DNA from: Thioalkalivibrio sp. ALE14
GTDB lineage: Bacteria; Pseudomonadota; Gammaproteobacteria; Ectothiorhodospirales; Ectothiorhodospiraceae
Assembly: GCF_000376845.1 (NCBI RefSeq)
Contig: NZ_AQXY01000027.1
Location: 62,001-126,000 of the forward strand
Direction of reading: 5' to 3'
Length of the DNA: 64,000 nt
In this document: positions 1-64,000 of the stretch, piece after piece
Layout of the letters: each line of letters starts with the position of its first letter
Position numbering within the stretch: the first letter of the stretch is position 1
Translations under genes and position numbers: made by a program
Notes under the pieces: model-generated
What the model saw: only the letters and a program-made list of their open reading frames with translations
Database searches by the model: none
What the model was told of the DNA's origin: nothing

Positions 1-192
1 TTGTACTCGCGCATTGGCGCGGTGATCATTGCCATCAACATGGTCTTCGCCATCTTCCTGGCACATGCCAATGAGGTCTTCCAGCTCACCGGCCATGGCG
101 GCTGGGCCCTCGAGCTGCAGGGCATGTTCCTGTTCGCGGCCATCGCCCTCGCCCTGACCGGCCCCGGCCGTTTCGCGATCAACCGCCTGTAA
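1..192 (+). CDS. DoxX family membrane protein, C-terminal part
   Basis: Only the last 63 residues are inside the window; the gene begins upstream. The visible part has two hydrophobic segments and ends with the pattern LTGPGRFAI, typical of the C-terminus of DoxX family proteins, small four-helix membrane proteins often linked to thiosulfate or redox metabolism. The TTG at the first base is in frame but is probably not the true start. A strong intrinsic terminator follows at once, so this gene ends its transcript. The family call rests on a short fragment. Confidence 0.6.
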   Translation: MYSRIGAVIIAINMVFAIFLAHANEVFQLTGHGGWALELQGMFLFAAIALALTGPGRFAINRL

Positions 193-207
193 TTCCGGGC
201 ACCACCC

Positions 208-231
208 GGGGCGGCGCAATGCCGCCCCTTT
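208..231 (+). terminator. Intrinsic terminator after the DoxX gene
   Basis: Perfect 8-bp stem GGGGCGGC/GCCGCCCC with a 5-nt loop, followed by TTT. It lies 16 bases after the TAA stop and separates the DoxX gene from mtaD. Confidence 0.75.
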
Positions 232-277
232 CAGGTACCATGCGCGACCTCCACCCCCCCCGCGCAGACCGTCCGCC

Positions 278-1612
278 ATGAGCCATGCCCAGACGCTGAT
301 CCTCGCAGCCCCCCAGATCCTTCCCGTGGTCCCCCGCAACACCCTACTGCAAGACCATGCACTGGTGATCCGGGACGGCATCATCCAGGCGATCGAGCCC
401 CGGGAAACCGCCCGTGCCAACCACCCCGACGCCGAATACCGCGAGCACCCCGGGCAGGTCCTGATCCCCGGCCTGATCAACGCCCATACGCACTCCGGCA
501 TGAGCCTGTTACGCGGTATCGGCAGCGACCACACGCTGATGGACTGGCTGAAGCGCTACATCTGGCCCGCCGAAGGCAAGCTGCTGTCGCCGGAGTTCGT
601 GCGCGCCGGCACCCGGCTCTCCGTCGCGGAGATGCTGCGCGGCGGCACCACCTGCTTCAGCGACATGTACCTGTTCGTGGAGGATGCCGCGCGGGTGGTT
701 GACGAGACCGGCATCCGAGCCTCGCTGGGGCTGACTGTATTCGATTTCCCCACCCCCTGGGCGAGCACCGCAGACGAATACTTCCAGCGCGGGGCCGATG
801 TCGTGGCGGCCTGGGGCGAGCATGACCGGATCACCTTCAATGTGGCTCCGCACGCGCCCTACACCGTTGGCGACGCGAGCCTGGAACGCGTCGCCGAACG
901 GGCCCGCGAGCTGAACGCGCCCATCCACATGCACGTCCACGAGACGGCCAGCGAGGTCGCCGACGCCCTGCGCGATCAGGGCGAACGGCCCCTGGCGCGC
1001 CTCGCCCGTCTGGGCATGCTGGATCAGCCCTTCATCGCGGTGCACATGACCCAGGTCGATGACGACGACCTCGGCCTGCTGCACGGGCGCCCGGTGTCCA
1101 TTGCCCACTGCCCGGAGTCCAACCTGAAGCTGGCATCGGGATTCTGCCCGGTCACGCGCCTCCAGGAGGCCGGTATCAACGTCGCCCTGGGCACCGACGG
1201 GACCGCCTCCAACAACGACCTCGACATGATCGGCGAGATGCGCACCGCCGCCCTGCTCGCGAAGGGCGTCAGCGGCGATGCCGCAGCCCTGCCTGCTGCC
1301 TCGGCTCTGGAGATGGCGACCCTGGGAAGCGCCCGGGCCCTGGGCCTGGATGGCCGCATCGGGTCACTGGAGCCCGGCAAGCAGGCGGACGTGGTCGCCG
1401 TGGACCTGCAGGCCCTGGAGCTGCTGCCGGCACACGACCCTAGCGCCCAGATTGTGTACGCCGCCACGCGCGAGGCGGTGCGCGACGTCTACGTGGCCGG
1501 ACGACCGTTGCTCCGCGACCGCGAACTGCTTACGCTGGACCCGCAGGATCTCCGCGCCGAGGCCGATTACTGGCGCCTCCGGGTGCTGGAAACCCAGCAG
1601 CCCACTGCCTGA
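278..1612 (+). CDS. mtaD: Amidohydrolase, 5-methylthioadenosine/S-adenosylhomocysteine deaminase type
   Basis: 444-residue TRZ/ATZ-type cytoplasmic metal-dependent hydrolase. The metal-binding HTH pair is at residues 70-72 (NAHTHSGMS), a further His lies in VAPHAPY near 190, HVHE near 220, and the catalytic Asp in GTDGTASNND near 306. Family members deaminate methylthioadenosine, S-adenosylhomocysteine or related purines. The position directly before ubiG and a MupP-like phosphatase matches the Pseudomonas operon order, which supports the mtaD assignment over other TRZ/ATZ hydrolases. The TGA stop shares its final A with the first base of repeat copy A. Exact substrate cannot be told from sequence. 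Confidence 0.85.
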   Translation: MSHAQTLILAAPQILPVVPRNTLLQDHALVIRDGIIQAIEPRETARANHPDAEYREHPGQVLIPGLINAHTHSGMSLLRGIGSDHTLMDWLKRYIWPAEGKLLSPEFVRAGTRLSVAEMLRGGTTCFSDMYLFVEDAARVVDETGIRASLGLTVFDFPTPWASTADEYFQRGADVVAAWGEHDRITFNVAPHAPYTVGDASLERVAERARELNAPIHMHVHETASEVADALRDQGERPLARLARLGMLDQPFIAVHMTQVDDDDLGLLHGRPVSIAHCPESNLKLASGFCPVTRLQEAGINVALGTDGTASNNDLDMIGEMRTAALLAKGVSGDAAALPAASALEMATLGSARALGLDGRIGSLEPGKQADVVAVDLQALELLPAHDPSAQIVYAATREAVRDVYVAGRPLLRDRELLTLDPQDLRAEADYWRLRVLETQQPTA

Positions 1613-1880
1613 GGGAAACACTGATCAATGTACACGCTCGCGTTGGTACCCCAGGTTTTCCAAGACAAGGCGCGGTGCGCAGCCGATAGTTGTTCTACCG
1701 GCAAGGGCCGCAACGCAGGATCGGGGAACCTGGGGTGCCAACCCCGAGGGGCTCGGCCGCTTTTGCGCGCGCACGGCGTTGCGGCTCCCTTGTGCAGAAT
1801 GACTGCACGGCAGTCACCGCGCCTTGTTCGCACGCAACAGCGACTCGAGCGCGAACGTGTACATTAATCAGTGTTTCCCT
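1612..1880 (+). repeat. Structured inverted-repeat element, copy A
   Basis: 269-bp element filling the mtaD-ubiG gap. Its ends are 25-bp inverted repeats with one mismatch, beginning AGGGAAACACTGAT. Inside are a second long inverted pair (ACCCCAGGTTTTCC against GGGGAACCTGGGGT) that encloses a small GCCGATAG/CTACCGGC hairpin, and a GACTGC/GCAGTC hairpin near the right end. Related copies are at 39355, 41779 and 50126. It starts on the last base of the mtaD stop and ends 16 bases before the ubiG ATG. No transposase is encoded and no target duplication is evident. Confidence 0.9.
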
Positions 1881-1896
1881 GAGCGAGACAGACGCC

Positions 1897-3347
<1,451 letters not shown>

Positions 3348-3393
3348 CCATGCCTGCCGCGCCGCGTACGCCTCCGCGACCGGGGGCCGCTGA

Positions 3394-4269
3394 ATGGCGA
3401 TGGAGCCCCGAATCCGTGCGGCCTATCGCCACTGCCGCCAGCGTGCCACGGCGCATTACGAGAACTTCCCGGTGGCGTCCTGGCTGCTCCCCGCGCGCCT
3501 GCGCGGACCGGTCGCGGCGATCTACTGCTTTGCCCGCGACGCCGACGACCTGGCCGACGAGGACCCGCGCCCGGTCGCCGAACGGCGCCAGGCCCTGCTG
3601 GCGATGCAGGAACGCGTACAGATCCTCGAAGACCCGACCGCCGAACACGATCCCGAATGGATCGCCCTGGCCGACGCCCGCGCCCGCTTCAACCTCCCGG
3701 CGGCACCGTTCTCCGACCTGATCGACGCCTTCCTGCAGGACCTCGAACAAACCCGTTACGCCACCTTCGGCGAGGTGATCGACTACTGCCGGCGTTCGGC
3801 CAACCCCGTCGGCCGGCTCATGCTGCACCTCAACGGCAACCCGACCGAGGAAATGCTGGGCCATTCCGACGCCATCTGCTCCGCCCTGCAGCTGATCAAC
3901 TTCTACCAGGACCTGCAACAGGACCTGGAGGAGAACAACCGCATCTACCTGCCACAGGAAGAGATGGACCAGTATGGTGTCACCGAGGCCATGCTCGCGG
4001 CCGGCAAGACCACCTTCCAGCTACGCAACCTGATGCAGTTCCAGTACGCCCGTGCCGACCGTCTGCTGCGGGCCGGCGCGCCCCTGGGCGGCATGCTGCG
4101 CGGGCGCATGGGGTTGGAGATCCGGGCGATCATCAACGGCGGCGCGCGCATCCTCTGGCGCCTGCGCCAGCAGGATGACGTCTTCTCCCGCCCGCGCCTG
4201 CGCACCCGCGACGCCTGGATCATCCTGAGCCACAGCCTGCGCCCGCGCCGGCGCGCACGGGCGCGCTAA
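3394..4269 (+). CDS. hpnC: Squalene synthase HpnC (hydroxysqualene-forming)
   Basis: 291-residue head-to-head prenyl synthase. The first Asp-rich motif is DADDLADE (from D49) and the second is FYQDLQQD around residues 170-177; both bind the Mg-diphosphate of farnesyl or presqualene diphosphate. HpnC converts presqualene diphosphate to hydroxysqualene in the three-enzyme bacterial route to squalene. HpnD and HpnE are encoded just downstream, beyond hemN. The start at 3394 is followed by a second in-frame ATG at 3400. The stop TAA overlaps the convergent hemN stop, the two genes sharing bases 4267-4268. Confidence 0.92.
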   Translation: MAMEPRIRAAYRHCRQRATAHYENFPVASWLLPARLRGPVAAIYCFARDADDLADEDPRPVAERRQALLAMQERVQILEDPTAEHDPEWIALADARARFNLPAAPFSDLIDAFLQDLEQTRYATFGEVIDYCRRSANPVGRLMLHLNGNPTEEMLGHSDAICSALQLINFYQDLQQDLEENNRIYLPQEEMDQYGVTEAMLAAGKTTFQLRNLMQFQYARADRLLRAGAPLGGMLRGRMGLEIRAIINGGARILWRLRQQDDVFSRPRLRTRDAWIILSHSLRPRRRARAR

Positions 4270-5654
4270 ACCACCCTGCTGTAGCGCCGCTGGCCTTCGG
4301 TGGCCAGATAGGCGTCGAAAGCCATGGCCACATTGCGCAGAAGCAGGCGGCCGCGGGGCAACACGTCCAGCCGGCCCTCCTCCATACGCACCAGGCCGTC
4401 TGCCTGCATGCCCTGGAGCCGTTGCAGCGCGTCCTCGAACACCTCGCCGAAGACGATCCCGTGGCGCGCCTCGATCGCGGCAAAGTCGATCCGGGAGTGG
4501 CACATCAGTTCGCTGATCACGTCCCGCCGCAAGCGGTCGTCGGCACTCAGTTTCAGGCCGCGAAAGACCGGGAGCCGCCCGGCATCGAGCCGCGCATAGT
4601 AGGCGTCCAGCTCCCGCAGATTCTGGCTGTAGGTCGCGCCGACCTTTCCGATAGCCGTCGGCCCCAGCGCCACCAGGTCGTACTCGGCCCGCGTGGAGTA
4701 GCCCTGGAAATTCCTCTGCAGCGTCCCGGCCCGCTGAGCCTCGGCCAACTCGTCGTCCGGCAGGGCAAAGTGATCCATCCCGATGTAGACGTAGCCCGCA
4801 TCGGTCAGCCGGTCGATGGTCGTCTCCAGGATCGCGAGCTTTTCCGCCGCATCGGGCAGGTCGGTCTCGCGGATCTGGCGCTGGGTCTTGAACATCTGTG
4901 GCAGATGCGCGTAGTTGTAGATCGCGAGGCGCTCCGGCCGCAGCTCGAGGGCGCGTTCCAGGGTGCGGGTGTAGGTCTCCACCGTCTGCAGCGGCAGGCC
5001 GTAGATCAGGTCGAAGTTGGTGGACTCGAAGCCATGGTCGCGCGCCTGTTCAACGGCCCGCGCCGTGACCTCGAAGGGCTGGATGCGGTTGACCGCCCGC
5101 TGCACGTCCGGATCGAAGTCCTGCACCCCGAGGCTGATGCGGTTGAACCCCAGCTCGCCCAGCAGCGGGATGGTCCCGGGCCGCACCGCTCGCGGGTCGA
5201 TCTCGATGGAGAATTCGCGCGCGTCACTACCGTCGAGCCGGAAGTGCCGCCCCAGCACGGCCATGACCCGCCGCAGGTCCTCGTCCCCGAGATAGGTCGG
5301 TGTACCCCCGCCGAAGTGCAACTGCCCCACGGGCCGGTCCGCATCGAACAGCTCGCCCTGCAGCTCGGCCTCGCGCTCCAGATACTCGAGATAGCGCTGC
5401 GCACGCTGGTAGTTGCCGGTGATCACCTTGTTGCAGGCGCAATAGAAGCAGACCGTGTCGCAGAACGGCACATGCACGTACAGCGACAGCGGACGCGCCG
5501 GGTCCGCCCCGTTGGCGGCCTGTGCCGCCTCGGCATACGCCCGGTCGTCAAAGCCCTCGTGAAACTGGGGGGCCGTGGGGTACGAGGTATAGCGCGGCCC
5601 GCTCACGTCATAGCGACGCAGGATCTCCGGATCGAATACCAGGCGCTGTTCCAT
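4266..5654 (-). CDS. hemN: Oxygen-independent coproporphyrinogen III oxidase HemN
   Basis: 462-residue radical SAM enzyme that oxidatively decarboxylates coproporphyrinogen III during anaerobic heme synthesis. The 4Fe-4S motif is CDTVCFYC (CxxxCxxC) and the N-terminus YDVSGPRYTSYPTAPQF is the HemN signature; length fits E. coli HemN (457). The start at 5654 has a GAGGGGG ribosome site; an in-frame start 24 codons upstream is not conserved. It sits in reverse between hpnC and hpnD, separating these partners. An FNR/ANR-like box lies at 5732-5745, consistent with induction under low oxygen. Confidence 0.95.
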   Translation of the reverse strand: MEQRLVFDPEILRRYDVSGPRYTSYPTAPQFHEGFDDRAYAEAAQAANGADPARPLSLYVHVPFCDTVCFYCACNKVITGNYQRAQRYLEYLEREAELQGELFDADRPVGQLHFGGGTPTYLGDEDLRRVMAVLGRHFRLDGSDAREFSIEIDPRAVRPGTIPLLGELGFNRISLGVQDFDPDVQRAVNRIQPFEVTARAVEQARDHGFESTNFDLIYGLPLQTVETYTRTLERALELRPERLAIYNYAHLPQMFKTQRQIRETDLPDAAEKLAILETTIDRLTDAGYVYIGMDHFALPDDELAEAQRAGTLQRNFQGYSTRAEYDLVALGPTAIGKVGATYSQNLRELDAYYARLDAGRLPVFRGLKLSADDRLRRDVISELMCHSRIDFAAIEARHGIVFGEVFEDALQRLQGMQADGLVRMEEGRLDVLPRGRLLLRNVAMAFDAYLATEGQRRYSRVV

Positions 5655-5731
5655 CGGGTCCCCCTCGAGCGTTTTCCGCCCGTTTACGGCTTCGGATGGC
5701 CACAGGCTACGACCCCGCCCCGGCACCGGGC

Positions 5732-5745
5732 TTGATGCAGGTCAA
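5732..5745 (-). promoter_or_regulatory. FNR/ANR-like box upstream of hemN
   Basis: TTGATGCAGGTCAA matches the FNR consensus TTGAT-N4-ATCAA at 9 of 10 positions. It is centred about 84 bases upstream of the hemN start and about 94 bases upstream of hpnD, in the divergent gap. hemN is a classic target of FNR/ANR, so I assign it there; an effect on hpnDE is possible. Confidence 0.7.
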
Positions 5746-5832
5746 CAATCCGCCTTCGGGGGCGATCTCCCGCCCCCTGCGCCGCCTGTGCTAGCCTTCC
5801 CACCCTGTTCGAAACCCGCCACGCGAGAGCGC

Positions 5833-6693
5833 ATGTCCCCCGACGAGTATTGCGAGGAGAAGGCCGCACAGAGCGGCTCCAGCTTCTACTACGCGTTCCG
5901 CTTCCTGGAACCCGACCGCCGCCGCGCGATCACCGCGCTGTACGCCTTCTGCCGCGAGGTCGACGACATTGTCGACGAGGTCAGCGAGGAGAGCATTGCC
6001 CGCACCAAGCTCGACTGGTGGCGCCAGGAAATCGAGCGCCTGTTCGAGGCCGAACCCCGCCACCCGATCACCCAGGCGCTGCAGCCCCACATCGCCGCCT
6101 TCGATCTGGGCCGCGAATATTTCGACGAGATCATCGACGGCATGCAGATGGATCTCGACTACGACAGCTACCCGGATTTCACCACCCTGTCGCTGTACTG
6201 CTATCGCGCCGCCAGCGTCGTCGGCATCCTGTCCGCCCACATCTTCGGCTATAACGATCGCCGCACGCTGAAGTATGCCCACGACCTCGGCATGGCGCTG
6301 CAGTTGACCAACATCCTGCGCGACGTCCACGAGGACGCCATGCGCGGTCGCGTGTACATCCCAATGGCCGAACTGCACAAGCACGGCGTGAAGCCCGAGG
6401 AATTCCAGGTGAACATCACCACCGACCGCCATCGCGCCCTGTTCGCGGAACAGGCGGAACGTGCCCGGCAGTACTACGATCGCGCCGAGGAACATCTCCC
6501 CGATGCCGACCGCTACGCGCAGCGCCCCGGACTGATCATGGCGGCGATCTACCGCACCCTGCTCGACGAGATCGAGGACGATGGCTTTCGCGTACTCGAG
6601 CACCGGGTGCGCCTGACCCCGATCCGCAAGCTCTGGATCGCCTGGCGCACGGCGCGACGGCTGAAGCGCGAGCATCGCCGCCGCGCGGCCTGA
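5833..6693 (+). CDS. hpnD: Presqualene diphosphate synthase HpnD
   Basis: 286-residue squalene/phytoene synthase family enzyme that joins two farnesyl diphosphates into presqualene diphosphate, the step before HpnC. The motif REVDDIVDE (D44, D45, D48) and a second Asp motif LTNILRDVHEDA near residues 157-168 are intact. The start MSPDEYCEEKAA matches the usual HpnD N-terminus, so the upstream in-frame ATG at 5788 is rejected. The gene lies 4 bases before hpnE and is divergent from hemN. No squalene-hopene cyclase is in the window. Confidence 0.93.
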   Translation: MSPDEYCEEKAAQSGSSFYYAFRFLEPDRRRAITALYAFCREVDDIVDEVSEESIARTKLDWWRQEIERLFEAEPRHPITQALQPHIAAFDLGREYFDEIIDGMQMDLDYDSYPDFTTLSLYCYRAASVVGILSAHIFGYNDRRTLKYAHDLGMALQLTNILRDVHEDAMRGRVYIPMAELHKHGVKPEEFQVNITTDRHRALFAEQAERARQYYDRAEEHLPDADRYAQRPGLIMAAIYRTLLDEIEDDGFRVLEHRVRLTPIRKLWIAWRTARRLKREHRRRAA

Positions 6694-6697
6694 CGCC

Positions 6698-8044
6698 ATG
6701 GCCTCCAGCGCGCCCGCGAGCCCTGTCGCCGTGGTCGGCGCGGGCTGGGCCGGCCTGACCGCCGCCCTCGCCCTCGCGCGGGCCGGAAAGCCCGTGCACC
6801 TGATCGAGGCCGGCAGGACCCCCGGCGGCCGCGCCCGCAGCCTGGAGCTGGACCAAACGGCGCTGGACAACGGCCAGCACATCCTGGTGGGGGCCTGCCA
6901 GCAAACCCTGGAGCAGATCCGCGCGGTCGGCATCGATCCCGAATCAGCCTTTCACGCCGTCCCGTTCGGCCTGCGGATGTTCCATCCCGACGGCCAGACG
7001 CACGCACCGGCGTTCGTTCTCGAACCGCGCTCGCCCCGGCTGCCGGCCCTGGCCTCGGCCCTTTATCGGTCCCACCCCGGGCACTCGCCCGCCATTCGCC
7101 TGCGTGCCCTGATCGGCGCGGCGGCAATGCTCCATCGGCCCCTGCGACACGACCTGCCGGTGCTCGACTGGCTGCGACAGCGGCACCAGCCCGAGGCCCT
7201 CGTCCAGCGCCTGTGGGATCCCCTGTGCCTGGCCGTGATGAACACCCCGACCCGCCTCGCCTCCGCCCGGATCTTCCAGAACGTGCTCCGACGGGCCCTG
7301 AATCACGGGCCGGAGGCGGCCCGGCTCCTGATCCCCGCCCGGCCCCTGGGCGAGCTTTTCCCCGACGCCGCCAGCCGCGAGCTGCGGGCCCGAGGTGCGC
7401 GCGTGGACCTTGGCCGCCGGATCACGACCCTCGAGCGCGACGCGACACGCCCGGATGCCCCCTATCGGCTGCACGACCGTCAGGGCGGCACCAGCACGGC
7501 CCGTGCGCTGATCCTGGCCACCCCGCCCAGCGCGACCGCCAGCCTGTTGCCATCGGAAGCCGCGTGGGACGTCACACACCAAGGCCTCAAGGCGATGGGC
7601 GCGCGCAGCATTTGCACCGTCTACCTGCGTTACCCGCATCCGGTAACGGACCGCCCCCCCCTCCAGGGCCTGCTGGGCCAGCATGGCCAGTGGCTGATTC
7701 CCCGGCATGTCGCGGGTGCCCCACACTGGCTGGCGATCGTGATCTCGGCCGCCGACGACCTCGAACCGTTGACGGCGGACGCTCGATGGCGCACCGTCGC
7801 CCGCTCGCTGGCGCGGACCTTTCCCGAGCTGGGGGCACCCGAAACCGGCCACACCGTCTGCGAACGACGTGCGACAGTGGACGCTCGGGTGGACCTGGAT
7901 CAACACCGGCCGCCGCCACGCACGCCATGGCCCGACTGCTATCTGGCGGGGGATTACCTGACCCACACACTGCCGTCCACGCTCGAAGCGGCCGTACAAT
8001 CTGGACTAGAATCGGCGCACCTGTTCCTGGAGGACCATCCTTGA
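6698..8044 (+). CDS. hpnE: Hydroxysqualene dehydroxylase HpnE
   Basis: 448-residue FAD-dependent amine-oxidase-fold enzyme that removes the hydroxyl from hydroxysqualene to give squalene. The Rossmann motif VVGAGWAGL starts near residue 12, followed by the Glu of HLIEAG and the RTPGGRARS loop typical of this family. With HpnC and HpnD it completes the farnesyl diphosphate to squalene route. It follows hpnD by 4 bases, and its TGA stop overlaps the TTG start of the YciK-like gene, so hpnD-hpnE-yciK are probably one operon. Confidence 0.9.
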   Translation: MASSAPASPVAVVGAGWAGLTAALALARAGKPVHLIEAGRTPGGRARSLELDQTALDNGQHILVGACQQTLEQIRAVGIDPESAFHAVPFGLRMFHPDGQTHAPAFVLEPRSPRLPALASALYRSHPGHSPAIRLRALIGAAAMLHRPLRHDLPVLDWLRQRHQPEALVQRLWDPLCLAVMNTPTRLASARIFQNVLRRALNHGPEAARLLIPARPLGELFPDAASRELRARGARVDLGRRITTLERDATRPDAPYRLHDRQGGTSTARALILATPPSATASLLPSEAAWDVTHQGLKAMGARSICTVYLRYPHPVTDRPPLQGLLGQHGQWLIPRHVAGAPHWLAIVISAADDLEPLTADARWRTVARSLARTFPELGAPETGHTVCERRATVDARVDLDQHRPPPRTPWPDCYLAGDYLTHTLPSTLEAAVQSGLESAHLFLEDHP

Positions 8045-8832
8045 CCGACCTCGATATCCCCCGCCTCCTCGCCCACCGTCCCGAGCCGGGCGCCTTTGAC
8101 CAGCGCGTGATCCTCGTCACCGGGGCCGCCGACGGCATCGGCCGCGCGGTCGCGGAGGCCTGTGCCGCGGCCGGTGCCACGGTCGTCCTGCTGGACAAGG
8201 ACCTGAAGGGCCTGGAGGCGGTCTACGACCGGATCGAGCAGGCCGGTCATCCACAGCCCGCGATCTATCCGCTGAACCTCGAGGGCGCCACGGTCAAGGA
8301 CTACGGCGACCTGGCGGAAAACATCCGCGACTCGCTCGGCCGCCTCGACGGGCTGGTGCTGAACGCGGGCTGGGCCGGCGCGCTGATGCCGATGAAGAAC
8401 TACGACCCGGAGCTGTGGTTCAAGGTCATCAACAGCAATCTGCACGGCCCGTTCTTCCTGACCCAGGCCGTATTGCCGCTGCTGGAGGCCAGCCCCACCG
8501 GCAGCCTCGTGGTCTCCACCCAGAACGCGCGCAAGGCCTTCTGGGGTGCGTTCGGAATGGCCAAGGCCGCACAGGACGGCCTGATCGACATCCTGTCGCA
8601 CGAGCACCGCAACGAGCCGCGCTTCATCCACGTCAATGGCGTGGACACCGGTCCCGTGCGTACCCGCTTCCGTGCCGGCCACTACCCGGGGGAGAACGCG
8701 GAGTTGCTACCCGAACCCGAGGCGGTGGTGGGCCCGTACCTGTACTTCCTCGACCCCGGCGACCGCACGACCACCGGCCTGAACATCAGCCTGGAAGGCC
8801 ACGTCCCGGCCCCGAAGCCAACCGACTCCTGA
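8041..8832 (+). CDS. yciK: YciK family short-chain dehydrogenase with altered active site
   Basis: 263-residue SDR; the cofactor motif TGAADGIGRAV and NAGWAG are present. Similarity to E. coli YciK runs the full length, and yciK follows ubiG-mupP in Pseudomonas. The TTG start at 8041 has GGAGGA seven bases upstream and overlaps the hpnE stop. The catalytic YxxxK is changed: the segment reads WGAFGMAK, placing Phe (residue 171) where E. coli YciK has Tyr, with Lys 175 kept. The loop carrying the catalytic Ser is also about three residues shorter. Classical dehydrogenase activity is therefore doubtful. Confidence 0.85.
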   Translation: MTDLDIPRLLAHRPEPGAFDQRVILVTGAADGIGRAVAEACAAAGATVVLLDKDLKGLEAVYDRIEQAGHPQPAIYPLNLEGATVKDYGDLAENIRDSLGRLDGLVLNAGWAGALMPMKNYDPELWFKVINSNLHGPFFLTQAVLPLLEASPTGSLVVSTQNARKAFWGAFGMAKAAQDGLIDILSHEHRNEPRFIHVNGVDTGPVRTRFRAGHYPGENAELLPEPEAVVGPYLYFLDPGDRTTTGLNISLEGHVPAPKPTDS

Positions 8833-8838
8833 GGGCCC

Positions 8839-11118
8839 TCAGCCGCGCACGCGCGGCGGTTTTCCGGCCGTACGGCCCTTCTTGCGCGGCTTGCCACCCT
8901 TCGGTGCCCCGGCGCGAGCCGCGCCCTTGCCGCCGGGCACGGGCTTGCCACCCGGACGGGCTGCCGCCTCCACACCGTTGTGCTGGGTCTGGAAGGTCTG
9001 CCCGCGCTTCTTCAATGCCTTCCCGCCGCGGGTCATCCGCCCCCCCGTGGATGGACGCGCCGCGCCCTGGCCCGTCCCGGCCGGCTGCCAGGTCGGCACC
9101 AGGTGGTGTTTCCCGTTGCCGATCAGATCGGCGCGACCCATGCGCTGCAGGGCATCGCGCAACAGCGGCCAGTTGTTCGGATCGTGGTAGCGCAGGAACG
9201 CCTTGTGCAGGCGCCGTGCGCGAACCCCGCGGGCCACGGGAACCCGTTCATTGGCCTTGCGCCGGATGCCACGCAACGGATCGCGCCCGGAATGCCACAT
9301 GGCCGTGGCCAGCGCCATGGGACTCGGCAGGAAGGCCTGGACCTGATCGGCGCGGAAGTCGTTTCGCTTGAGCCACAACGCCAACTGCAGCATGTCCTGG
9401 TCGGTGGTACCGGGGTGCGCGGCGATGAAATACGGGATCAGGTACTGCTCCTTCCCGGCCGCCTTCGAATACTTCTCGAACATGGCCTTGAACCGGTCAT
9501 AGGTGCCCATACCCGGCTTCATCATCCGGGATAACGGGCCCGTTTCTGTGTGTTCCGGCGCGATCTTCAGGTAACCCCCAACGTGATGGGTCACCAGTTC
9601 CTTCACGTACTCCGGGGACTCGATCGCGAGGTCGTAGCGCAGCCCCGAGGCAATCAGGATCTTCTTGATCCCCGGCAAGGCCCGCGCCTTGCGGTAGAGC
9701 CGGATCAGGGGCGCATGGTCGGTATCCAGGTTGCTGCAGATGCCCGGGTACACGCAGGACAGCCGGCGACAGCTCTGCTCGATCTTCGGATCCTTGCAGG
9801 CCAGGCGGTACATGTTGGCGGTCGGCCCGCCCAGATCCGAGATCACCCCGGTAAAGCCGTCCACCTTGTCGCGAATCTCCTCGATCTCGCGCAGCACGCT
9901 GTCCTCGGAGCGGCTCTGGATGATCCGGCCCTCGTGCTCGGTGATCGAACAGAACGTACAGCCGCCGAAACAGCCGCGCATGATGTTCACCGAGAAGCGG
10001 ATCATCTCCCAGGCCGGGATGCGCGCATCGCCATAGGACGGATGCGGGGCTCGCGCATAGGGCAGGTCGAACACCGCGTCCATCTCGGGCGTCGACAGCG
10101 GGATCGGCGGCGGGTTGAGCCAAACCTCCTTGTCACCATGGCGTTGCACGATCGCCCGCGCGTTGCCCGGATTGGTCTCCAGGTGGAGCACCCGCGAGGC
10201 ATGGGCGTACAGCACCGCGTCACCCTTCACCTGCTCGAAGGCAGGGATCCGGATCACCGTTTGCTCGCGCGGCGTACCGCGCGGGATCTGCCGTTGAAAG
10301 CGCACGACCTTCGCGCCCGGCTCGTCCTCCGCCCCGGCATCGGCACAGGTCTCGGGCGAGACCATCGCGTAGGGGTCCGGGTTGGCGTCCACCGGCCCGG
10401 GGGTGTCGACCTCGCTGGAATCCAGCTCGACATACCCGCCGGGCACCGCATCGCGCAGAAAGGCCGTGCCGCGGAGATCCGTGATCTCGCGCGGGTGCTC
10501 GCCCGCGGCCACGCGATGCGCCAGCTCCACGAGTGCCCGCTCGGCGTTGCCGAACAGCAGTATATCGGCGCGCGAATCCAGCAACACGGAGCGCCGGACC
10601 TTGTCCTGCCAGTAGTCGTAGTGGGCAATGCGACGCAGGCTGGCCTCGATCCCGCCGGCCACGACCGGCACATCCTTGTACGCCTCGCGGGCGCGCTGGG
10701 CGTAAACGATGACCGCGCGGTCGGGACGCCTGCCGTGCACATCCCCCGGCGTATAGGCGTCGTTGGAACGGATCTTCCGCTCGGCCGTGTAGTGGTTGAC
10801 CATCGAATCCATGTTCCCGGCGGTCACGCCGAAGAACAGGTTGGGCCGCCCCAATGCGCGGAACGGCTCGGCCGACGTCCAGTCCGGCTGCGCGAGAATG
10901 CCCACCCGGAACCCCTGCGCCTCCAGCAGCCGCCCGATGATCGCCATGCCGAAGCTCGGGTGATCGACATAGGCATCGCCGGTGACCAGCACGATGTCAC
11001 AGCTGTCCCAGCCCAGCTCGTCCATCTCGTCGCGCGTGGTCGGCAGAAACGGGGCCGTGCCGAAGCGCTTGGCCCAGTAGGGCTTGCGGGCAAACAGGGT
11101 CTCGGGGGCTGCGGACAT
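8839..11118 (-). CDS. ygiQ: YgiQ family radical SAM protein
   Basis: About 759 residues. The N-terminal region ([32 protein letters not shown]) is characteristic of YgiQ. The radical SAM cluster motif CFGGCTFC lies near residue 380, after MRG. The C-terminal tail is basic and rich in Gly, Lys and Arg, suggesting nucleic-acid contact. The function of YgiQ is not established. ATG 11118 is used; a GTG one codon upstream is equally possible. It converges with yciK, 6 bases between stops, with no terminator seen. Confidence 0.9.
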
Positions 11119-11257
11119 CACCAGGCTTCTTCCGGCGGGCGCCGGCGACGGGAAATGCGCGCATTACACGCCCGGGGCGCCCCGAGATCAACAGGGCACG
11201 CCCGCGGGCGGGGCTTCATGGGGGCGGGACCGGCCGCTCAGCCGGTCCTCGGCTTGA

Positions 11258-11656
11258 TCAGTAGCGTTCGATGAACAGGTCGATCGCCGGGCTCAATGCG
11301 CCGCGCCAGCGCTGGGCCAGGGATTCGTCCCAGCGAGGATCCACCTCGCGGGCAGTCTCCACCATGCAATTGAGCCACACCCCGTACAGGTCCGGCTCGA
11401 CCGGCACCCGGCCATGACGGCTGTGCACCTCGGCCATCTTTTCCATGGTCGGTGCCACAAAACCCTCGCCCTCGGCATAGCTGATCGCAGTGGAGATCGC
11501 CTGGCCGAGCGCCCGCTTCTGCTGGGACCAATTGGTGGTCCCAAAGGCCTTCGCCACTCGCTCGTCGGCCGCGAGAAAGCGCTCGTAGAAACGATCCACG
11601 AAGTTGCCGGCCCGCCGGCAACGCCCGTAGCTCTGGTGCACGTCGGAGTAGCTCAT
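11258..11656 (-). CDS. Single-domain bacterial globin
   Basis: 132-residue globin with no attached reductase. The pattern VHSRHGRVPVEPDLY puts His 81 ten residues before Tyr 91, the spacing of the heme-ligating His in bacterial hemoglobins. A role in binding O2 or NO is inferred. The ATG at 11656 has GGGG about seven bases upstream; the TTG at 11668 is a weaker alternative. An FNR/ANR-like box lies 55 bases upstream, suggesting low-oxygen control. It is a separate transcription unit between ygiQ and the CDGSH fusion gene. Confidence 0.8.
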   Translation of the reverse strand: MSYSDVHQSYGRCRRAGNFVDRFYERFLAADERVAKAFGTTNWSQQKRALGQAISTAISYAEGEGFVAPTMEKMAEVHSRHGRVPVEPDLYGVWLNCMVETAREVDPRWDESLAQRWRGALSPAIDLFIERY

Positions 11657-11710
11657 CCAATCCCCCAATCCGGAAAAAGCGCGAGTCTAACCGACTCGCT
11701 CCGAGAAGGA

Positions 11711-11724
11711 CTGATCCAGATCAA
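11711..11724 (-). promoter_or_regulatory. FNR/ANR-like box upstream of the globin gene
   Basis: TTGATCTGGATCAG on the minus strand matches TTGAT-N4-ATCAA at 9 of 10 positions. It is 55 bases upstream of the globin ATG, a distance suited to class II activation. The globin and hemN would then share an oxygen-responsive regulator. Confidence 0.65.
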
Positions 11725-11772
11725 GCCGCAGGAATCAGCAGCGTCACGATCATTCTGCTCGCGCAACGTGGG

Positions 11773-13335
11773 TTAGTTCCCCTCCAGCACACCCCCATAC
11801 TGGATCCCGGCCAGGCGCGCCAGCTCGTGATCGAAGGTGGTCAGATCGTTGGGTCCGAAGTCTTCGAGGCTCGCATGGCCACAGGCGCGCGCCAGCACCT
11901 TCATCAGCTCCGCGGACCCGTCCAGGAAACGTGCGAGCCGCTCGCCCCCCTCTTCTGGATCGAGGCGGCTGCGCAGCTTCGGATCCTGGGTCGCGACGCC
12001 ACTGGGACACTGGTTGGTATGGCATATCCGGGCCCCCACGCAGCCCACCGCCTGGATCGCCGAGTTGGCCAGGGCAATCCCGTCGGCGCCTAGCGCCAAG
12101 GCCTTCACGAAATCCGCGGGCGTACGCAAGCCACCGGTCACCAGCAGCGTCACCCGCCCCGAGGCCCCGTTGGCATCCAGGAAGCGCCGGGCCCGCGCCA
12201 GGGCCGGGATCGTCGGCACGCTGATGTGATCGCGCAAAAGCGCCGGCGCGGCCCCTGTACCGCCGCCGCGTCCGTCGAGGATCAGATAGTCGGCCCCGGC
12301 CTCCAGGGCGAAGGCCAGATCCGCCTCGATATGGTTGGCCGAGAGCTTGAACCCCACCGGCACCCCCCCGGTCTTCTCGCGTACAGCATCCGCGAACCGC
12401 CGGAAATCGGCCGGAGTCTGCAGGTCGGCGTGAGCCGCCGGCGAATGGGCATCCTGGCCGGCCTCGATCCCGCGTACCCGGGCAATCTCGTGGCTGACCT
12501 TGCTGCCCGGCAGGACACCACCCACGCCGGTCTTGGCCGCCTGCCCGGCCTTGAAGTGAAACGCCTGGACCTTTTCCAGGACATCTTCCGAATAGCCAAA
12601 ACCGGCGGGGCCCAGCTCGAACAGATAGTGCGAGTTCTCCGCCTGCTCGGCGTCCAGCATGCCGCCCTCGCCCGAGCAGATACCAGTGCCAGCGCGCTCC
12701 GCGCCGCGCGCCAGGGCAATCTTGGCCTCGCGCGAGAGAGCGCCGAAGCTCATGTCCGACACCAGCAGGGGGATCTGCAGCTCAAGCGGGCGTCGTGCTT
12801 CGGGCCCGATCACCAGTGATGTACCCACATCGGCATCTTCGTCCAGTGGGCGCGCGGCCAGTTGCGCCGCCAGTAGCTGCAATCCATCCCAGCTCGGCAG
12901 GCGATCTCGCGGGACCCCCATGGCCACCGTGGTCCCGTGACGACCTACACCCTCCAGCCCGTCACGAGCCAGCGCATGGATCCACTCCACATGCGGCTCC
13001 ACATCGCTGTTGCGCGGGGTTGGTGCCTGGTCATCGTCACTCGCCTGACCGGAATCCGCCTCCGCCTGACTGGCCGGGCCACCCACGGCATCCGCATCGA
13101 ACTGCGCGTGCGTACCGTCGCAGTAGGGCAGATTGCCGGACTGCTTGCACTGACACAGGTAGGCCTCGCCATCCTCCTCCGCGGTAAACACCAGCGGCTC
13201 GATCCCCGTGCCCTGATGCGACCCGTCGCAAAACGGCTGATCCTGCGAGCGTCCGCAGCGACAGAAGGCGTACTCCTCGCCCTTTTTCAGCTCCACGCCC
13301 CGGGGTTCCACTGCGGCGATGATCGGTTCAGCCAT
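11773..13335 (-). CDS. CDGSH iron-sulfur / FMN-binding glutamate synthase domain fusion
   Basis: 520 residues. Two CDGSH [2Fe-2S] motifs come first: C25xC27, C36, H40 (FCDGSH) and C61xC63, C72, H76 (YCDGTH). After an acidic linker follows an FMN-binding glutamate-synthase-like domain: SDMSFGALSREAK, GTGICSGEGG, VGFKLSANH, GGGTGAAP, and the Cys-rich GARICHTNQCPSGVATQ. It lacks the glutaminase domain of GltB, so it is not a complete glutamate synthase. The fusion suggests electron transfer from CDGSH clusters to FMN; the substrate is unknown. The start at 13335 has AGGAG seven bases upstream. Divergent from pdxH. Confidence 0.85.
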   Translation of the reverse strand: MAEPIIAAVEPRGVELKKGEEYAFCRCGRSQDQPFCDGSHQGTGIEPLVFTAEEDGEAYLCQCKQSGNLPYCDGTHAQFDADAVGGPASQAEADSGQASDDDQAPTPRNSDVEPHVEWIHALARDGLEGVGRHGTTVAMGVPRDRLPSWDGLQLLAAQLAARPLDEDADVGTSLVIGPEARRPLELQIPLLVSDMSFGALSREAKIALARGAERAGTGICSGEGGMLDAEQAENSHYLFELGPAGFGYSEDVLEKVQAFHFKAGQAAKTGVGGVLPGSKVSHEIARVRGIEAGQDAHSPAAHADLQTPADFRRFADAVREKTGGVPVGFKLSANHIEADLAFALEAGADYLILDGRGGGTGAAPALLRDHISVPTIPALARARRFLDANGASGRVTLLVTGGLRTPADFVKALALGADGIALANSAIQAVGCVGARICHTNQCPSGVATQDPKLRSRLDPEEGGERLARFLDGSAELMKVLARACGHASLEDFGPNDLTTFDHELARLAGIQYGGVLEGN

Positions 13336-13454
13336 GGGATGCTCCTTGCGTTCGTTGTCTCTGTCCCCAACTGTGACAGCGAAAGTCCTGCAAATTTCCG
13401 AAACCGTCACTCCGCCGTATGATGACGGCGTGTCGCTCAACCACGGGGAACCGC

Positions 13455-14099
13455 ATGACCACCGCCGACCACCGCCACACCCGCCGCGACTACGCCCGCG
13501 CAGAACTGCGTCGCAGCGATCTACGGGACAATCCGCTCGGCCTCCTCAACGACTGGCTGGAAGCGGCCCGCGAGGCCGGCAACCCGGACCCCACCGCGAT
13601 GATCCTGGCCACCGCCGACGCCGACGGCCAGCCCTCCGCCCGCACCGTTTTGCTCAAGCACGTCGATGCCGGAGGTCTCGCGTGGTATACCGATTCGCGC
13701 AGCCGGAAGGGGCAGGATCTCAACGAAAACCCGCGCGCGGCCCTCCTGTTCTACTGGCCCGAGACGGAACGCCAGATTCGCGTCGAGGGTCCGGTCTCCG
13801 CGCTGCCGGGCGAACTTGCGGATGAATACTTTCACCAGCGCCCCCGAGGCAGCCAGCTGGCCGCCGCCGCCTCCACCCAGAGCCACCCGGTCGTGGACCG
13901 CGGCGAACTGGAACAACGCGTGCGCGAGCTGGAAGGACAGTACCCCGACGGCGACATCCCGCGCGACCCCGCCTGGATCGGCTACCGCCTGCAGCCGGAG
14001 CTGTTCGAGTTCTGGCAGGGCCGCCCCAATCGGCTGCACGACCGCTTTCAGTACCGGCGCGTCGGGAAGGACTGGGAGGTCACCCGCCTGATGCCGTAG
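13455..14099 (+). CDS. pdxH: Pyridoxamine 5'-phosphate oxidase
   Basis: 214-residue FMN-dependent enzyme making pyridoxal 5'-phosphate from the pyridoxamine or pyridoxine phosphate. The segments RTVLLKHVD, YTDSRSRKGQDL, FYWPETERQIRVEG and the C-terminal FQYRRVGKDWEVTRLMP are standard PdxH. Length fits E. coli (218). The start at 13455 is chosen from homology; the in-frame ATG at 13419 gives a non-conserved extension. It diverges from the CDGSH fusion gene over a 119-base gap. Confidence 0.95.
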   Translation: MTTADHRHTRRDYARAELRRSDLRDNPLGLLNDWLEAAREAGNPDPTAMILATADADGQPSARTVLLKHVDAGGLAWYTDSRSRKGQDLNENPRAALLFYWPETERQIRVEGPVSALPGELADEYFHQRPRGSQLAAAASTQSHPVVDRGELEQRVRELEGQYPDGDIPRDPAWIGYRLQPELFEFWQGRPNRLHDRFQYRRVGKDWEVTRLMP

Positions 14100-14179
14100 G
14101 GCGCCGCTACCGCTTGGCCAACCGAATCTGCTAGGATTCGCTCCGCCGTGGCGGCTCGACCCCGCCCGGCGTCAAAAAC

Positions 14180-14280
<101 letters not shown>

Positions 14281-14283
<3 letters not shown>

Positions 14284-14301
14284 GCCCAAGTGGCCCCTTT
14301 T
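14281..14301 (+). terminator. Intrinsic terminator of tRNA-Ser(CGA)
   Basis: GGGGCC, 5-nt loop, GGCCCC, then TTTT. It starts 11 bases after the CCA of the tRNA. Confidence 0.85.
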
Positions 14302-14436
14302 GCATGTCTGGCCCCCAGAGGCACCGGGATTCGAACCCGAGGGATTAGAGAAGATGGTTCGACCGGTGGCGCGCAGCGACACCGGAACGCCGCAGCGCAG
14401 CGAAGGCGGCCCGGAGGGCGGCGACCCCGTCGCCGT
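14302..14436. other. Spacer between tRNA-Ser 3'-end repeats
   Basis: No credible coding sequence. It contains GGGATTCGAACCC (14326-14338), which in reverse reads as a tRNA T-arm, but no acceptor or anticodon arm is recognisable around it. It looks like debris of a lost tRNA gene or of a small element once integrated at the tRNA-Ser 3' end. Confidence 0.5.
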
Positions 14437-14469
14437 AATCCCTCCCTCTCCGCCAGATTCAAGAAAGGG
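14437..14469 (+). repeat. Direct repeat of the tRNA-Ser 3' end, copy 2
   Basis: Perfect 33-bp copy of 14251-14283, followed by a diverged copy of the terminator (GGGTCC-CGA-GGGCCC then ATTTTT). No tRNA body precedes it. Either a deleted tandem tRNA-Ser or an attachment-site duplication. Confidence 0.85.
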
Positions 14470-14623
14470 TCCCGAGGGCCCATTTTTCATTCCCAGCCCC
14501 GGAAGTGGGCCGCACGTTTACCCCGGAGTACCAAGCCCCATTTTCCCGGGCGCGAATCAACGCATACACCAACCACCCGTATCGTCGCGCCGAAATGCAC
14601 CGGGCTACAGGCTCGTACCGGCA

Positions 14624-14657
14624 CAAAAAAAGCGGCCCGGTTGCCCGTGGCCGCTTT
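14624..14657 (-). terminator. Intrinsic terminator of tRNA-Val
   Basis: On the minus strand AGCGGCC, a GC-rich loop, GGCCGCT and a run of seven T, just after tRNA-Val. Confidence 0.85.
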
Positions 14658-14672
14658 TCCTCGATCCGAAAC

Positions 14673-14747
14673 TGGTGGGCGGTACTAGGTTCGAACTAGT
14701 GACCCCTGCCGTGTGAAGGCAGTGCTCTACCGCTGAGCTAACCGCCC
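14673..14747 (-). tRNA. tRNA-Val(CAC)
   Basis: 75-nt tRNA with encoded CCA. Acceptor GGGCGGT pairs with ACCGCCC, D-arm TAGCTCAGCGGTAGAGCA, anticodon stem CTGCC/GGCAG with loop TTCACAC (anticodon CAC, reading GUG), T-arm CTAGTTCGAACCTAG. A terminator lies directly downstream. Confidence 0.97.
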
Positions 14748-14938
14748 GGAGCGCGCACTAGATTAGGGTTCGGTCGGGCGAACGTCAAGCACTGCGTCCC
14801 GGTTTCCTTCACCACACACGACGCAATCCAGGATCTGGACTACAAGGCCGAATCCATCCCTCCCTCTCGTGGCCGCCAGGCCACGCAGCACCACCCCGGT
14901 TGCCAGTCCGTCCCCCTTGCCAGACAATGCTCGACCTC

Positions 14939-15031
<93 letters not shown>

Positions 15032-15153
15032 CCCAAGCCCGCAAGGCGTCATTTCCCCTCCCCCACTTAATCGACCCACCACCAAGCCATTCATAGTCCA
15101 TCTGATATGCGTCATATAGAACAGGTTAGATAGAAGAAAATATACTGACCCTC

Positions 15154-15159
15154 TATAAT
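15154..15159 (+). promoter_or_regulatory. Possible -10 element for the SulP gene
   Basis: TATAAT in a locally AT-rich stretch (15110-15160) of otherwise GC-rich DNA, 164 bases upstream of the SulP start. The -35 region (TAGAAG at 17-bp spacing) is poor, so this is tentative. The rest of the gap up to the ATG holds nothing I recognise. Confidence 0.4.
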
Positions 15160-15322
15160 CGGCCGCACTTTCCCGACTGCGCCCGCGCTCTCCCCCGGGC
15201 CCAGCCCCGGCTGCCAGTACTGTGACGACGGCCCTGGCACGCCCCGGCCCGGACGACCTCCGGCGCTGAAAAACCGGTGCGGCCGTCGTCGAGTCTCACG
15301 AACTGGCCAAGCGAGCGACCTG

Positions 15323-17395
15323 ATGAATTCGATCCTGCTGCGAGTGTTTCCCTTTCTTAGCTGGCGCCCGACCAAGCAAACCCTCAACGCGGATCTCATC
15401 GCCGGCATCTCGGTCGCCCTGGTCCTGATTCCCCAGTCGATGGCCTATGCGCAGCTGGCCGGGCTGCCACCGGTCTACGGGCTGTATGCCTCCTTGCTGC
15501 CCGTGATGGTGGCGGCACTCTGGGGCTCTTCGAATCAACTCGCGACGGGTCCGGTGGCGGTGGTCTCGCTGTTGACCGCCTCGGCACTGATACCTCTCGC
15601 CGCCGAGGGCTCTTCCGAGTTCGTGATGCTGGCGATCGCCCTGGCGTTCATTGTGGGCCTGGTTCAGTTGATGCTGGGCCTGTTCAAGCTGGGGGCACTG
15701 GTCAGCTTCATTTCCCACCCGGTCATCGTCGGTTTCACCAACGCGGCGGCGATCATCATTGCACTCTCGCAGTTGAACAAGATCCTCGGCGTCCCGATCG
15801 ACACCAGCGGTCACTTCATGCTGGGGCTGTGGGGCGTCATCCTCGAGCTGGGCAGCATTCACTGGCCAACGCTCGCTTTCGGTGTGGGTGCCATCGTCCT
15901 GATGGTGCTGATGAAACGTTTTACCCCGAAGATTCCCGGCGTTCTCGTCGCCGTGGTCGTGGCGATCCTTGTGAGCTGGGCGATCGGCTACGAACAGAAG
16001 GCCGAAACCTCTATCGAGCAGATTGCCCCGGCCGAGGTGCTGACCCTTGCGCAGAACATCGAACGCGAGGGCGCGCGACTGGCCGAACTCGACGATCAGA
16101 TCCGCAAGCTGGAAGCCCAGCTACAGAGCCAGGAGGGTGCCGAGGCCGTTCGCTTGCGCCACGAAGCCGACCAGTTGCGCCTGCAACGCGACGAACTCCG
16201 CCCCGAACTGGCCGGCATGCGCGACGAAATCCGCGACATCTCGCTGCGCCGTGTGCCCGGTGCGGATGGTGAGCCGGCCCGCTTTATCGCCGACGACCAT
16301 CTGACCGACGCCGAGCGCGAGCGCGCCGACCGGGCGGCCTGGCGGATCGAACGAGTCGGCGCCGATACGGTGCACCTGAATGGTGGCGGCGCGGTAGTCG
16401 GCAACGTCCCCCAGGGGCTCCCCGCCTTCTCGATCCCGGAAATCACCTTCGGCACGTTCACCACACTCCTGACCACGGCCTTCGTCATTGCCCTGGTCGG
16501 GTTCACCGAAGCCATCGCCATCGCCAAGGCCATGGCCGCCCGGACCGGGCAGCGGCTGGATCCCAGCAAGGAACTGATGGGCCAGGGGCTGGCGAACCTC
16601 GCCGGGGGCTTCACCCAAGGCTATCCGGTCAGTGGGTCGTTTTCGCGATCGGCGGTCAACCTGAACTCAGGGGCCAAGACCGGGCTGTCCTCGGTATTCA
16701 CCGCCGTGATCATCGGTCTGGCCCTCCTCTTCCTGACGCCGCTGATCTACCACCTGCCCCAGGCGGTCCTTGCGGCCATCATCATGATGGCGGTGGCCGG
16801 GCTGGTGAACTTCAAGGCGATCAAGCATGCCTGGGTGGCCAACAAGCATGACGGCGTCGCCGCTGTTGTAACCTTCGTGGCCACCCTCGCCATGGCGCCC
16901 AACCTGGATTACGGGATCCTGACCGGTGCCGGCCTGGCCATCGTGCTCTACCTGTACCGCACCATGCAGCCGCGTGTGTCGGAACTGGCCCGCTACGAGG
17001 ACGGCACCCTGCGCGAGGCCCAGCGCTACGGCCTGGAGACCAACGAGAAGGTCGGCATGATGCGCTTCGACGGCTCGCTCTACTTCGCCAACGTGCCGTA
17101 TTTCGAAGACGCGGTCCTGGACCTTGTGGCACGGCATCCGCAGGCGAAATATCTGATCGTCGTCGGCAAGGGCATCAACGAAATCGACGCCTCCGGGGAA
17201 GAAGTCATCCATCAGCTGGTCCATCGCCTCAAGGCACGCGGCATCACCCTGGTTTTCGCAGGGGTGAAGGCCCAGATCATGGAGGTCATGCAGCGCACCG
17301 GACTCGACGACATCATCGGCAAGGACAACATCTTCAAGTCCACCGACCACGCCGTGAAGACGATCTCGGAAAAGGTCGGCGAACCCATCAAGTGA
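15323..17395 (+). CDS. SulP family anion permease with coiled-coil insert and STAS domain
   Basis: 690-residue inner-membrane anion transporter of the SulP (SLC26) family, moving sulfate, bicarbonate or a related anion. The N-terminal half has IAGISVALVLIPQSMAYAQL and PPVYGLYASLLPV; the core resumes with VALVGFTEAIAIAKA and GSFSRSAVN; a C-terminal STAS domain covers about 545-690. Unusually, a hydrophilic insert of about 130 residues (roughly 225-360) interrupts the membrane domain, with heptad-like coiled coil near 241-306. Most SulP proteins have only a short loop there. The substrate cannot be assigned. Confidence 0.88.
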   Translation: MNSILLRVFPFLSWRPTKQTLNADLIAGISVALVLIPQSMAYAQLAGLPPVYGLYASLLPVMVAALWGSSNQLATGPVAVVSLLTASALIPLAAEGSSEFVMLAIALAFIVGLVQLMLGLFKLGALVSFISHPVIVGFTNAAAIIIALSQLNKILGVPIDTSGHFMLGLWGVILELGSIHWPTLAFGVGAIVLMVLMKRFTPKIPGVLVAVVVAILVSWAIGYEQKAETSIEQIAPAEVLTLAQNIEREGARLAELDDQIRKLEAQLQSQEGAEAVRLRHEADQLRLQRDELRPELAGMRDEIRDISLRRVPGADGEPARFIADDHLTDAERERADRAAWRIERVGADTVHLNGGGAVVGNVPQGLPAFSIPEITFGTFTTLLTTAFVIALVGFTEAIAIAKAMAARTGQRLDPSKELMGQGLANLAGGFTQGYPVSGSFSRSAVNLNSGAKTGLSSVFTAVIIGLALLFLTPLIYHLPQAVLAAIIMMAVAGLVNFKAIKHAWVANKHDGVAAVVTFVATLAMAPNLDYGILTGAGLAIVLYLYRTMQPRVSELARYEDGTLREAQRYGLETNEKVGMMRFDGSLYFANVPYFEDAVLDLVARHPQAKYLIVVGKGINEIDASGEEVIHQLVHRLKARGITLVFAGVKAQIMEVMQRTGLDDIIGKDNIFKSTDHAVKTISEKVGEPIK

Positions 17396-17416
17396 GGGGC
17401 GCTGCCACGCGCGGCT

Positions 17417-17450
17417 CCATGGCCGGAAGGATCTCCCTGAACGGCCATGG
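17417..17450. repeat. Perfect 9-bp hairpin after the SulP gene
   Basis: CCATGGCCG and CGGCCATGG with a 16-nt loop. No T run follows, so it is not a typical intrinsic terminator. The ten bases GGAAACACTG at 17449 resemble the tip of the 1612-type repeats and may be a fossil end. Confidence 0.5.
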
Positions 17451-17517
17451 AAACACTGCAACCGGGCGCGCTTGTCGCTACACTGTGGATGCTTTGAACC
17501 TATTGAGGAGTTGACCC

Positions 17518-18207
17518 GTGTCCCGAGACCAGATCGTCCGCTCGAGTCGTAATCCGTCCAGCACTGGCTCCATCAGCGAGACCATCTCCACCAACAAGGT
17601 GATCCGGCAGACCTACATGCTGCTGTCGCTCACCCTGGCATTCAGCGCGGTTACCGCGTTCATCGCCATGGCGGTCAATGCGCCGCCGGTGCACTGGATC
17701 ATCATGCTGGGCGTGCTGATCGGCGGCCCGTTCGCCATCCACGCCGCCCGCAACTCGGCGCTGGGCATCGTGCTGACCTTCGCCTTCACCGGCGTCCTGG
17801 GCTTCTTCCTCGGCCCCATCCTCAGCATGTATCTGGGCCTGCCCAACGGGCCGCAGATCGTCGGTAACGCCTTTGCCGCCACGGCCATCGCGTTCGTCAC
17901 GCTTTCCGGCTACGCCCTCGCCACCAAGAAGGACTTCAGCTTCCTGGGCGGCTTCCTGGTCGTCGGCCTGATCGTGGCCCTGCTGGCCATCGTCGCCAAC
18001 CTGTTCCTGGCGATCCCGGCGCTGTCGCTCGCGATCTCCGCCGCGGTCGTGCTCCTGCTGTCGGCGGCCATCCTGTTTGACACCAGCCGGATGATTCACG
18101 ACCCCGAGGCCAACTACATCGTGATGACCGTCTCGCTGTACGCCAACCTCTACGTGATGTTCCTGCACCTGCTGAACCTGTTCCACGCCTTCATGGGTGA
18201 CAACTAA
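17518..18207 (+). CDS. Bax inhibitor-1/YccA family membrane protein
   Basis: 229 residues, about seven hydrophobic segments after a polar N-terminus of about 28 residues. The C-terminal FDTSRMIHDPEANYIVMTVSLYANLYVMFLHLL pattern is the hallmark of the BI-1/YccA family. E. coli YccA modulates the FtsH protease; the role here is inferred only at family level. The GTG start at 17518 has GAGGAG eight bases upstream. A strong terminator follows at 18240. Confidence 0.9.
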   Translation: MSRDQIVRSSRNPSSTGSISETISTNKVIRQTYMLLSLTLAFSAVTAFIAMAVNAPPVHWIIMLGVLIGGPFAIHAARNSALGIVLTFAFTGVLGFFLGPILSMYLGLPNGPQIVGNAFAATAIAFVTLSGYALATKKDFSFLGGFLVVGLIVALLAIVANLFLAIPALSLAISAAVVLLLSAAILFDTSRMIHDPEANYIVMTVSLYANLYVMFLHLLNLFHAFMGDN

Positions 18208-18239
18208 GGGTCCGGCGCAACCCGCAAGAACACGTTCAA

Positions 18240-18264
18240 GGGCCCCGCCGCGCGGGGCCCTTTT
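18240..18264 (+). terminator. Intrinsic terminator of the YccA gene
   Basis: Nine-bp perfect stem GGGCCCCGC/GCGGGGCCC with a 3-nt loop, then TTTT. Confidence 0.9.
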
Positions 18265-18304
18265 CGTTGGGCATCGTTTGCACAGACACCCGGGGAATTC
18301 GGCC

Positions 18305-19276
18305 ATGACCCAGCTCCAGCGCGGCGTCTTTCTCGACCTGAACACAGTCGACCGGGACGACCTTGACCTCACCGAACTCCGCGCCAGCCTGCCCGACTGG
18401 ACCTTCCACGACCGCACGCGTCGCGACCAGCGCGCCGAACGGATCGCGGACGCCGAGGTCGTGATCACGAACAAGGTCGAGCTGGATGCCGATCTGCTGG
18501 CCGCCGCGCCCCGCCTGCGACTGATCTGCGCCGCCGCGACCGGCTTCAACAACATCGACGTGGCCGCCGCCCGGCGCCACGGCATCGTCGTCAGCAACGC
18601 GCGCGACTACGCCACCGACTCCGTGGTGCAGCATGTCTTTGCCCTGCTCCTGACACTGGTCACCCGCCTGGATGCCTACCGCGCCGACATCCGCGCCGGT
18701 CGCTGGAGTGCTTCTGACCAGTTCTGCCTCCTCGACCATCCCATCGGCACCGTGGCCGGGATGCGTCTCGGGATTATCGGCTGGGGCGTGCTCGGCCGGG
18801 CCACCGCCCGGGTCGCCGAGGCCTTCGGCATGGAGGTCCTGGTCGCCGAGAGCCAGGCTCCCGCTCGCGAGGCGAACGACGATCGGGTACCGCTGGAACG
18901 TCTGCTCGGCCAGTGCGAGGTCATCAGCCTGCACTGCCCCCTCACATCCGCGACCCGGCACCTGATCGACGACGCCGCACTCCAGCGCATGCGCCCGGGC
19001 AGCCTGCTGCTGAACACCGCCCGCGGTGGGCTGGTCGAGCCCGAGGCGCTGGCCCGCCATCTGCGCAGCGGCCATCTCGGCGGCGCTGGTATCGACGTCC
19101 TGGAGCCGGAGCCCCCGCCGCCGGATCACCCCCTGCTGGCCGACGACCTCCCGAACCTCGTCCTCACACCCCACACGGCCTGGGCCGCCCGTAGCGCCCG
19201 GCAACGCGTGATTGACGAGGTCACGGCCAATATCCGCGGCTTCGCAAGCGGTTCGCCGCGCAACGTGGTGGAATGA
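18305..19276 (+). CDS. D-2-hydroxyacid dehydrogenase (glycerate dehydrogenase-like)
   Basis: 323-residue NAD(P)-dependent dehydrogenase. The cofactor motif GIIGWGVLGRATA lies near residue 155; catalytic Arg is in NTARGGLVE, Glu in DVLEPEP and His in PHTAWAA. This pattern (Trp in PHTAW) fits glycerate/hydroxypyruvate reductase-type members. Substrate is inferred. The ATG at 18305 is chosen because upstream in-frame sequence crosses the terminator. It overlaps slyX by 4 bases. Confidence 0.85.
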   Translation: MTQLQRGVFLDLNTVDRDDLDLTELRASLPDWTFHDRTRRDQRAERIADAEVVITNKVELDADLLAAAPRLRLICAAATGFNNIDVAAARRHGIVVSNARDYATDSVVQHVFALLLTLVTRLDAYRADIRAGRWSASDQFCLLDHPIGTVAGMRLGIIGWGVLGRATARVAEAFGMEVLVAESQAPAREANDDRVPLERLLGQCEVISLHCPLTSATRHLIDDAALQRMRPGSLLLNTARGGLVEPEALARHLRSGHLGGAGIDVLEPEPPPPDHPLLADDLPNLVLTPHTAWAARSARQRVIDEVTANIRGFASGSPRNVVE

Positions 19277-19500
19277 CGCGCATGGACACCGAAGCCCTGC
19301 AACAGCGAATCGAGGATCTGGAGATCCGCCTGGCCCATCAGGAATACACCCAGGAGGAACAGGCCCGCGTGCAACTGGAACTGCAGCAGGCCAATACCGA
19401 GCTGCGCCAGCAGGTGCAGTGGCTGCGCGATCGTCTGCGCGATCTCGAGGAGCGCGGCGACGCCCCCGAGGGCGCGGAGCCCCCTCCGCCGCACTACTGA
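19273..19500 (+). CDS. slyX: SlyX family protein
   Basis: 75 residues, almost entirely coiled coil (IEDLEIRLAHQEYTQEEQ), ending in the proline-rich PPPPHY tail that E. coli SlyX also has. Function is not established. ATGA overlap with the preceding dehydrogenase; an internal ATG at 19282 is the alternative start. rsmJ follows by 4 bases. Confidence 0.88.
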   Translation: MTRMDTEALQQRIEDLEIRLAHQEYTQEEQARVQLELQQANTELRQQVQWLRDRLRDLEERGDAPEGAEPPPPHY

Positions 19501-19504
19501 ACCC

Positions 19505-20266
19505 ATGCCGCTCGAGGTACGTGCCGCACCCGGTCACGAGACGGAAGCCGAGCGATTGCGCGAGGCACTGGCCGGCTATCACCACGAAGGCGAGGCCGAA
19601 CTGGTGCTGGAGGCTGGAGACCACGGCCTCCAGCTGATTCGTGCCGACCTCCAGCCGCCACTGCGGCTGCACCTCGACTTTGCTGCCGGCCGCCAGGGCT
19701 ATCGCCTTGCCCATGCCGGCCATCAGCGCGAAGGACTGATCCGGGCATTCGGCAAGCTGCCGCGCGACGGACACGTACTGGATGCCTCCGCCGGCCTCGG
19801 CCGAGATTCCCTGCTGCTGGCCGCACACGGCTTTCGCGTGACCGCCTGGGAACGCCATCCGGTGGTCTACCACCTGCTGGACGACGCGCTGGCGCGCGCG
19901 GCCCACAGCCCGGAACTCGCGGCCATCATCCGCCGTATCGCCCTCCTCGAGGGACCGGCCACCCCGGCGGATGTCACCCCGCCCGCGATGGCGGCCGTAT
20001 TCGATCCGATGTTCCCCGAACGCACCAAGCGCGCGGCGGTGAAAAAGGACATGCAGCTGATCCAGGCGCTGATGCCCGACGCGGCCGACCCGGATGCCGA
20101 ACAGACCCTGGCCCGCTTGCGTGGTCACGTGGAGCGTCGCGTCATCGTGAAACGCCCGCTGCATGCCCCGGCACTCGGCCCGGACACGCCCCAGGCGAGC
20201 GTGAAGGGCAAGAGCGTTCGCTTCGACCTCTACCCCGCGACCGGAACGGACCGAAAGGCGGGCTAG
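19505..20266 (+). CDS. rsmJ: 16S rRNA (guanine1516-N2)-methyltransferase RsmJ
   Basis: 253-residue SAM-dependent rRNA methyltransferase. Motif I is LDASAGLGRDSLLLA, the catalytic motif DPMFPERTKRAAVKKDM and the C-terminal VKGKSVRFDLYP segment are characteristic of RsmJ (YhiQ), which methylates G1516 of 16S rRNA. It is the last gene of the dehydrogenase-slyX-rsmJ set and converges on the Rieske-like gene 6 bases away. Confidence 0.93.
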   Translation: MPLEVRAAPGHETEAERLREALAGYHHEGEAELVLEAGDHGLQLIRADLQPPLRLHLDFAAGRQGYRLAHAGHQREGLIRAFGKLPRDGHVLDASAGLGRDSLLLAAHGFRVTAWERHPVVYHLLDDALARAAHSPELAAIIRRIALLEGPATPADVTPPAMAAVFDPMFPERTKRAAVKKDMQLIQALMPDAADPDAEQTLARLRGHVERRVIVKRPLHAPALGPDTPQASVKGKSVRFDLYPATGTDRKAG

Positions 20267-20272
20267 CGCACG

Positions 20273-20833
20273 TCAGGGATCGCCGACGATCAACCGGTCC
20301 TCACCCACCAGACGGTAATCCGGGATCGGCAGATTGCGCCGGGCGGACTGCCCGGCATAGACCCGTCCAGCCCCGTCGTAACGCCCGCCGCGGCAGCGGT
20401 CGACCAATCCGCCGCTCCAGCCTTCGGCATCATCCGGGTGTACCAGATCCAGTTCGCAACCCAGATCCGTACTCTCGCCGATGACCACCAGCCATTCCGG
20501 CCGGAAACTGCGCAGCGGCAACTCCAGCCCGTCCGGTTGCTGGCCCCGGCGCGCGGCCGGATCCACCAGCTCGTCATCGTCCGCCAGGGCGGCCTGCCAG
20601 GCGGCATCACGATGAACCACCAGCACATGCCGGTTCCCATGGATGAACCGCCCCGCCTCGCCCGGGGCGATTTCCGCAAGATCCACCCGAAGCGTCTCGC
20701 CGCGGGTATCCACTGATCCGGAAAACGCGTACCGCAGCATCACCCCCACCAGCAGCAAGGCGGCTCCCAGCACCATCAGCTTTATGAGCGCGCGAATCCG
20801 CACCCGCGCCAGTGAATCGTTCCCGACTTGCAC
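20273..20833 (-). CDS. Rieske-like membrane protein lacking cluster ligands
   Basis: 186 residues: one N-terminal membrane helix (about 16-36), then a soluble domain resembling the C-terminal part of PetA-type Rieske proteins (GRYDGAGRVYAGQSARRNLP). Aligned to the Rieske motifs CTHLGC and CPCHGS, the sequence reads STDLGC and DRCRGG. All four cluster ligands are replaced (S121, D123, D145, R148) while both cysteines of the conserved disulfide are kept (C126, C147). A [2Fe-2S] cluster is unlikely. GTG start with GGAG eight bases upstream. Function unknown. Confidence 0.75.
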   Translation of the reverse strand: MQVGNDSLARVRIRALIKLMVLGAALLLVGVMLRYAFSGSVDTRGETLRVDLAEIAPGEAGRFIHGNRHVLVVHRDAAWQAALADDDELVDPAARRGQQPDGLELPLRSFRPEWLVVIGESTDLGCELDLVHPDDAEGWSGGLVDRCRGGRYDGAGRVYAGQSARRNLPIPDYRLVGEDRLIVGDP

Positions 20834-20907
20834 CCGTGATCTCCGTTTCCCTCGCCAACCGGCGAAAACGCTTTGCCTGAGCCCAACTCACCCCTACACT
20901 AGGCGGC

Positions 20908-21243
20908 ATGAGAGGACCCAACCGTTCCAACCGCACCTATGTCGGCCTGTACAACGACATGTACGCCGGCATGACCCCCATCGGCAATTTCATCCGCGAT
21001 GCCTGGGTATTCGGCATCCTCCCGGAGACCGAAACCTGTGATGGCTGGGATGTCTCGCGCATCCAGATGCTGCACGACCAGGTCAACGCCGAATGGGACA
21101 AATACGACCTGCGCATCGGCAACCTGCCGCCGGAACTGCGCGAACGCCACGAACGCATCCACCAGGAAGCGATCGAACGCGCCCGCGAACACGGCTGGGT
21201 CCCCGGGCAGGACATCGACAGCGAGATGGGCGACGACGCCTGA
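20908..21243 (+). CDS. Uncharacterised small acidic protein
   Basis: 111 residues, soluble, rich in Glu and Asp, with an aromatic N-terminal part (RTYVGLYNDMYAGMTPIGNF, DAWVFGILPETE) and a helical second half. I do not recognise the family. It begins 74 bases from the divergent Rieske-like gene and its stop overlaps the DUF423 start, so the two are probably co-translated. Codon use and composition match real genes around it. Confidence 0.7.
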   Translation: MRGPNRSNRTYVGLYNDMYAGMTPIGNFIRDAWVFGILPETETCDGWDVSRIQMLHDQVNAEWDKYDLRIGNLPPELRERHERIHQEAIERAREHGWVPGQDIDSEMGDDA

Positions 21244-21629
21244 TGATCGGTGGCGAACCCCTGATTCGTCCCCTGATCGTCATCGCCGCCCTGCTGGGCG
21301 GAATCGCGGTCGTCCTCGGTGCCTTCGGGGCCCACGCCCTCCAGGAACGCCTCTCGGAGCACGCGCTGGCAACCTGGCACACGGGGGTCCAGTATCACTT
21401 TGTCCACGCCCTGGCCCTGTTGCTGGTGGCCGCGCTGTGGGCGCACCTGGCCAACGGCTGGGCCGCGGCCAGTGCCGTCGCGTTCGTCATCGGCATCCTG
21501 CTGTTCTCGGGCAGCCTGTATGCCCTCGCACTCGGCGCTCCCCGCATCCTCGGGGCCATCGCCCCGCTGGGCGGGACGGCCTTTATCCTCGGCTGGGCGG
21601 GGTTGGCCATTGCCGCCTGGCGCGGCTGA
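21243..21629 (+). CDS. DUF423 family small membrane protein
   Basis: 128 residues with four hydrophobic segments. LGAFGAHAL and WHTGVQYHFVHALAL are signature stretches of DUF423 (YgdD-like) proteins, whose role is unknown. The ATG at 21243 overlaps the stop of the preceding gene (TGATG). Confidence 0.9.
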   Translation: MIGGEPLIRPLIVIAALLGGIAVVLGAFGAHALQERLSEHALATWHTGVQYHFVHALALLLVAALWAHLANGWAAASAVAFVIGILLFSGSLYALALGAPRILGAIAPLGGTAFILGWAGLAIAAWRG

Positions 21630-21637
21630 CCTATAAT
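21610..21637 (+). promoter_or_regulatory. Possible promoter of cyaY
   Basis: TTGCCG, 16-bp spacer, TATAAT at 21632-21637, overlapping the end of the DUF423 gene and 46 bases upstream of the cyaY ATG. Confidence 0.5.
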
Positions 21638-21682
21638 CGCGCCCTGCCAGACCCCAACCTTCACGACCGGATCGAGCGCCCC

Positions 21683-22006
21683 ATGAGCCAGACCTCCTTC
21701 GCCGTATTCGCCGAGAAAACCCTCGACGACATCCAGACCCGCCTGAGCGACCAGAGCGCACTGGACGACCTGGACATCGACCTGATCGACGGGGTGATGA
21801 CGATCGAATTCGACGACGGCGCGCAAGTGATCCTGAACCGCCAGGAGGCCGCCCAGCAGATCTGGCTGTCCTCGCCCGAGGGGCCGGCGCACTTCGGTTA
21901 CTCCGAGGACGAAGGCGCCTGGATCGATGACCGCAATGGCGAAGACCTGCACGCGACCCTGGTGCGCGTGATCGAACAGAAACTGGGCGTTCCGGTCGAG
22001 CTCTGA
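21683..22006 (+). CDS. cyaY: Frataxin-like iron-sulfur assembly protein CyaY
   Basis: 107-residue bacterial frataxin. The acidic first helix (LDDLDIDLIDG), then VMTIEFDDGAQVILNRQEAAQQIWLSS and the GPAHFGY segment match CyaY, which binds iron and tunes the cysteine desulfurase IscS during Fe-S assembly. A candidate promoter lies directly upstream. Confidence 0.95.
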   Translation: MSQTSFAVFAEKTLDDIQTRLSDQSALDDLDIDLIDGVMTIEFDDGAQVILNRQEAAQQIWLSSPEGPAHFGYSEDEGAWIDDRNGEDLHATLVRVIEQKLGVPVEL

Positions 22007-22020
22007 GCCCGCACCCGCTG

Positions 22021-22035
22021 GATCAGTGTTTCCCT
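22021..22035 (-). repeat. Solo end of the 1612-type repeat
   Basis: Minus strand AGGGAAACACTGATC, identical to the first 15 bases of copies A and D, without the body of the element. Its AG completes the TAG stop of the 140-residue gene on the same strand. Confidence 0.75.
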
Positions 22036-22456
22036 AATCCGCTTTTCCCGACCCTTTTTTCGGTTCGTCCTGGCCCGCCGCCGCGCGCTCGTCCGCGGTC
22101 GGCGGCTCGTCTTCAAGGGCGCGCAGATGCGCCTCGACTTCCGCCAGCACGGGGTGGGGTTTGTCCTGCTCCAGTGCCACGTCGATCGCCCTTAACGCCT
22201 CCACCGCCTGCGGATCCCCGCGCAATGGCATGCGCGCGACGCCCAGCGCCAGCATGCGGAACTGGCGAAACACCAGGTAGCTGACGGTCGCCACCACCAG
22301 CGCGCCCCACATGTTGTCCTGGAACCACAGCCACACGGCTGCTCCGTAACCCCCGAAGGTCAGTACGAAGATCCCCAGCGCGACGCGATGGGATCGGGCG
22401 ACGATGCCTTCCAGCACCTCGCGGTTGCGGATTACGAAGTCACGTTCGAAATGCAA
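22034..22456 (-). CDS. Uncharacterised two-helix membrane protein
   Basis: 140 residues; two hydrophobic segments (VALGIFVLTFGGYGAAVWLW and ALVVATVSYLVFRQF), then a charged cytoplasmic C-terminus rich in Glu, Asp and Ala. I do not recognise the family. TTG start with AAGGA upstream. It lies 29 bases downstream of the SoxW-like gene on the same strand. The TAG stop is formed by the solo repeat end. Confidence 0.65.
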   Translation of the reverse strand: MHFERDFVIRNREVLEGIVARSHRVALGIFVLTFGGYGAAVWLWFQDNMWGALVVATVSYLVFRQFRMLALGVARMPLRGDPQAVEALRAIDVALEQDKPHPVLAEVEAHLRALEDEPPTADERAAAGQDEPKKGSGKAD

Positions 22457-22485
22457 GGGAACAGTTCCTTGGGTCGTGTGCGGGC

Positions 22486-23556
22486 TCAGGGACGCGGCGG
22501 TTGCTGGGCACGCCAGCGCTCGAAGGTCGGGTAGTCCTCGTAGCCCCGAGTCAGCACGTAGTCCATCACGTTGCGCAGTCGGTTCAGGTGCACGACGGAG
22601 TCGATGCGGATGATCTCCTCGCCCTGCTCATCGAAGAAGATCAGGGTCGGCGCCCAGTGTACATCCAGTCGCGCCGCCCATTCCTTCGGATTCGTGCGTT
22701 CACCAGCGGGCGTCAGTACCGGGGTATCGGCATCGTCGGCATCCAGCTGCACGGCGTCAATCAGCGCGATGCGTTCCAGCACCTCGTCCTGCTGCAGGGG
22801 CTCGGAATGCAGGATATCGCAGGCGTGACAGGCCTCGCGCTCGAAGAACACCACCAGCGGACGATCGGCCGGGATCCGGCTGCGGTCCAGCGCATATGGT
22901 GGATTGACAAAGAAGTCGCGTTCGTTGATGTCGTCCAGATCGAATTTCGGCGGCGGGTTTGCGCGTTCCAGATAGGTGCGGAAGCTCATATCGCGGTCGT
23001 GACGGTCGATCACGTACTCCAGCAACGCCCGGAAACGGTACGGAGGGTAGTAGCCGCGCATCTGGTGAATCCGCTCGCCATCCTCGTCGTAAAAGGCGAT
23101 CGAGGGCGTGAAGTTGAGCCGCTGTTCGGCCGCGTAGCGCCGCTCCATCCAGGTCTCGCCGTCCAGATCGGTGACCTCGCGCGTCCCCAGCGCATCGATG
23201 GCGACGACATTGAAATGCGACGCCAGATAGTCGCGGATATCGTCCTGCGCGAAATTCTTGTCGAACAGCGCCTCGCAGTAGGGACAGTCATCCATGCCGA
23301 AGTAGACGGCCAGTCCCATCTTGCCCTCGGCCACCGCGTCTTCCAGGTCCTCGCGCAGGTCCAGGAAACTCAGTTCGAACCAGTCCGGTGTATGCAGCCC
23401 GATGTGCCGTGGTGTGTCATCGAAGCGCAAATCCTCCTCGAACGAATCCGACCACGCCGGGGTCGGCAACAGCACCAGGGCGAGACAGGCGAGCCATGCC
23501 ATGGCGGCCCAGCGAAAGCGGTTGGGATAACGGGTATCGTTCACTTGGCGCGCCAA
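22486..23556 (-). CDS. Periplasmic protein with two thioredoxin-like domains (SoxW-like)
   Basis: 356 residues. A signal peptide ends near PAWS (36). Two thioredoxin folds follow, each with a CxxC: CPYC at 91-94 and CHAC at 243-246. Each has the cis-Pro context (TPSIAFYDEDG and APTLIFFDEQG). Both domains are of the SoxW/thioredoxin-like type found in sulfur oxidisers; a role in thiol redox in the periplasm is inferred. The start is uncertain: TTG 23556 as given, GTG 23544 possible. It follows serS by 14 bases. Confidence 0.75.
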   Translation of the reverse strand: MARQVNDTRYPNRFRWAAMAWLACLALVLLPTPAWSDSFEEDLRFDDTPRHIGLHTPDWFELSFLDLREDLEDAVAEGKMGLAVYFGMDDCPYCEALFDKNFAQDDIRDYLASHFNVVAIDALGTREVTDLDGETWMERRYAAEQRLNFTPSIAFYDEDGERIHQMRGYYPPYRFRALLEYVIDRHDRDMSFRTYLERANPPPKFDLDDINERDFFVNPPYALDRSRIPADRPLVVFFEREACHACDILHSEPLQQDEVLERIALIDAVQLDADDADTPVLTPAGERTNPKEWAARLDVHWAPTLIFFDEQGEEIIRIDSVVHLNRLRNVMDYVLTRGYEDYPTFERWRAQQPPRP

Positions 23557-23570
23557 ATCGAAAGGGCCTG

Positions 23571-24962
<1,392 letters not shown>

Positions 24963-25376
24963 TCACGAAGCCAGGGGCCCGACGCCGAACACCCAGCGTG
25001 CCCCGTACAGCCCGGCCGCCGCGGCCAGGACGCAGGTCAGCAGGCTGGCGAACATGTAGCCCAGGGCACGCCCCCAGGCGCCGGTATCCATCATGTGGAC
25101 CACCTCCAGCGAGAAGGTAGAGAACGTCGTGAAGCCCCCCAGAACCCCGACCACCAGCAACAGCCGCCACGCGGGATGCAGTTCCATCCGTTCCACCAGG
25201 AGCACGGCGAGTACGCCGATCAGGAACGAGCCAAGGATGTTGATGCCGAGGGTCCCCCACGGGAAGGCGCGACCAAACTGCGCCACCATCCACTCCTGCA
25301 TGCCCAGCCGGAGCGCGGAGCCCAGCGCCCCGCCAACCGCCACGGCCAGGTAGGAACCCATTCCAATGCCCATCAT
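24963..25376 (-). CDS. crcB: Fluoride exporter CrcB/Fluc
   Basis: 137 residues, four membrane helices. GGALGSALR, INILGSFLIG and GGFTTFSTFSLE are the conserved Fluc motifs for F- permeation and the central Na site. It works as an antiparallel dimer in the inner membrane. No fluoride riboswitch motif could be recognised in the 78-base gap to glcD. ATG ATG start, so 25373 is the alternative. Confidence 0.93.
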   Translation of the reverse strand: MMGIGMGSYLAVAVGGALGSALRLGMQEWMVAQFGRAFPWGTLGINILGSFLIGVLAVLLVERMELHPAWRLLLVVGVLGGFTTFSTFSLEVVHMMDTGAWGRALGYMFASLLTCVLAAAAGLYGARWVFGVGPLAS

Positions 25377-25454
25377 CCGGCCCCGCTCGCAAAAAGGGCC
25401 TACAGTTTATGCGATCACGTCGCGTGTACCCAGCAGACCCCTACCATCGAACCC

Positions 25455-26951
25455 ATGAGCGCGAACGCTTCCATCGCCCCAACCGAGACCGCCACGCAGG
25501 CACTCGCCGCGGTCATCGAGGCCCTGACAGCCGAGCTGCCGCCCAATGCCCTGGTCATCGAGGCGGCGGAACGCCGGGCCTACGAGTGCGACGGGCTATC
25601 TGCCTACCGGCAGGTCCCGGGTGCCGTGGCACTCCCACGGACCCGGGACGAACTCCTGACCTGCCTGCGCATCTGCCGCGAACACGGCGTGCCAATCATC
25701 CCGCGCGGCGCAGGCACCGGGCTGTCCGGCGGTGCCCTGCCCAGCGAGACGGGCCTGCTACTGTCCATGGCCCGCTTCAATCGCATCCTCGAGATCGACC
25801 CGGACAACCGCTGCGCGGTGGTCCAGCCCGGCGTGCGCAACCTCGCCATCTCCGAGGCCGCCGCTCCCCAGGGGCTGTACTACGCACCCGACCCTTCGTC
25901 ACAGATCGCCTGCTCCATCGGGGGCAACGTGGCCGAGAATGCCGGCGGCGTGCATTGCCTGAAATACGGCCTCACGGTGCACAACGTGATCGGGCTGGAG
26001 CTCGTCACCCTGGACGGCGAGACCATCCGGCTCGGTGGCAAGACGCTGGATACCGCGGGCCTGGATCTACTCGCCTTCATGATCGGTTCGGAGGGCATGC
26101 TGGGCATCGTGACCGAGGTCACCGTGCGGCTGCTGCCGCGCCCCGAGCGGACCCAGGTCCTGCTGGCCAGCTTTGACGACGTTGAATCCGCCGGCCGCGC
26201 GGTGGCCGGAATCATCGCCGCCGGCCTGATCCCCGCCGGGCTCGAGATGATGGACAACGCGGCCATCCGTGCCGCCGAGGACTTCGTCCACGCCGGCTAT
26301 CCGGTCGACGCGGCCGCCATCCTGTTGTGCGAACTCGACGGGACCAATGCCGAGGTCTCCGAGGACATCATGGTGGTGCGCCAGAAGCTGCTGGATCTGG
26401 GGGCGACCGAGGTACGCACCGCCCGCGATGATGCCGAACGCGCACGCTTCTGGGCCGGCCGCAAGGCGGCCTTCCCCGCCGCCGGCCGCATCTCGCCGGA
26501 CTACTACTGCATGGACGGCACCATCCCCCGCCACCAGCTCGGGACCGTGCTGGAACGCATCAATGCCCTGTCCCGCGAGCACGGCCTGGGGGTCTGCAAC
26601 GTCTTCCACGCCGGCGACGGCAACCTGCACCCGCTGATCCTGTACGACGCCAACCAGCCCGGACAGCTGGAGACCGCCGAGGCCTTCGGCCAGCAGATCC
26701 TCGAGCTGTGCGTGGAAGTCGGTGGCACCGTTACCGGGGAGCACGGCGTCGGCGTGGAGAAGCTGGACGGCATGTGCGTGCAGTTCGCCGCGCCGGAACT
26801 CGAACAGTTTCATAACCTGCGCCGGGCCTTCGACCCGCTGGGCCTGCTGAATCCCGGCAAGGCCGTTCCCACCCTGAGCCGGTGCGCCGAATTCGGGCGC
26901 CAGCACGTGCACGGCGGGCAGTTGCCCCACCCCGATCTGCCTCGCCTGTAG
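25455..26951 (+). CDS. glcD: FAD-linked glycolate/lactate oxidase subunit GlcD
   Basis: 498 residues, the same length as E. coli GlcD (499). The FAD-binding PCMH domain has PRGAGTGLSGGALP and GGNVAENAGGVHCLKYG; the C-terminal FAD-linked oxidase domain includes FHAGDGNLHPL and TGEHGVGVEK. It oxidises glycolate or a similar 2-hydroxyacid. The partners GlcE and GlcF are not next to it; a cyclase gene follows after about 150 bp. An earlier in-frame start would extend over crcB and is rejected. Confidence 0.9.
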   Translation: MSANASIAPTETATQALAAVIEALTAELPPNALVIEAAERRAYECDGLSAYRQVPGAVALPRTRDELLTCLRICREHGVPIIPRGAGTGLSGGALPSETGLLLSMARFNRILEIDPDNRCAVVQPGVRNLAISEAAAPQGLYYAPDPSSQIACSIGGNVAENAGGVHCLKYGLTVHNVIGLELVTLDGETIRLGGKTLDTAGLDLLAFMIGSEGMLGIVTEVTVRLLPRPERTQVLLASFDDVESAGRAVAGIIAAGLIPAGLEMMDNAAIRAAEDFVHAGYPVDAAAILLCELDGTNAEVSEDIMVVRQKLLDLGATEVRTARDDAERARFWAGRKAAFPAAGRISPDYYCMDGTIPRHQLGTVLERINALSREHGLGVCNVFHAGDGNLHPLILYDANQPGQLETAEAFGQQILELCVEVGGTVTGEHGVGVEKLDGMCVQFAAPELEQFHNLRRAFDPLGLLNPGKAVPTLSRCAEFGRQHVHGGQLPHPDLPRL

Positions 26952-27101
26952 CATGGCGGACCCGACCGAACCGAACGCGCGTCCCGCCCGCCCGGAGCCA
27001 CCCTTGCGACCGCGCTGGCAGACGAGTTCTCCGGCGCCGTCGACGCCACCCAGCCCACTCAAGCGGGCGCCTGCACCCGCCGCTTCTCGACCGAACGTCC
27101 C

Positions 27102-28073
27102 ATGGCCCGAACCTTCGACACAACCGATACCAACCCCTCCCCGTTCAACCTGGGCGTCGATCACACCCTGAAGCTGCTGCACCGGATCGCGCCGCTGGAC
27201 GTCTGGATGCTCACCCGCATCGAGGACAACGAGCAGATCGTGGTGCGCGCCGATGACCATGGCTACGGCATCGAGGCGGGCACCGCCTTTGACTGGGGCA
27301 ATTCCTTCTGTATCCGCATGCTCGCGGAACGCGGGCCGCGCATCGCCCCGGACGTACAGCAAATCCCCGCCTACCGGGAAGCACTCGCCGCCCAGACGGA
27401 TCCGCCCGCCATCGGCAGCTACATCGGGTTCCCGGTCCACGAACGCGAGTACGGCATGTATGGCGTACTCTGTGCGATGCACCCCGAGCCCGTAGTCGCG
27501 GACATCGAATCCCATACCGAGGCGATCGAATCCGCGGTGCAGGTGATCGAGGCCCTCCTCCGTCAGCGCCGCCAGATCGACGAACTCGAACGCGAGCGCG
27601 AAGCCCTGAAACTCGAGGCCTACAACGACGCCCTGACCGGTGCCCGCAACCGGCGTGGCTGGCAGATCGCCCTCCACGCCGAGGAGCAACGCTGCCTCGA
27701 TCACAGCCTCCCGGCGGGCATCATCGCCCTGGACCTGGACCACCTGAAGGCGATCAACGATCAGGAGGGGCATGACGCCGGCGACCGGTTGATTGCGGCC
27801 GCCGGGGCCGCCCTGCGGGACGCAACCCGCGAGATCGACACCGTCGCCCGCCTGGGGGGCGACGAATTCGCTGTCCTGCTGCCGGAAACGCCGGCCGACA
27901 ACCTGCCGGAAATCGCCAGCCGGCTGCGCACGGCCCTGGAGACCGCCGGGGTGGCCGCCTCCATCGGCTTCGCCTGCCGCACCGTCAGCGGCTCCCTGGA
28001 GCAGGCGCAGACCAACGCCGATGCGGCCATGTATGCCGACAAGCGCCAGCGCCGCGATTCGCCCACCTCCTGA
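27102..28073 (+). CDS. GAF-GGDEF diguanylate cyclase
   Basis: 323 residues: a GAF sensor domain (about 10-150), a short helical linker, then a GGDEF domain with the active-site motif LGGDEFAVL near 246 and an intact inhibitory I-site REID five residues before it. It should make cyclic di-GMP with product inhibition. No membrane helices or EAL domain. The 150 bases between glcD and this gene contain no gene I can support. Confidence 0.9.
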   Translation: MARTFDTTDTNPSPFNLGVDHTLKLLHRIAPLDVWMLTRIEDNEQIVVRADDHGYGIEAGTAFDWGNSFCIRMLAERGPRIAPDVQQIPAYREALAAQTDPPAIGSYIGFPVHEREYGMYGVLCAMHPEPVVADIESHTEAIESAVQVIEALLRQRRQIDELEREREALKLEAYNDALTGARNRRGWQIALHAEEQRCLDHSLPAGIIALDLDHLKAINDQEGHDAGDRLIAAAGAALRDATREIDTVARLGGDEFAVLLPETPADNLPEIASRLRTALETAGVAASIGFACRTVSGSLEQAQTNADAAMYADKRQRRDSPTS

Positions 28074-28241
28074 ACACGCCAATCTCACGCGAATCCAGCA
28101 TACCGCCCTTCCTTTGAAGGCTCGTCGCGAAGGAACCCGACGACTTCCCGGTTCGGCCCGATTCCCGCTGCCGGAGGGCCGCCTTTGGTTTACCATTGCG
28201 ATATCCGCATCCGGACGACCCCTTTCCCACGAGGCCGTTTC

Positions 28242-29544
<1,303 letters not shown>

Positions 29545-29546
<2 letters not shown>

Positions 29547-29557
29547 GGAGACGCTGA
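29545..29557 (+). repeat. Solo end of the 39355-type repeat variant
   Basis: AGGGAGACGCTGA, identical to the first 13 bases of copy B, with AATCGG following as in B after a short gap. Its first two bases complete the gltA TAG stop. No element body is attached. Confidence 0.7.
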
Positions 29558-29571
29558 ATCGGGACTGTTCG

Positions 29572-30075
29572 TTACCGCCGGGCGCGGAAAAACCGGCGTA
29601 ACTGATCCCCGGCCGCGTCCGCGAGGACCCCACCCGTCACCTCGATGCGGTGATTGTGTGCCGGGTGGTCAATAAGGTTCACAGCGCTCCCGGCCGCCCC
29701 GGTCCGCGGATCGCTCGCGCCGAAGACCAGGCGGGCCACCCGGGCGTGGATCATGGCCCCGGCGCACATGCTGCAAGGCTCCAGGGTGACGTACAGCGTC
29801 GTGCCCGGCAGGCGGTAGTTCTGCAGGCGCTGCCCCGCCGCGCGCAGCGCGCGGACCTCGGCGTGGGCGGTTGGATCATGCGCCTCGATGGGGGCGTTGT
29901 GGCACGCCGCGAGGCAGGACCCATCCGCCGCGACAATAAGCGCGCCAACCGGAACCTCGCCCGCTTCCGCCGCTCGCTCGGCCTCCTCCAGGGCCCGCCC
30001 CATCCAGAATTCGTCGGCCCCCGGCTGCTCCGGGCGGGGCCCGTCGACCCCGGCGAGCGCCTCGCTACTGTCCAC
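29572..30075 (-). CDS. tadA: tRNA adenosine(34) deaminase TadA
   Basis: 167-residue zinc deaminase making inosine at the wobble position of tRNA-Arg(ACG). The zinc motifs are HAEVRAL and PCSMCAGAM. The GTG start at 30075 overlaps the end of the glutathione peroxidase gene by 11 bases; ATG 30003 would cut off a segment that TadA proteins normally have. Last gene of the six-gene operon that starts with the MlaE-like permease. Confidence 0.93.
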   Translation of the reverse strand: MDSSEALAGVDGPRPEQPGADEFWMGRALEEAERAAEAGEVPVGALIVAADGSCLAACHNAPIEAHDPTAHAEVRALRAAGQRLQNYRLPGTTLYVTLEPCSMCAGAMIHARVARLVFGASDPRTGAAGSAVNLIDHPAHNHRIEVTGGVLADAAGDQLRRFFRARR

Positions 30076-30574
30076 GGTCGCTACGCGGATCGGGCTCGGC
30101 CAGGGCCGCCTCTATGGCAACGGCCAGGTCGCCCGGCTTTTTCTGCGGGGCGAAGCGGTCAATCACCCGGCCGTCGCGGCCGACCAGGAACTTGGTGAAG
30201 TTCCACTTGATCCCCTGCGTGCCCAGGGCACCCGGCGCCTGCACCTTCAGGTGCCGGTAAAGCGGATGCGCAGCATCGCCATTCACCTCGACCTTCGCGA
30301 ACACCGGGAACGAGGCCCCGAACTTCACGCCGCAGGCCCGAATCTGGTCCGCATCCCCCGGTTCCTGCCCGCCGAACTGGTTGCAGGGAAAACCCAGCAC
30401 GCGGAATCCCCGGTCGCCGTAGCGCTCGTGCAGGGCCTGCAGGCCCTCGTACTGGGGCGTAAATCCGCATTCGCTCGCGACATTCACGATGAGCAGGACG
30501 TCACCCAGCCAGTCCGACAACGGCTGTTCGCCGCCACTGGGCAAAGGGGCTGAAAACTCGAAGACATCGGTCAT
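30065..30574 (-). CDS. Glutathione peroxidase (BtuE type)
   Basis: 169-residue thiol peroxidase. The peroxidatic Cys is in NVASECGFTPQY, with the GFPCNQFGGQEPG and KWNFTKFLV motifs supplying Gln and Trp of the catalytic tetrad. A Cys replaces the Sec of animal enzymes. It reduces hydroperoxides in the cytoplasm using thioredoxin or glutathione. Overlaps the upstream lipoprotein gene by 4 bases. Confidence 0.93.
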   Translation of the reverse strand: MTDVFEFSAPLPSGGEQPLSDWLGDVLLIVNVASECGFTPQYEGLQALHERYGDRGFRVLGFPCNQFGGQEPGDADQIRACGVKFGASFPVFAKVEVNGDAAHPLYRHLKVQAPGALGTQGIKWNFTKFLVGRDGRVIDRFAPQKKPGDLAVAIEAALAEPDPRSDRGQ

Positions 30575-31242
30575 TCGCGGGTCTCCTCTTGCGCCGTGCG
30601 CAGCAGCTCGTGTTCCAGCTCCGCCAGCACGTCGGCGGTCGCCTGCGACAGCGCGGCGACCAGGCGCGCGGCCGAACGCCGGTCGATGGTGTGCTGCGCC
30701 TCCATGTGAGCCAGACGCGAACGCTCCGCCGTGCGCAACTGGGTGCGCAGTCCGACGCGTCCCAACCCCCGAACGGGAACATCGGCATCCGCCTGCGCCC
30801 GCGTGTCCGGATTCGCACCGTCCAGATCCCCGTAGAGGGCCGTCACCAGCAGGTGAAGCTGCACCGCCGGCCGCCCCTCGGCCCAGACCGCATCCGCGTT
30901 ATCCACCAGTTCGATGGCCGCGCCCTCCCGGGTCCAGCGCTCGCGCAGGAGCTGCTCGATCTGCTCGGCCGGCGTCAGAAACCATTCGTTGTAGTAGTCG
31001 GATTCGTAGCGATGGTCGCCCAGGCGGTAGACCAGACCCTTGCCGGAGTAGGCGGGCGCCACTCTGACCGAGCCCAGTTCGACCGCCAGGGGTTCGTCCG
31101 CCTTGGCCTGCAGCGGGGCCGGTTCGGCGGGCAGTTCCAGCAGGAACCACGACCGATCCACGGCCTCGCGTTCGGGAATCAGCGTGCATCCGCCCAGCAA
31201 CCAGGCCGACAGCAGCACCGCGGGTAAGGTCCATCGGGTCAT
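30571..31242 (-). CDS. ABC-transport auxiliary lipoprotein (PqiC-like)
   Basis: 223 residues with a lipoprotein signal ending in LLGGC (lipidated Cys 19). The rest matches the ABC-type transport auxiliary (DUF330/PqiC) family: PLAVELGSVRVAPAYSGKGLVYR. It is expected in the outer membrane as a partner of the MCE protein encoded 3 bases upstream. Part of the MCE operon. Confidence 0.85.
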   Translation of the reverse strand: MTRWTLPAVLLSAWLLGGCTLIPEREAVDRSWFLLELPAEPAPLQAKADEPLAVELGSVRVAPAYSGKGLVYRLGDHRYESDYYNEWFLTPAEQIEQLLRERWTREGAAIELVDNADAVWAEGRPAVQLHLLVTALYGDLDGANPDTRAQADADVPVRGLGRVGLRTQLRTAERSRLAHMEAQHTIDRRSAARLVAALSQATADVLAELEHELLRTAQEETRE

Positions 31243-31245
31243 CGT

Positions 31246-32259
31246 CTACTCCTCGTCCATTGAACTGCGCGGTGGCGGTGCACCGAACAGCGCCCCCCCC
31301 GGGTTGCGGCGGACATCGTCCGACAGACTGCGCAATCCACTGATCGCGGCCTGCAATTCGTCGAGGGTCTCCAGCAACTTGCCCTCGCTCACGTCCATCC
31401 CGCGATTCAGGCGCTCGACCATCGAATCCATCCGGTCAACCAGACGCCCGACATCGGCTGCCTCGGCCGTCTCGCGCAACTCGCGCAGAGCAGCACGGGT
31501 CTCGCTGGGCAGTGCCTGGGTATCCGGGTGTTCGACCAGACGTTCCACCGACTCCATCACCCGGTTCGCCGTACGCGTCGTGGTCTTCAGCTCCTCGATC
31601 ATCTCGTCCGCCTGATCGGCCAGACGACCGGCATCGAGTTCGCCGATGGTCGTCTCCACGGTGACCAGCAGGTTCGTCAGGTTGTCCACCACACCCTCGA
31701 TATCCAGCTCGTCGATGCGTCGCATGAAACGCTCCGCATACTCCAGGAACTGCATCGCGGTACTCGGCGACGACGGGATGTAGATCGCCTCCGGCTCCCA
31801 GTCATGCGCCAGCGGCGGGTGCACCTCCGGGTCCGCAAAGTCGGCCTCGAGGTAGTTCATGCCGGTGATGCCCTGGGCCGCCATGCGGACCCGCAACCCG
31901 GCGTCAATCAGCGTCTGGAAGACATCGACCCGGAACTCGCCCTCCTGCGCGCTGGCGGCGAAGCGGTCCGGATACAGCCGAGCCCGCACCATCACGTAGC
32001 GCTTGCGATCGCGCGGGACCACATCCGCCTCGTAGACCACGGAGGTGAATGTCAGGTTGGTCACCTCGCCGATCGTGACCCCCCGGAACTTGACCGGTGC
32101 CCCGATCTCCAGGCCCTGGACCGAGGAGTCCATGTAGGTCTCGATCTGGATCGACGGGCGCAGCAGATTGCCGGCGGTCAGGATCAGCAAGGCCGCCACC
32201 AGCGCGGCGATCCCCCCGAGGATGAACAAACCCAGCCGGAAATGATGTCGGGCACTCAT
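31246..32259 (-). CDS. MCE (MlaD-like) lipid-binding protein
   Basis: 337 residues: one N-terminal membrane helix (about 8-28), an MCE domain (about 38-120; PVKFRGVTIGEV) and a long helical C-terminus (about 180-310) rich in Glu and Arg, longer than E. coli MlaD. MCE proteins form hexameric rings in the periplasm that carry phospholipids between membranes. The start at 32259 overlaps the ATPase stop as ATGA. Confidence 0.9.
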   Translation of the reverse strand: MSARHHFRLGLFILGGIAALVAALLILTAGNLLRPSIQIETYMDSSVQGLEIGAPVKFRGVTIGEVTNLTFTSVVYEADVVPRDRKRYVMVRARLYPDRFAASAQEGEFRVDVFQTLIDAGLRVRMAAQGITGMNYLEADFADPEVHPPLAHDWEPEAIYIPSSPSTAMQFLEYAERFMRRIDELDIEGVVDNLTNLLVTVETTIGELDAGRLADQADEMIEELKTTTRTANRVMESVERLVEHPDTQALPSETRAALRELRETAEAADVGRLVDRMDSMVERLNRGMDVSEGKLLETLDELQAAISGLRSLSDDVRRNPGGALFGAPPPRSSMDEE

Positions 32260-33056
32260 GCGGGCCTCTCCTCGTCGGAATCCGTCCGCCGCAGGAAGCG
32301 CTGCACCCACGGGTGATTCGATGTGTCACGCAGGGTGGCCGGGTCGCCCTCGGCCGCAATCCCCTGACTCTCCTTGTCGAGCATAATCACCCGGTCGGCA
32401 ATCGCAAAAATGCTGGCCAGTTCGTGACTGACGATCACGATGGTCATGTCCAGGGTTCGGGCCAGACGCTGGATCAGCCGATCCAGGTCGGCCGAGGTGA
32501 TCGGGTCAAGCCCGGCCGAGGGTTCGTCCAGAAACAGGACCTCCGGATCCAGCACCATAGCCCGCGCAATCGCCGCGCGCTTCTGCATGCCGCCGCTGAT
32601 CTCCGACGGCATGAAGTCGGCAAAGGCGCCCAGCCCCACCAGCTGCAGGCGGGCCCGCGCGATCGCGTCCATCGCCTCGCGCGGCAGGTCCGTATGCACC
32701 TCCAGCGGCAGGCGCACGTTCTCCAGCAGGGTCATGGAACCGAACAACGCGCCCATCTGGTACATCACCCCGACCCGCCTCAGGATCGCCTCGCGCCGCG
32801 CATCGTCGGCCTCGGCGATATCCGCGCCCGCCACCCAGATGTGACCGGCCAGTGGCTGGTAGAGCCCGATCATGTGCTTGAGCAGGGTACTCTTGCCACT
32901 GCCGGACCCGCCGAGGATCACGAAGATCTCGCCCCGGCGCACGTCGAAGTTCAGATCACGCATCAGGACGAAATCATCGAAGCCCATGGTCAGGCCCCGC
33001 ACCCGGATCACCGCGTCGCCATCATCATCCGCCCTCGACATACCCGAGTCGGTCAT
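32256..33056 (-). CDS. MCE/Mla-type ABC transporter ATPase
   Basis: 266 residues. Walker A GGSGSGKST, Q-loop YQMGALFGSMTLLENV, signature SGGMQKRAAIARA, Walker B VLFLDEPSAGLD and switch His in VSHE. The sequence around the signature is that of MlaF. It powers the permease encoded 3 bases upstream. Confidence 0.92.
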   Translation of the reverse strand: MTDSGMSRADDDGDAVIRVRGLTMGFDDFVLMRDLNFDVRRGEIFVILGGSGSGKSTLLKHMIGLYQPLAGHIWVAGADIAEADDARREAILRRVGVMYQMGALFGSMTLLENVRLPLEVHTDLPREAMDAIARARLQLVGLGAFADFMPSEISGGMQKRAAIARAMVLDPEVLFLDEPSAGLDPITSADLDRLIQRLARTLDMTIVIVSHELASIFAIADRVIMLDKESQGIAAEGDPATLRDTSNHPWVQRFLRRTDSDEERPA

Positions 33057-33059
33057 GGG

Positions 33060-34211
33060 TCAGACCCCCAGATGGTAGAACAGCACAGCAAACACGCCGT
33101 CCAGCACCACGATCAGGATAATGGACGTCACCACCGCGCTGGTGGTCGACAGCCCCACCGCGGCGGCCCCGCTGCCGGTCTGCAGCCCGCGCAGGCAACC
33201 CACCCCGGCCACCACCAGCCCGAACACCACGGCCTTGGCCAGCCCGGAAAACAGATCGGACATGCTTAGCGCGGACGTCACCTGGCTGAAGTAGGCCACC
33301 CAGGGGATACCGAAGCCCTGCATCACCATCGCGCCGCCGACCAGCCCGATCATGTTGGCGTACAGCGCCAGTAATGGCGCAACCAGCAAACCGGCCAGCA
33401 CCTTCGGCAGGACGAGGAAGTGCATCGGGTCCAGCCCCATGGTCTTCAGGGCGTTGACCTCCTCGTTCACCTTCATCGTCCCGATCTCGGCCGCGAAGGC
33501 CGCGCCCGAGCGCCCCGCCAGCAGAATCGCCATCATCAGCGGCCCCAATTCCCGGAACAGCGACACCGCCACCAGGTTGGCGACAAAGATCTCGCCGCCG
33601 AACTGGCGCATGGCAATCGCCGACTGGAAGGCCAGGATCACACCCAGAAGAAAGGCAATCAGCGAGACGATCGGCAATGCCTGGAAGCCCGCAGCCTCCG
33701 CCACACGCAGCGTATCGCCCCAGCGCACCTGACGCGGGTGGCGCAGCGAACTGCCGATCGCCCGGGTCAGGGCGCCCACGAAACTGAATTGGGAATGGGC
33801 GGCTTGCCCTACCCGGTCGACACCATCCAGCAGGGCGGGCCACCAGCCCCCGCCCCGTGCACCGCGCGCCGGCTCGACCGCATCCAGTTCGCGGTAGGGC
33901 GCCAGCTGTTCCCGCACCATCCGCCCCATGCCCTCGAACCGGACCTCGGCACCGCCGCTCGCCAGGTCCTGTTCCAGCGCATGCAGCAGGGCCGCCCCCG
34001 CGCCGTCGCAGTACACGACCCCTTCCAGGTCCACGTCGACAGAACCCGCCTGCGCCTGACGGGCCAGCTCGCGCGCACGACGACGCAATGGGCCCCAGTG
34101 CCGCTCCACCGCCTGCACGTCCAGCCGGCCCGTCAGGCACAGGCGGGGCCCGGGCTCGGCTGTGGCATCATATTCGAACGGGTGTTCCGCACCGGCGGCC
34201 GTGGAATCCAT
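33060..34211 (-). CDS. MlaE-family permease with N-terminal STAS-like domain
   Basis: 383 residues. Residues about 20-110 form a STAS/MlaB-like domain (LCLTGRLDVQAVERHWG, DLEGVVYCDGAGAALL); the rest is an MlaE permease with five to six helices and the conserved RELGPLMMAILLAGRSGAAFAAEIGTMKVNEEVNAL loop, cited in parts. In E. coli, MlaB is a separate protein. First gene of the operon; divergent from moxR over a 122-base gap that should hold both promoters. Confidence 0.9.
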   Translation of the reverse strand: MDSTAAGAEHPFEYDATAEPGPRLCLTGRLDVQAVERHWGPLRRRARELARQAQAGSVDVDLEGVVYCDGAGAALLHALEQDLASGGAEVRFEGMGRMVREQLAPYRELDAVEPARGARGGGWWPALLDGVDRVGQAAHSQFSFVGALTRAIGSSLRHPRQVRWGDTLRVAEAAGFQALPIVSLIAFLLGVILAFQSAIAMRQFGGEIFVANLVAVSLFRELGPLMMAILLAGRSGAAFAAEIGTMKVNEEVNALKTMGLDPMHFLVLPKVLAGLLVAPLLALYANMIGLVGGAMVMQGFGIPWVAYFSQVTSALSMSDLFSGLAKAVVFGLVVAGVGCLRGLQTGSGAAAVGLSTTSAVVTSIILIVVLDGVFAVLFYHLGV

Positions 34212-34333
34212 CGCGTGACTCGCGGAGAACGTGCGGCCATGGTAGCCGCAACCCGGCCCCGGGAACCATTCGTGGACCAGGAACTCTTCAAGGCAGCCCC
34301 TGCCCGTCCGTCACAACCAACCACGAGGCTCGT

Positions 34334-35272
34334 ATGCCATCGGCCCAGGACGCCCTGCAAAGCATTGAACGCACGCTCAACGAAGTGCTCCTCGGCAAGC
34401 CGGGGCCCGTCCGACTGGCGCTGGCCTGTCTGCTGGCCAACGGGCATCTGCTGATCGAGGACCAGCCCGGCGTCGGCAAGACGACCCTGGCCCACGCCCT
34501 CGCCCGAGCGATGAACCTCGACTATCAGCGGGTTCAGTTCACCAGCGACCTGCTGCCCGGCGACGTACTGGGCGTCTCCATCTTCGAGCAGGGCACCGGC
34601 CAGTTCCGCTTTCATCCGGGCCCGATCTTCACCCAGGTCCTGCTGGCGGACGAGATCAACCGCGCGCCGCCGAAGACCCAAAGCGCGCTGCTGGAGGCCA
34701 TGGAAGAACGCCAGGCCAGCGTGGAGGGGGCCACCCGCGTGCTGCCGGTGCCCTTTTTCGTGATTGCCACCCAGAATCCCGAGGAGCAGGTCGGCACGCA
34801 CCCGCTGCCGGAATCCCAGCTTGATCGTTTCCTGATGCGCATCCAGCTCGGCTACCCGGATGCCGGTGCCGAGCGGGCCCTGCTCGAGCGCAGCGGGCCG
34901 GCCCCGGCCGCCGCGCCCGTGACGGAGAGCCACCCCACTCCCCCCAGCCTGGCCGCGCCACACCAGCTGCGCGAGTGGCAGGAACGGGTGGCCGAGGTCC
35001 ATGCGGACGCCGCGGTCCTGGACTACCTGCAGGGCCTGCTGAGCGCCAGCCGCGATCGTGCCCGTTTCGCCCACGGGCTGTCGCCGCGCGCCGGGCTCGG
35101 GCTACTGCGCGCCGCACGGGCCCACGCCTTCCTGGATGGCCGCGACTACACCACCCCGGACGACATCGCCCGCGTACTGCCATCGGTCGCCGGCCACCGC
35201 CTGCGGGCACGCGAACCGGAGGCCCCCGAACGCACGGTTGCGCGCCTGATGGAATGCGTCCCGACTCCGTGA
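34334..35272 (+). CDS. MoxR family AAA ATPase
   Basis: 312 residues. Walker A EDQPGVGKTTL, Walker B LLADEINRAPPKTQSALLEAM, sensor 1 IATQNP, and the C-terminal lid. MoxR ATPases act as chaperones for partner complexes and are commonly encoded with DUF58 and transglutaminase genes, as here. The ATG at 34334 is used, since upstream in-frame codons run into the divergent promoter region and mlaE. Confidence 0.92.
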   Translation: MPSAQDALQSIERTLNEVLLGKPGPVRLALACLLANGHLLIEDQPGVGKTTLAHALARAMNLDYQRVQFTSDLLPGDVLGVSIFEQGTGQFRFHPGPIFTQVLLADEINRAPPKTQSALLEAMEERQASVEGATRVLPVPFFVIATQNPEEQVGTHPLPESQLDRFLMRIQLGYPDAGAERALLERSGPAPAAAPVTESHPTPPSLAAPHQLREWQERVAEVHADAAVLDYLQGLLSASRDRARFAHGLSPRAGLGLLRAARAHAFLDGRDYTTPDDIARVLPSVAGHRLRAREPEAPERTVARLMECVPTP

Positions 35273-36264
35273 CCCAGGCTGGCCCATCCCGCAGCCGCAG
35301 CGCCCGCCTGCGCGACGATGCGATCCGCTGGATCACCCGGCGCCATAGCGACGATGGCGAACAGGCGCGAATGGGTCGCGACCGCATCTACATCCTCCCC
35401 ACGCGCGCCGGCTACACCCTGCTCGGCATCATCCTGGTGATGCTCCTGGGGTCGATCAACTACTCCAACAACATGGCGTTCCTGCTGACCTTCCTGCTGG
35501 TGGGCATCGGTCACAACGCCATGTGGTACACCCACCGCAATCTGCTGGGCCTGCAGGTCTCCACACTGCCGGTCCCGCCGGTCTTCGCCGGCCAGCCCAT
35601 CGTGCTACCCGTGCGTCTGACCGAGACCGCCGGGCGCGCCCGCGAGGCCCTGACCCTGCGCATCGGGCATCGCGCAACCGCACCCTTTGCTGTCCCGGAC
35701 CGCGGCACCCAGACCGCCCGGCTGGAACTGGCCGGCCTGGCACGCGGGGTCTACCGCCTGCCCCGTCAGCGCCTCGACACCCGCTACCCGCTGGGCATTC
35801 TCGAGGCCTGGAGCTGGCTGACCCTGAACCCGGAGATCGTGGTCTATCCGGCCCCAGTGGACCCGGGGCAGACCACGGGCGGGTCGGGCGAAGAGGACGC
35901 ACCCTCGCGTGACCGGCGCGAAGGCGAAGCCCCGGATCAGATCCGCCCCTACCGACCGGGCGACCCACCAGGGCGGATCGTCTGGAAGGCCTTCGCTCGC
36001 AGCGGCAAGCTGCATGTTCGCGAAGCCAGCAGCGGTCAGGGCGATCGCCTGTGGCTGGAATGGGAAGCCATGCCCGCCTCCGATACCGAGACCCGCCTGT
36101 CCATGCTCTGCCACCAGGTCCTCGCGGCCCATGCCGAGGGCCGCGCCTTCGGCCTGCGCCTGCCCGACCAGACCCTGGACCCCGCCCAGGGCCCGGCGCA
36201 CCGCGACCATTGCCTGCAGGCCCTCGCGCGGTTTCGCACCGACGTGATCGAGCTCGTCTCGTGA
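35254..36264 (+). CDS. DUF58 domain protein
   Basis: 336 residues. Two adjacent membrane helices (about 50-90), a beta-rich region and the DUF58 domain with DQIRPYRPGDPPGRIVWKAFARSG. DUF58 proteins are von Willebrand-factor-like partners of MoxR ATPases. The ATG at 35254 overlaps moxR by 19 bases; a GTG at 35269, overlapping the moxR stop as GTGA, is an equal alternative. Followed by a 4-base overlap with the transglutaminase gene. Confidence 0.88.
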   Translation: MRPDSVTQAGPSRSRSARLRDDAIRWITRRHSDDGEQARMGRDRIYILPTRAGYTLLGIILVMLLGSINYSNNMAFLLTFLLVGIGHNAMWYTHRNLLGLQVSTLPVPPVFAGQPIVLPVRLTETAGRAREALTLRIGHRATAPFAVPDRGTQTARLELAGLARGVYRLPRQRLDTRYPLGILEAWSWLTLNPEIVVYPAPVDPGQTTGGSGEEDAPSRDRREGEAPDQIRPYRPGDPPGRIVWKAFARSGKLHVREASSGQGDRLWLEWEAMPASDTETRLSMLCHQVLAAHAEGRAFGLRLPDQTLDPAQGPAHRDHCLQALARFRTDVIELVS

Positions 36265-38324
36265 GTACCGCCGCCCCAACGACGCAAACGACGCAACAGA
36301 CGGATCTGCGCGGACTGGACCTGGCCCTGATCGCCCTGCCGGTCGCCGCCCTGCCACACGTCTGGCACCAGCCGCCCTGGATCACCGCGCTGGTGGTACT
36401 CGCCATCGCGACCCGGGCGTGGCTGCTGGCCACCGGGCGCGCCGCGCCCTCGCTCGCCGTGATGAGCGTGCTGGCCGTGATCGCCGGTGGACTGACCTTT
36501 GCCCAGTTCGGCACCGTCTTCGGCCAGGAGGCCGGGACGGCCCTGCTGCTGGTGATGATCGCCTTCAAGCTCCTGGAGACCCGAAACCGCCGGGATATCG
36601 TGATCGCGCTGTTCCTGGGTTATTTCGTCGTCGTCACCACCTACTTCTTTGACCAGTCCATCCTGATCGCCGCCTATTCCCTGGTGGCCACTGCCCTGCT
36701 GACCGCCGCGCTGATCCAGGTCCACGCCGGGCGCTTCATTCCCCGACCTCAGCTGGCGCGCCAGGCCGGAGCGATGCTGCTGCATGCCCTGCCCTTCATG
36801 CTGATCCTGTTCTTCGTCTTCCCGCGTATCGAGGGTCCGCTGTGGGGGGATCCGCAACGCGAGCAAAGCGCCCGCACCGGCTTGTCCGGCGAGCTCAACC
36901 CCGGCGACATTGCCAATCTGCTGCAGGATGAATCCACCGCCCTTCGGGTCGAATTCGACGACGAGGTACCGGCCTTGCGGGCGCAGTACTGGCGTGCCCT
37001 GGTGATGACGGACTTCGACGGGCGCCGCTGGTCCGCGGACGCGGATCGCAGGGTGATTCAGCCGCCCACGACGGGCAACGACGGCCGACGGATACGCTAC
37101 ACCGCGACGCTGGAGCCCACACGGGCGCGTTATCTTCCGGTGCTGGACTACCCCAGCACCCTGCCGGCGGATGCCGAACTGCGCGCAAACCACCAGGTCC
37201 TGCGCGATCGCCGCATCACCAGCCGGATTCAGTACAGCGCCGAGGCGGACCTCGTCACCCCGCCCGGGGCCGGCGAGGCCGCACTGGATCCGCAGGAACG
37301 CGGCCGTGCCCTGCACCTGCCGCCTTCATCCGCGCCCCGTGCCCGGGCCGAGGTCGCCCTCTGGCGTGCCACCCACGGCGATGACGATCGCGCCATCATT
37401 CAGGAGGCCCTGCGCCGCTTTGGCGCCGAACCCTATCGCTATACGCTTCAACCCCCGCGCCTCGAGGACGACACCACGGACCAGTTCCTGTTCGAGACCC
37501 AGGCCGGCTACTGCGAGCACTACGCCTCCGCGTTCGCCGTACTGATGCGGGCGGCCGGAATCCCGACCCGCGTGGTTACCGGCTACCAGGGCGGCGCCTG
37601 GCAGACCCGGGGCGAATACCTGCGCCTGCGCAACGCCGACGCGCACGCCTGGAACGAGGTCTGGCTGGATGGCGAGGGCTGGATCCGGGTGGATCCGACG
37701 GCCGCCATTGCCCCCGAGCGCATCGAACAGGGCCTGCCCGGTCTGGCCAGCGACACGGGCGAGCCCATCCCCGGATTTCTCCGTCGCGGCGAGGGGCTCT
37801 CCTGGTTGCAACGGGCCCGTTTTGGACTGGAGGACTGGGGAGATTTTGTGCGCTTTCGCTGGGAAAGCTGGGTGCTGGCCTTCGATCCCGAGCGCCAGCG
37901 GGAGCTCTTCGCCCGCCTGGGTCTGGATCCGCGGGACTGGCGCTCGATCCTGATTGCACTGGGCGTCGGGTTCGGCAGCCTGGCGCTGATCGTCGTGAGC
38001 TGGATCTGGCTGCGCCGCCCACGCCAGCGGCGCTCACCCGCCGATCGCCTGCTGCAAAGACTGTCGCGGCGAATCGCGCGACACGATCGCCGCCTGGCCC
38101 GGGCGCCACATGAACCGGTGGACGCATGGGCCCGGCGCGTCGGCCAGGCGCGACCGGACCTGGCGGAACCGCTGACGGCCTTCGCCGGCGTCTACAACCG
38201 CCAGCGCTTCGCGCCGCTGACTCCGGAGCAACGAGCGGATGAGCTTGGCCGTCTGCGCACGCTCCTGCAGCAGGTCCCCCGCGGCAAGCCGCCCGCCGCG
38301 CAACCGGGCCCCGCGCGGGCGTAA
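36261..38324 (+). CDS. TgpA-type membrane transglutaminase
   Basis: 687 residues. An N-terminal membrane domain of five to six helices (to about 190; DUF3488/TgpA_N), then a transglutaminase domain with catalytic Cys in GYCEHYASAF, His in DAHAWNEVW and Asp in RVDPTAA, one more helix near 570-595 and a C-terminal DUF4129-like segment. Related to P. aeruginosa TgpA, which is essential there. GTG start overlaps the DUF58 stop. Last gene of the moxR operon; terminator at 38354. Confidence 0.9.
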   Translation: MSTAAPTTQTTQQTDLRGLDLALIALPVAALPHVWHQPPWITALVVLAIATRAWLLATGRAAPSLAVMSVLAVIAGGLTFAQFGTVFGQEAGTALLLVMIAFKLLETRNRRDIVIALFLGYFVVVTTYFFDQSILIAAYSLVATALLTAALIQVHAGRFIPRPQLARQAGAMLLHALPFMLILFFVFPRIEGPLWGDPQREQSARTGLSGELNPGDIANLLQDESTALRVEFDDEVPALRAQYWRALVMTDFDGRRWSADADRRVIQPPTTGNDGRRIRYTATLEPTRARYLPVLDYPSTLPADAELRANHQVLRDRRITSRIQYSAEADLVTPPGAGEAALDPQERGRALHLPPSSAPRARAEVALWRATHGDDDRAIIQEALRRFGAEPYRYTLQPPRLEDDTTDQFLFETQAGYCEHYASAFAVLMRAAGIPTRVVTGYQGGAWQTRGEYLRLRNADAHAWNEVWLDGEGWIRVDPTAAIAPERIEQGLPGLASDTGEPIPGFLRRGEGLSWLQRARFGLEDWGDFVRFRWESWVLAFDPERQRELFARLGLDPRDWRSILIALGVGFGSLALIVVSWIWLRRPRQRRSPADRLLQRLSRRIARHDRRLARAPHEPVDAWARRVGQARPDLAEPLTAFAGVYNRQRFAPLTPEQRADELGRLRTLLQQVPRGKPPAAQPGPARA

Positions 38325-38353
38325 CCCCAAATACACCCAACCCCCAAACAACT

Positions 38354-38392
38354 CGGGGCCGGCCGGTCCTGTTGAACCGGTCGGCCCCGTTT
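38354..38392. terminator. Bidirectional terminator between the transglutaminase gene and iscR
   Basis: 14-bp stem with one G-T pair (CGGGGCCGGCCGGT and ACCGGTCGGCCCCG), 8-nt loop, followed by TTT on the plus strand. It lies between two convergent genes and can serve both, better on the plus strand. Confidence 0.8.
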
Positions 38393-38434
38393 GCTGTTCA
38401 CGACCCTGTTCGCCGGGTCGTGCCGCGTGACGCC

Positions 38435-38914
38435 TCAGGCGGCGTCGTTGCGGAAGATGAAGTGGTGCCGGGCACCGCGGCGTTCGTCCTGACGCCGCGC
38501 AACCTTCTGCACTTCCGGACGGTTGGCGAACTGCGCCAGGGTAATCCCGTCGAGGAAATCATACAGCTGCTGGCTGAGGTCGTCCCACAGCTCGTGCGTC
38601 AGGCAGCGATCACCGTCCTGGCAGTCCTTGTGGCCCTTGCAGCGGGTCACATCGACCGACTCGTCCACCGCCGTAATGATGTTCGCGATGCTGATCTGAT
38701 CCGCGCGCTTGGCCAGGCGATAACCACCACCCGGACCCCGCACGCCTTCCACCAGGTCGGCCTTGCGAAGCTTGGCAAACAGCTGTTCCAGATAGGACAG
38801 CGAAATGCCCTGGCACTGCGAGATGTCGGCAAGCGTCACGGGCCCGATCCGGTCGTGAATCGCCAGATCCATCATGGCCGTCACTGCATAGCGGCCCTTG
38901 GTTGAGAGTTTCAT
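38435..38914 (-). CDS. iscR: Fe-S sensing regulator IscR (Rrf2 family)
   Basis: 159 residues. An N-terminal winged helix ([32 protein letters not shown]) and the three cluster cysteines in [20 protein letters not shown] with the ligand His, exactly as in E. coli IscR. It should repress with [2Fe-2S] bound and sense Fe-S demand. No iscSUA genes are next to it, which is unusual. Two IscR-type-1-like sites lie upstream, indicating autoregulation. The start at 38914 is clear; a longer in-frame version is not conserved. Confidence 0.93.
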
Positions 38915-38979
38915 GATTTGTGCCTCCGAATAACCTTGAGTATGTGTCCTGCTCGACATCCGTTCGCAGGCTTGCATCC

Positions 38980-39007
38980 ATTCTTAATTCCTGACCAGTT
39001 ACGTCAA
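38980..39007 (-). promoter_or_regulatory. Predicted iscR promoter
   Basis: TTGACG (39007-39002), 16-bp spacer, AAGAAT (38985-38980) on the minus strand. The -35 box lies inside the proximal IscR site, so bound IscR would block RNA polymerase. Confidence 0.6.
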
Positions 39008-39011
39008 GAAT
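38987..39011 (-). promoter_or_regulatory. IscR type 1-like operator, proximal
   Basis: On the minus strand ATTCTTGACG, TAACT, GGTCAGGAAT agrees with the E. coli type 1 consensus (ATASYYGACTRWWWYAGTCRRSTAT, given in parts) at about 19 of 25 positions by my hand count. Confidence 0.6.
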
Positions 39012-39021
39012 AATTCCCGTC

Positions 39022-39046
39022 TTACCTGACAGCAATAGTCGGGAAT
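39022..39046 (-). promoter_or_regulatory. IscR type 1-like operator, distal
   Basis: On the minus strand ATTCCCGACT, ATTGC, TGTCAGGTAA matches about 21 of 25 consensus positions. It is 35 bp upstream of the proximal site and shares the direct repeat GGGAATTATTC with it. Two tandem sites also occur at the E. coli iscR promoter. Confidence 0.7.
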
Positions 39047-39354
39047 AATTCCCTTATTCTAGCAGGCGATTGAACAAAGATCACGGAATGCTAACGTAGG
39101 TATTGAGAGGCCCCGGGGTTACAGGAGTTCCACGCGACTGCGATCCGTACCATCCCGGCTCGCAAACACAGGCTATGACAGACCCGTCCGGGGGATCAGA
39201 CTGCCGGGGAGATCCAGGATCTTCAGGAGAGGTCGGAAGCGGCTACTTACGCGGCAGGCGGCAACGCCGGGCCAGAGTCAGCGCCATCATCCTCGAAGGC
39301 GCCCGGCCAAACGGTGACGGCCGAGGTCAATGCACCACCGCGCCGGAGAGAACC
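39047..39354. other. Intergenic stretch without a recognised feature
   Basis: About 300 bases between the IscR sites and repeat copy B. Open frames here are short, with no ribosome site and no familiar protein. I saw no tRNA, SRP RNA or riboswitch pattern. Confidence 0.5.
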
Positions 39355-39655
39355 AGGGAGACGCTGATTTAATCGCGCGTCCGCGCTCGAGTCGCTTTTG
39401 CGTGCGAACAAGGCGCGGTGACTGCCGTGCAGTCATTCTGCACAAGGGAACTGCAACGCCGTTCCCACGCCCGTTTTTGATGACAACGGGCGGCCGAGCC
39501 CCTGCGCTCAATAGCTTGTGGGGTTGGTGCCCCCTGTTCCCCGATCCTGCGTTGCGCCGCTTTCGGGTAGAACCACTACCCGCTGCACGACGCGCCTTGT
39601 CTCGGAAAACAGGGGGGGTACCAACGCGGACGTGCGATTAAATCAGCGTCTCCCT
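39355..39655 (-). repeat. Structured inverted-repeat element, copy B (variant ends)
   Basis: 301 bp, reversed relative to copy A. Its perfect 22-bp terminal inverted repeats begin AGGGAGACGCTGATTTAATC, differing from copies A, C and D on both ends together. The inner arm pair is also changed on both sides (CCCTG/CAGGG instead of CCAGG/CCTGG). It carries the extra GCCCGTT/AACGGGC hairpin seen in copy D. It directly follows the L,D-transpeptidase, whose TAG stop uses its first two bases. Confidence 0.9.
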
Positions 39656-40235
39656 AGCCGAAAGCCGGCACCGTCGGGCCGTCCAGAATCATGACCGGCG
39701 TCCCGACGGGGAGGCGCGGGAACAACTCGATCACATCGTCGTTGCGCATGCGCACGCAGCCCTCCGAGGCCGGCTCGCCAATGCGCCCCTCTTCGTCGGT
39801 GCCGTGGATGTAGATATATCGGCGCAGCGAATCGACGTTGCCACCCTGGTTGATGCCTGGTTCCAGGCCTTCCAGCCAGAGGATGCGCGAGGTGATGTTG
39901 TCGCGCGGGCTGCGCGCACCGGGTTCGGTCAGGATTTCCGCAATCTGCCCCGTGTTCCCCCGCGCCCGGAAGATCGTTCCGCGCGGCGCACCCTCACCGA
40001 AGCGCTCGGCGATACGGTGGAGGCCCAGCGGCGTGGTGTAGGTGCCTTCCTCGAAGCCCACTCCGCGGGCCGAGGTGGACACATCAAAGATGTCCGTGAC
40101 CCGGCCCCCTTCCCAGACATAGAGCCGCTGCTGATCCACCCGGACCACGACTACCGGCACGTCACCGGCATTCGTGGCCCGTTCCCGGGCATCCCGGACC
40201 ACCGGTTCAATCCATTCGAGACTGGGCACGAGCAC
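39654..40235 (-). CDS. L,D-transpeptidase (YkuD domain) protein
   Basis: 193 residues, one YkuD domain. The active-site motif is YIHGTDEEG followed by ASEGCVRMRNDDV (His and nucleophilic Cys). Such enzymes make 3-3 crosslinks in peptidoglycan or attach proteins to it. No signal peptide is visible, unusual for a periplasmic enzyme; the true start may differ. GTG 40235 is used and GTG 40229 has the better-placed GAGG. It lies 7 bases after purF. Its stop is made with repeat copy B. Confidence 0.85.
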   Translation of the reverse strand: MLVPSLEWIEPVVRDARERATNAGDVPVVVVRVDQQRLYVWEGGRVTDIFDVSTSARGVGFEEGTYTTPLGLHRIAERFGEGAPRGTIFRARGNTGQIAEILTEPGARSPRDNITSRILWLEGLEPGINQGGNVDSLRRYIYIHGTDEEGRIGEPASEGCVRMRNDDVIELFPRLPVGTPVMILDGPTVPAFG

Positions 40236-40242
40236 CTCGCGT

Positions 40243-41751
40243 CTACTTCTTGTTGGCCAGGTCCAGCACCTCGCCGGCCACCGGCGTGTTCACCAGCCCG
40301 TCGCCGCGCAGGGCAGCCAGGTGTTCCAGGTAGTCCGGCGGCAGCCCGGTTACGTACTCCCCGGTGAAGACCGAGCAGTCGAACGTCTGGATGTTCCTGT
40401 TACCCCGGCGCACGGCCTTTTGCAGGTCATCGAGGTCCTGATAGATCAGGCGGTCCGCGGCGATCGCCTCGCACACCTCATCCTCGTCACGACCATGGGC
40501 AATGAGTTCCTCGGCGGCGGGCATGTCGATCCCGTACACGTTGGGAAACCGCACCGGCGGCGCGGCCGAGGCAAAGTAAACCTTCTTGGCACCCGCCTCG
40601 CGCGCCATCATGACGATCTCGCGCGATGTGGTTCCGCGCACGATGGAGTCGTCGACCAGCATCACGTTCTTGCCGCGAAACTCCAGCGAGATCGCGTTCA
40701 GCTTCTGGCGCACGGATTTCCGCCGCTTGGTCTGGCCCGGCATGATGAAGGTGCGACCGATATAACGGTTCTTGATGAACCCCTCGCGGTACTTGATGTT
40801 CAGTTCGTGGGCCATTTCCAGCGCGACCGTACGGCCGGTATCCGGGATCGGCACGATCACGTCGATGTCGTGGTCCGGCCAGATCCGGCGGATCTTCTCG
40901 CCCAGCGCGGTCCCCATACGCATGCGTGCACGGTGGACGAACACGTTGTCGATCACCGAGTCGGGGCGGGCGAAGTACACATGCTCGAAGATGCAGGGAT
41001 TCAGGTGCGTCTCGGCCGCGCACACGCGCGTGCTGACCTCGCCCTCGGGCGTGATGAACACCGCCTCGCCCGGTGCCAGATCGCGCTCCAGGTCAAACCC
41101 CTGGGACTCCAGCGCGGCGCTCTCGGAGGCGACCATCCATTCGCGCCCGCCCTCCTCGGCCTCGCGCGAGCCGTAGACGACAGGGCGGATGCCATGGGGA
41201 TCGCGAAACGCCAGCAGGCCGCGACCGGCAATCATCGCGACCACGGCATAGGCACCTTCCGCCCGTTGATGCACGCGTTCCACCGCGTCGAACACCGAAT
41301 CCGGAGTCAGCCCGTTGTCGAGGAAGCGCAGCAGCTCCTGGGCGAAGACATTCAGCAGGATCTCGGAGTCCGAGTCGGTGTTGATGTGCCGACGATCCGT
41401 GGCGAACAGCGCCTGCTTCAACTCGCGAGCATTGGTCAGGTTGCCGTTGTGCCCCAGCGTGATCCCGAACGGCGAGTTCACGTAGAACGGCTGCGCCTCG
41501 GCCGAGCTGGACGAGCCCGCCGTCGGGTAGCGCACATGACCAATCCCCATGTTGCCGGTCAGGCTCTGCATGTGCTGGTTGTTGAACACGTCGCGTACCA
41601 GCCCGTTGTCCTTGCGCAGATGCAGCCGGCCGTCATCGTCACAGGTCACGATACCCGCGGCATCCTGCCCGCGGTGCTGCAGCACCAGCAGGGCATCATA
41701 AAGGGGCTGGTTCACCGGGCTGCGCCCGACGATTCCGACAACTCCACACAT
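40243..41751 (-). CDS. purF: Amidophosphoribosyltransferase
   Basis: 502 residues (E. coli 505). Starts MCGVVGIVG, leaving the catalytic Cys2 at the N-terminus after Met removal. An Ntn glutaminase domain ([14 protein letters not shown]) is followed by a PRTase domain with the PRPP loop [13 protein letters not shown]. First committed step of purine synthesis. Upstream in-frame codons lie in repeat copy C and are rejected. It follows cvpA, from which the repeat separates it. Confidence 0.97.
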
Positions 41752-41778
41752 AGGATTCGAGGCTCCAGGTCTACGGCG

Positions 41779-42062
41779 AGGGAAACACTGAGTAATGGAC
41801 ACGCCCGCGCTCGAGTCGCTTTTGCGTGCGAACAAGGCGCGGTGACTGCCGTGCAGTCATTCTGCACAAGGGAACCGCAACGCCGTGCGCGCGCAAAAGC
41901 GGCCGAGCCCCTGCTTTCAATCGTTTGCGGGGTTGGTACCCCAGGTTCCCCGATCCTGCGTTCCGGCCCTTGCCGGTAGACCCACTACCGGCTGCGCACC
42001 GCGCCTTGTCTCGGAAAACCTGGGGTGCCAACGCGAGTGTGTCCATTACTCAGTGTTTCCCT
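41779..42062 (-). repeat. Structured inverted-repeat element, copy C
   Basis: 284 bp, in reverse relative to copy A, inserted in the conserved cvpA-purF pair. The ends read AGGGAAACACTGAGTAATGG with matching change on both arms (GAGTAATGGACAC against GTGTCCATTACTC). The inner small hairpin is GCCGGTAG/CTACCGGC. It supplies the last residues and TAA stop of cvpA. It lacks the GCCCGTT hairpin of B and D, like copy A. Confidence 0.9.
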
Positions 42063-42597
42063 GCTCGCCGTCGGGGATCACTTCTTCGACAGGTTCGTCA
42101 CTGGCCAGCAGATCGTGGATCTGCTCCTGCCAGCCCTCCGGCAACTGGGCAATCAGCCAGTCCACCAGGCGTTCAAACTGGGGAATCAGGCGGCTGTTTT
42201 CCCACCACGCCTCGTCCGGCATCAGCGTCAGCGAGGCGAGGAAGATCAGGACCGCGACCAGCAGCACGCCGCGCAGCAAGCCGAAGATCACGCCCAGCGA
42301 GCGGTCGGTACCGGTCAGCCCGGTTCCCTTCACCAGGCGGTTGGCCAATACTCCGAGGATGCCGCCCACAATCAGGACGCCAATAAAGATCAGGGCGAAG
42401 CCAATGCCCAGGCGCAGGGTGGCATCCGAAACCGCCTGGGGGATTTGTTCCGCCACCTCGGCCGCATAGCGGATACCCAGCCACACGCCCACGATCCACG
42501 TGGCGAGCGAGAATGACTCGCGCACGAAGCCGCGGAACAGGCTGATCAGCCCGGATACGACGATCAGGGCGATGATGACGAGGTCGATCCAGTTCAC
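42046..42597 (-). CDS. cvpA: Colicin V production protein family (CvpA)
   Basis: 183 residues, four membrane helices with the conserved first helix WIDLVIIALIVVSGLISLFRG. Inner-membrane protein linked to purF operons in many gammaproteobacteria; its role is unclear. The last codons (QGNTE and TAA) are encoded by the end of repeat copy C, so the native C-terminus was changed or replaced by the insertion. Confidence 0.9.
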   Translation of the reverse strand: MNWIDLVIIALIVVSGLISLFRGFVRESFSLATWIVGVWLGIRYAAEVAEQIPQAVSDATLRLGIGFALIFIGVLIVGGILGVLANRLVKGTGLTGTDRSLGVIFGLLRGVLLVAVLIFLASLTLMPDEAWWENSRLIPQFERLVDWLIAQLPEGWQEQIHDLLASDEPVEEVIPDGEQGNTE

Positions 42598-42676
42598 GGG
42601 GCCGGCGTCGCGTGCTGAAAGGGCGCGTAGTTTACCGCAGCCATCCGTTCCACGCAGGTCCGCATCATCCCGGCCA

Positions 42677-43261
42677 TCAGGGGTGCGCCACCACGATGCC
42701 GGACAGTTCCAGCTCGTCCTGCAGGCGTTCGCCCAGCTTCACCGCCTCCTCGCGCTGGGCCAGGGGGCCCACCTTCACCCGGTAGATCGGGCGGCCATCG
42801 GCGGTGGAATCGTCGATAAACGCCGGCCAGCCGGCATCGCGCAGCCGGGCGGATTGATCGCGCGCGTTGTCCTCGTCGCGGAAGCTCCCGACCTGGATCG
42901 CCCAGCCCGCCTGCACCGGCTCGTCCCGTTCGACCGCGCGCACCGGGGGCTCCGTACGCTCCGGCTCCGCGCCGGCCGCCGCGACGCCCTCGCCATTCTC
43001 CAGGCTGCGAAGTTCGGCCACCGGTGCATCGCGTTCCGGCGCCGGGGCCGCCGGGCCCGCATCCCGGCGCGGGCTCGGACGCTCCGAGGGCAGCGCGATA
43101 TCGGGTTCGGCAAAGGTCGGCGCGGGCGGCACCGGATCATCGATGCCGCTCATGTACTCGTAACCGGCCCCGTCGAACAGCCAGGGCAGGAAGATCACCG
43201 CCAGCACGATCAGGATGACCGCGCCCACCAGGCGGAAGCGAATGGGGTTGTCGCTGGTCAT
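42677..43261 (-). CDS. dedD: SPOR-domain protein (DedD-like)
   Basis: 194 residues: one N-terminal membrane helix (about 9-29), an acidic Pro/Ala-rich linker, and a C-terminal SPOR domain (AGWAIQVGSFRDEDNARDQ, YRVKVGPLAQREEA). SPOR domains bind denuded glycan at the division septum. The place between folC and cvpA is the usual dedD position. Confidence 0.88.
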   Translation of the reverse strand: MTSDNPIRFRLVGAVILIVLAVIFLPWLFDGAGYEYMSGIDDPVPPAPTFAEPDIALPSERPSPRRDAGPAAPAPERDAPVAELRSLENGEGVAAAGAEPERTEPPVRAVERDEPVQAGWAIQVGSFRDEDNARDQSARLRDAGWPAFIDDSTADGRPIYRVKVGPLAQREEAVKLGERLQDELELSGIVVAHP

Positions 43262-43378
43262 GCGGTCATCCGAAGGCGGCAGCTGGGTTCGACACGGTTT
43301 CGGGCACGATCACCTGCCCGTGACAGTACGCCCGCGCACGAGCTGGCCGCAAGCCATCCCGGGAAACCCATGCGCCAG

Positions 43379-44716
43379 TCACACGCCATGCACCACCTCG
43401 CCGACTTGTGAGTCCGCCACGGCCCGCCCGGACAGGGCCGCGCGGGCCAGCTCCGGGACCTGTTCCAGCACGGCCGCCACGGTGTAGAACGAGCCGAACA
43501 CCAGCACCCGGCCGTCAGGACCGGCACGCCGCGTCGCGTCCTCGATAGCTGCGGCCACATCCGGCACACGCACCACCGACCGTTTCCCCGCCGCCTCCAG
43601 CTCGTCGGCCAGCGACCCGGCCGGCAATGCCCTGGGAAGTTCCAGCGGCACCGGCACCCAGGCATCGACCCGCCCCTCCAGACGGGGCCACATCGCCGCG
43701 CGTTCCTTGTCCGCCATCACGGCGACCAGGGCCACCACCGGACCGCCCACCGGATGGGCCTCCAGCCAGCGCGCCAGCTCCCCCACCGCGTGCACGTTGT
43801 GGGCCACGTCCAGCAGCCATTGCGGCGCGCCCTCCACCACCTGCAGCCGCCCCGGTGCGGAGACCCCCAGGGCCTGGCTGACGACGGTATCGGTCAGGCC
43901 CTCGCTGAAACCCAGGCACTCGACCACCGCCAGCGCCGTAGCCGTATTCAGCAAGGACGCCCCGTCGATGCCGGCTCCAGCCCCTTCGACCGTCCAGTCC
44001 CGCATCCGGCCCTGCCAGCCCCAACGCAGGGTCGCCCCATGCCGCGTCAGGGTGAAGTCCTGGCCACTGCGCAGGGCCTGCGCCCCGAGTCGAGCCGCAT
44101 GCTCCAGCACGCTCGAGGGCGGCTCGGCCTCCCCCAGCACCACGGGGCGATCGGCCCGCATCACGCCGGCCTTCTCGCGCCCGATCGCCTCGCGGCTGTC
44201 GCCCAGCCAGGTCTGATGATCCAGATCCACCGCGGTGATCGCTGCGACGTCGGCATCCCAGATGTTCACGGCATCCAGGCGCCCGCCCAGACCGACCTCC
44301 AGCACCTGAACCGCGACACTCTCCTCGCGGAACAACCAGGCCGCCGCCAGGGCACCGAACTCGAAATAGGTCAGGGAATCTTCGCCGCGGGCCTGGTCGA
44401 TGGCCTCGAAGGCCCGGCACAGGGCGTCATCGGCGACGGGTTCGCCGTCGATACGAATACGCTCGTTGTAGCGCAGCAGATGCGGGGAGGTGAACAGGCC
44501 GACCTTCAGACCCTGCGCCTGCAACAGGGCGGCGGTGCGTGTCGCCACCGTACCCTTGCCGTTGGTCCCGGCCACAACCACCGTCCGTGGCACATGCGCA
44601 TCGCGCAACCCGAGGCGGTCGGCGACCAGTGCGATGCGCTCGAGGGTGAGGTCCATGCCCACGGGGTGCAACCGCTCCTGGAAGGAGAGCCACTCCGCCA
44701 GGGTCGAGAAACGCAT
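43379..44716 (-). CDS. folC: Folylpolyglutamate synthase/dihydrofolate synthase
   Basis: 445 residues, Mur-ligase fold. ATP-binding loop VAGTNGKGTVATRTAALL, then FTSPHLLRYNERIRI and DVAHNVHAVGEL. It adds glutamates to folates and makes dihydrofolate from dihydropteroate. Lies 8 bases after accD, typical of accD-folC-dedD. Confidence 0.95.
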   Translation of the reverse strand: MRFSTLAEWLSFQERLHPVGMDLTLERIALVADRLGLRDAHVPRTVVVAGTNGKGTVATRTAALLQAQGLKVGLFTSPHLLRYNERIRIDGEPVADDALCRAFEAIDQARGEDSLTYFEFGALAAAWLFREESVAVQVLEVGLGGRLDAVNIWDADVAAITAVDLDHQTWLGDSREAIGREKAGVMRADRPVVLGEAEPPSSVLEHAARLGAQALRSGQDFTLTRHGATLRWGWQGRMRDWTVEGAGAGIDGASLLNTATALAVVECLGFSEGLTDTVVSQALGVSAPGRLQVVEGAPQWLLDVAHNVHAVGELARWLEAHPVGGPVVALVAVMADKERAAMWPRLEGRVDAWVPVPLELPRALPAGSLADELEAAGKRSVVRVPDVAAAIEDATRRAGPDGRVLVFGSFYTVAAVLEQVPELARAALSGRAVADSQVGEVVHGV

Positions 44717-44724
44717 CGGCCGTC

Positions 44725-45690
44725 TCAGGAGGAGCGCGGCGGGGCGACGCGTTCGACGTCGGCGCCATTCTCGGGGCTGATCACCTCGACGGATCCCTGG
44801 CCCTCGGCAGGCGCCTCGGCCACGTCCGAGCCCGGTGCCGGGGCGTGGGTCAGCATGCCCAGCACCGACGCCAGGCGGCTGCGCATGTCACGGCGGTCCA
44901 CGATCATGTCGATCGCGCCATGCTCCAGCAGGAATTCCGAGCGCTGGAAGCCCTCTGGCAGGGTCTCGCGCACGGTCTGCTGGATGACGCGCGGCCCCGC
45001 GAAGCCGATGAGTGCATTCGGCTCGGCCACATTGAGATCCCCCAGCATGGCCAGACTCGCGGAGACACCCCCCATTGTCGGATCGGTCATCACCGAGATG
45101 AACGGGATACGCTCCTCCTGCATGCGCGCCAGAACGGCGCTGGTCTTGGCCATCTGCAACAGCGAGAACAGGGCCTCCTGCATGCGCGCACCGCCGGAGG
45201 CGCTGAAGCACACCAGCGGAATGCCCTGCTCCAGCGAACGGTTCGCACCGCGCACGAAGCGCTCGCCCACCGCCGAGCCCATGGAGCCGCCCATGAAGCG
45301 AAAATCGAACGCGGAGGCCACCAGCGGGCGGCCCAGCAACTGCCCCTGCATCACCACCAGCGCGTCACGCTCGCCGGTGGCCTTCTGGGCGGCGGCCAGG
45401 CGGTCCTTGTACTTCTTGGAGTCCCGGAACTTCAGGACATCGGAGGACTCGATACCGGCCGCGATCTCCTCGCGGCCCTCGGCGTCCAGAAAGGTCTCCA
45501 GGCGCCGCCGAGCGCTCATCCGGCGGTGATGACTGCACTTCGGGCAGACGTCCAGGTTGCGCTCCACCTCGGGGCGGTACAGCGTCGCGTCACAGCCCTC
45601 GCAGCGCACCCACAGGCCCTCGGGCACGCCGCGCTTGGTCGCGTTGTCGGTGCGGATGCGCGAAGGCATCAACTTTTCGAACCAGCTCAT
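44725..45690 (-). CDS. accD: Acetyl-CoA carboxylase carboxyltransferase subunit beta
   Basis: 321 residues. An N-terminal Cys4 zinc finger (CEGC and CPKC, residues about 30-55) and the carboxyltransferase core with [15 protein letters not shown] and [18 protein letters not shown]. It pairs with AccA to make malonyl-CoA for fatty acid synthesis. A C-terminal acidic tail (about 290-321) is variable in the family. Confidence 0.96.
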
Positions 45691-45726
45691 GCCGTCTCCC
45701 CGTAATCCGAATCGGCGCCGCGCATT

Positions 45727-46560
45727 CTACACCGTGGCCGCCGCGCCCGGGGAACGCGCTGCGTCCATGGCCGTGCGCATCTCCCGCACCACGGCCGCCG
45801 CGGCGCGGGCAAACGCCTCGCCATCCCCGTCGTGTTCTTCGGCCAGGCGTACGATGGCACTGCCGACCACTACCGCATCGGCCACCCGCGCCACCTGCGC
45901 CGCGGTCTCGGCATCGCGAATGCCAAAGCCCACACCCAGCGGCAGTCCGGTATGGCAGCGCAGTCCCTCCAGGCGTTCGGCCAGGGCCGAGACATCCAGG
46001 CTCTGCGAGCCGGTCACCCCCTTCAGGGACACGTAGTACACGAAGCCGCGCGCCGCCCGAGCCACGTGGTCGATGCGCGTCTCCGAAGTGGTCGGCGCGA
46101 TCAGGAAGATGGGATCGATGCCGGACTGCTCCAGCAGGCCGACCACGTCCTCGCTCTCCTCCGGCGGCAGATCGACCGTCAGCAGCCCGTCCAGCCCCGC
46201 CGCCTTCGCGGTCTCGGCAAAGGTTTCGTAGCCCATTCGCTCCACCGGGTTCAGGTACCCCATCAGCACGACCGGTGTGGTGGTGTCCTGCTTGCGGAAC
46301 TCGGCCACCATCGCCAGCACGTCGCGCAGGCCGGTCCCGAAGCGCAGGGCGCGTTCGCAGGCCTTCTGGATCACCGGACCGTCGGCCATCGGATCAGAGA
46401 ACGGCACGCCGAGCTCGATCAGGTCGGCCCCGGCTTCCACCAGCGCGTGCATCAGGGGCACGGTGGCACCCGGCTCCGGGTCACCCGCCGTGACATACGG
46501 GATCAACGCGGCACGATTCTGTTCGCGCAGTTCGGCGAAGCGCTGCTCGATCCGGCTCAT
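45727..46560 (-). CDS. trpA: Tryptophan synthase alpha subunit
   Basis: 277 residues. [10 protein letters not shown], catalytic Glu in [20 protein letters not shown] and Asp in LTVDLPPEE. It cleaves indole-3-glycerol phosphate and passes indole to TrpB. Its ATG overlaps the trpB stop by 4 bases. trpBA sits between trpF and accD. Confidence 0.97.
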
Positions 46561-47765
46561 AGCGTAATCCCCTCGCGTTCGGCCACGGTGTTCAGGTCCT
46601 TGTCGCCGCGCCCGGACAGATTGATGATGATGCTCTGGTCCGGTCGCATCTGCGGGGCCAGATCCAGCACATGGGCAATCGCGTGGCTGGTCTCCAGCGC
46701 GGGGATGATGCCCTCGGTGCGAGTCATTCGGTGGAACCCGGCCAGCGCCTGGTCATCGGTCACCGACACGTAGTTCACCCGCCCGATATCCTTCAACCAC
46801 GCATGCTCCGGCCCCACCCCCGGGTAGTCGAGCCCGGCCGAGACCGAGTGCGTGCCGATGATCTGCCCGTTCTCGTCTTCCATCAGGTAGGTGCGATTGC
46901 CGTGCAGCACGCCCGGCTGGCCGGCGCACAACGGCGCGGAATGCCGGCCGGTCTCGACGCCATCCCCGCCGGCCTCGACCCCGATCATCTCCACCGACTC
47001 GTCACCCAGGAACGGATGGAACAGCCCGATCGCGTTGGACCCTCCCCCGACACAGGCCACCAGCGTATCCGGCAGCTTGCCGGTCATCGCCAGATGCTGC
47101 TCGCGGGCCTCGCGGCCGATCACCGACTGGAAGTCACGCACCATCGCCGGATACGGGTGCGGCCCGGCCACCGTGCCGATGATGTAGAACGTATCGTCGA
47201 CATTGGTGACCCAGTCGCGCATCGCCTCGTTCAGGGCATCCTTCAGCGTCCGTGTTCCGGACTTCACGCCCACCACCTCGGCGCCCAGCAGGCGCATGCG
47301 GTAGACATTCTGCGACTGCCGCCGGGTGTCCTCCTCGCCCATGTAGATCACGCACTCAAGGCCCAGGCGCGCGGCCACGGTCGCCGTCGCCACGCCGTGC
47401 TGGCCGGCGCCCGTCTCGGCGATGATCCGGGTCTTGCCCAGCTTCTTCGCCAGCAGCGCCTGGCCGATGGTGTTGTTCACCTTGTGCGCGCCGGTGTGGT
47501 TCAGATCCTCGCGCTTGAGGTAGATCTGCGCCCCACCCAGCTCCTGCGACAGGCGCTCGGCGTGGTAGAGCGGGTTCGGACGGCCCACGAACTGCTTCAG
47601 GTCATGATCCAGTTCCGCCAGGAAGTCCGGGTCACCGATGTACTGCTCGTACACCTGCTGCAGCTCGTCCAGCGCACCCATCAGCGTCTCGGACACGAAT
47701 CGCCCGCCATACGGCCCGAAATGCCCGCGGGCATCCGGGAATGCCGCCCAGTCAATCTTGTTCAT
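46557..47765 (-). CDS. trpB: Tryptophan synthase beta subunit
   Basis: 402 residues, PLP enzyme. The PLP Lys lies in [14 protein letters not shown], the catalytic Glu in [13 protein letters not shown], and the phosphate loop GGGSNAIG is present. Condenses indole with serine. The start at 47765 overlaps trpF by 14 bases; an upstream in-frame start is not conserved. Confidence 0.97.
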
Positions 47766-48393
47766 CAGTCTCCACCTCGCATTGGCGCACGGCCTGCACA
47801 AAGGCCTGCATGCGCCGTGCATCCTTGACCCCGGGCGCGGATTCCACCCCGGAACTCACATCGACCCCGTACGGGCGCAGGTGTTCCAGCGCCTCGCGCA
47901 CCGAGTCGGTATCCAGCCCCCCGGCCAGCAACCAGGGTCGCTCCAGGGCGTCGGGCACCTGCTGCCAGTCGAAGCGATGTCCCGACCCGCCGCTGCGCCC
48001 GCCCCCGTGACTGTCCAGCAGGAAGCCCTGGGCGTCGGCGTGCGCGTCCATCACCGGGCGCGGATCCTGCCCTTCGCCCATCGCGATGGCCTTCAGATAG
48101 GGCCGGCCAAAGCGCGTACAAAACGGCGCCGTCTCGTGCCCGTGGAACTGCAGGCAGTCCAGCCCCACGCTCTGCAGCACCTGCTCGACGCGGGCCGGCT
48201 CGGGGTCCACGAACAACCCCACCGTGGTCACGAACGGCGGCAGCGCCGCCGCGATTGCCGCCGCCGCGGCCGGTTCCACCGCGCGGCGGCTGGGGGGGTG
48301 AAACACCAGCCCGATGGCATCCGCCCCGGCCGCCGCCGCGGCACGCGCCTGCTCCGGCGTGGTGATTCCGCAAATTTTTACCCGATAGCGCAT
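47752..48393 (-). CDS. trpF: Phosphoribosylanthranilate isomerase
   Basis: 213 residues, TIM barrel. Catalytic Cys in [13 protein letters not shown] and Asp in [16 protein letters not shown]; the phosphate loop [10 protein letters not shown] is intact. Third-to-last step of tryptophan synthesis. MRYRVKICG at 48393 is the conserved start. Confidence 0.95.
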
Positions 48394-48462
48394 CTGACGA
48401 CGGCCCAATTCACCAGGCGACAAAGCCTACCAGAACCGGGCCATCCTCCCCTTTTCCCGCAA

Positions 48463-49308
48463 TCAACCCGTTCCATTCCCGGGCACCCCGTCGAAGACCG
48501 GTCCGGATGCGATCGGCAAGGCGAACTCGGGCGGGTAATCCACATGCACGAAGTACAACCCGCCAGCCGGGGCCGTGATGCCGGAGGCACGACGATCGCG
48601 CGCCGCCAGAACCTCCAGGGGCCAGTCCGCCTCCGCTCGGCCATCCCCGACGGCCAGCAGCACCCCGGCGATATTGCGCACCATGTGGTGCAGGAAGGCA
48701 TTCGCGTGGATATCCAGGACGACGTAGGGTCCGCGCCGCCAGACCGACAGGGAATGCACACGCCGCACCGGCGACTTGGCCTGGCACGCCGCCGCCCGCA
48801 GACTGCTGAAGTCGTGCTCGCCAACAAAGGCCTGGGCCGCACGATGCATGCGCTCGGCGTCCAGCGGTCGCCGCCACCAGGACACCCGCCCGGCCTCCAG
48901 CGCCGGGCGCACCCCGCGATTCGCGATCACATACCGATAGCGCCTGCCGAAAGCCGAAAACCGGGCATGAAAGGTATCGGCTACCGGCTGCGCCCAGGTC
49001 ACCGCGATCCCGTCCGGGAGGCGGCTGTTGCTCCCCAGGATCCAGGCATGCGGCTCGCGCGGCGCCGGGGTATCAAAGTGCACCACCTGGGCCGTGGCAT
49101 GTACTCCCGCATCCGTACGCCCTGCGCAGTTCAGCTCAACGGGGTGGTTTGCCACGAACCCCAGGGCCGCCTCCAGGTGGGCCTGCACGCTGGGGCCATC
49201 CTTCTGCCGCTGCCAGCCGAGCAGTCCGCGTCCGTCGTATTCCACGCCCAGTGCCCAGCGCCGGGGCGCCTCGACCACAGACTGCGTGCGTTCTCGATCG
49301 CTACTCAA
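48463..49308 (-). CDS. truA: tRNA pseudouridine(38-40) synthase TruA
   Basis: About 281 residues. The catalytic Asp is in CAGRTDAGVHATAQVVHFD; DTFHARFSAFGRRYRYVI and NAFLHHMVRNIAGVLL are family signatures. It modifies the anticodon stem-loop. The start is uncertain: TTG 49308 (used, four bases after the preceding stop, with GGGGA upstream), TTG 49326 or GTG 49278. It lies between fimV and trpF as in Pseudomonas. Confidence 0.93.
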   Translation of the reverse strand: MSSDRERTQSVVEAPRRWALGVEYDGRGLLGWQRQKDGPSVQAHLEAALGFVANHPVELNCAGRTDAGVHATAQVVHFDTPAPREPHAWILGSNSRLPDGIAVTWAQPVADTFHARFSAFGRRYRYVIANRGVRPALEAGRVSWWRRPLDAERMHRAAQAFVGEHDFSSLRAAACQAKSPVRRVHSLSVWRRGPYVVLDIHANAFLHHMVRNIAGVLLAVGDGRAEADWPLEVLAARDRRASGITAPAGGLYFVHVDYPPEFALPIASGPVFDGVPGNGTG

Positions 49309-49312
49309 GCGG

Positions 49313-50032
49313 TCACATCCCCACAATCATCAACCAGACGAAGATGACGCCTGCCCAGAGCCAGGCCAGACCACCCCACGGCGTGGGTTTATCCCCGGAC
49401 GCATCGACGACTCCGGCCGTCTCCCAGCGCGTCTCCACAGCGCCCTCCAGTGCCCGATCCAGTCGTACGACCAGCCACTCCCGAACCTCGTGCAGCCGCG
49501 CCCGGCGCGATCCCCGCAAACCCGCACGGCGCTGCTCGACCGCCGCTCGCTCGTCTTCGAACAACGCCAGTGCCAGAAACAGCCGGGACGCGAAGCGCTC
49601 GCCCCAACCCCCAAGCATCTGGCGAGGCCCGCCCAGCAGCGCCCCCAGGGCGGCCACCAAAGCCAGGCGCGAGAAGCGCCCCGTCAGCCAGACCACCAGG
49701 ACCACCACCAGCATCAGCGCGGCAATCCGCCAGCCCGCCTCCTGCAGCCCGAGGGCCCAACCTCCGGACTCGGAGGGCCACAGCCCGTAGAACACCGCAA
49801 GCGACAGGTAAAACCATTTAAGCCGGAGGGCGAGCCGCCCCACACGCCGCCAGTCCACACCATCCCCAACCGCCAGTCCACCGATCAGGCCGGCCACCAG
49901 GGCCACCACCAGAGGATCCGCGGACACCAGCGCCGCAGAGGCACCCAGCACCCCCAGCACCCCCGTGCCGGCGGCGACCACGCCCGGTGAGCCGGGCCGC
50001 GGGATTCCTGAACTCTCCGGTGTGCTTACCAC
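49313..50032 (-). CDS. Uncharacterised membrane protein, weakly CbiQ/EcfT-like
   Basis: About 239 residues with five to six hydrophobic segments and a charged loop (FEDERAAVEQRRAGLRGSRR) that recalls the coupling region of CbiQ/EcfT transporter components. The similarity is weak and no ATPase gene is adjacent, so function is open. The N-terminus is not secure: the frame runs back through the terminator and repeat copy D, and GTG 50032 is the first start after the terminator, without a strong ribosome site. Two bases upstream of an accepted truA frame. Confidence 0.6.
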   Translation of the reverse strand: MVSTPESSGIPRPGSPGVVAAGTGVLGVLGASAALVSADPLVVALVAGLIGGLAVGDGVDWRRVGRLALRLKWFYLSLAVFYGLWPSESGGWALGLQEAGWRIAALMLVVVLVVWLTGRFSRLALVAALGALLGGPRQMLGGWGERFASRLFLALALFEDERAAVEQRRAGLRGSRRARLHEVREWLVVRLDRALEGAVETRWETAGVVDASGDKPTPWGGLAWLWAGVIFVWLMIVGM

Positions 50033-50059
50033 TTGGCGTTCGCTCGAATCCTCGCAATT

Positions 50060-50096
50060 AAAAGGCCCCGCCCGGGAGGTACTTCCGGGCGGGGCC
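50060..50096 (-). terminator. Intrinsic terminator downstream of fimV and repeat D
   Basis: 12-bp perfect stem GGCCCCGCCCGG/CCGGGCGGGGCC, 9-nt loop, followed on the minus strand by TTTTAATT. It isolates fimV from the membrane-protein gene. Confidence 0.85.
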
Positions 50097-50125
50097 GCAC
50101 ACTGCAGGCCGAATCGGGAGCCCCT

Positions 50126-50424
50126 AGGGAAACACTGATCAATGTACACGTTCGCGTTGGCACCCCAGGTTTTCCGAGACAAGGCGCGCCGCGCAGCGGG
50201 TAGTGGTTCTACCCGCAAGTGGCGCAACGCGGGATCGGGGAACCTGGGGTGCCAACCCCACAAGCGATTGAATGCAGGGGCTCGGCCGCCCGTTGTTGAC
50301 AGAAACGGGCGTGGGAACGGCGTTGCGGTTCCCTTGTGCAGAATGACTGCACGGCAGTCACCGCGCCTTGTTCGCACGCAAAAGCGACTCGAGCGCGAAC
50401 ATGTACATTGATCAGTGTTTCCCT
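50126..50424 (+). repeat. Structured inverted-repeat element, copy D
   Basis: 299 bp, same orientation as copy A. Terminal repeats AGGGAAACACTGATCAATGT extend to about 31 bp with one mismatch and are flanked by CT on the left and AG on the right. The inner arms ACCCCAGGTTTTCC/GGGGAACCTGGGGT, the small GCGGGTAG/CTACCCGC hairpin and an additional GCCCGTT/AACGGGC hairpin are present. It lies 38 bases after the fimV stop and before the terminator. Confidence 0.9.
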
Positions 50425-50462
50425 AGAGAACCGCCGAACTGGCGGCTCCCAGGTGCCGGCAA

Positions 50463-52982
50463 TCAGGAACCCTGGATCTGGTTCCGGATCGCCTCGGCTT
50501 CCTGCTTCTGCTCGTCCGTTCCCGAAGCGAGCACCTCGTCGATGAGTTCCTGCGCGCCTTCGGCATCCCCCATGTCGGCATAGGCCTGCGCCAGGCTCAG
50601 GCGGGTCACGTTCTCGTCATCACCCGCCCCTGTTTCGCCTTCACCGGCGTCACCGGTTTCCGGGGTCCCCAGCGGTTCATCCGGGGTCTGGAGCTCCTCG
50701 TCCATCGCAAGCCCGGTGTCGTGACCCTCGCCACCATCACCGCCACTCGCGGGCGCATCCAGATCGGGCAGTTCACTCTCGTCGAGATCGAAGGACAGAT
50801 TATTCAGGTCGTCATCGACCCCGCCTTCATCCGCCCCCGACTCCGCGGCGCTCGCCAGATCCTCCTCGAGGTTCTCGTCGAGATCGAACGCCAGGCCCTG
50901 GTCATCACTGCCCTGCGTCTCGCCGGTCTCCGCGGAAGGTGCCGCCTCGTCCACGTCCGGAAGGTCCATTCCGGAGAAATCGATTTCGTTACTGTCCGAG
51001 TCGGCCTCAGGGACTGCGCCGCCGCTGCTGGTAGCCGGCTCGTCCAGCGCCTCGCTCATGGCCCCCGCTGCCGCGCCCGATCCGGCCCCAAGTCCGGACT
51101 CGAGCTCGGAAAGACGATCGCGGATATCGTCGTCGTCCGGCCCCAGTCGATCACGCAGGGCGCTGGCCGCTTCGCGCGCGCTCGCCTCGTCCTCGAGGGC
51201 CACGTGCGCCTCCACCAGCTTGAGACGATACTGCTTGTTGTCCGGCTGGTCCTGCAGTGCCGCATTCAGCGTCTCGACCGCCTGGTCATTCATTCCGTAG
51301 GCCAGGCAGACATCCACTTCGGCCAGTACGTCATCCATCCCGGCGGCCCCTTCGCGGGTGCTGGAGACGACGACTTCCCCGACCTCTTCTTCCGGCTCGG
51401 CTGGCGGATGCGCGGATTCCTCCTGCGCGGTCTCCGTCTGCTCGTCCGCGCCCCCCGCGGTTGCGCTACCCAGGATGGTCCCGGCTGCGGCGCCCGTCGC
51501 CGTCGCAGCGGCCGTGGATCCCGGATTACTGTCACGGCCGGCGACCTCGCGGGCCTCGTAGCCGGCCGACGCGACATCCTGTGCCTGAACCTTGCTGTTA
51601 TCCGCGCGCGGCTGCAGCCCGGCACTGCGCTCGTCCACCACCACGTCGCGGCGCCCGCCGCGAGCAAACGCGAGCAGCACCAGCAGGAGCAGAATGACCA
51701 GCGCAATCGCCATCATCAGCAACAGCGGATCGTTCATGATGCGTTCGTGCAGTGGCGCATTGCGCTCCGCATCGGCTCGGTCCAGACGGGTGCGCAGCTG
51801 CTCACGCTCGGCGCGCAACTGGCTCAATTGCTGCTCGAGCTCGGCCATGTTCTCGCTGGAGATCTCCGCCAGACGTCCACGCTCGCCGAGTTCCTCGCGC
51901 AGCTCGGAGAGCTCCTCGCGCATCCCCTCCATTTCGGCGCGCTGGGACAGCAAGGCCTCCTCCAGCAGTTCCTCGGAACCGCCCTGCGCCGCAGCTGCCT
52001 CGGCATCTTCCGGCAGCAGGTCGGCCACGATCTCCAGCCGGTCTTCAGCCGCGGCTTCCTCGCCCACAGCTTCCTCCGCCGCAGCGGCTTCGTCCTCGCT
52101 CGCAGCCGACTCGGCTTCGGCGACCGCTGCTTCGCCCTCATCGGTCGCGGCGGCGGTGTCTTCCTCAGCAGCTGCTTCCGCTGGCTCCGCGACATCCTCG
52201 GCCTGGCCGACGGTCTCGTCCTCGATTGCAGCGACATCGTCAGCGGCCGGTGACGGAGCGGGCTCTTCGCGTGCGACACGCGTGGATTCCTGCCAGGACC
52301 GAGTCTGTTCGGCGACCTCTGCTCGCGCCTCGGCGGCGCTGCGGGCCTCCAGCTGAGAACGTGACGGCGTTCGCAGTTCCGCATCCGCACGCAGCGAATT
52401 GATGTTGTTTCCGATAAAGGCCTGCGGGTTGGCGTCCAGGAACGCGAGCATGGCCTGTTCGTCGCTGTACCCCGAAAACCCGCTGCGGCGCACGACGGCA
52501 GAGAGCGTGTCGCCACGGCGCACCTGGATGGTGTCACCTGCGCGGGGCGTACGCGGCGCCACGCCGGGCGCCTGGGTTAGCGCCGGTGCCGAACTCCCGG
52601 CCGGCATGGTGCCGGGCGGATCCAGCAGCAACGAGACCTCGCGCATGGCGCGGCCGCCATCCCAGCGGGCCTCCAGCAGTATCCCGACGTAGGGTTCGCG
52701 CACCGGCCGCCGGGTGGTCAGGATCACGCGATCCCCATCGACCTGGATATTCAGGTCGCCGGGAACACCGCCCCGATTCAGGCCGGCACGACGGTACGCG
52801 TCCTCGGGCGCCTGGCGAATGCGCAGGGAATCCGCGACAGCCGCAGCCCCTCGCAAGGGAATCTCGGCCCGCAAGGGCTGATTCAGGAAGGATTGAAGGT
52901 TGACTTCACCGAAGCCCACGGAGTTCGAGGACGCCGGGGCTACCAGCAGCAAGAACAAAAACCCAACCAATAACTTGCGCAC
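50463..52982 (-). CDS. fimV: FimV-like pilus assembly/polar hub protein
   Basis: 839 residues. Signal peptide MRKLLVGFLFLLLVAPASS; an N-terminal FimV domain (VGFGEVNLQSFLNQPLRAE); a LysM domain near 150-215 (IQVRRGDTLSAVV); a Glu/Ala-rich stretch and coiled coil (about 210-400); a membrane helix near 414-441; and a long acidic cytoplasmic region ending in the conserved C-terminal TPR-like motif (TRLSLAQAYADMGDAEGA). FimV binds peptidoglycan and helps polar localisation and type IV pili. The GTG start at 52982 has AGGGGG upstream. Confidence 0.92.
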   Translation of the reverse strand: MRKLLVGFLFLLLVAPASSNSVGFGEVNLQSFLNQPLRAEIPLRGAAAVADSLRIRQAPEDAYRRAGLNRGGVPGDLNIQVDGDRVILTTRRPVREPYVGILLEARWDGGRAMREVSLLLDPPGTMPAGSSAPALTQAPGVAPRTPRAGDTIQVRRGDTLSAVVRRSGFSGYSDEQAMLAFLDANPQAFIGNNINSLRADAELRTPSRSQLEARSAAEARAEVAEQTRSWQESTRVAREEPAPSPAADDVAAIEDETVGQAEDVAEPAEAAAEEDTAAATDEGEAAVAEAESAASEDEAAAAEEAVGEEAAAEDRLEIVADLLPEDAEAAAAQGGSEELLEEALLSQRAEMEGMREELSELREELGERGRLAEISSENMAELEQQLSQLRAEREQLRTRLDRADAERNAPLHERIMNDPLLLMMAIALVILLLLVLLAFARGGRRDVVVDERSAGLQPRADNSKVQAQDVASAGYEAREVAGRDSNPGSTAAATATGAAAGTILGSATAGGADEQTETAQEESAHPPAEPEEEVGEVVVSSTREGAAGMDDVLAEVDVCLAYGMNDQAVETLNAALQDQPDNKQYRLKLVEAHVALEDEASAREAASALRDRLGPDDDDIRDRLSELESGLGAGSGAAAGAMSEALDEPATSSGGAVPEADSDSNEIDFSGMDLPDVDEAAPSAETGETQGSDDQGLAFDLDENLEEDLASAAESGADEGGVDDDLNNLSFDLDESELPDLDAPASGGDGGEGHDTGLAMDEELQTPDEPLGTPETGDAGEGETGAGDDENVTRLSLAQAYADMGDAEGAQELIDEVLASGTDEQKQEAEAIRNQIQGS

Positions 52983-53090
52983 GAATTCCCCCTGAAAGTG
53001 CCGCGTGGCCTCAATGCCCCGGCCGGCACGGCCGACGACCCCCTGGCCACGGATGTGCCGGGCAGACACCCGGCGTTTTCCCGGATTAAA

Positions 53091-54116
53091 TCACAGGTAA
53101 TCGCGGATCAAAACCTCCGCGATCTGGATCGTGTTCAGGGCGGCCCCCTTGCGCACGTTGTCCGACACCACCCACAGGTCGAGCCCGCGGGGGTGCGAAA
53201 TGTCCTCGCGGATACGACCGACGAACACCGCATCCTTGCCGGAACCTTCGGTGACAGCGGTCGGATAGCCACCGTCCTCGTGCTTGTCCAGCACCGTGAT
53301 CCCCGGCGCGGCGGCCAGGATCTCGCGTGCCTTTTCGGCACTGATCTTCTCGCGGGTCTCGATATGCAGCGCCTCGGAGTGACCATAGAACACCGGGATG
53401 CGCACCGCGGTCGGGTTCACCAGGATGGACTCGTCGCCCATGATCTTGCGGGTCTCCCAGACCATCTTCATCTCTTCCTTGGTGTACCCGTTGTCCTGGA
53501 AGACATCGATGTGCGGCAGCGCGTTGAAGGCGATCTGCTTGGGGTACACGTTGCACTCGACCGGACGGCCGTTCAGCAGCGCCGCGGTCTGGTGCGCCAG
53601 TTCCTCGATCGCCTCCTTCCCGGTACCGGAGACGGCCTGATAGGTCGCCACGTTGATGCGTTCGATACCCACCGCGTCATGCAGCGGCTTCAGCGCCACC
53701 AGCATCTGGATGGTCGAGCAGTTCGGGTTCGCGATGATCCCGTGCCGGGTGTAGTCACCCACGGCATCCGGATTCACCTCGGGGATCACCAGGGGGATCT
53801 CCGGGTCGTAGCGAAACTGCGAGGTGTTGTCGATGACGACGCAGCCGGCCGCGGCGGCCTTGGGCGCGTACTCGGCGGATACCGAGGCGCCCGGGGAAAA
53901 CAGCCCGATCTGCACGGTGGAGAAGTCGAACGTCGCCAGGTCCTCGACCTCCAGCTCGCGCCGGCCGAAGGCGACCGTCTTGCCCACCGACCGCGAACTG
54001 GCCAGCGCATGCACACGCCCGATCGGGAGGTCGCGCTCGGCCAGGATGGACAGCAGGGTCTCGCCGACGGCGCCGGTTGCACCGACCACGGCCACGTCAA
54101 ACTTGCGGTCACTCAT
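53091..54116 (-). CDS. asd: Aspartate-semialdehyde dehydrogenase
   Basis: 341 residues. NADP loop VVGATGAVGETLLSILAER, catalytic Cys in NPNCSTIQM and the YQAVSGTGKEAIEEL segment. Gives aspartate semialdehyde for lysine, threonine, methionine and diaminopimelate. Lies after leuB as in Pseudomonas. Confidence 0.96.
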   Translation of the reverse strand: MSDRKFDVAVVGATGAVGETLLSILAERDLPIGRVHALASSRSVGKTVAFGRRELEVEDLATFDFSTVQIGLFSPGASVSAEYAPKAAAAGCVVIDNTSQFRYDPEIPLVIPEVNPDAVGDYTRHGIIANPNCSTIQMLVALKPLHDAVGIERINVATYQAVSGTGKEAIEELAHQTAALLNGRPVECNVYPKQIAFNALPHIDVFQDNGYTKEEMKMVWETRKIMGDESILVNPTAVRIPVFYGHSEALHIETREKISAEKAREILAAAPGITVLDKHEDGGYPTAVTEGSGKDAVFVGRIREDISHPRGLDLWVVSDNVRKGAALNTIQIAEVLIRDYL

Positions 54117-54162
54117 CGTTAATTCCCGGTTGAACTTTAAACGTTAACTTCATGTATTCAAT

Positions 54163-55236
54163 CTATTCGTCCAGCGCGGCGACCAGGGCATCACCCATGC
54201 CCTGCGTGCCCACCAGGGTCATGCCGTCGCCGAAGATATCCGGCGTGCGCAGCCCCTGATCCAGCACCCGGCCCACCGCGGCCTCGATACGCTCGGCGAG
54301 GTCGTTGCGATTCAGGCTGTGCCGCAGCAGCATCGCGACCGACAGCACCGTCGCCATCGGGTTGGCCTTGCCCTGTCCGGCAATGTCGGGCGCCGAGCCG
54401 TGGATCGGCTCGTACAGGCCCACGCCCTCGCTGTTCAGCGAGGCGGACGGCAACATCCCGATGGAGCCAGTCAGCATAGCGGCGGCATCCGACAGGATGT
54501 CGCCGAACATGTTGCCGGTCACCATCACGTCGAATTGCTTGGGGTCGCGCACCAGCTGCATGGCCGCGTTGTCCACATACATGTGAGACAGCTCGACCTC
54601 GGGGAATTCCTTGCCGACGCGCTCCACCACCTCGCGCCACAGCTCGGAGACCTCCAGCACATTCGCCTTGTCCACGGAACACACGCGCTTGTTCCGGCGC
54701 ATTGCAGCCTCGAAACCCGCGCGGGCGATGCGTTCGATCTCGGATTCGCTGTAGACCAGCGTATTGAACCCGACCCGCTCGCCATTGCGCTCCTCGATCC
54801 CGCGCGGCTGGCCAAAGTAGATCCCGCCGGTGAGCTCGCGCACGATCAGGATGTCCAGCCCGCTGACCACCTCGGGCTTGAGCGTGGAGGCCGAGGCCAG
54901 CTGCGGATACAGGATCGCCGGGCGCAGATTCGCGAACAGTCCGAGATCGGAACGGATACCCAGCAGCCCGCGCTCGGGGCGCAGGTCGCGCTCCAGCGAT
55001 TCGTACTGCGGGCCACCCACCGCGCCCAGGAGGATCGCATCCGCGCGGCGCGCCGCCTCGCGGGTCGCCTCCGGATAGGGGTGCCCGGCCGCGTCATGCG
55101 CCGCGCCCCCGATCAGCCCCTGCTCGATCTCCAGATCCAGACCGCCGATCTCGCCCACGCGCTCCAGCACCTTTAGTGCCTCGGCCACGATCTCGGGCCC
55201 GATCCCGTCCCCGGGCAATACCAGAATTCGGCTCAC
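54163..55236 (-). CDS. leuB: 3-isopropylmalate dehydrogenase
   Basis: 357 residues. [24 protein letters not shown] and [14 protein letters not shown] are the standard motifs for NAD, Mg-isopropylmalate and the adenosine pocket. Third step of leucine synthesis. A REP-type repeat pair separates it from leuD. Confidence 0.97.
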
Positions 55237-55284
55237 AAACCTCTCCTGACTACATGATTATTCTTTAAATATCTTCCGCCCACC

Positions 55285-55358
55285 CTGTAGGAGCCGAGCC
55301 CTCTCGGCGATCAGGCGCCACGCCAGCCCCTATCGGCCAGAGGGCTGGCCTCCTACAG
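55285..55358. repeat. REP-type hairpin pair between leuD and leuB
   Basis: Two GTAG-headed imperfect palindromes in inverted array: the ends read CTGTAGGAG...CTCTCGGCGAT and, in reverse, CTGTAGGAGGCCAGCCCTCT. The pattern resembles GTAG-type REP elements. The leuD TAG stop is the TAG of the REP head. A related pair is at 57476. Confidence 0.85.
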
Positions 55359-55991
55359 CGCCATCCACGGCCATTCGCGGCGCTGGCGCTCCTCGAAGGC
55401 GCGGATATCGTCCGCGAACTGCAGCGTCAGGGCGATGTCATCCAGCCCGTTCAGCAGGCGATGGCGGCGATCCTCGTCCAACGTAAAGCCGAATACGGTA
55501 CCGTCCGGCGCGGTCACGGTCATCTCTTCCAGGTTCACCTCGACCTGGGCACCGGGGTTCGCCTCCACCTGTTCGAACAGGTTCTGCACCTCGTCCTCGG
55601 CCAGCACCACCGGCAGCAGGCCGTTCTTGCAGCTGTTGGAGAAGAAGATGTCGGCGAACGAAGGTGCGATCACCGCGCGGAAGCCGAAGTCCGTCAGCGC
55701 CCAGACCGCATGCTCGCGGGAGGAGCCACAGCCGAAGTTCTTGCGCGCCAGCAGGATGGTCGCCTGGTCGAACGGCGCCTGATTGAGCACAAAGTCCGGG
55801 TTCGGCCGGCGCTGCGACCCGTCCATGCCCGGCTCGCCCGGGTCCAGGTAGCGCCAGTCGTCAAAGGCATTCGGGCCGAAGCCCGTGCGCTTGACCGACT
55901 TCAGGTACTGCTTCGGGATAATCGCGTCGGTATCCACATTGGAGCGGTCCAGCGGCGCGACAATGCCCTTGTGTACGGTAAAGGCCTGCAT
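55353..55991 (-). CDS. leuD: 3-isopropylmalate dehydratase small subunit
   Basis: 212 residues. [18 protein letters not shown] and [16 protein letters not shown] are the LeuD signatures. Forms the isomerase with LeuC. Begins 3 bases after leuC. The last codons WMAL are followed by the TAG of a REP head. Confidence 0.97.
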
Positions 55992-55994
55992 CGC

Positions 55995-57407
55995 TTACGC
56001 CTCCTTCAACGCGGACGGTTCTATGAAGTGCCCGGCCACCGCGGCCGCGGCGGCCAGCGACGGGCTGACCAGATGCGTACGTCCGCCCTGCCCCTGGCGG
56101 CCCTCGAAGTTGCGGTTCGAGGTGGAGGCGCAGCGCTCGCCCGGCTCCAGGCGGTCGGCGTTCATCGCCAGGCACATCGAACAGCCCGGCTCGCGCCACT
56201 CGAAACCGGCATCCAGGAAGATGCGGTCCAGCCCCTCCTGCTCCGCCTGCTGCTTCACCAGCCCGGAGCCTGGCACCACCATCGCCAGCTTGATGTTGTC
56301 GGCCTTCTTGCGGCCCTTTACCACCTCGGCGGCGGCGCGCAGGTCCTCGATCCGCGAGTTGGTGCAAGAACCAATAAACACCTTGTCCGGACGAATCTCC
56401 GTCATCGGGGTATTCGCCTTCAGGTCCATATACTCCAGCGCCCGCTGCATGCCCTCGGCGCGCACCGGATCAGATTCGGCCGCCGGGTCCGGCACCCGCC
56501 CGTCGATCGGCGCGACCATCTCCGGCGAGGTGCCCCAGCTAACCTGCGGAGCGATCTCGGCGGCATCCATTTCCACCACCGCATCGAACTCGGCATCCGG
56601 ATCGGAGACCAGCGTGCGCCAGTGTTCGGCCGCCCGCTCGAACATCTCGCCGGTCGGCGCCTGCGGCTTGTTGCGCACGTATTCGATGGTCTTCTCGTCC
56701 ACCGCGACCATGCCCGCGCGGGCACCGGCCTCGATGGACATGTTGCACACGCTCATGCGGCCCTCGATCGACAGGCTGCGGATCGCCGAGCCGGCAAACT
56801 CGATGGCATAGCCGGTACCCCCGGCGGTGCCGATGCGGCCGATGATCGCCAGCACCACGTCCTTGGCGGTTACACCGGGGCGCAGCTCGCCCTCCACGCG
56901 GATCTGCATCGCCTTGGTCTTCTTCTGCCACAGGCACTGCGTGGCCAGCACATGCTCCACCTCGGAGGTACCGATACCGAAGGCCAGCGCCCCCAGCGCG
57001 CCATGCGTGGAGGTATGCGAGTCGCCGCAGACCACCGTCATGCCCGGCAGGGTCGCGCCCTGTTCCGGACCGATCACGTGCACGATGCCCTGGCGCACGT
57101 CGGCCATCGGGAAGAACTTCAAACCCAGGCTCGTGACATTACTCTCCAGCGTCTCCACCTGGGTGCGCGAGACCGGATCGGCAATTCCCTTGTCGCGATC
57201 GGCAGTCGGCACATTATGATCCGGCACCGCCAGCACGGAATCCCCGCGCCACGGCTTGCGCCCGGCCAGCCGCAGCCCCTCGAAGGCCTGCGGACTGGTC
57301 ACCTCGTGCACCAGGTGGCGGTCGATGTAGAGCAGCGTCGAGCCATCCGGCTCCTCGCGCACCACATGCGCCTCCCACAACTTGTCGTACAGTGTCTTGC
57401 CTGCCAT
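55995..57407 (-). CDS. leuC: 3-isopropylmalate dehydratase large subunit
   Basis: 470-residue aconitase-family enzyme. Cluster cysteines are in [11 protein letters not shown] and [27 protein letters not shown] is also conserved. The start [11 protein letters not shown] at 57407 has GGGAGCAGG upstream. No Leu-rich leader peptide was seen upstream; the divergent LysR gene suggests regulation instead. Confidence 0.97.
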
Positions 57408-57475
57408 TACCTGCTCCCGCGGCCGCGCCGCGATGTTCCTGCCATGTTTTCGATGCGCTTGGCCCACTCACCGAC

Positions 57476-57545
57476 CTGTAGGAGGCCAGCCCTCTGGCCG
57501 ATTCGGCGTCGGGGCCCATCGGCCAGAGGGCAGGCCTCCTGCGGG
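57476..57545. repeat. REP-type hairpin pair upstream of leuC
   Basis: CTGTAGGAGGCCAGCCCTCT on the plus strand and CCGCAGGAGGCCTGCCCTCT reversed, joined by a short GC-rich loop. Same family as 55285. It lies in the leuC/LysR gap and would be a large hairpin. Confidence 0.85.
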
Positions 57546-57605
57546 CACCGCATTGCCAGTCTGCGGCCGCCCTCCTATTCTTTCAAATCCGATTTATTAT
57601 CTTTA

Positions 57606-57624
57606 CCATTCCATCTGGTTATGG
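57606..57624. promoter_or_regulatory. LysR-type binding site candidate
   Basis: CCAT-N11-ATGG (57606-57609 and 57621-57624) is an exact inverted repeat containing the T-N11-A core typical of LysR regulators, in an AT-rich stretch 56 bases upstream of the LysR start and 200 upstream of leuC. Confidence 0.6.
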
Positions 57625-57679
57625 ATTGACGATCCGGCACCGCATCAGTCAGCCGGTCATTATCCCACGGAGGCGGCAG

Positions 57680-58561
57680 ATGCGCCCGGAACAGCTCAGC
57701 ATCGAGTCCCTGCAGGCCTTCGTGGCCGTGGTCGATACCGGCGCCTTCTCCGCCGCGGCCGAGCGGCTGTACCTGACCCAGCCGGCGATCAGCAAGCGAA
57801 TCCAGTCGCTGGAGGCGACGCTGCAACGCCCGCTATTCGAGCGTCAGGGGCGTCGCGTGCGGCCCACCGAGGTCGCCGAACGCCTGCTACCCGAGGCCCG
57901 CGAGATCCTGGCCCGCCTGCACGCCATCGAGCAGCAGGTGGCGGACCTCGACCACGTCGTGCGCGGCCGCATCCGCCTGGCCACCTCCCACCACATCGCC
58001 CTGCACCGCCTGCCCGGCCCTCTGGCCCGCCTGCGGACGCGGTACCCCGAGCTGGAGCTGGAACTGGCATTCATGGATTCCGAGGCCGGCATCGAGGCCG
58101 TCATGCACGGCGATGCCGACCTGGCACTGGCCACGCTGCCGGATGAACTGCCGCAGGATGCCGAGGCGCATACCGTCTGGACCGACGACCTCGTCCCGAT
58201 GGTCGCCCGCAATCGCGCCAACGACCACCCTCTGGACACGCTACAGCGCCTGCACAACTGGCCGGCCATCCTGCCGCCGGTGGACTCCACCACCCGCCGC
58301 CAGATCGACCAGGCCCTGGCCGCGCAGGGCCTGCACCCCACGGCCGCCCAGGAAAGCCCCTACCTCGAAGTCATCCGCATGATGATCGCGGCCGGCCTGG
58401 GCATCGGCTTTCTCCCCCGCACCATGGCCACCGATGACCTCGCCGTGCTCGACTGGCCCGGCGCGCCCATTACCCGCCACCTCGGCTGGGTCCGCCACGC
58501 CGAGCGCTACCGCTCGCGCACACTGGAGGCCGTCATCGAGGAATTGCAGCGTCCCCGGTGA
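57680..58561 (+). CDS. LysR family transcriptional regulator
   Basis: 293 residues. N-terminal winged helix (LQAFVAVVDTGAFSAAAERLYLTQPAISKRIQSLE, cited in part) and a periplasmic-binding-like effector domain. It diverges from leuC, as in Pseudomonas, and may control leuCDB, itself or both. The effector is unknown. ATG 57680 has GGAGG upstream; the in-frame ATG at 57626 is not conserved and would overlap the predicted operator. Confidence 0.92.
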   Translation: MRPEQLSIESLQAFVAVVDTGAFSAAAERLYLTQPAISKRIQSLEATLQRPLFERQGRRVRPTEVAERLLPEAREILARLHAIEQQVADLDHVVRGRIRLATSHHIALHRLPGPLARLRTRYPELELELAFMDSEAGIEAVMHGDADLALATLPDELPQDAEAHTVWTDDLVPMVARNRANDHPLDTLQRLHNWPAILPPVDSTTRRQIDQALAAQGLHPTAAQESPYLEVIRMMIAAGLGIGFLPRTMATDDLAVLDWPGAPITRHLGWVRHAERYRSRTLEAVIEELQRPR

Positions 58562-58600
58562 CCGGAAGATGCTGACCCTTCCGATTCGGCATCCGCACTC

Positions 58601-59836
58601 TCAGGCGCGGGCGGCCTCACGGGGGAGCAGGGAGGAGATCATCCAGGTGGCGAAGATGAACAGGGTGGAGGCGATCAGCGCGCCCTCCAGGCCCCAAACC
58701 ATGAAGATGGCACCGGAGGCGACGGTGCCGACCAGGCGCCCGCCGGCGTTGGCCATGTAGTAAAAGCCGACCTTCATGGCGACGCGGTCGGCCTCGGCGT
58801 AGTCGAGGATCAGGAAGGAGTGGACGGCGGAGTTGATCGCGAACACCACGCCGAACACGCCCAGCCCGACCATCAGCACCCAGGCCGGGTCCAGGCCCAC
58901 CTCCAGACCGATTACGATGGCGATCGGCAGCAGCATCAGGATGAAGGCCCACAGCCGCGCGGTGAGGCCGGTCGGGTGCACCCCACCCTTGCCCAGCAGG
59001 CGCGGCACCGAGGCCTGCACGATGCCGTAGCCGATCACCCACAGCGCGAGGAACGCGCCGACCTGCATGTGGTTCCAGTCCAGCGTGGCGCTAAGGAACA
59101 CCGGCAGCGCGACCACGAACCACACATCACGCGCGCCGAACAGGAAGAAGCGTGCGGCCGACAGCACATTGATCGCGGCGGAATTGGAGAACATCTGGGT
59201 GAACTTCGGCTTGCCACCGACCTTCCCCAGGCCGCGCGGCAGGCCGACCACCGAGAACAGCATCACCACGGCCAGCATCCCGGCGAGGATCACCAGCGCC
59301 ATCTGAAAGCCCACGCTGTAGAGCAGCGCCCCGCCAACGAAGAAACCGACCCCCTTTAGCGCGTTCTTGGAGCCGGTGAGCACTGCAACCCAGCGAAACA
59401 GCCGCCCCTCCCCGTCGCCGGCCACCAGCTTCACCCCGGACTTGGCACTCATCTTGTTCAGATCCTTGGCGATGCCCGATAGCGCCTGCGCGAACATCAC
59501 GTAGGCCACGCCCAGCCAGGCCTCGGGCACCGTGAGCATCAGCAGGGCCGCCACCTGCAGCAGCGTCCCGCCAATCATAGTGGTGTTCACCCCCAGCCGC
59601 GCGGCCAGCCAGCCGCCGGTCAGGTTGGTGATCACCCCGAACAGCTCGTAGAACAGGAACAGAAAGGCAATCTCCAGCGGGCTGTAGCCCAGCTGGTGGA
59701 AGAACAGCACGACCAGCATGCGGATCGCGCCGTCGGTGACGGTGAACGCCCAGTAGTTCGCGGTAATCCGCGCGTAGACACCCAGCCCCAGGGCGGGCGG
59801 CCCGCCCGGGTTTGGCTGGTCGGCCGCTCCGCTCAC
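58601..59836 (-). CDS. arsJ: Organoarsenical efflux MFS transporter ArsJ
   Basis: 411 residues, 11-12 membrane helices. The N-terminus ITANYWAFTVTDGAIRMLVV and HQLGYSPLEIAFLFLFYE, and GIAKDLNKMSAKSGVK, are highly typical of ArsJ. ArsJ exports 1-arseno-3-phosphoglycerate, which breaks down outside to arsenate. The GAPDH encoded 7 bases upstream would make that substrate, so the pair forms an arsenate resistance module. Confidence 0.9.
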   Translation of the reverse strand: MSGAADQPNPGGPPALGLGVYARITANYWAFTVTDGAIRMLVVLFFHQLGYSPLEIAFLFLFYELFGVITNLTGGWLAARLGVNTTMIGGTLLQVAALLMLTVPEAWLGVAYVMFAQALSGIAKDLNKMSAKSGVKLVAGDGEGRLFRWVAVLTGSKNALKGVGFFVGGALLYSVGFQMALVILAGMLAVVMLFSVVGLPRGLGKVGGKPKFTQMFSNSAAINVLSAARFFLFGARDVWFVVALPVFLSATLDWNHMQVGAFLALWVIGYGIVQASVPRLLGKGGVHPTGLTARLWAFILMLLPIAIVIGLEVGLDPAWVLMVGLGVFGVVFAINSAVHSFLILDYAEADRVAMKVGFYYMANAGGRLVGTVASGAIFMVWGLEGALIASTLFIFATWMISSLLPREAARA

Positions 59837-59843
59837 GACGGCC

Positions 59844-60857
59844 TCAAACCCCCAGCTTGGCGACGCGGGCGACCAGCTCGACCAGTCGGTTCGCGTAGCC
59901 CCATTCGTTGTCGTACCAGGCCAGCACCTTCACCTGGGTGCCGTCCACGACCATGGTCGACTGTGCATCCACGATGGACGAACGCGGGTCGGTGCGGAAA
60001 TCGCTGGAGACCAGCGGCCGGTCTTCATAGCCGAGGATGCCCTTGAGATCACCGTTCGCGGCCTCGCGCAGCAGGCCGTTGACCTCCTCCGCCGTGGTCT
60101 CGCCCGCGACCTCGAAGGTGAAATCGGTCAGCGAGGCATTCATCAGCGGCACGCGCACCGCGTGGCCGTTCAGCCTGCCGTTCAGCTCGGGGAAGATGTC
60201 ACCGATCGCCTTGGCCGAGCCAGTCGTGGTCGGGATCAGGTTCAGCCCGGCCGCACGGGCCCGGCGCAGGTTGTCGCGCGGCAGGTCCACCGGCGACTGG
60301 GTGGCGGTCATGTCGTGCACGGTCAGAATCGTGCCGTGGCGGATCGACAGCGCCGGGTGCAGCACCTTCACCAATGGCGCCAGGCAGTTGGTGGTGCAGG
60401 AGGCGGCCGTCACCACCGGGTGCTTCGCCGGCTCGTAGGCCTCCTCGTTCACGCCCATCACGACGTTCAGCGCCCGTGCGTCCTTCACCGGCGCCGCGAC
60501 CACCACGCGCTTCGCGCCCCGGGTGAAATGCGGCTCCAGCGTATCCATGGTGCGAAAGGCACCGGTGGAATCGATCACGATGTCCACCCCCGACTCGTCC
60601 CAGGGCACCTGCCCCGGCTCGGCATGGCTCGTGTGGCGCAGCTCGCGCCCGCCGATGCGGATCTGCTCGGCCTCGGCCTCGGGCTCGCGGCCCCAGCGCC
60701 CGTGCACCGAGTCGAACTCCAGCAAGTGCCCGGTGACAGTCCCGTCCGCCGCGCCCTCGTTCAGGTGCACGATCTCGATGTCGTCCCGATCCCAGGCCGC
60801 ACGCAGCGCCAGCCGACCGATCCGCCCCATCCCGTTGATCCCTACGCGCACCGCCAT
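59844..60857 (-). CDS. ArsJ-associated glyceraldehyde-3-phosphate dehydrogenase
   Basis: 337 residues. NAD motif [16 protein letters not shown], catalytic Cys in [12 protein letters not shown]-terminal [11 protein letters not shown]. With arsenate in place of phosphate it forms 1-arseno-3-phosphoglycerate for export by ArsJ. Next to arsJ and far from glycolytic genes, so resistance rather than central metabolism is likely. No arsR is adjacent. Confidence 0.9.
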
Positions 60858-60967
60858 GGCCCCCTCCCGCGAAAAATCGCGTCAGCATACCCCGCCCCAA
60901 TGACAAACGCATGACGCCCGACCACGGGCAACGGCACCACCACCAGCGCACGAATGCACAAAGACGG

Positions 60968-61109
60968 TCAAGAGCGATTCACAGGAAGAAGGGAAGAACG
61001 GAAGATTTTTTGTTGATTGGACCGGGCGAGGCGCAAGGCTGTTGCCGCACCCGTGTTTCCCATCCAGCACTTCTTCCAGTCTTCCAACCTTCCTGTGAAT
61101 CGCTTTTGA
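60968..61109. repeat. 142-bp inverted-repeat element upstream of tspO region
   Basis: Terminal inverted repeats of 21 bp with one mismatch: TCAAGAGCGATTCACAGGAAG and, reversed from the right end, TCAAAAGCGATTCACAGGAAG. The arms continue as diverged GAAGA-rich repeats. No coding sequence inside and only one copy in the window. Probably a MITE-like or palindromic repeat; lies between GAPDH and tspO. Confidence 0.75.
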
Positions 61110-61128
61110 ACTCGTTCGTGATGGCTCG

Positions 61129-61647
61129 TCAGGTATTGAGCCAGACGATGCCGGCGTTGAGGTAGATGGCGAAGGCAACCCACAGCAGGTACGGCACCAG
61201 CAGGGCGCCGGCGATGTGGTCGATGCGCCAGAAGGCCACCAGGGTCGCCAGGATCAGCGGCCACAGGATCAGGATCTCGGCGAGCGCCAGATCCGGGCGT
61301 TGCAGGCCGAAGAACAGCACCGACCAGCCGAGATTCAAGGCGAGTTGAGCCAGGAACAAGCCCAGCGCAATCGGCGCACCGGTCAGGCCAACCCGCCGCC
61401 ACACATGCCAGGCCGCCAGCCCCATCAGGCCGAACAGCACGCTCCACACCGGGCCAAACACCGCATCCGGTGGATTCAACGGCGGCCGGGCGAGGGTTGG
61501 ATACCAGTCGCTCACTGACAGACTGGTCGCCCAGCCGCCCAGACCGGCCACGGCAAAGACCAGGACCATCCACGCCAGCAGGCCGAGCATGTCCCCACCG
61601 AAGGAGCGTCGTCGCGGGCGCGCTGCCCTGACCGTATCGCGTGTCAT
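61129..61647 (-). CDS. tspO: TspO/MBR family protein
   Basis: 172 residues, five membrane helices. WYPTLARPPLNPPDAVFGPVW and LNLGWSVLFFGLQRP are the family signatures. TspO proteins bind tetrapyrroles such as protoporphyrin and heme. ATG 61647 is used; a GTG precedes it by one codon. Convergence with nothing; the inverted repeat lies just downstream of its stop. Confidence 0.93.
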   Translation of the reverse strand: MTRDTVRAARPRRRSFGGDMLGLLAWMVLVFAVAGLGGWATSLSVSDWYPTLARPPLNPPDAVFGPVWSVLFGLMGLAAWHVWRRVGLTGAPIALGLFLAQLALNLGWSVLFFGLQRPDLALAEILILWPLILATLVAFWRIDHIAGALLVPYLLWVAFAIYLNAGIVWLNT

Positions 61648-61782
61648 CACAGAATTCTCCTCGAAATTCCCGGTCCCATGGCAGGATGCCCCGAACAGTG
61701 GCCGAATTCCGAACCGGATTCATTCAGGATTCAGTGAACCACGCCACACTCCCGCTGACCATCCCGAAAAAAGCGAGCTGCG

Positions 61783-63003
61783 ATGCCCCGCCCCGCCACT
61801 CTGATCACCGTGGTTCTGTTCCTCCTGGCCGCCGGCCTGCTGGGCTGGATGCTGCTCGGCCCGGAGGACGACATCGCCCCTTCCGGCCGCCCCGGCGGCG
61901 GCGAGACGCGACCGGTGGCCGTGGCGGTGGCCGCCATCGAGAACCGTGATCTGATCGAGCGCCGACGCTTCACCGGGAGCATCGAGGGCGCCGACCGCAT
62001 CGAGATCACCCCCCGCGTGGGTGGCCGAGTCGCCGAGGTCTTCGTCAGCCTGGGCGACCGCGTGGAACCGGGCGATCCCCTGCTCCGCCTGGATACCGAA
62101 GAGTTCGAGCAGGACGTCGCCCAGGCGGCGGCAGAACTGGCGGTCGCCGACGCCAGTCTGGCCGAGGCCCTGGCCAGCCGCGATGCCGCCCGACGCGATC
62201 TGCAACGCACCCGGGAGCTGCGCGACCAGGGCATTGCCTCGCGCTCCGAACTGGAGGCCGCGCAGACCGAACTGGCTCTGGCGCAGACCCGGGTGACCCT
62301 CGCCGAATCGCAGATCCGCCAGCGACGCTCCGCCCTGCGGACCCGCGAGATCCAGCTCGGCTACACCCGCATCGAGGCGGACGCCTCCAGCGGCACGCGC
62401 TGGGTGGCGGAACGCCATGTCGATCCCGGCACGGTCATCAGCGCCAACGAGCCGGCCCTGGCGCTGGTCCGGCTGCAGCCGGTCCGCGCGATCCTTGCCG
62501 TGACGGAGTCCGACTACGGCCGGCTTTCTCCCGGTCAGGACGCCGAGGTGCGCACCGGCGCCTACCCCGAAACCACGTTCGCCGGGACCATCGCCCGAAT
62601 TGCACCCGAGTTCCGGCCCGGCTCGCGTCAGGCACGCCTCGAGGTGGAAGTGCCCAACGAGGACGCCCGCCTGCGCCCCGGTATGTTCGTCGAGGCCGCG
62701 ATCACCCTGGGTCGACGCGACGGCGCACGCGCCATCCCGCGCGACGCGATCATCCAGCGCGAGGCTGGCCCCACCGTGTTCAGTGTGGACCCCAGCGGCG
62801 AGCGCCCGCGGGCCCGCCGCCACCAGGCCGTCACCGGCGTCCGTGACGGGGACTGGGTCGAGTTGCTGGAGCCCGATCTGCCACCGGGCACCGAGGTCGT
62901 GATCCTTGGCCAGCACCTGCTCGCGGACGGCACCCCGCTGCGGCTGAGCGAACCGGACCGCATCGCGGGCCATGGTGACGCGCCCGAGGCGCAGACGCCG
63001 TGA
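61783..63003 (+). CDS. RND efflux periplasmic adaptor (HlyD/MFP family)
   Basis: 406 residues. N-terminal membrane anchor (about 7-27), lipoyl/barrel-sandwich region (RIEITPRVGGRVAEVFVSLGD, cited in part), an alpha-helical hairpin (about 110-190) and a beta-barrel region (WVAERHVDPGTVISANEP). Acts with the RND pump encoded next, linking it to an outer-membrane channel. Stop overlaps the pump start as GTGA. Confidence 0.92.
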   Translation: MPRPATLITVVLFLLAAGLLGWMLLGPEDDIAPSGRPGGGETRPVAVAVAAIENRDLIERRRFTGSIEGADRIEITPRVGGRVAEVFVSLGDRVEPGDPLLRLDTEEFEQDVAQAAAELAVADASLAEALASRDAARRDLQRTRELRDQGIASRSELEAAQTELALAQTRVTLAESQIRQRRSALRTREIQLGYTRIEADASSGTRWVAERHVDPGTVISANEPALALVRLQPVRAILAVTESDYGRLSPGQDAEVRTGAYPETTFAGTIARIAPEFRPGSRQARLEVEVPNEDARLRPGMFVEAAITLGRRDGARAIPRDAIIQREAGPTVFSVDPSGERPRARRHQAVTGVRDGDWVELLEPDLPPGTEVVILGQHLLADGTPLRLSEPDRIAGHGDAPEAQTP

Positions 63004-64000
63004 ATCCCGCCCGCCTGACCGTCCACCGCCCCGTGCTGACCAGCATGGTGGCGCTGATCGTGGTGATCCTGGGCCTGACTGCCCTGACCCGCCTGCCGGT
63101 GGACCTGCTGCCCGACATCACCTACCCCGTGGTCACGGTGATGACCTCCTACCCCAATGCCGGGGCCGAGGAGGTCGAGCAACTGGTCACCCGCCCCGTG
63201 GAGCAGGCCGCGGCCGCCATCACCGGCGCACAGGAGATCCGTTCCACCTCCGCCGAAGGCAACAGCAACGTCCGCATCAACTTCGCCTGGGGTACGGACA
63301 TTCGCCAGGCGGTGGACGACCTGCGGGACCGCCTGGCACGCATCGAGGACCGCCTGCCCGACGACGCCGATCGCCCGCTGGTGCGCCAGTTTGACACCCA
63401 GGATTCACCGATCATGCGGCTCGGCATCGGGACGAGCCTCGACCCGATTCATCTGCGCACCCTGATCGACAACCGCATTGCCCCGCGCCTGGAGCGCATA
63501 CCGGGGGTGGCGGCGGTGGATGTCTGGGGCGGACTGGAACGCGAGATCCGGGTCGAGGTGGATCCAGCGCGCCTGCAGGCCATCGACCTCGGACTGGACG
63601 ACGTGCGCAACCGCATCCGCGACGCCAACGTCATCACCCCCGGCGGTCCCATCCTGGATGGGCGCCGCGAATACCGCCTGCGTACGCCGGCCGAATTCCG
63701 CACGGTGGAAGAAGTCCGCGACACCGTGGTGCAACGCAGCGACGAGGGCGTCACCCGCCTGTACCAGGTGGCCGACGTGCGCGATACGCATCAGCGCATC
63801 ACGCGCCGTTTTCGGGTCAATGGCGAGGAAGGCGTTCAGGCATCGCTGCGCAAGCTGGCCGACGCCAACACCGTCGAGGTCTCCGAGGCCGTGCACGCGG
63901 AACTCGCGCGCCTGAATCGCGACTTCCCGCAGATCGACATCCGCGCCGTCACCGACGAGGCCGGCTTTATCCGCAATTCCATCACCAATGTCGGCCAGTC
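63000..64000 (+). CDS. RND efflux pump, N-terminal part (cut by window end)
   Basis: 333 codons visible of an expected protein of about 1,000 residues; no stop before the edge. GTG start overlaps the adaptor stop. It begins NPARLTVHRPVLTSMVALIV (first membrane helix), then LPVDLLPDITYPVVTVMTSY and a periplasmic porter domain with PGVAAVDVWGGLEREIRVEV. The type is AcrB/MdtB-like hydrophobe pump rather than a clear metal exporter. Confidence 0.92.
   Translation, partial: MNPARLTVHRPVLTSMVALIVVILGLTALTRLPVDLLPDITYPVVTVMTSYPNAGAEEVEQLVTRPVEQAAAAITGAQEIRSTSAEGNSNVRINFAWGTDIRQAVDDLRDRLARIEDRLPDDADRPLVRQFDTQDSPIMRLGIGTSLDPIHLRTLIDNRIAPRLERIPGVAAVDVWGGLEREIRVEVDPARLQAIDLGLDDVRNRIRDANVITPGGPILDGRREYRLRTPAEFRTVEEVRDTVVQRSDEGVTRLYQVADVRDTHQRITRRFRVNGEEGVQASLRKLADANTVEVSEAVHAELARLNRDFPQIDIRAVTDEAGFIRNSITNVGQ

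Follow-up and report, generated by a model that had tools for sequence, protein, structure and literature searches.

A maintained PetA paralogue predicted to lack the Rieske iron-sulfur cluster in Thioalkalivibrio and other Gammaproteobacteria

NirD-type small subunits, each a soluble subunit or domain of nitrite reductase, have a Rieske_2 fold without a cluster. In green plants and algae, PSB33/TEF5 is a thylakoid-anchored protein whose Rieske-like domain has no iron-binding residues, and TEF5 is needed for photosystem II assembly (PMC12164590). The structure of PetA from T. tepidum is that of a cluster-free, Zn-bound, putative immature form, and its authors conclude that formation of the cluster site precedes cluster insertion (PMC10492824); the Rieske fold can therefore stand without its cluster.

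Here, we describe a gene of Thioalkalivibrio sp. ALE14 whose 186-residue product is a Rieske-type protein without cluster ligands, hereafter the clusterless protein. It lies in the window, by which we mean the whole 64,000-nucleotide stretch of DNA that was analysed (Table 1). When the protein was aligned with PetA, which has the motifs CTHLGC and C(P/G)CHGS, all four iron ligands were found to be substituted (C121S, H123D, C145D, and H148R), while the disulfide pair C126/C147 and the RYDGAGRV tail are retained. It matches the NCBIfam model TIGR01416 over residues 18-184 (E 5e-21), at 75.4 bits, which is below the curated cut-off of 97.4. Its best solved relatives are the PetA proteins of P. 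aeruginosa (8smr) and T. tepidum (7yr9), with a PDB match at E 2e-22. No Pfam family was matched up to E 10, NirD (Rieske_2) included, presumably because the boxes that drive the Pfam model are gone. A scan of the locus for promoters and terminators revealed none.

Table 1. Coordinates in the window of the clusterless gene, its parts, and nearby genes.
Feature	Position	Strand	Remarks
Clusterless Rieske (PetA paralogue) gene	20273..20833	-	GTG start at 20833, stop 20273-20275
GGAG, Shine-Dalgarno-like	20841..20844	-	7 nt upstream of the GTG start
Coding sequence of the one predicted N-terminal membrane helix (residues 4-36)	20726..20824	-	AlphaFold2 DSSP and column comparison
Ex-cluster box I, residues 121-126, STDLGC (PetA: CTHLGC)	20456..20473	-	C126 is one half of the disulfide
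Ex-cluster box II, residues 145-150, DRCRGG (PetA: CPCHGS)	20384..20401	-	C147 is one half of the disulfide
hypY	20908..21243	+	Small conserved gene, no Pfam match
Uncharacterised membrane protein gene	22034..22456		Adjoins the next gene
Predicted envelope protein gene	22486..23556	-	Two thioredoxin-like domains

The structure predicted by AlphaFold2 from an alignment of 30 relatives (pLDDT 88.7) consists of a Rieske beta domain and one helix. Its best Foldseek matches are Rieske subunits of bc1 (E 1.9e-14), and VIA-align 2 superposes it on T. tepidum PetA with a Z of 22.2, at 1.6 Å over 140 residues. As modelled, then, the protein is a Rieske fold with one N-terminal membrane helix, and the HMM, PDB, and fold matches rule out a chance resemblance. 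The first-pass annotation, made from the letters alone, had pointed to the motifs STDLGC and DRCRGG, to four lost ligands, and to the kept disulfide cysteines, GRYDGAGRV tail, and single membrane helix, and had proposed structure prediction against PetA; the alignment and the model bear it out on every one of these points.

How widespread is such a protein? Among 38 Ectothiorhodospirales genomes, each at least 90% complete, 36 carry both the clusterless and the canonical protein, the two being cleanly split by score (231-293 versus 124-143 bits); named carriers include species of Thioalkalivibrio and Ectothiorhodospira. In genome G003, absence of the clusterless gene is uncertain since hypY there is at the end of a contig. 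A class-wide search of 370 genomes, with order-level follow-ups, added the family groups that we label f20, f110, f111, f112, f130, and f136, and the gene was found in 26 of the 30 genomes in the order of f130, 9 of the 16 in that of f110, and 2 of the 5 in that of f136. The set amounts to 82 distinct sequences from at least seven gammaproteobacterial families, many of the comparison genomes being MAGs. In a phylum-wide search of 397 genomes, the best 29 matches, which we read, were all ordinary CTHLGC/CPCHGS proteins, the window's gene aside. Within the sample drawn, the family thus looks gammaproteobacterial. Our search of the literature, partial in its coverage, returned no description of a clusterless PetA from bacteria, and the protein is apparently a new, undescribed variant within a known fold family.

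We compared the motifs of these 82 sequences with those of 89 canonical ones. Both disulfide cysteines are kept in 82 of 82 and the ligand cysteines in none, and a ligand histidine survives only once (the first, in L245). At the site of the second ligand cysteine, 80 of the 82 have Asp or Glu. The f110 members (L243-L246) and the MAG sequence L073 are missing a mid-domain stretch of about 20-40 residues, estimated by eye, and in L245 and L246 the YD..GR motif is changed as well. An odd Rieske-like protein, L247 (G257:C49:19923-20396; HSSKWGC ... WLCEVSYDYSGR), shares its genome with a canonical PetA and a clusterless protein. The PetA-like L184 (G354:C1:872299-872715), with CTFDGC / CPCCGS, keeps its cysteines and has both histidine ligands replaced, by Phe and Cys; perhaps it holds a different type of cluster.

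Taken together, and judged from sequence, these findings show a maintained, membrane-anchored Rieske domain that would be unable to hold a normal [2Fe-2S] cluster. That the protein is clusterless, maintained, and non-redox we regard as very nearly certain. What it does is a matter of weighing several readings.

In almost every locus of Thioalkalivibrio and Ectothiorhodospira, the clusterless gene sits between rsmJ and the uncharacterised gene hypY, with a DUF423 gene and the frataxin gene cyaY nearby, the latter about 1 kb away in Ectothiorhodospiraceae. A block of rsmJ, hypY, yajQ, DUF423, and cyaY is conserved alongside it, parts of which also occur in genomes G155, G156, and G278; hypY is divergent from the clusterless gene across Ectothiorhodospiraceae and also in G156 and G278. 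In two distant MAGs (L074:8665-9518 and L075:4645-5515), msrB-cyaY immediately precedes the gene on the same strand. Such proximity would fit a protein that aids Fe-S or iron handling together with CyaY, either as an adaptor on the envelope side or as a placeholder in the maturation of canonical Rieske protein. We consider this improbable since CyaY is cytosolic while the domain is predicted to be periplasmic, since the f20, f110, and f130 genes have other neighbours and are not near cyaY (in f130, rsmJ alone of the immediate neighbours recurs), and since a conserved block can hold genes close together without a functional link. The block consists of housekeeping genes, probably inherited as a unit of synteny, and with neighbours differing in f20, f110, and f130, we dropped any attempt to read a function from them. 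None of the neighbouring genes points to a respiratory complex. Further along the window, a predicted envelope protein with thioredoxin-like domains adjoins an uncharacterised membrane protein (Table 1).

The genome has two Rieske-type genes, the clusterless one and a canonical petA (CTHLGC / CGCHGS) on contig C28. There, petA directly precedes the only cytochrome b gene found in the genome and a cytochrome c1-like gene, in the order petA-petB-petC. The clusterless gene therefore belongs to no cytochrome b operon, and its product lacks a dedicated cytochrome b. Canonical PetA is present in every genome at least 90% complete that carries the clusterless gene, which alone means little, PetA being so common. 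Genomes with canonical PetA and no clusterless gene are also common, and bc1 can therefore do without the clusterless protein. A link between the two is hinted at only in f136, a small sample, where the clusterless gene and a standard petA-petB pair occur together in two genomes and are both missing in three. In genome G783 (L260), hypY and rsmJ flank a clean empty site, and the petA-petB pair is missing too; G278, of the same genus, has the clusterless gene, and both G278 and G784 have the pair.

With the fold, length, and topology of PetA and a canonical PetA always alongside it in near-complete genomes, the protein could be imagined to replace the Rieske subunit in bc1 as a decoy or regulator that throttles electron flow. 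A column comparison speaks against it. A twin-arginine motif is a mark of canonical PetA, as are conserved Gly, Pro, and Ser residues in the helix and hinge. Most clusterless sequences have Leu or Val for the second Arg, and the set has lost the helix and hinge residues, with a conserved R..K start instead; the Pro near the tip is replaced too. This loss of the helix and hinge residues argues against a place at the normal Rieske site, and we give the decoy little credence. In the window's protein, the twin-arginine position reads R-V, followed by R..K, so that the Tat signal of PetA is absent; a strict RRxF Tat-like pattern occurs in 2 of the 82 clusterless and 58 of the 89 canonical sequences. 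Since Tat export is needed by proteins that are folded with their cofactor in the cytoplasm, a joint loss of cluster and Tat motif would make sense.

At the two former histidine sites, 56 of the 82 clusterless sequences pair an acid with Arg, none has the Arg without the acid, 6 have the acid without the Arg, and 20 have neither. This distribution suggests that an Asp/Glu-Arg salt bridge may take the place of the cluster in the empty site; the covariation comes from only two well-supported independent pairs and is not significant on the tree. A charged, emptied pocket with conserved Asp and Arg might alternatively take a small ligand, an ion, or another metal, making the protein a binding or sensing domain. 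The pocket residues vary by lineage (D-R, G-D, G-G, T-G, and S-D), unlike those of a ligand site, and no typical set of metal ligands is left, which makes this reading improbable as well.

The clusterless sequences appear to go back to one event. In a tree of 99 proteins with the motifs included, a branch with 97% SH-aLRT separates them from the rest. When the motif boxes were cut from the alignment, the long-branch PetA L184 intruded, joining L075, and broke the group; a motif-free tree without L184 and L188 again had the clusterless set as one clade, at 93%. Also without the motifs, the tree that holds the set together is 25.7 lnL better than that of the free search, and the AU comparison favours one clade. 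A single origin is thus favoured, and the cluster ligands were most likely lost once and early. Over 62 close clusterless pairs the median dN/dS is 0.22, which indicates purifying selection and therefore excludes decay. That all ligands are lost might have suggested a decaying petA pseudogene, a reading we dismiss given intact frames in dozens of genomes, this dN/dS, an invariant disulfide, and the favoured ancient single origin. The first-pass annotation had suggested a maintained non-redox protein, perhaps a structural or regulatory partner, rather than a decaying gene, and had left it to an HMM search whether ligand loss is a family trait. Maintenance is supported, ligand loss being a trait of the family of 82 proteins, and the counter-example it named, orthologues that keep the ligands, did not turn up, the ligand-bearing relatives being separate canonical PetA proteins in the same genomes.

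The reading we prefer, if tentatively and at somewhat less than even odds as a whole, is that of a cluster-free PetA duplicate kept for its shape, as an interaction module or assembly factor. An ancient duplicate of PetA would have given up its [2Fe-2S] cluster and been retained for its shape. With no cofactor to insert in the cytoplasm, Tat would be unneeded, and the protein could be threaded into the membrane by Sec/YidC and fold in the periplasm. There, the C126-C147 disulfide would hold the empty cluster site together, helped in most members by the Asp-Arg (123/148) salt bridge. The least certain steps are the last: the domain may serve, on the periplasmic side of the membrane, as a non-redox protein-interaction module, most likely as an assembly or stability factor of a respiratory complex, for which bc1 is the first candidate. 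We propose such a periplasmic interaction or assembly module because of the analogy with PSB33/TEF5, and on that analogy an assembly role for the protein is plausible at best and perhaps rather doubtful. The fullest version, in which this once-derived family is dedicated to assembling or stabilising a respiratory complex, in convergence with PSB33/TEF5, and the disulfide and an Asp-Arg pair replaced the cluster, seems unlikely, although less so than the rivals above.

Whatever its role, the family amounts to nature's own test of whether a metalloprotein fold can persist once its metal is gone, the ligands drifting and a disulfide remaining unchanged across a broad range of bacteria. Similarity-based annotation would mislabel its members as electron carriers. 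The role of the clusterless domain can be tested in tractable hosts that are not pathogenic.

Compared with described systems, the protein is closest to PetA (TIGR01416; 7yr9 and 8smr), with which it shares homology over the whole length, the fold, one N-terminal helix, the disulfide pair, and the frame [YF]D.AGR..N.L..P. It differs from PetA in lacking the four iron ligands, the Tat motif, the hinge and helix residues, and the Pro near the tip, in its gene not being beside petB, and in its score under the TIGR01416 cut-off. With NirD it has in common the use of a Rieske fold without a cluster, but NirD is soluble and the clusterless protein has no Pfam match. The Zn-bound, putative immature T. 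tepidum PetA shows a cluster site formed ahead of cluster insertion, but it is a state of normal PetA with its ligands intact (PMC10492824). PSB33/TEF5/LIL8 differs in its C-terminal membrane helices, its location on the stroma side in chloroplasts, and its restriction to the green lineage. Thioalkalivibrio, which carries the clusterless gene, is not phototrophic. PSB33/TEF5 and the clusterless protein are analogous, likened by description, and what they have in common is a conserved, membrane-anchored Rieske-like domain without iron ligands.
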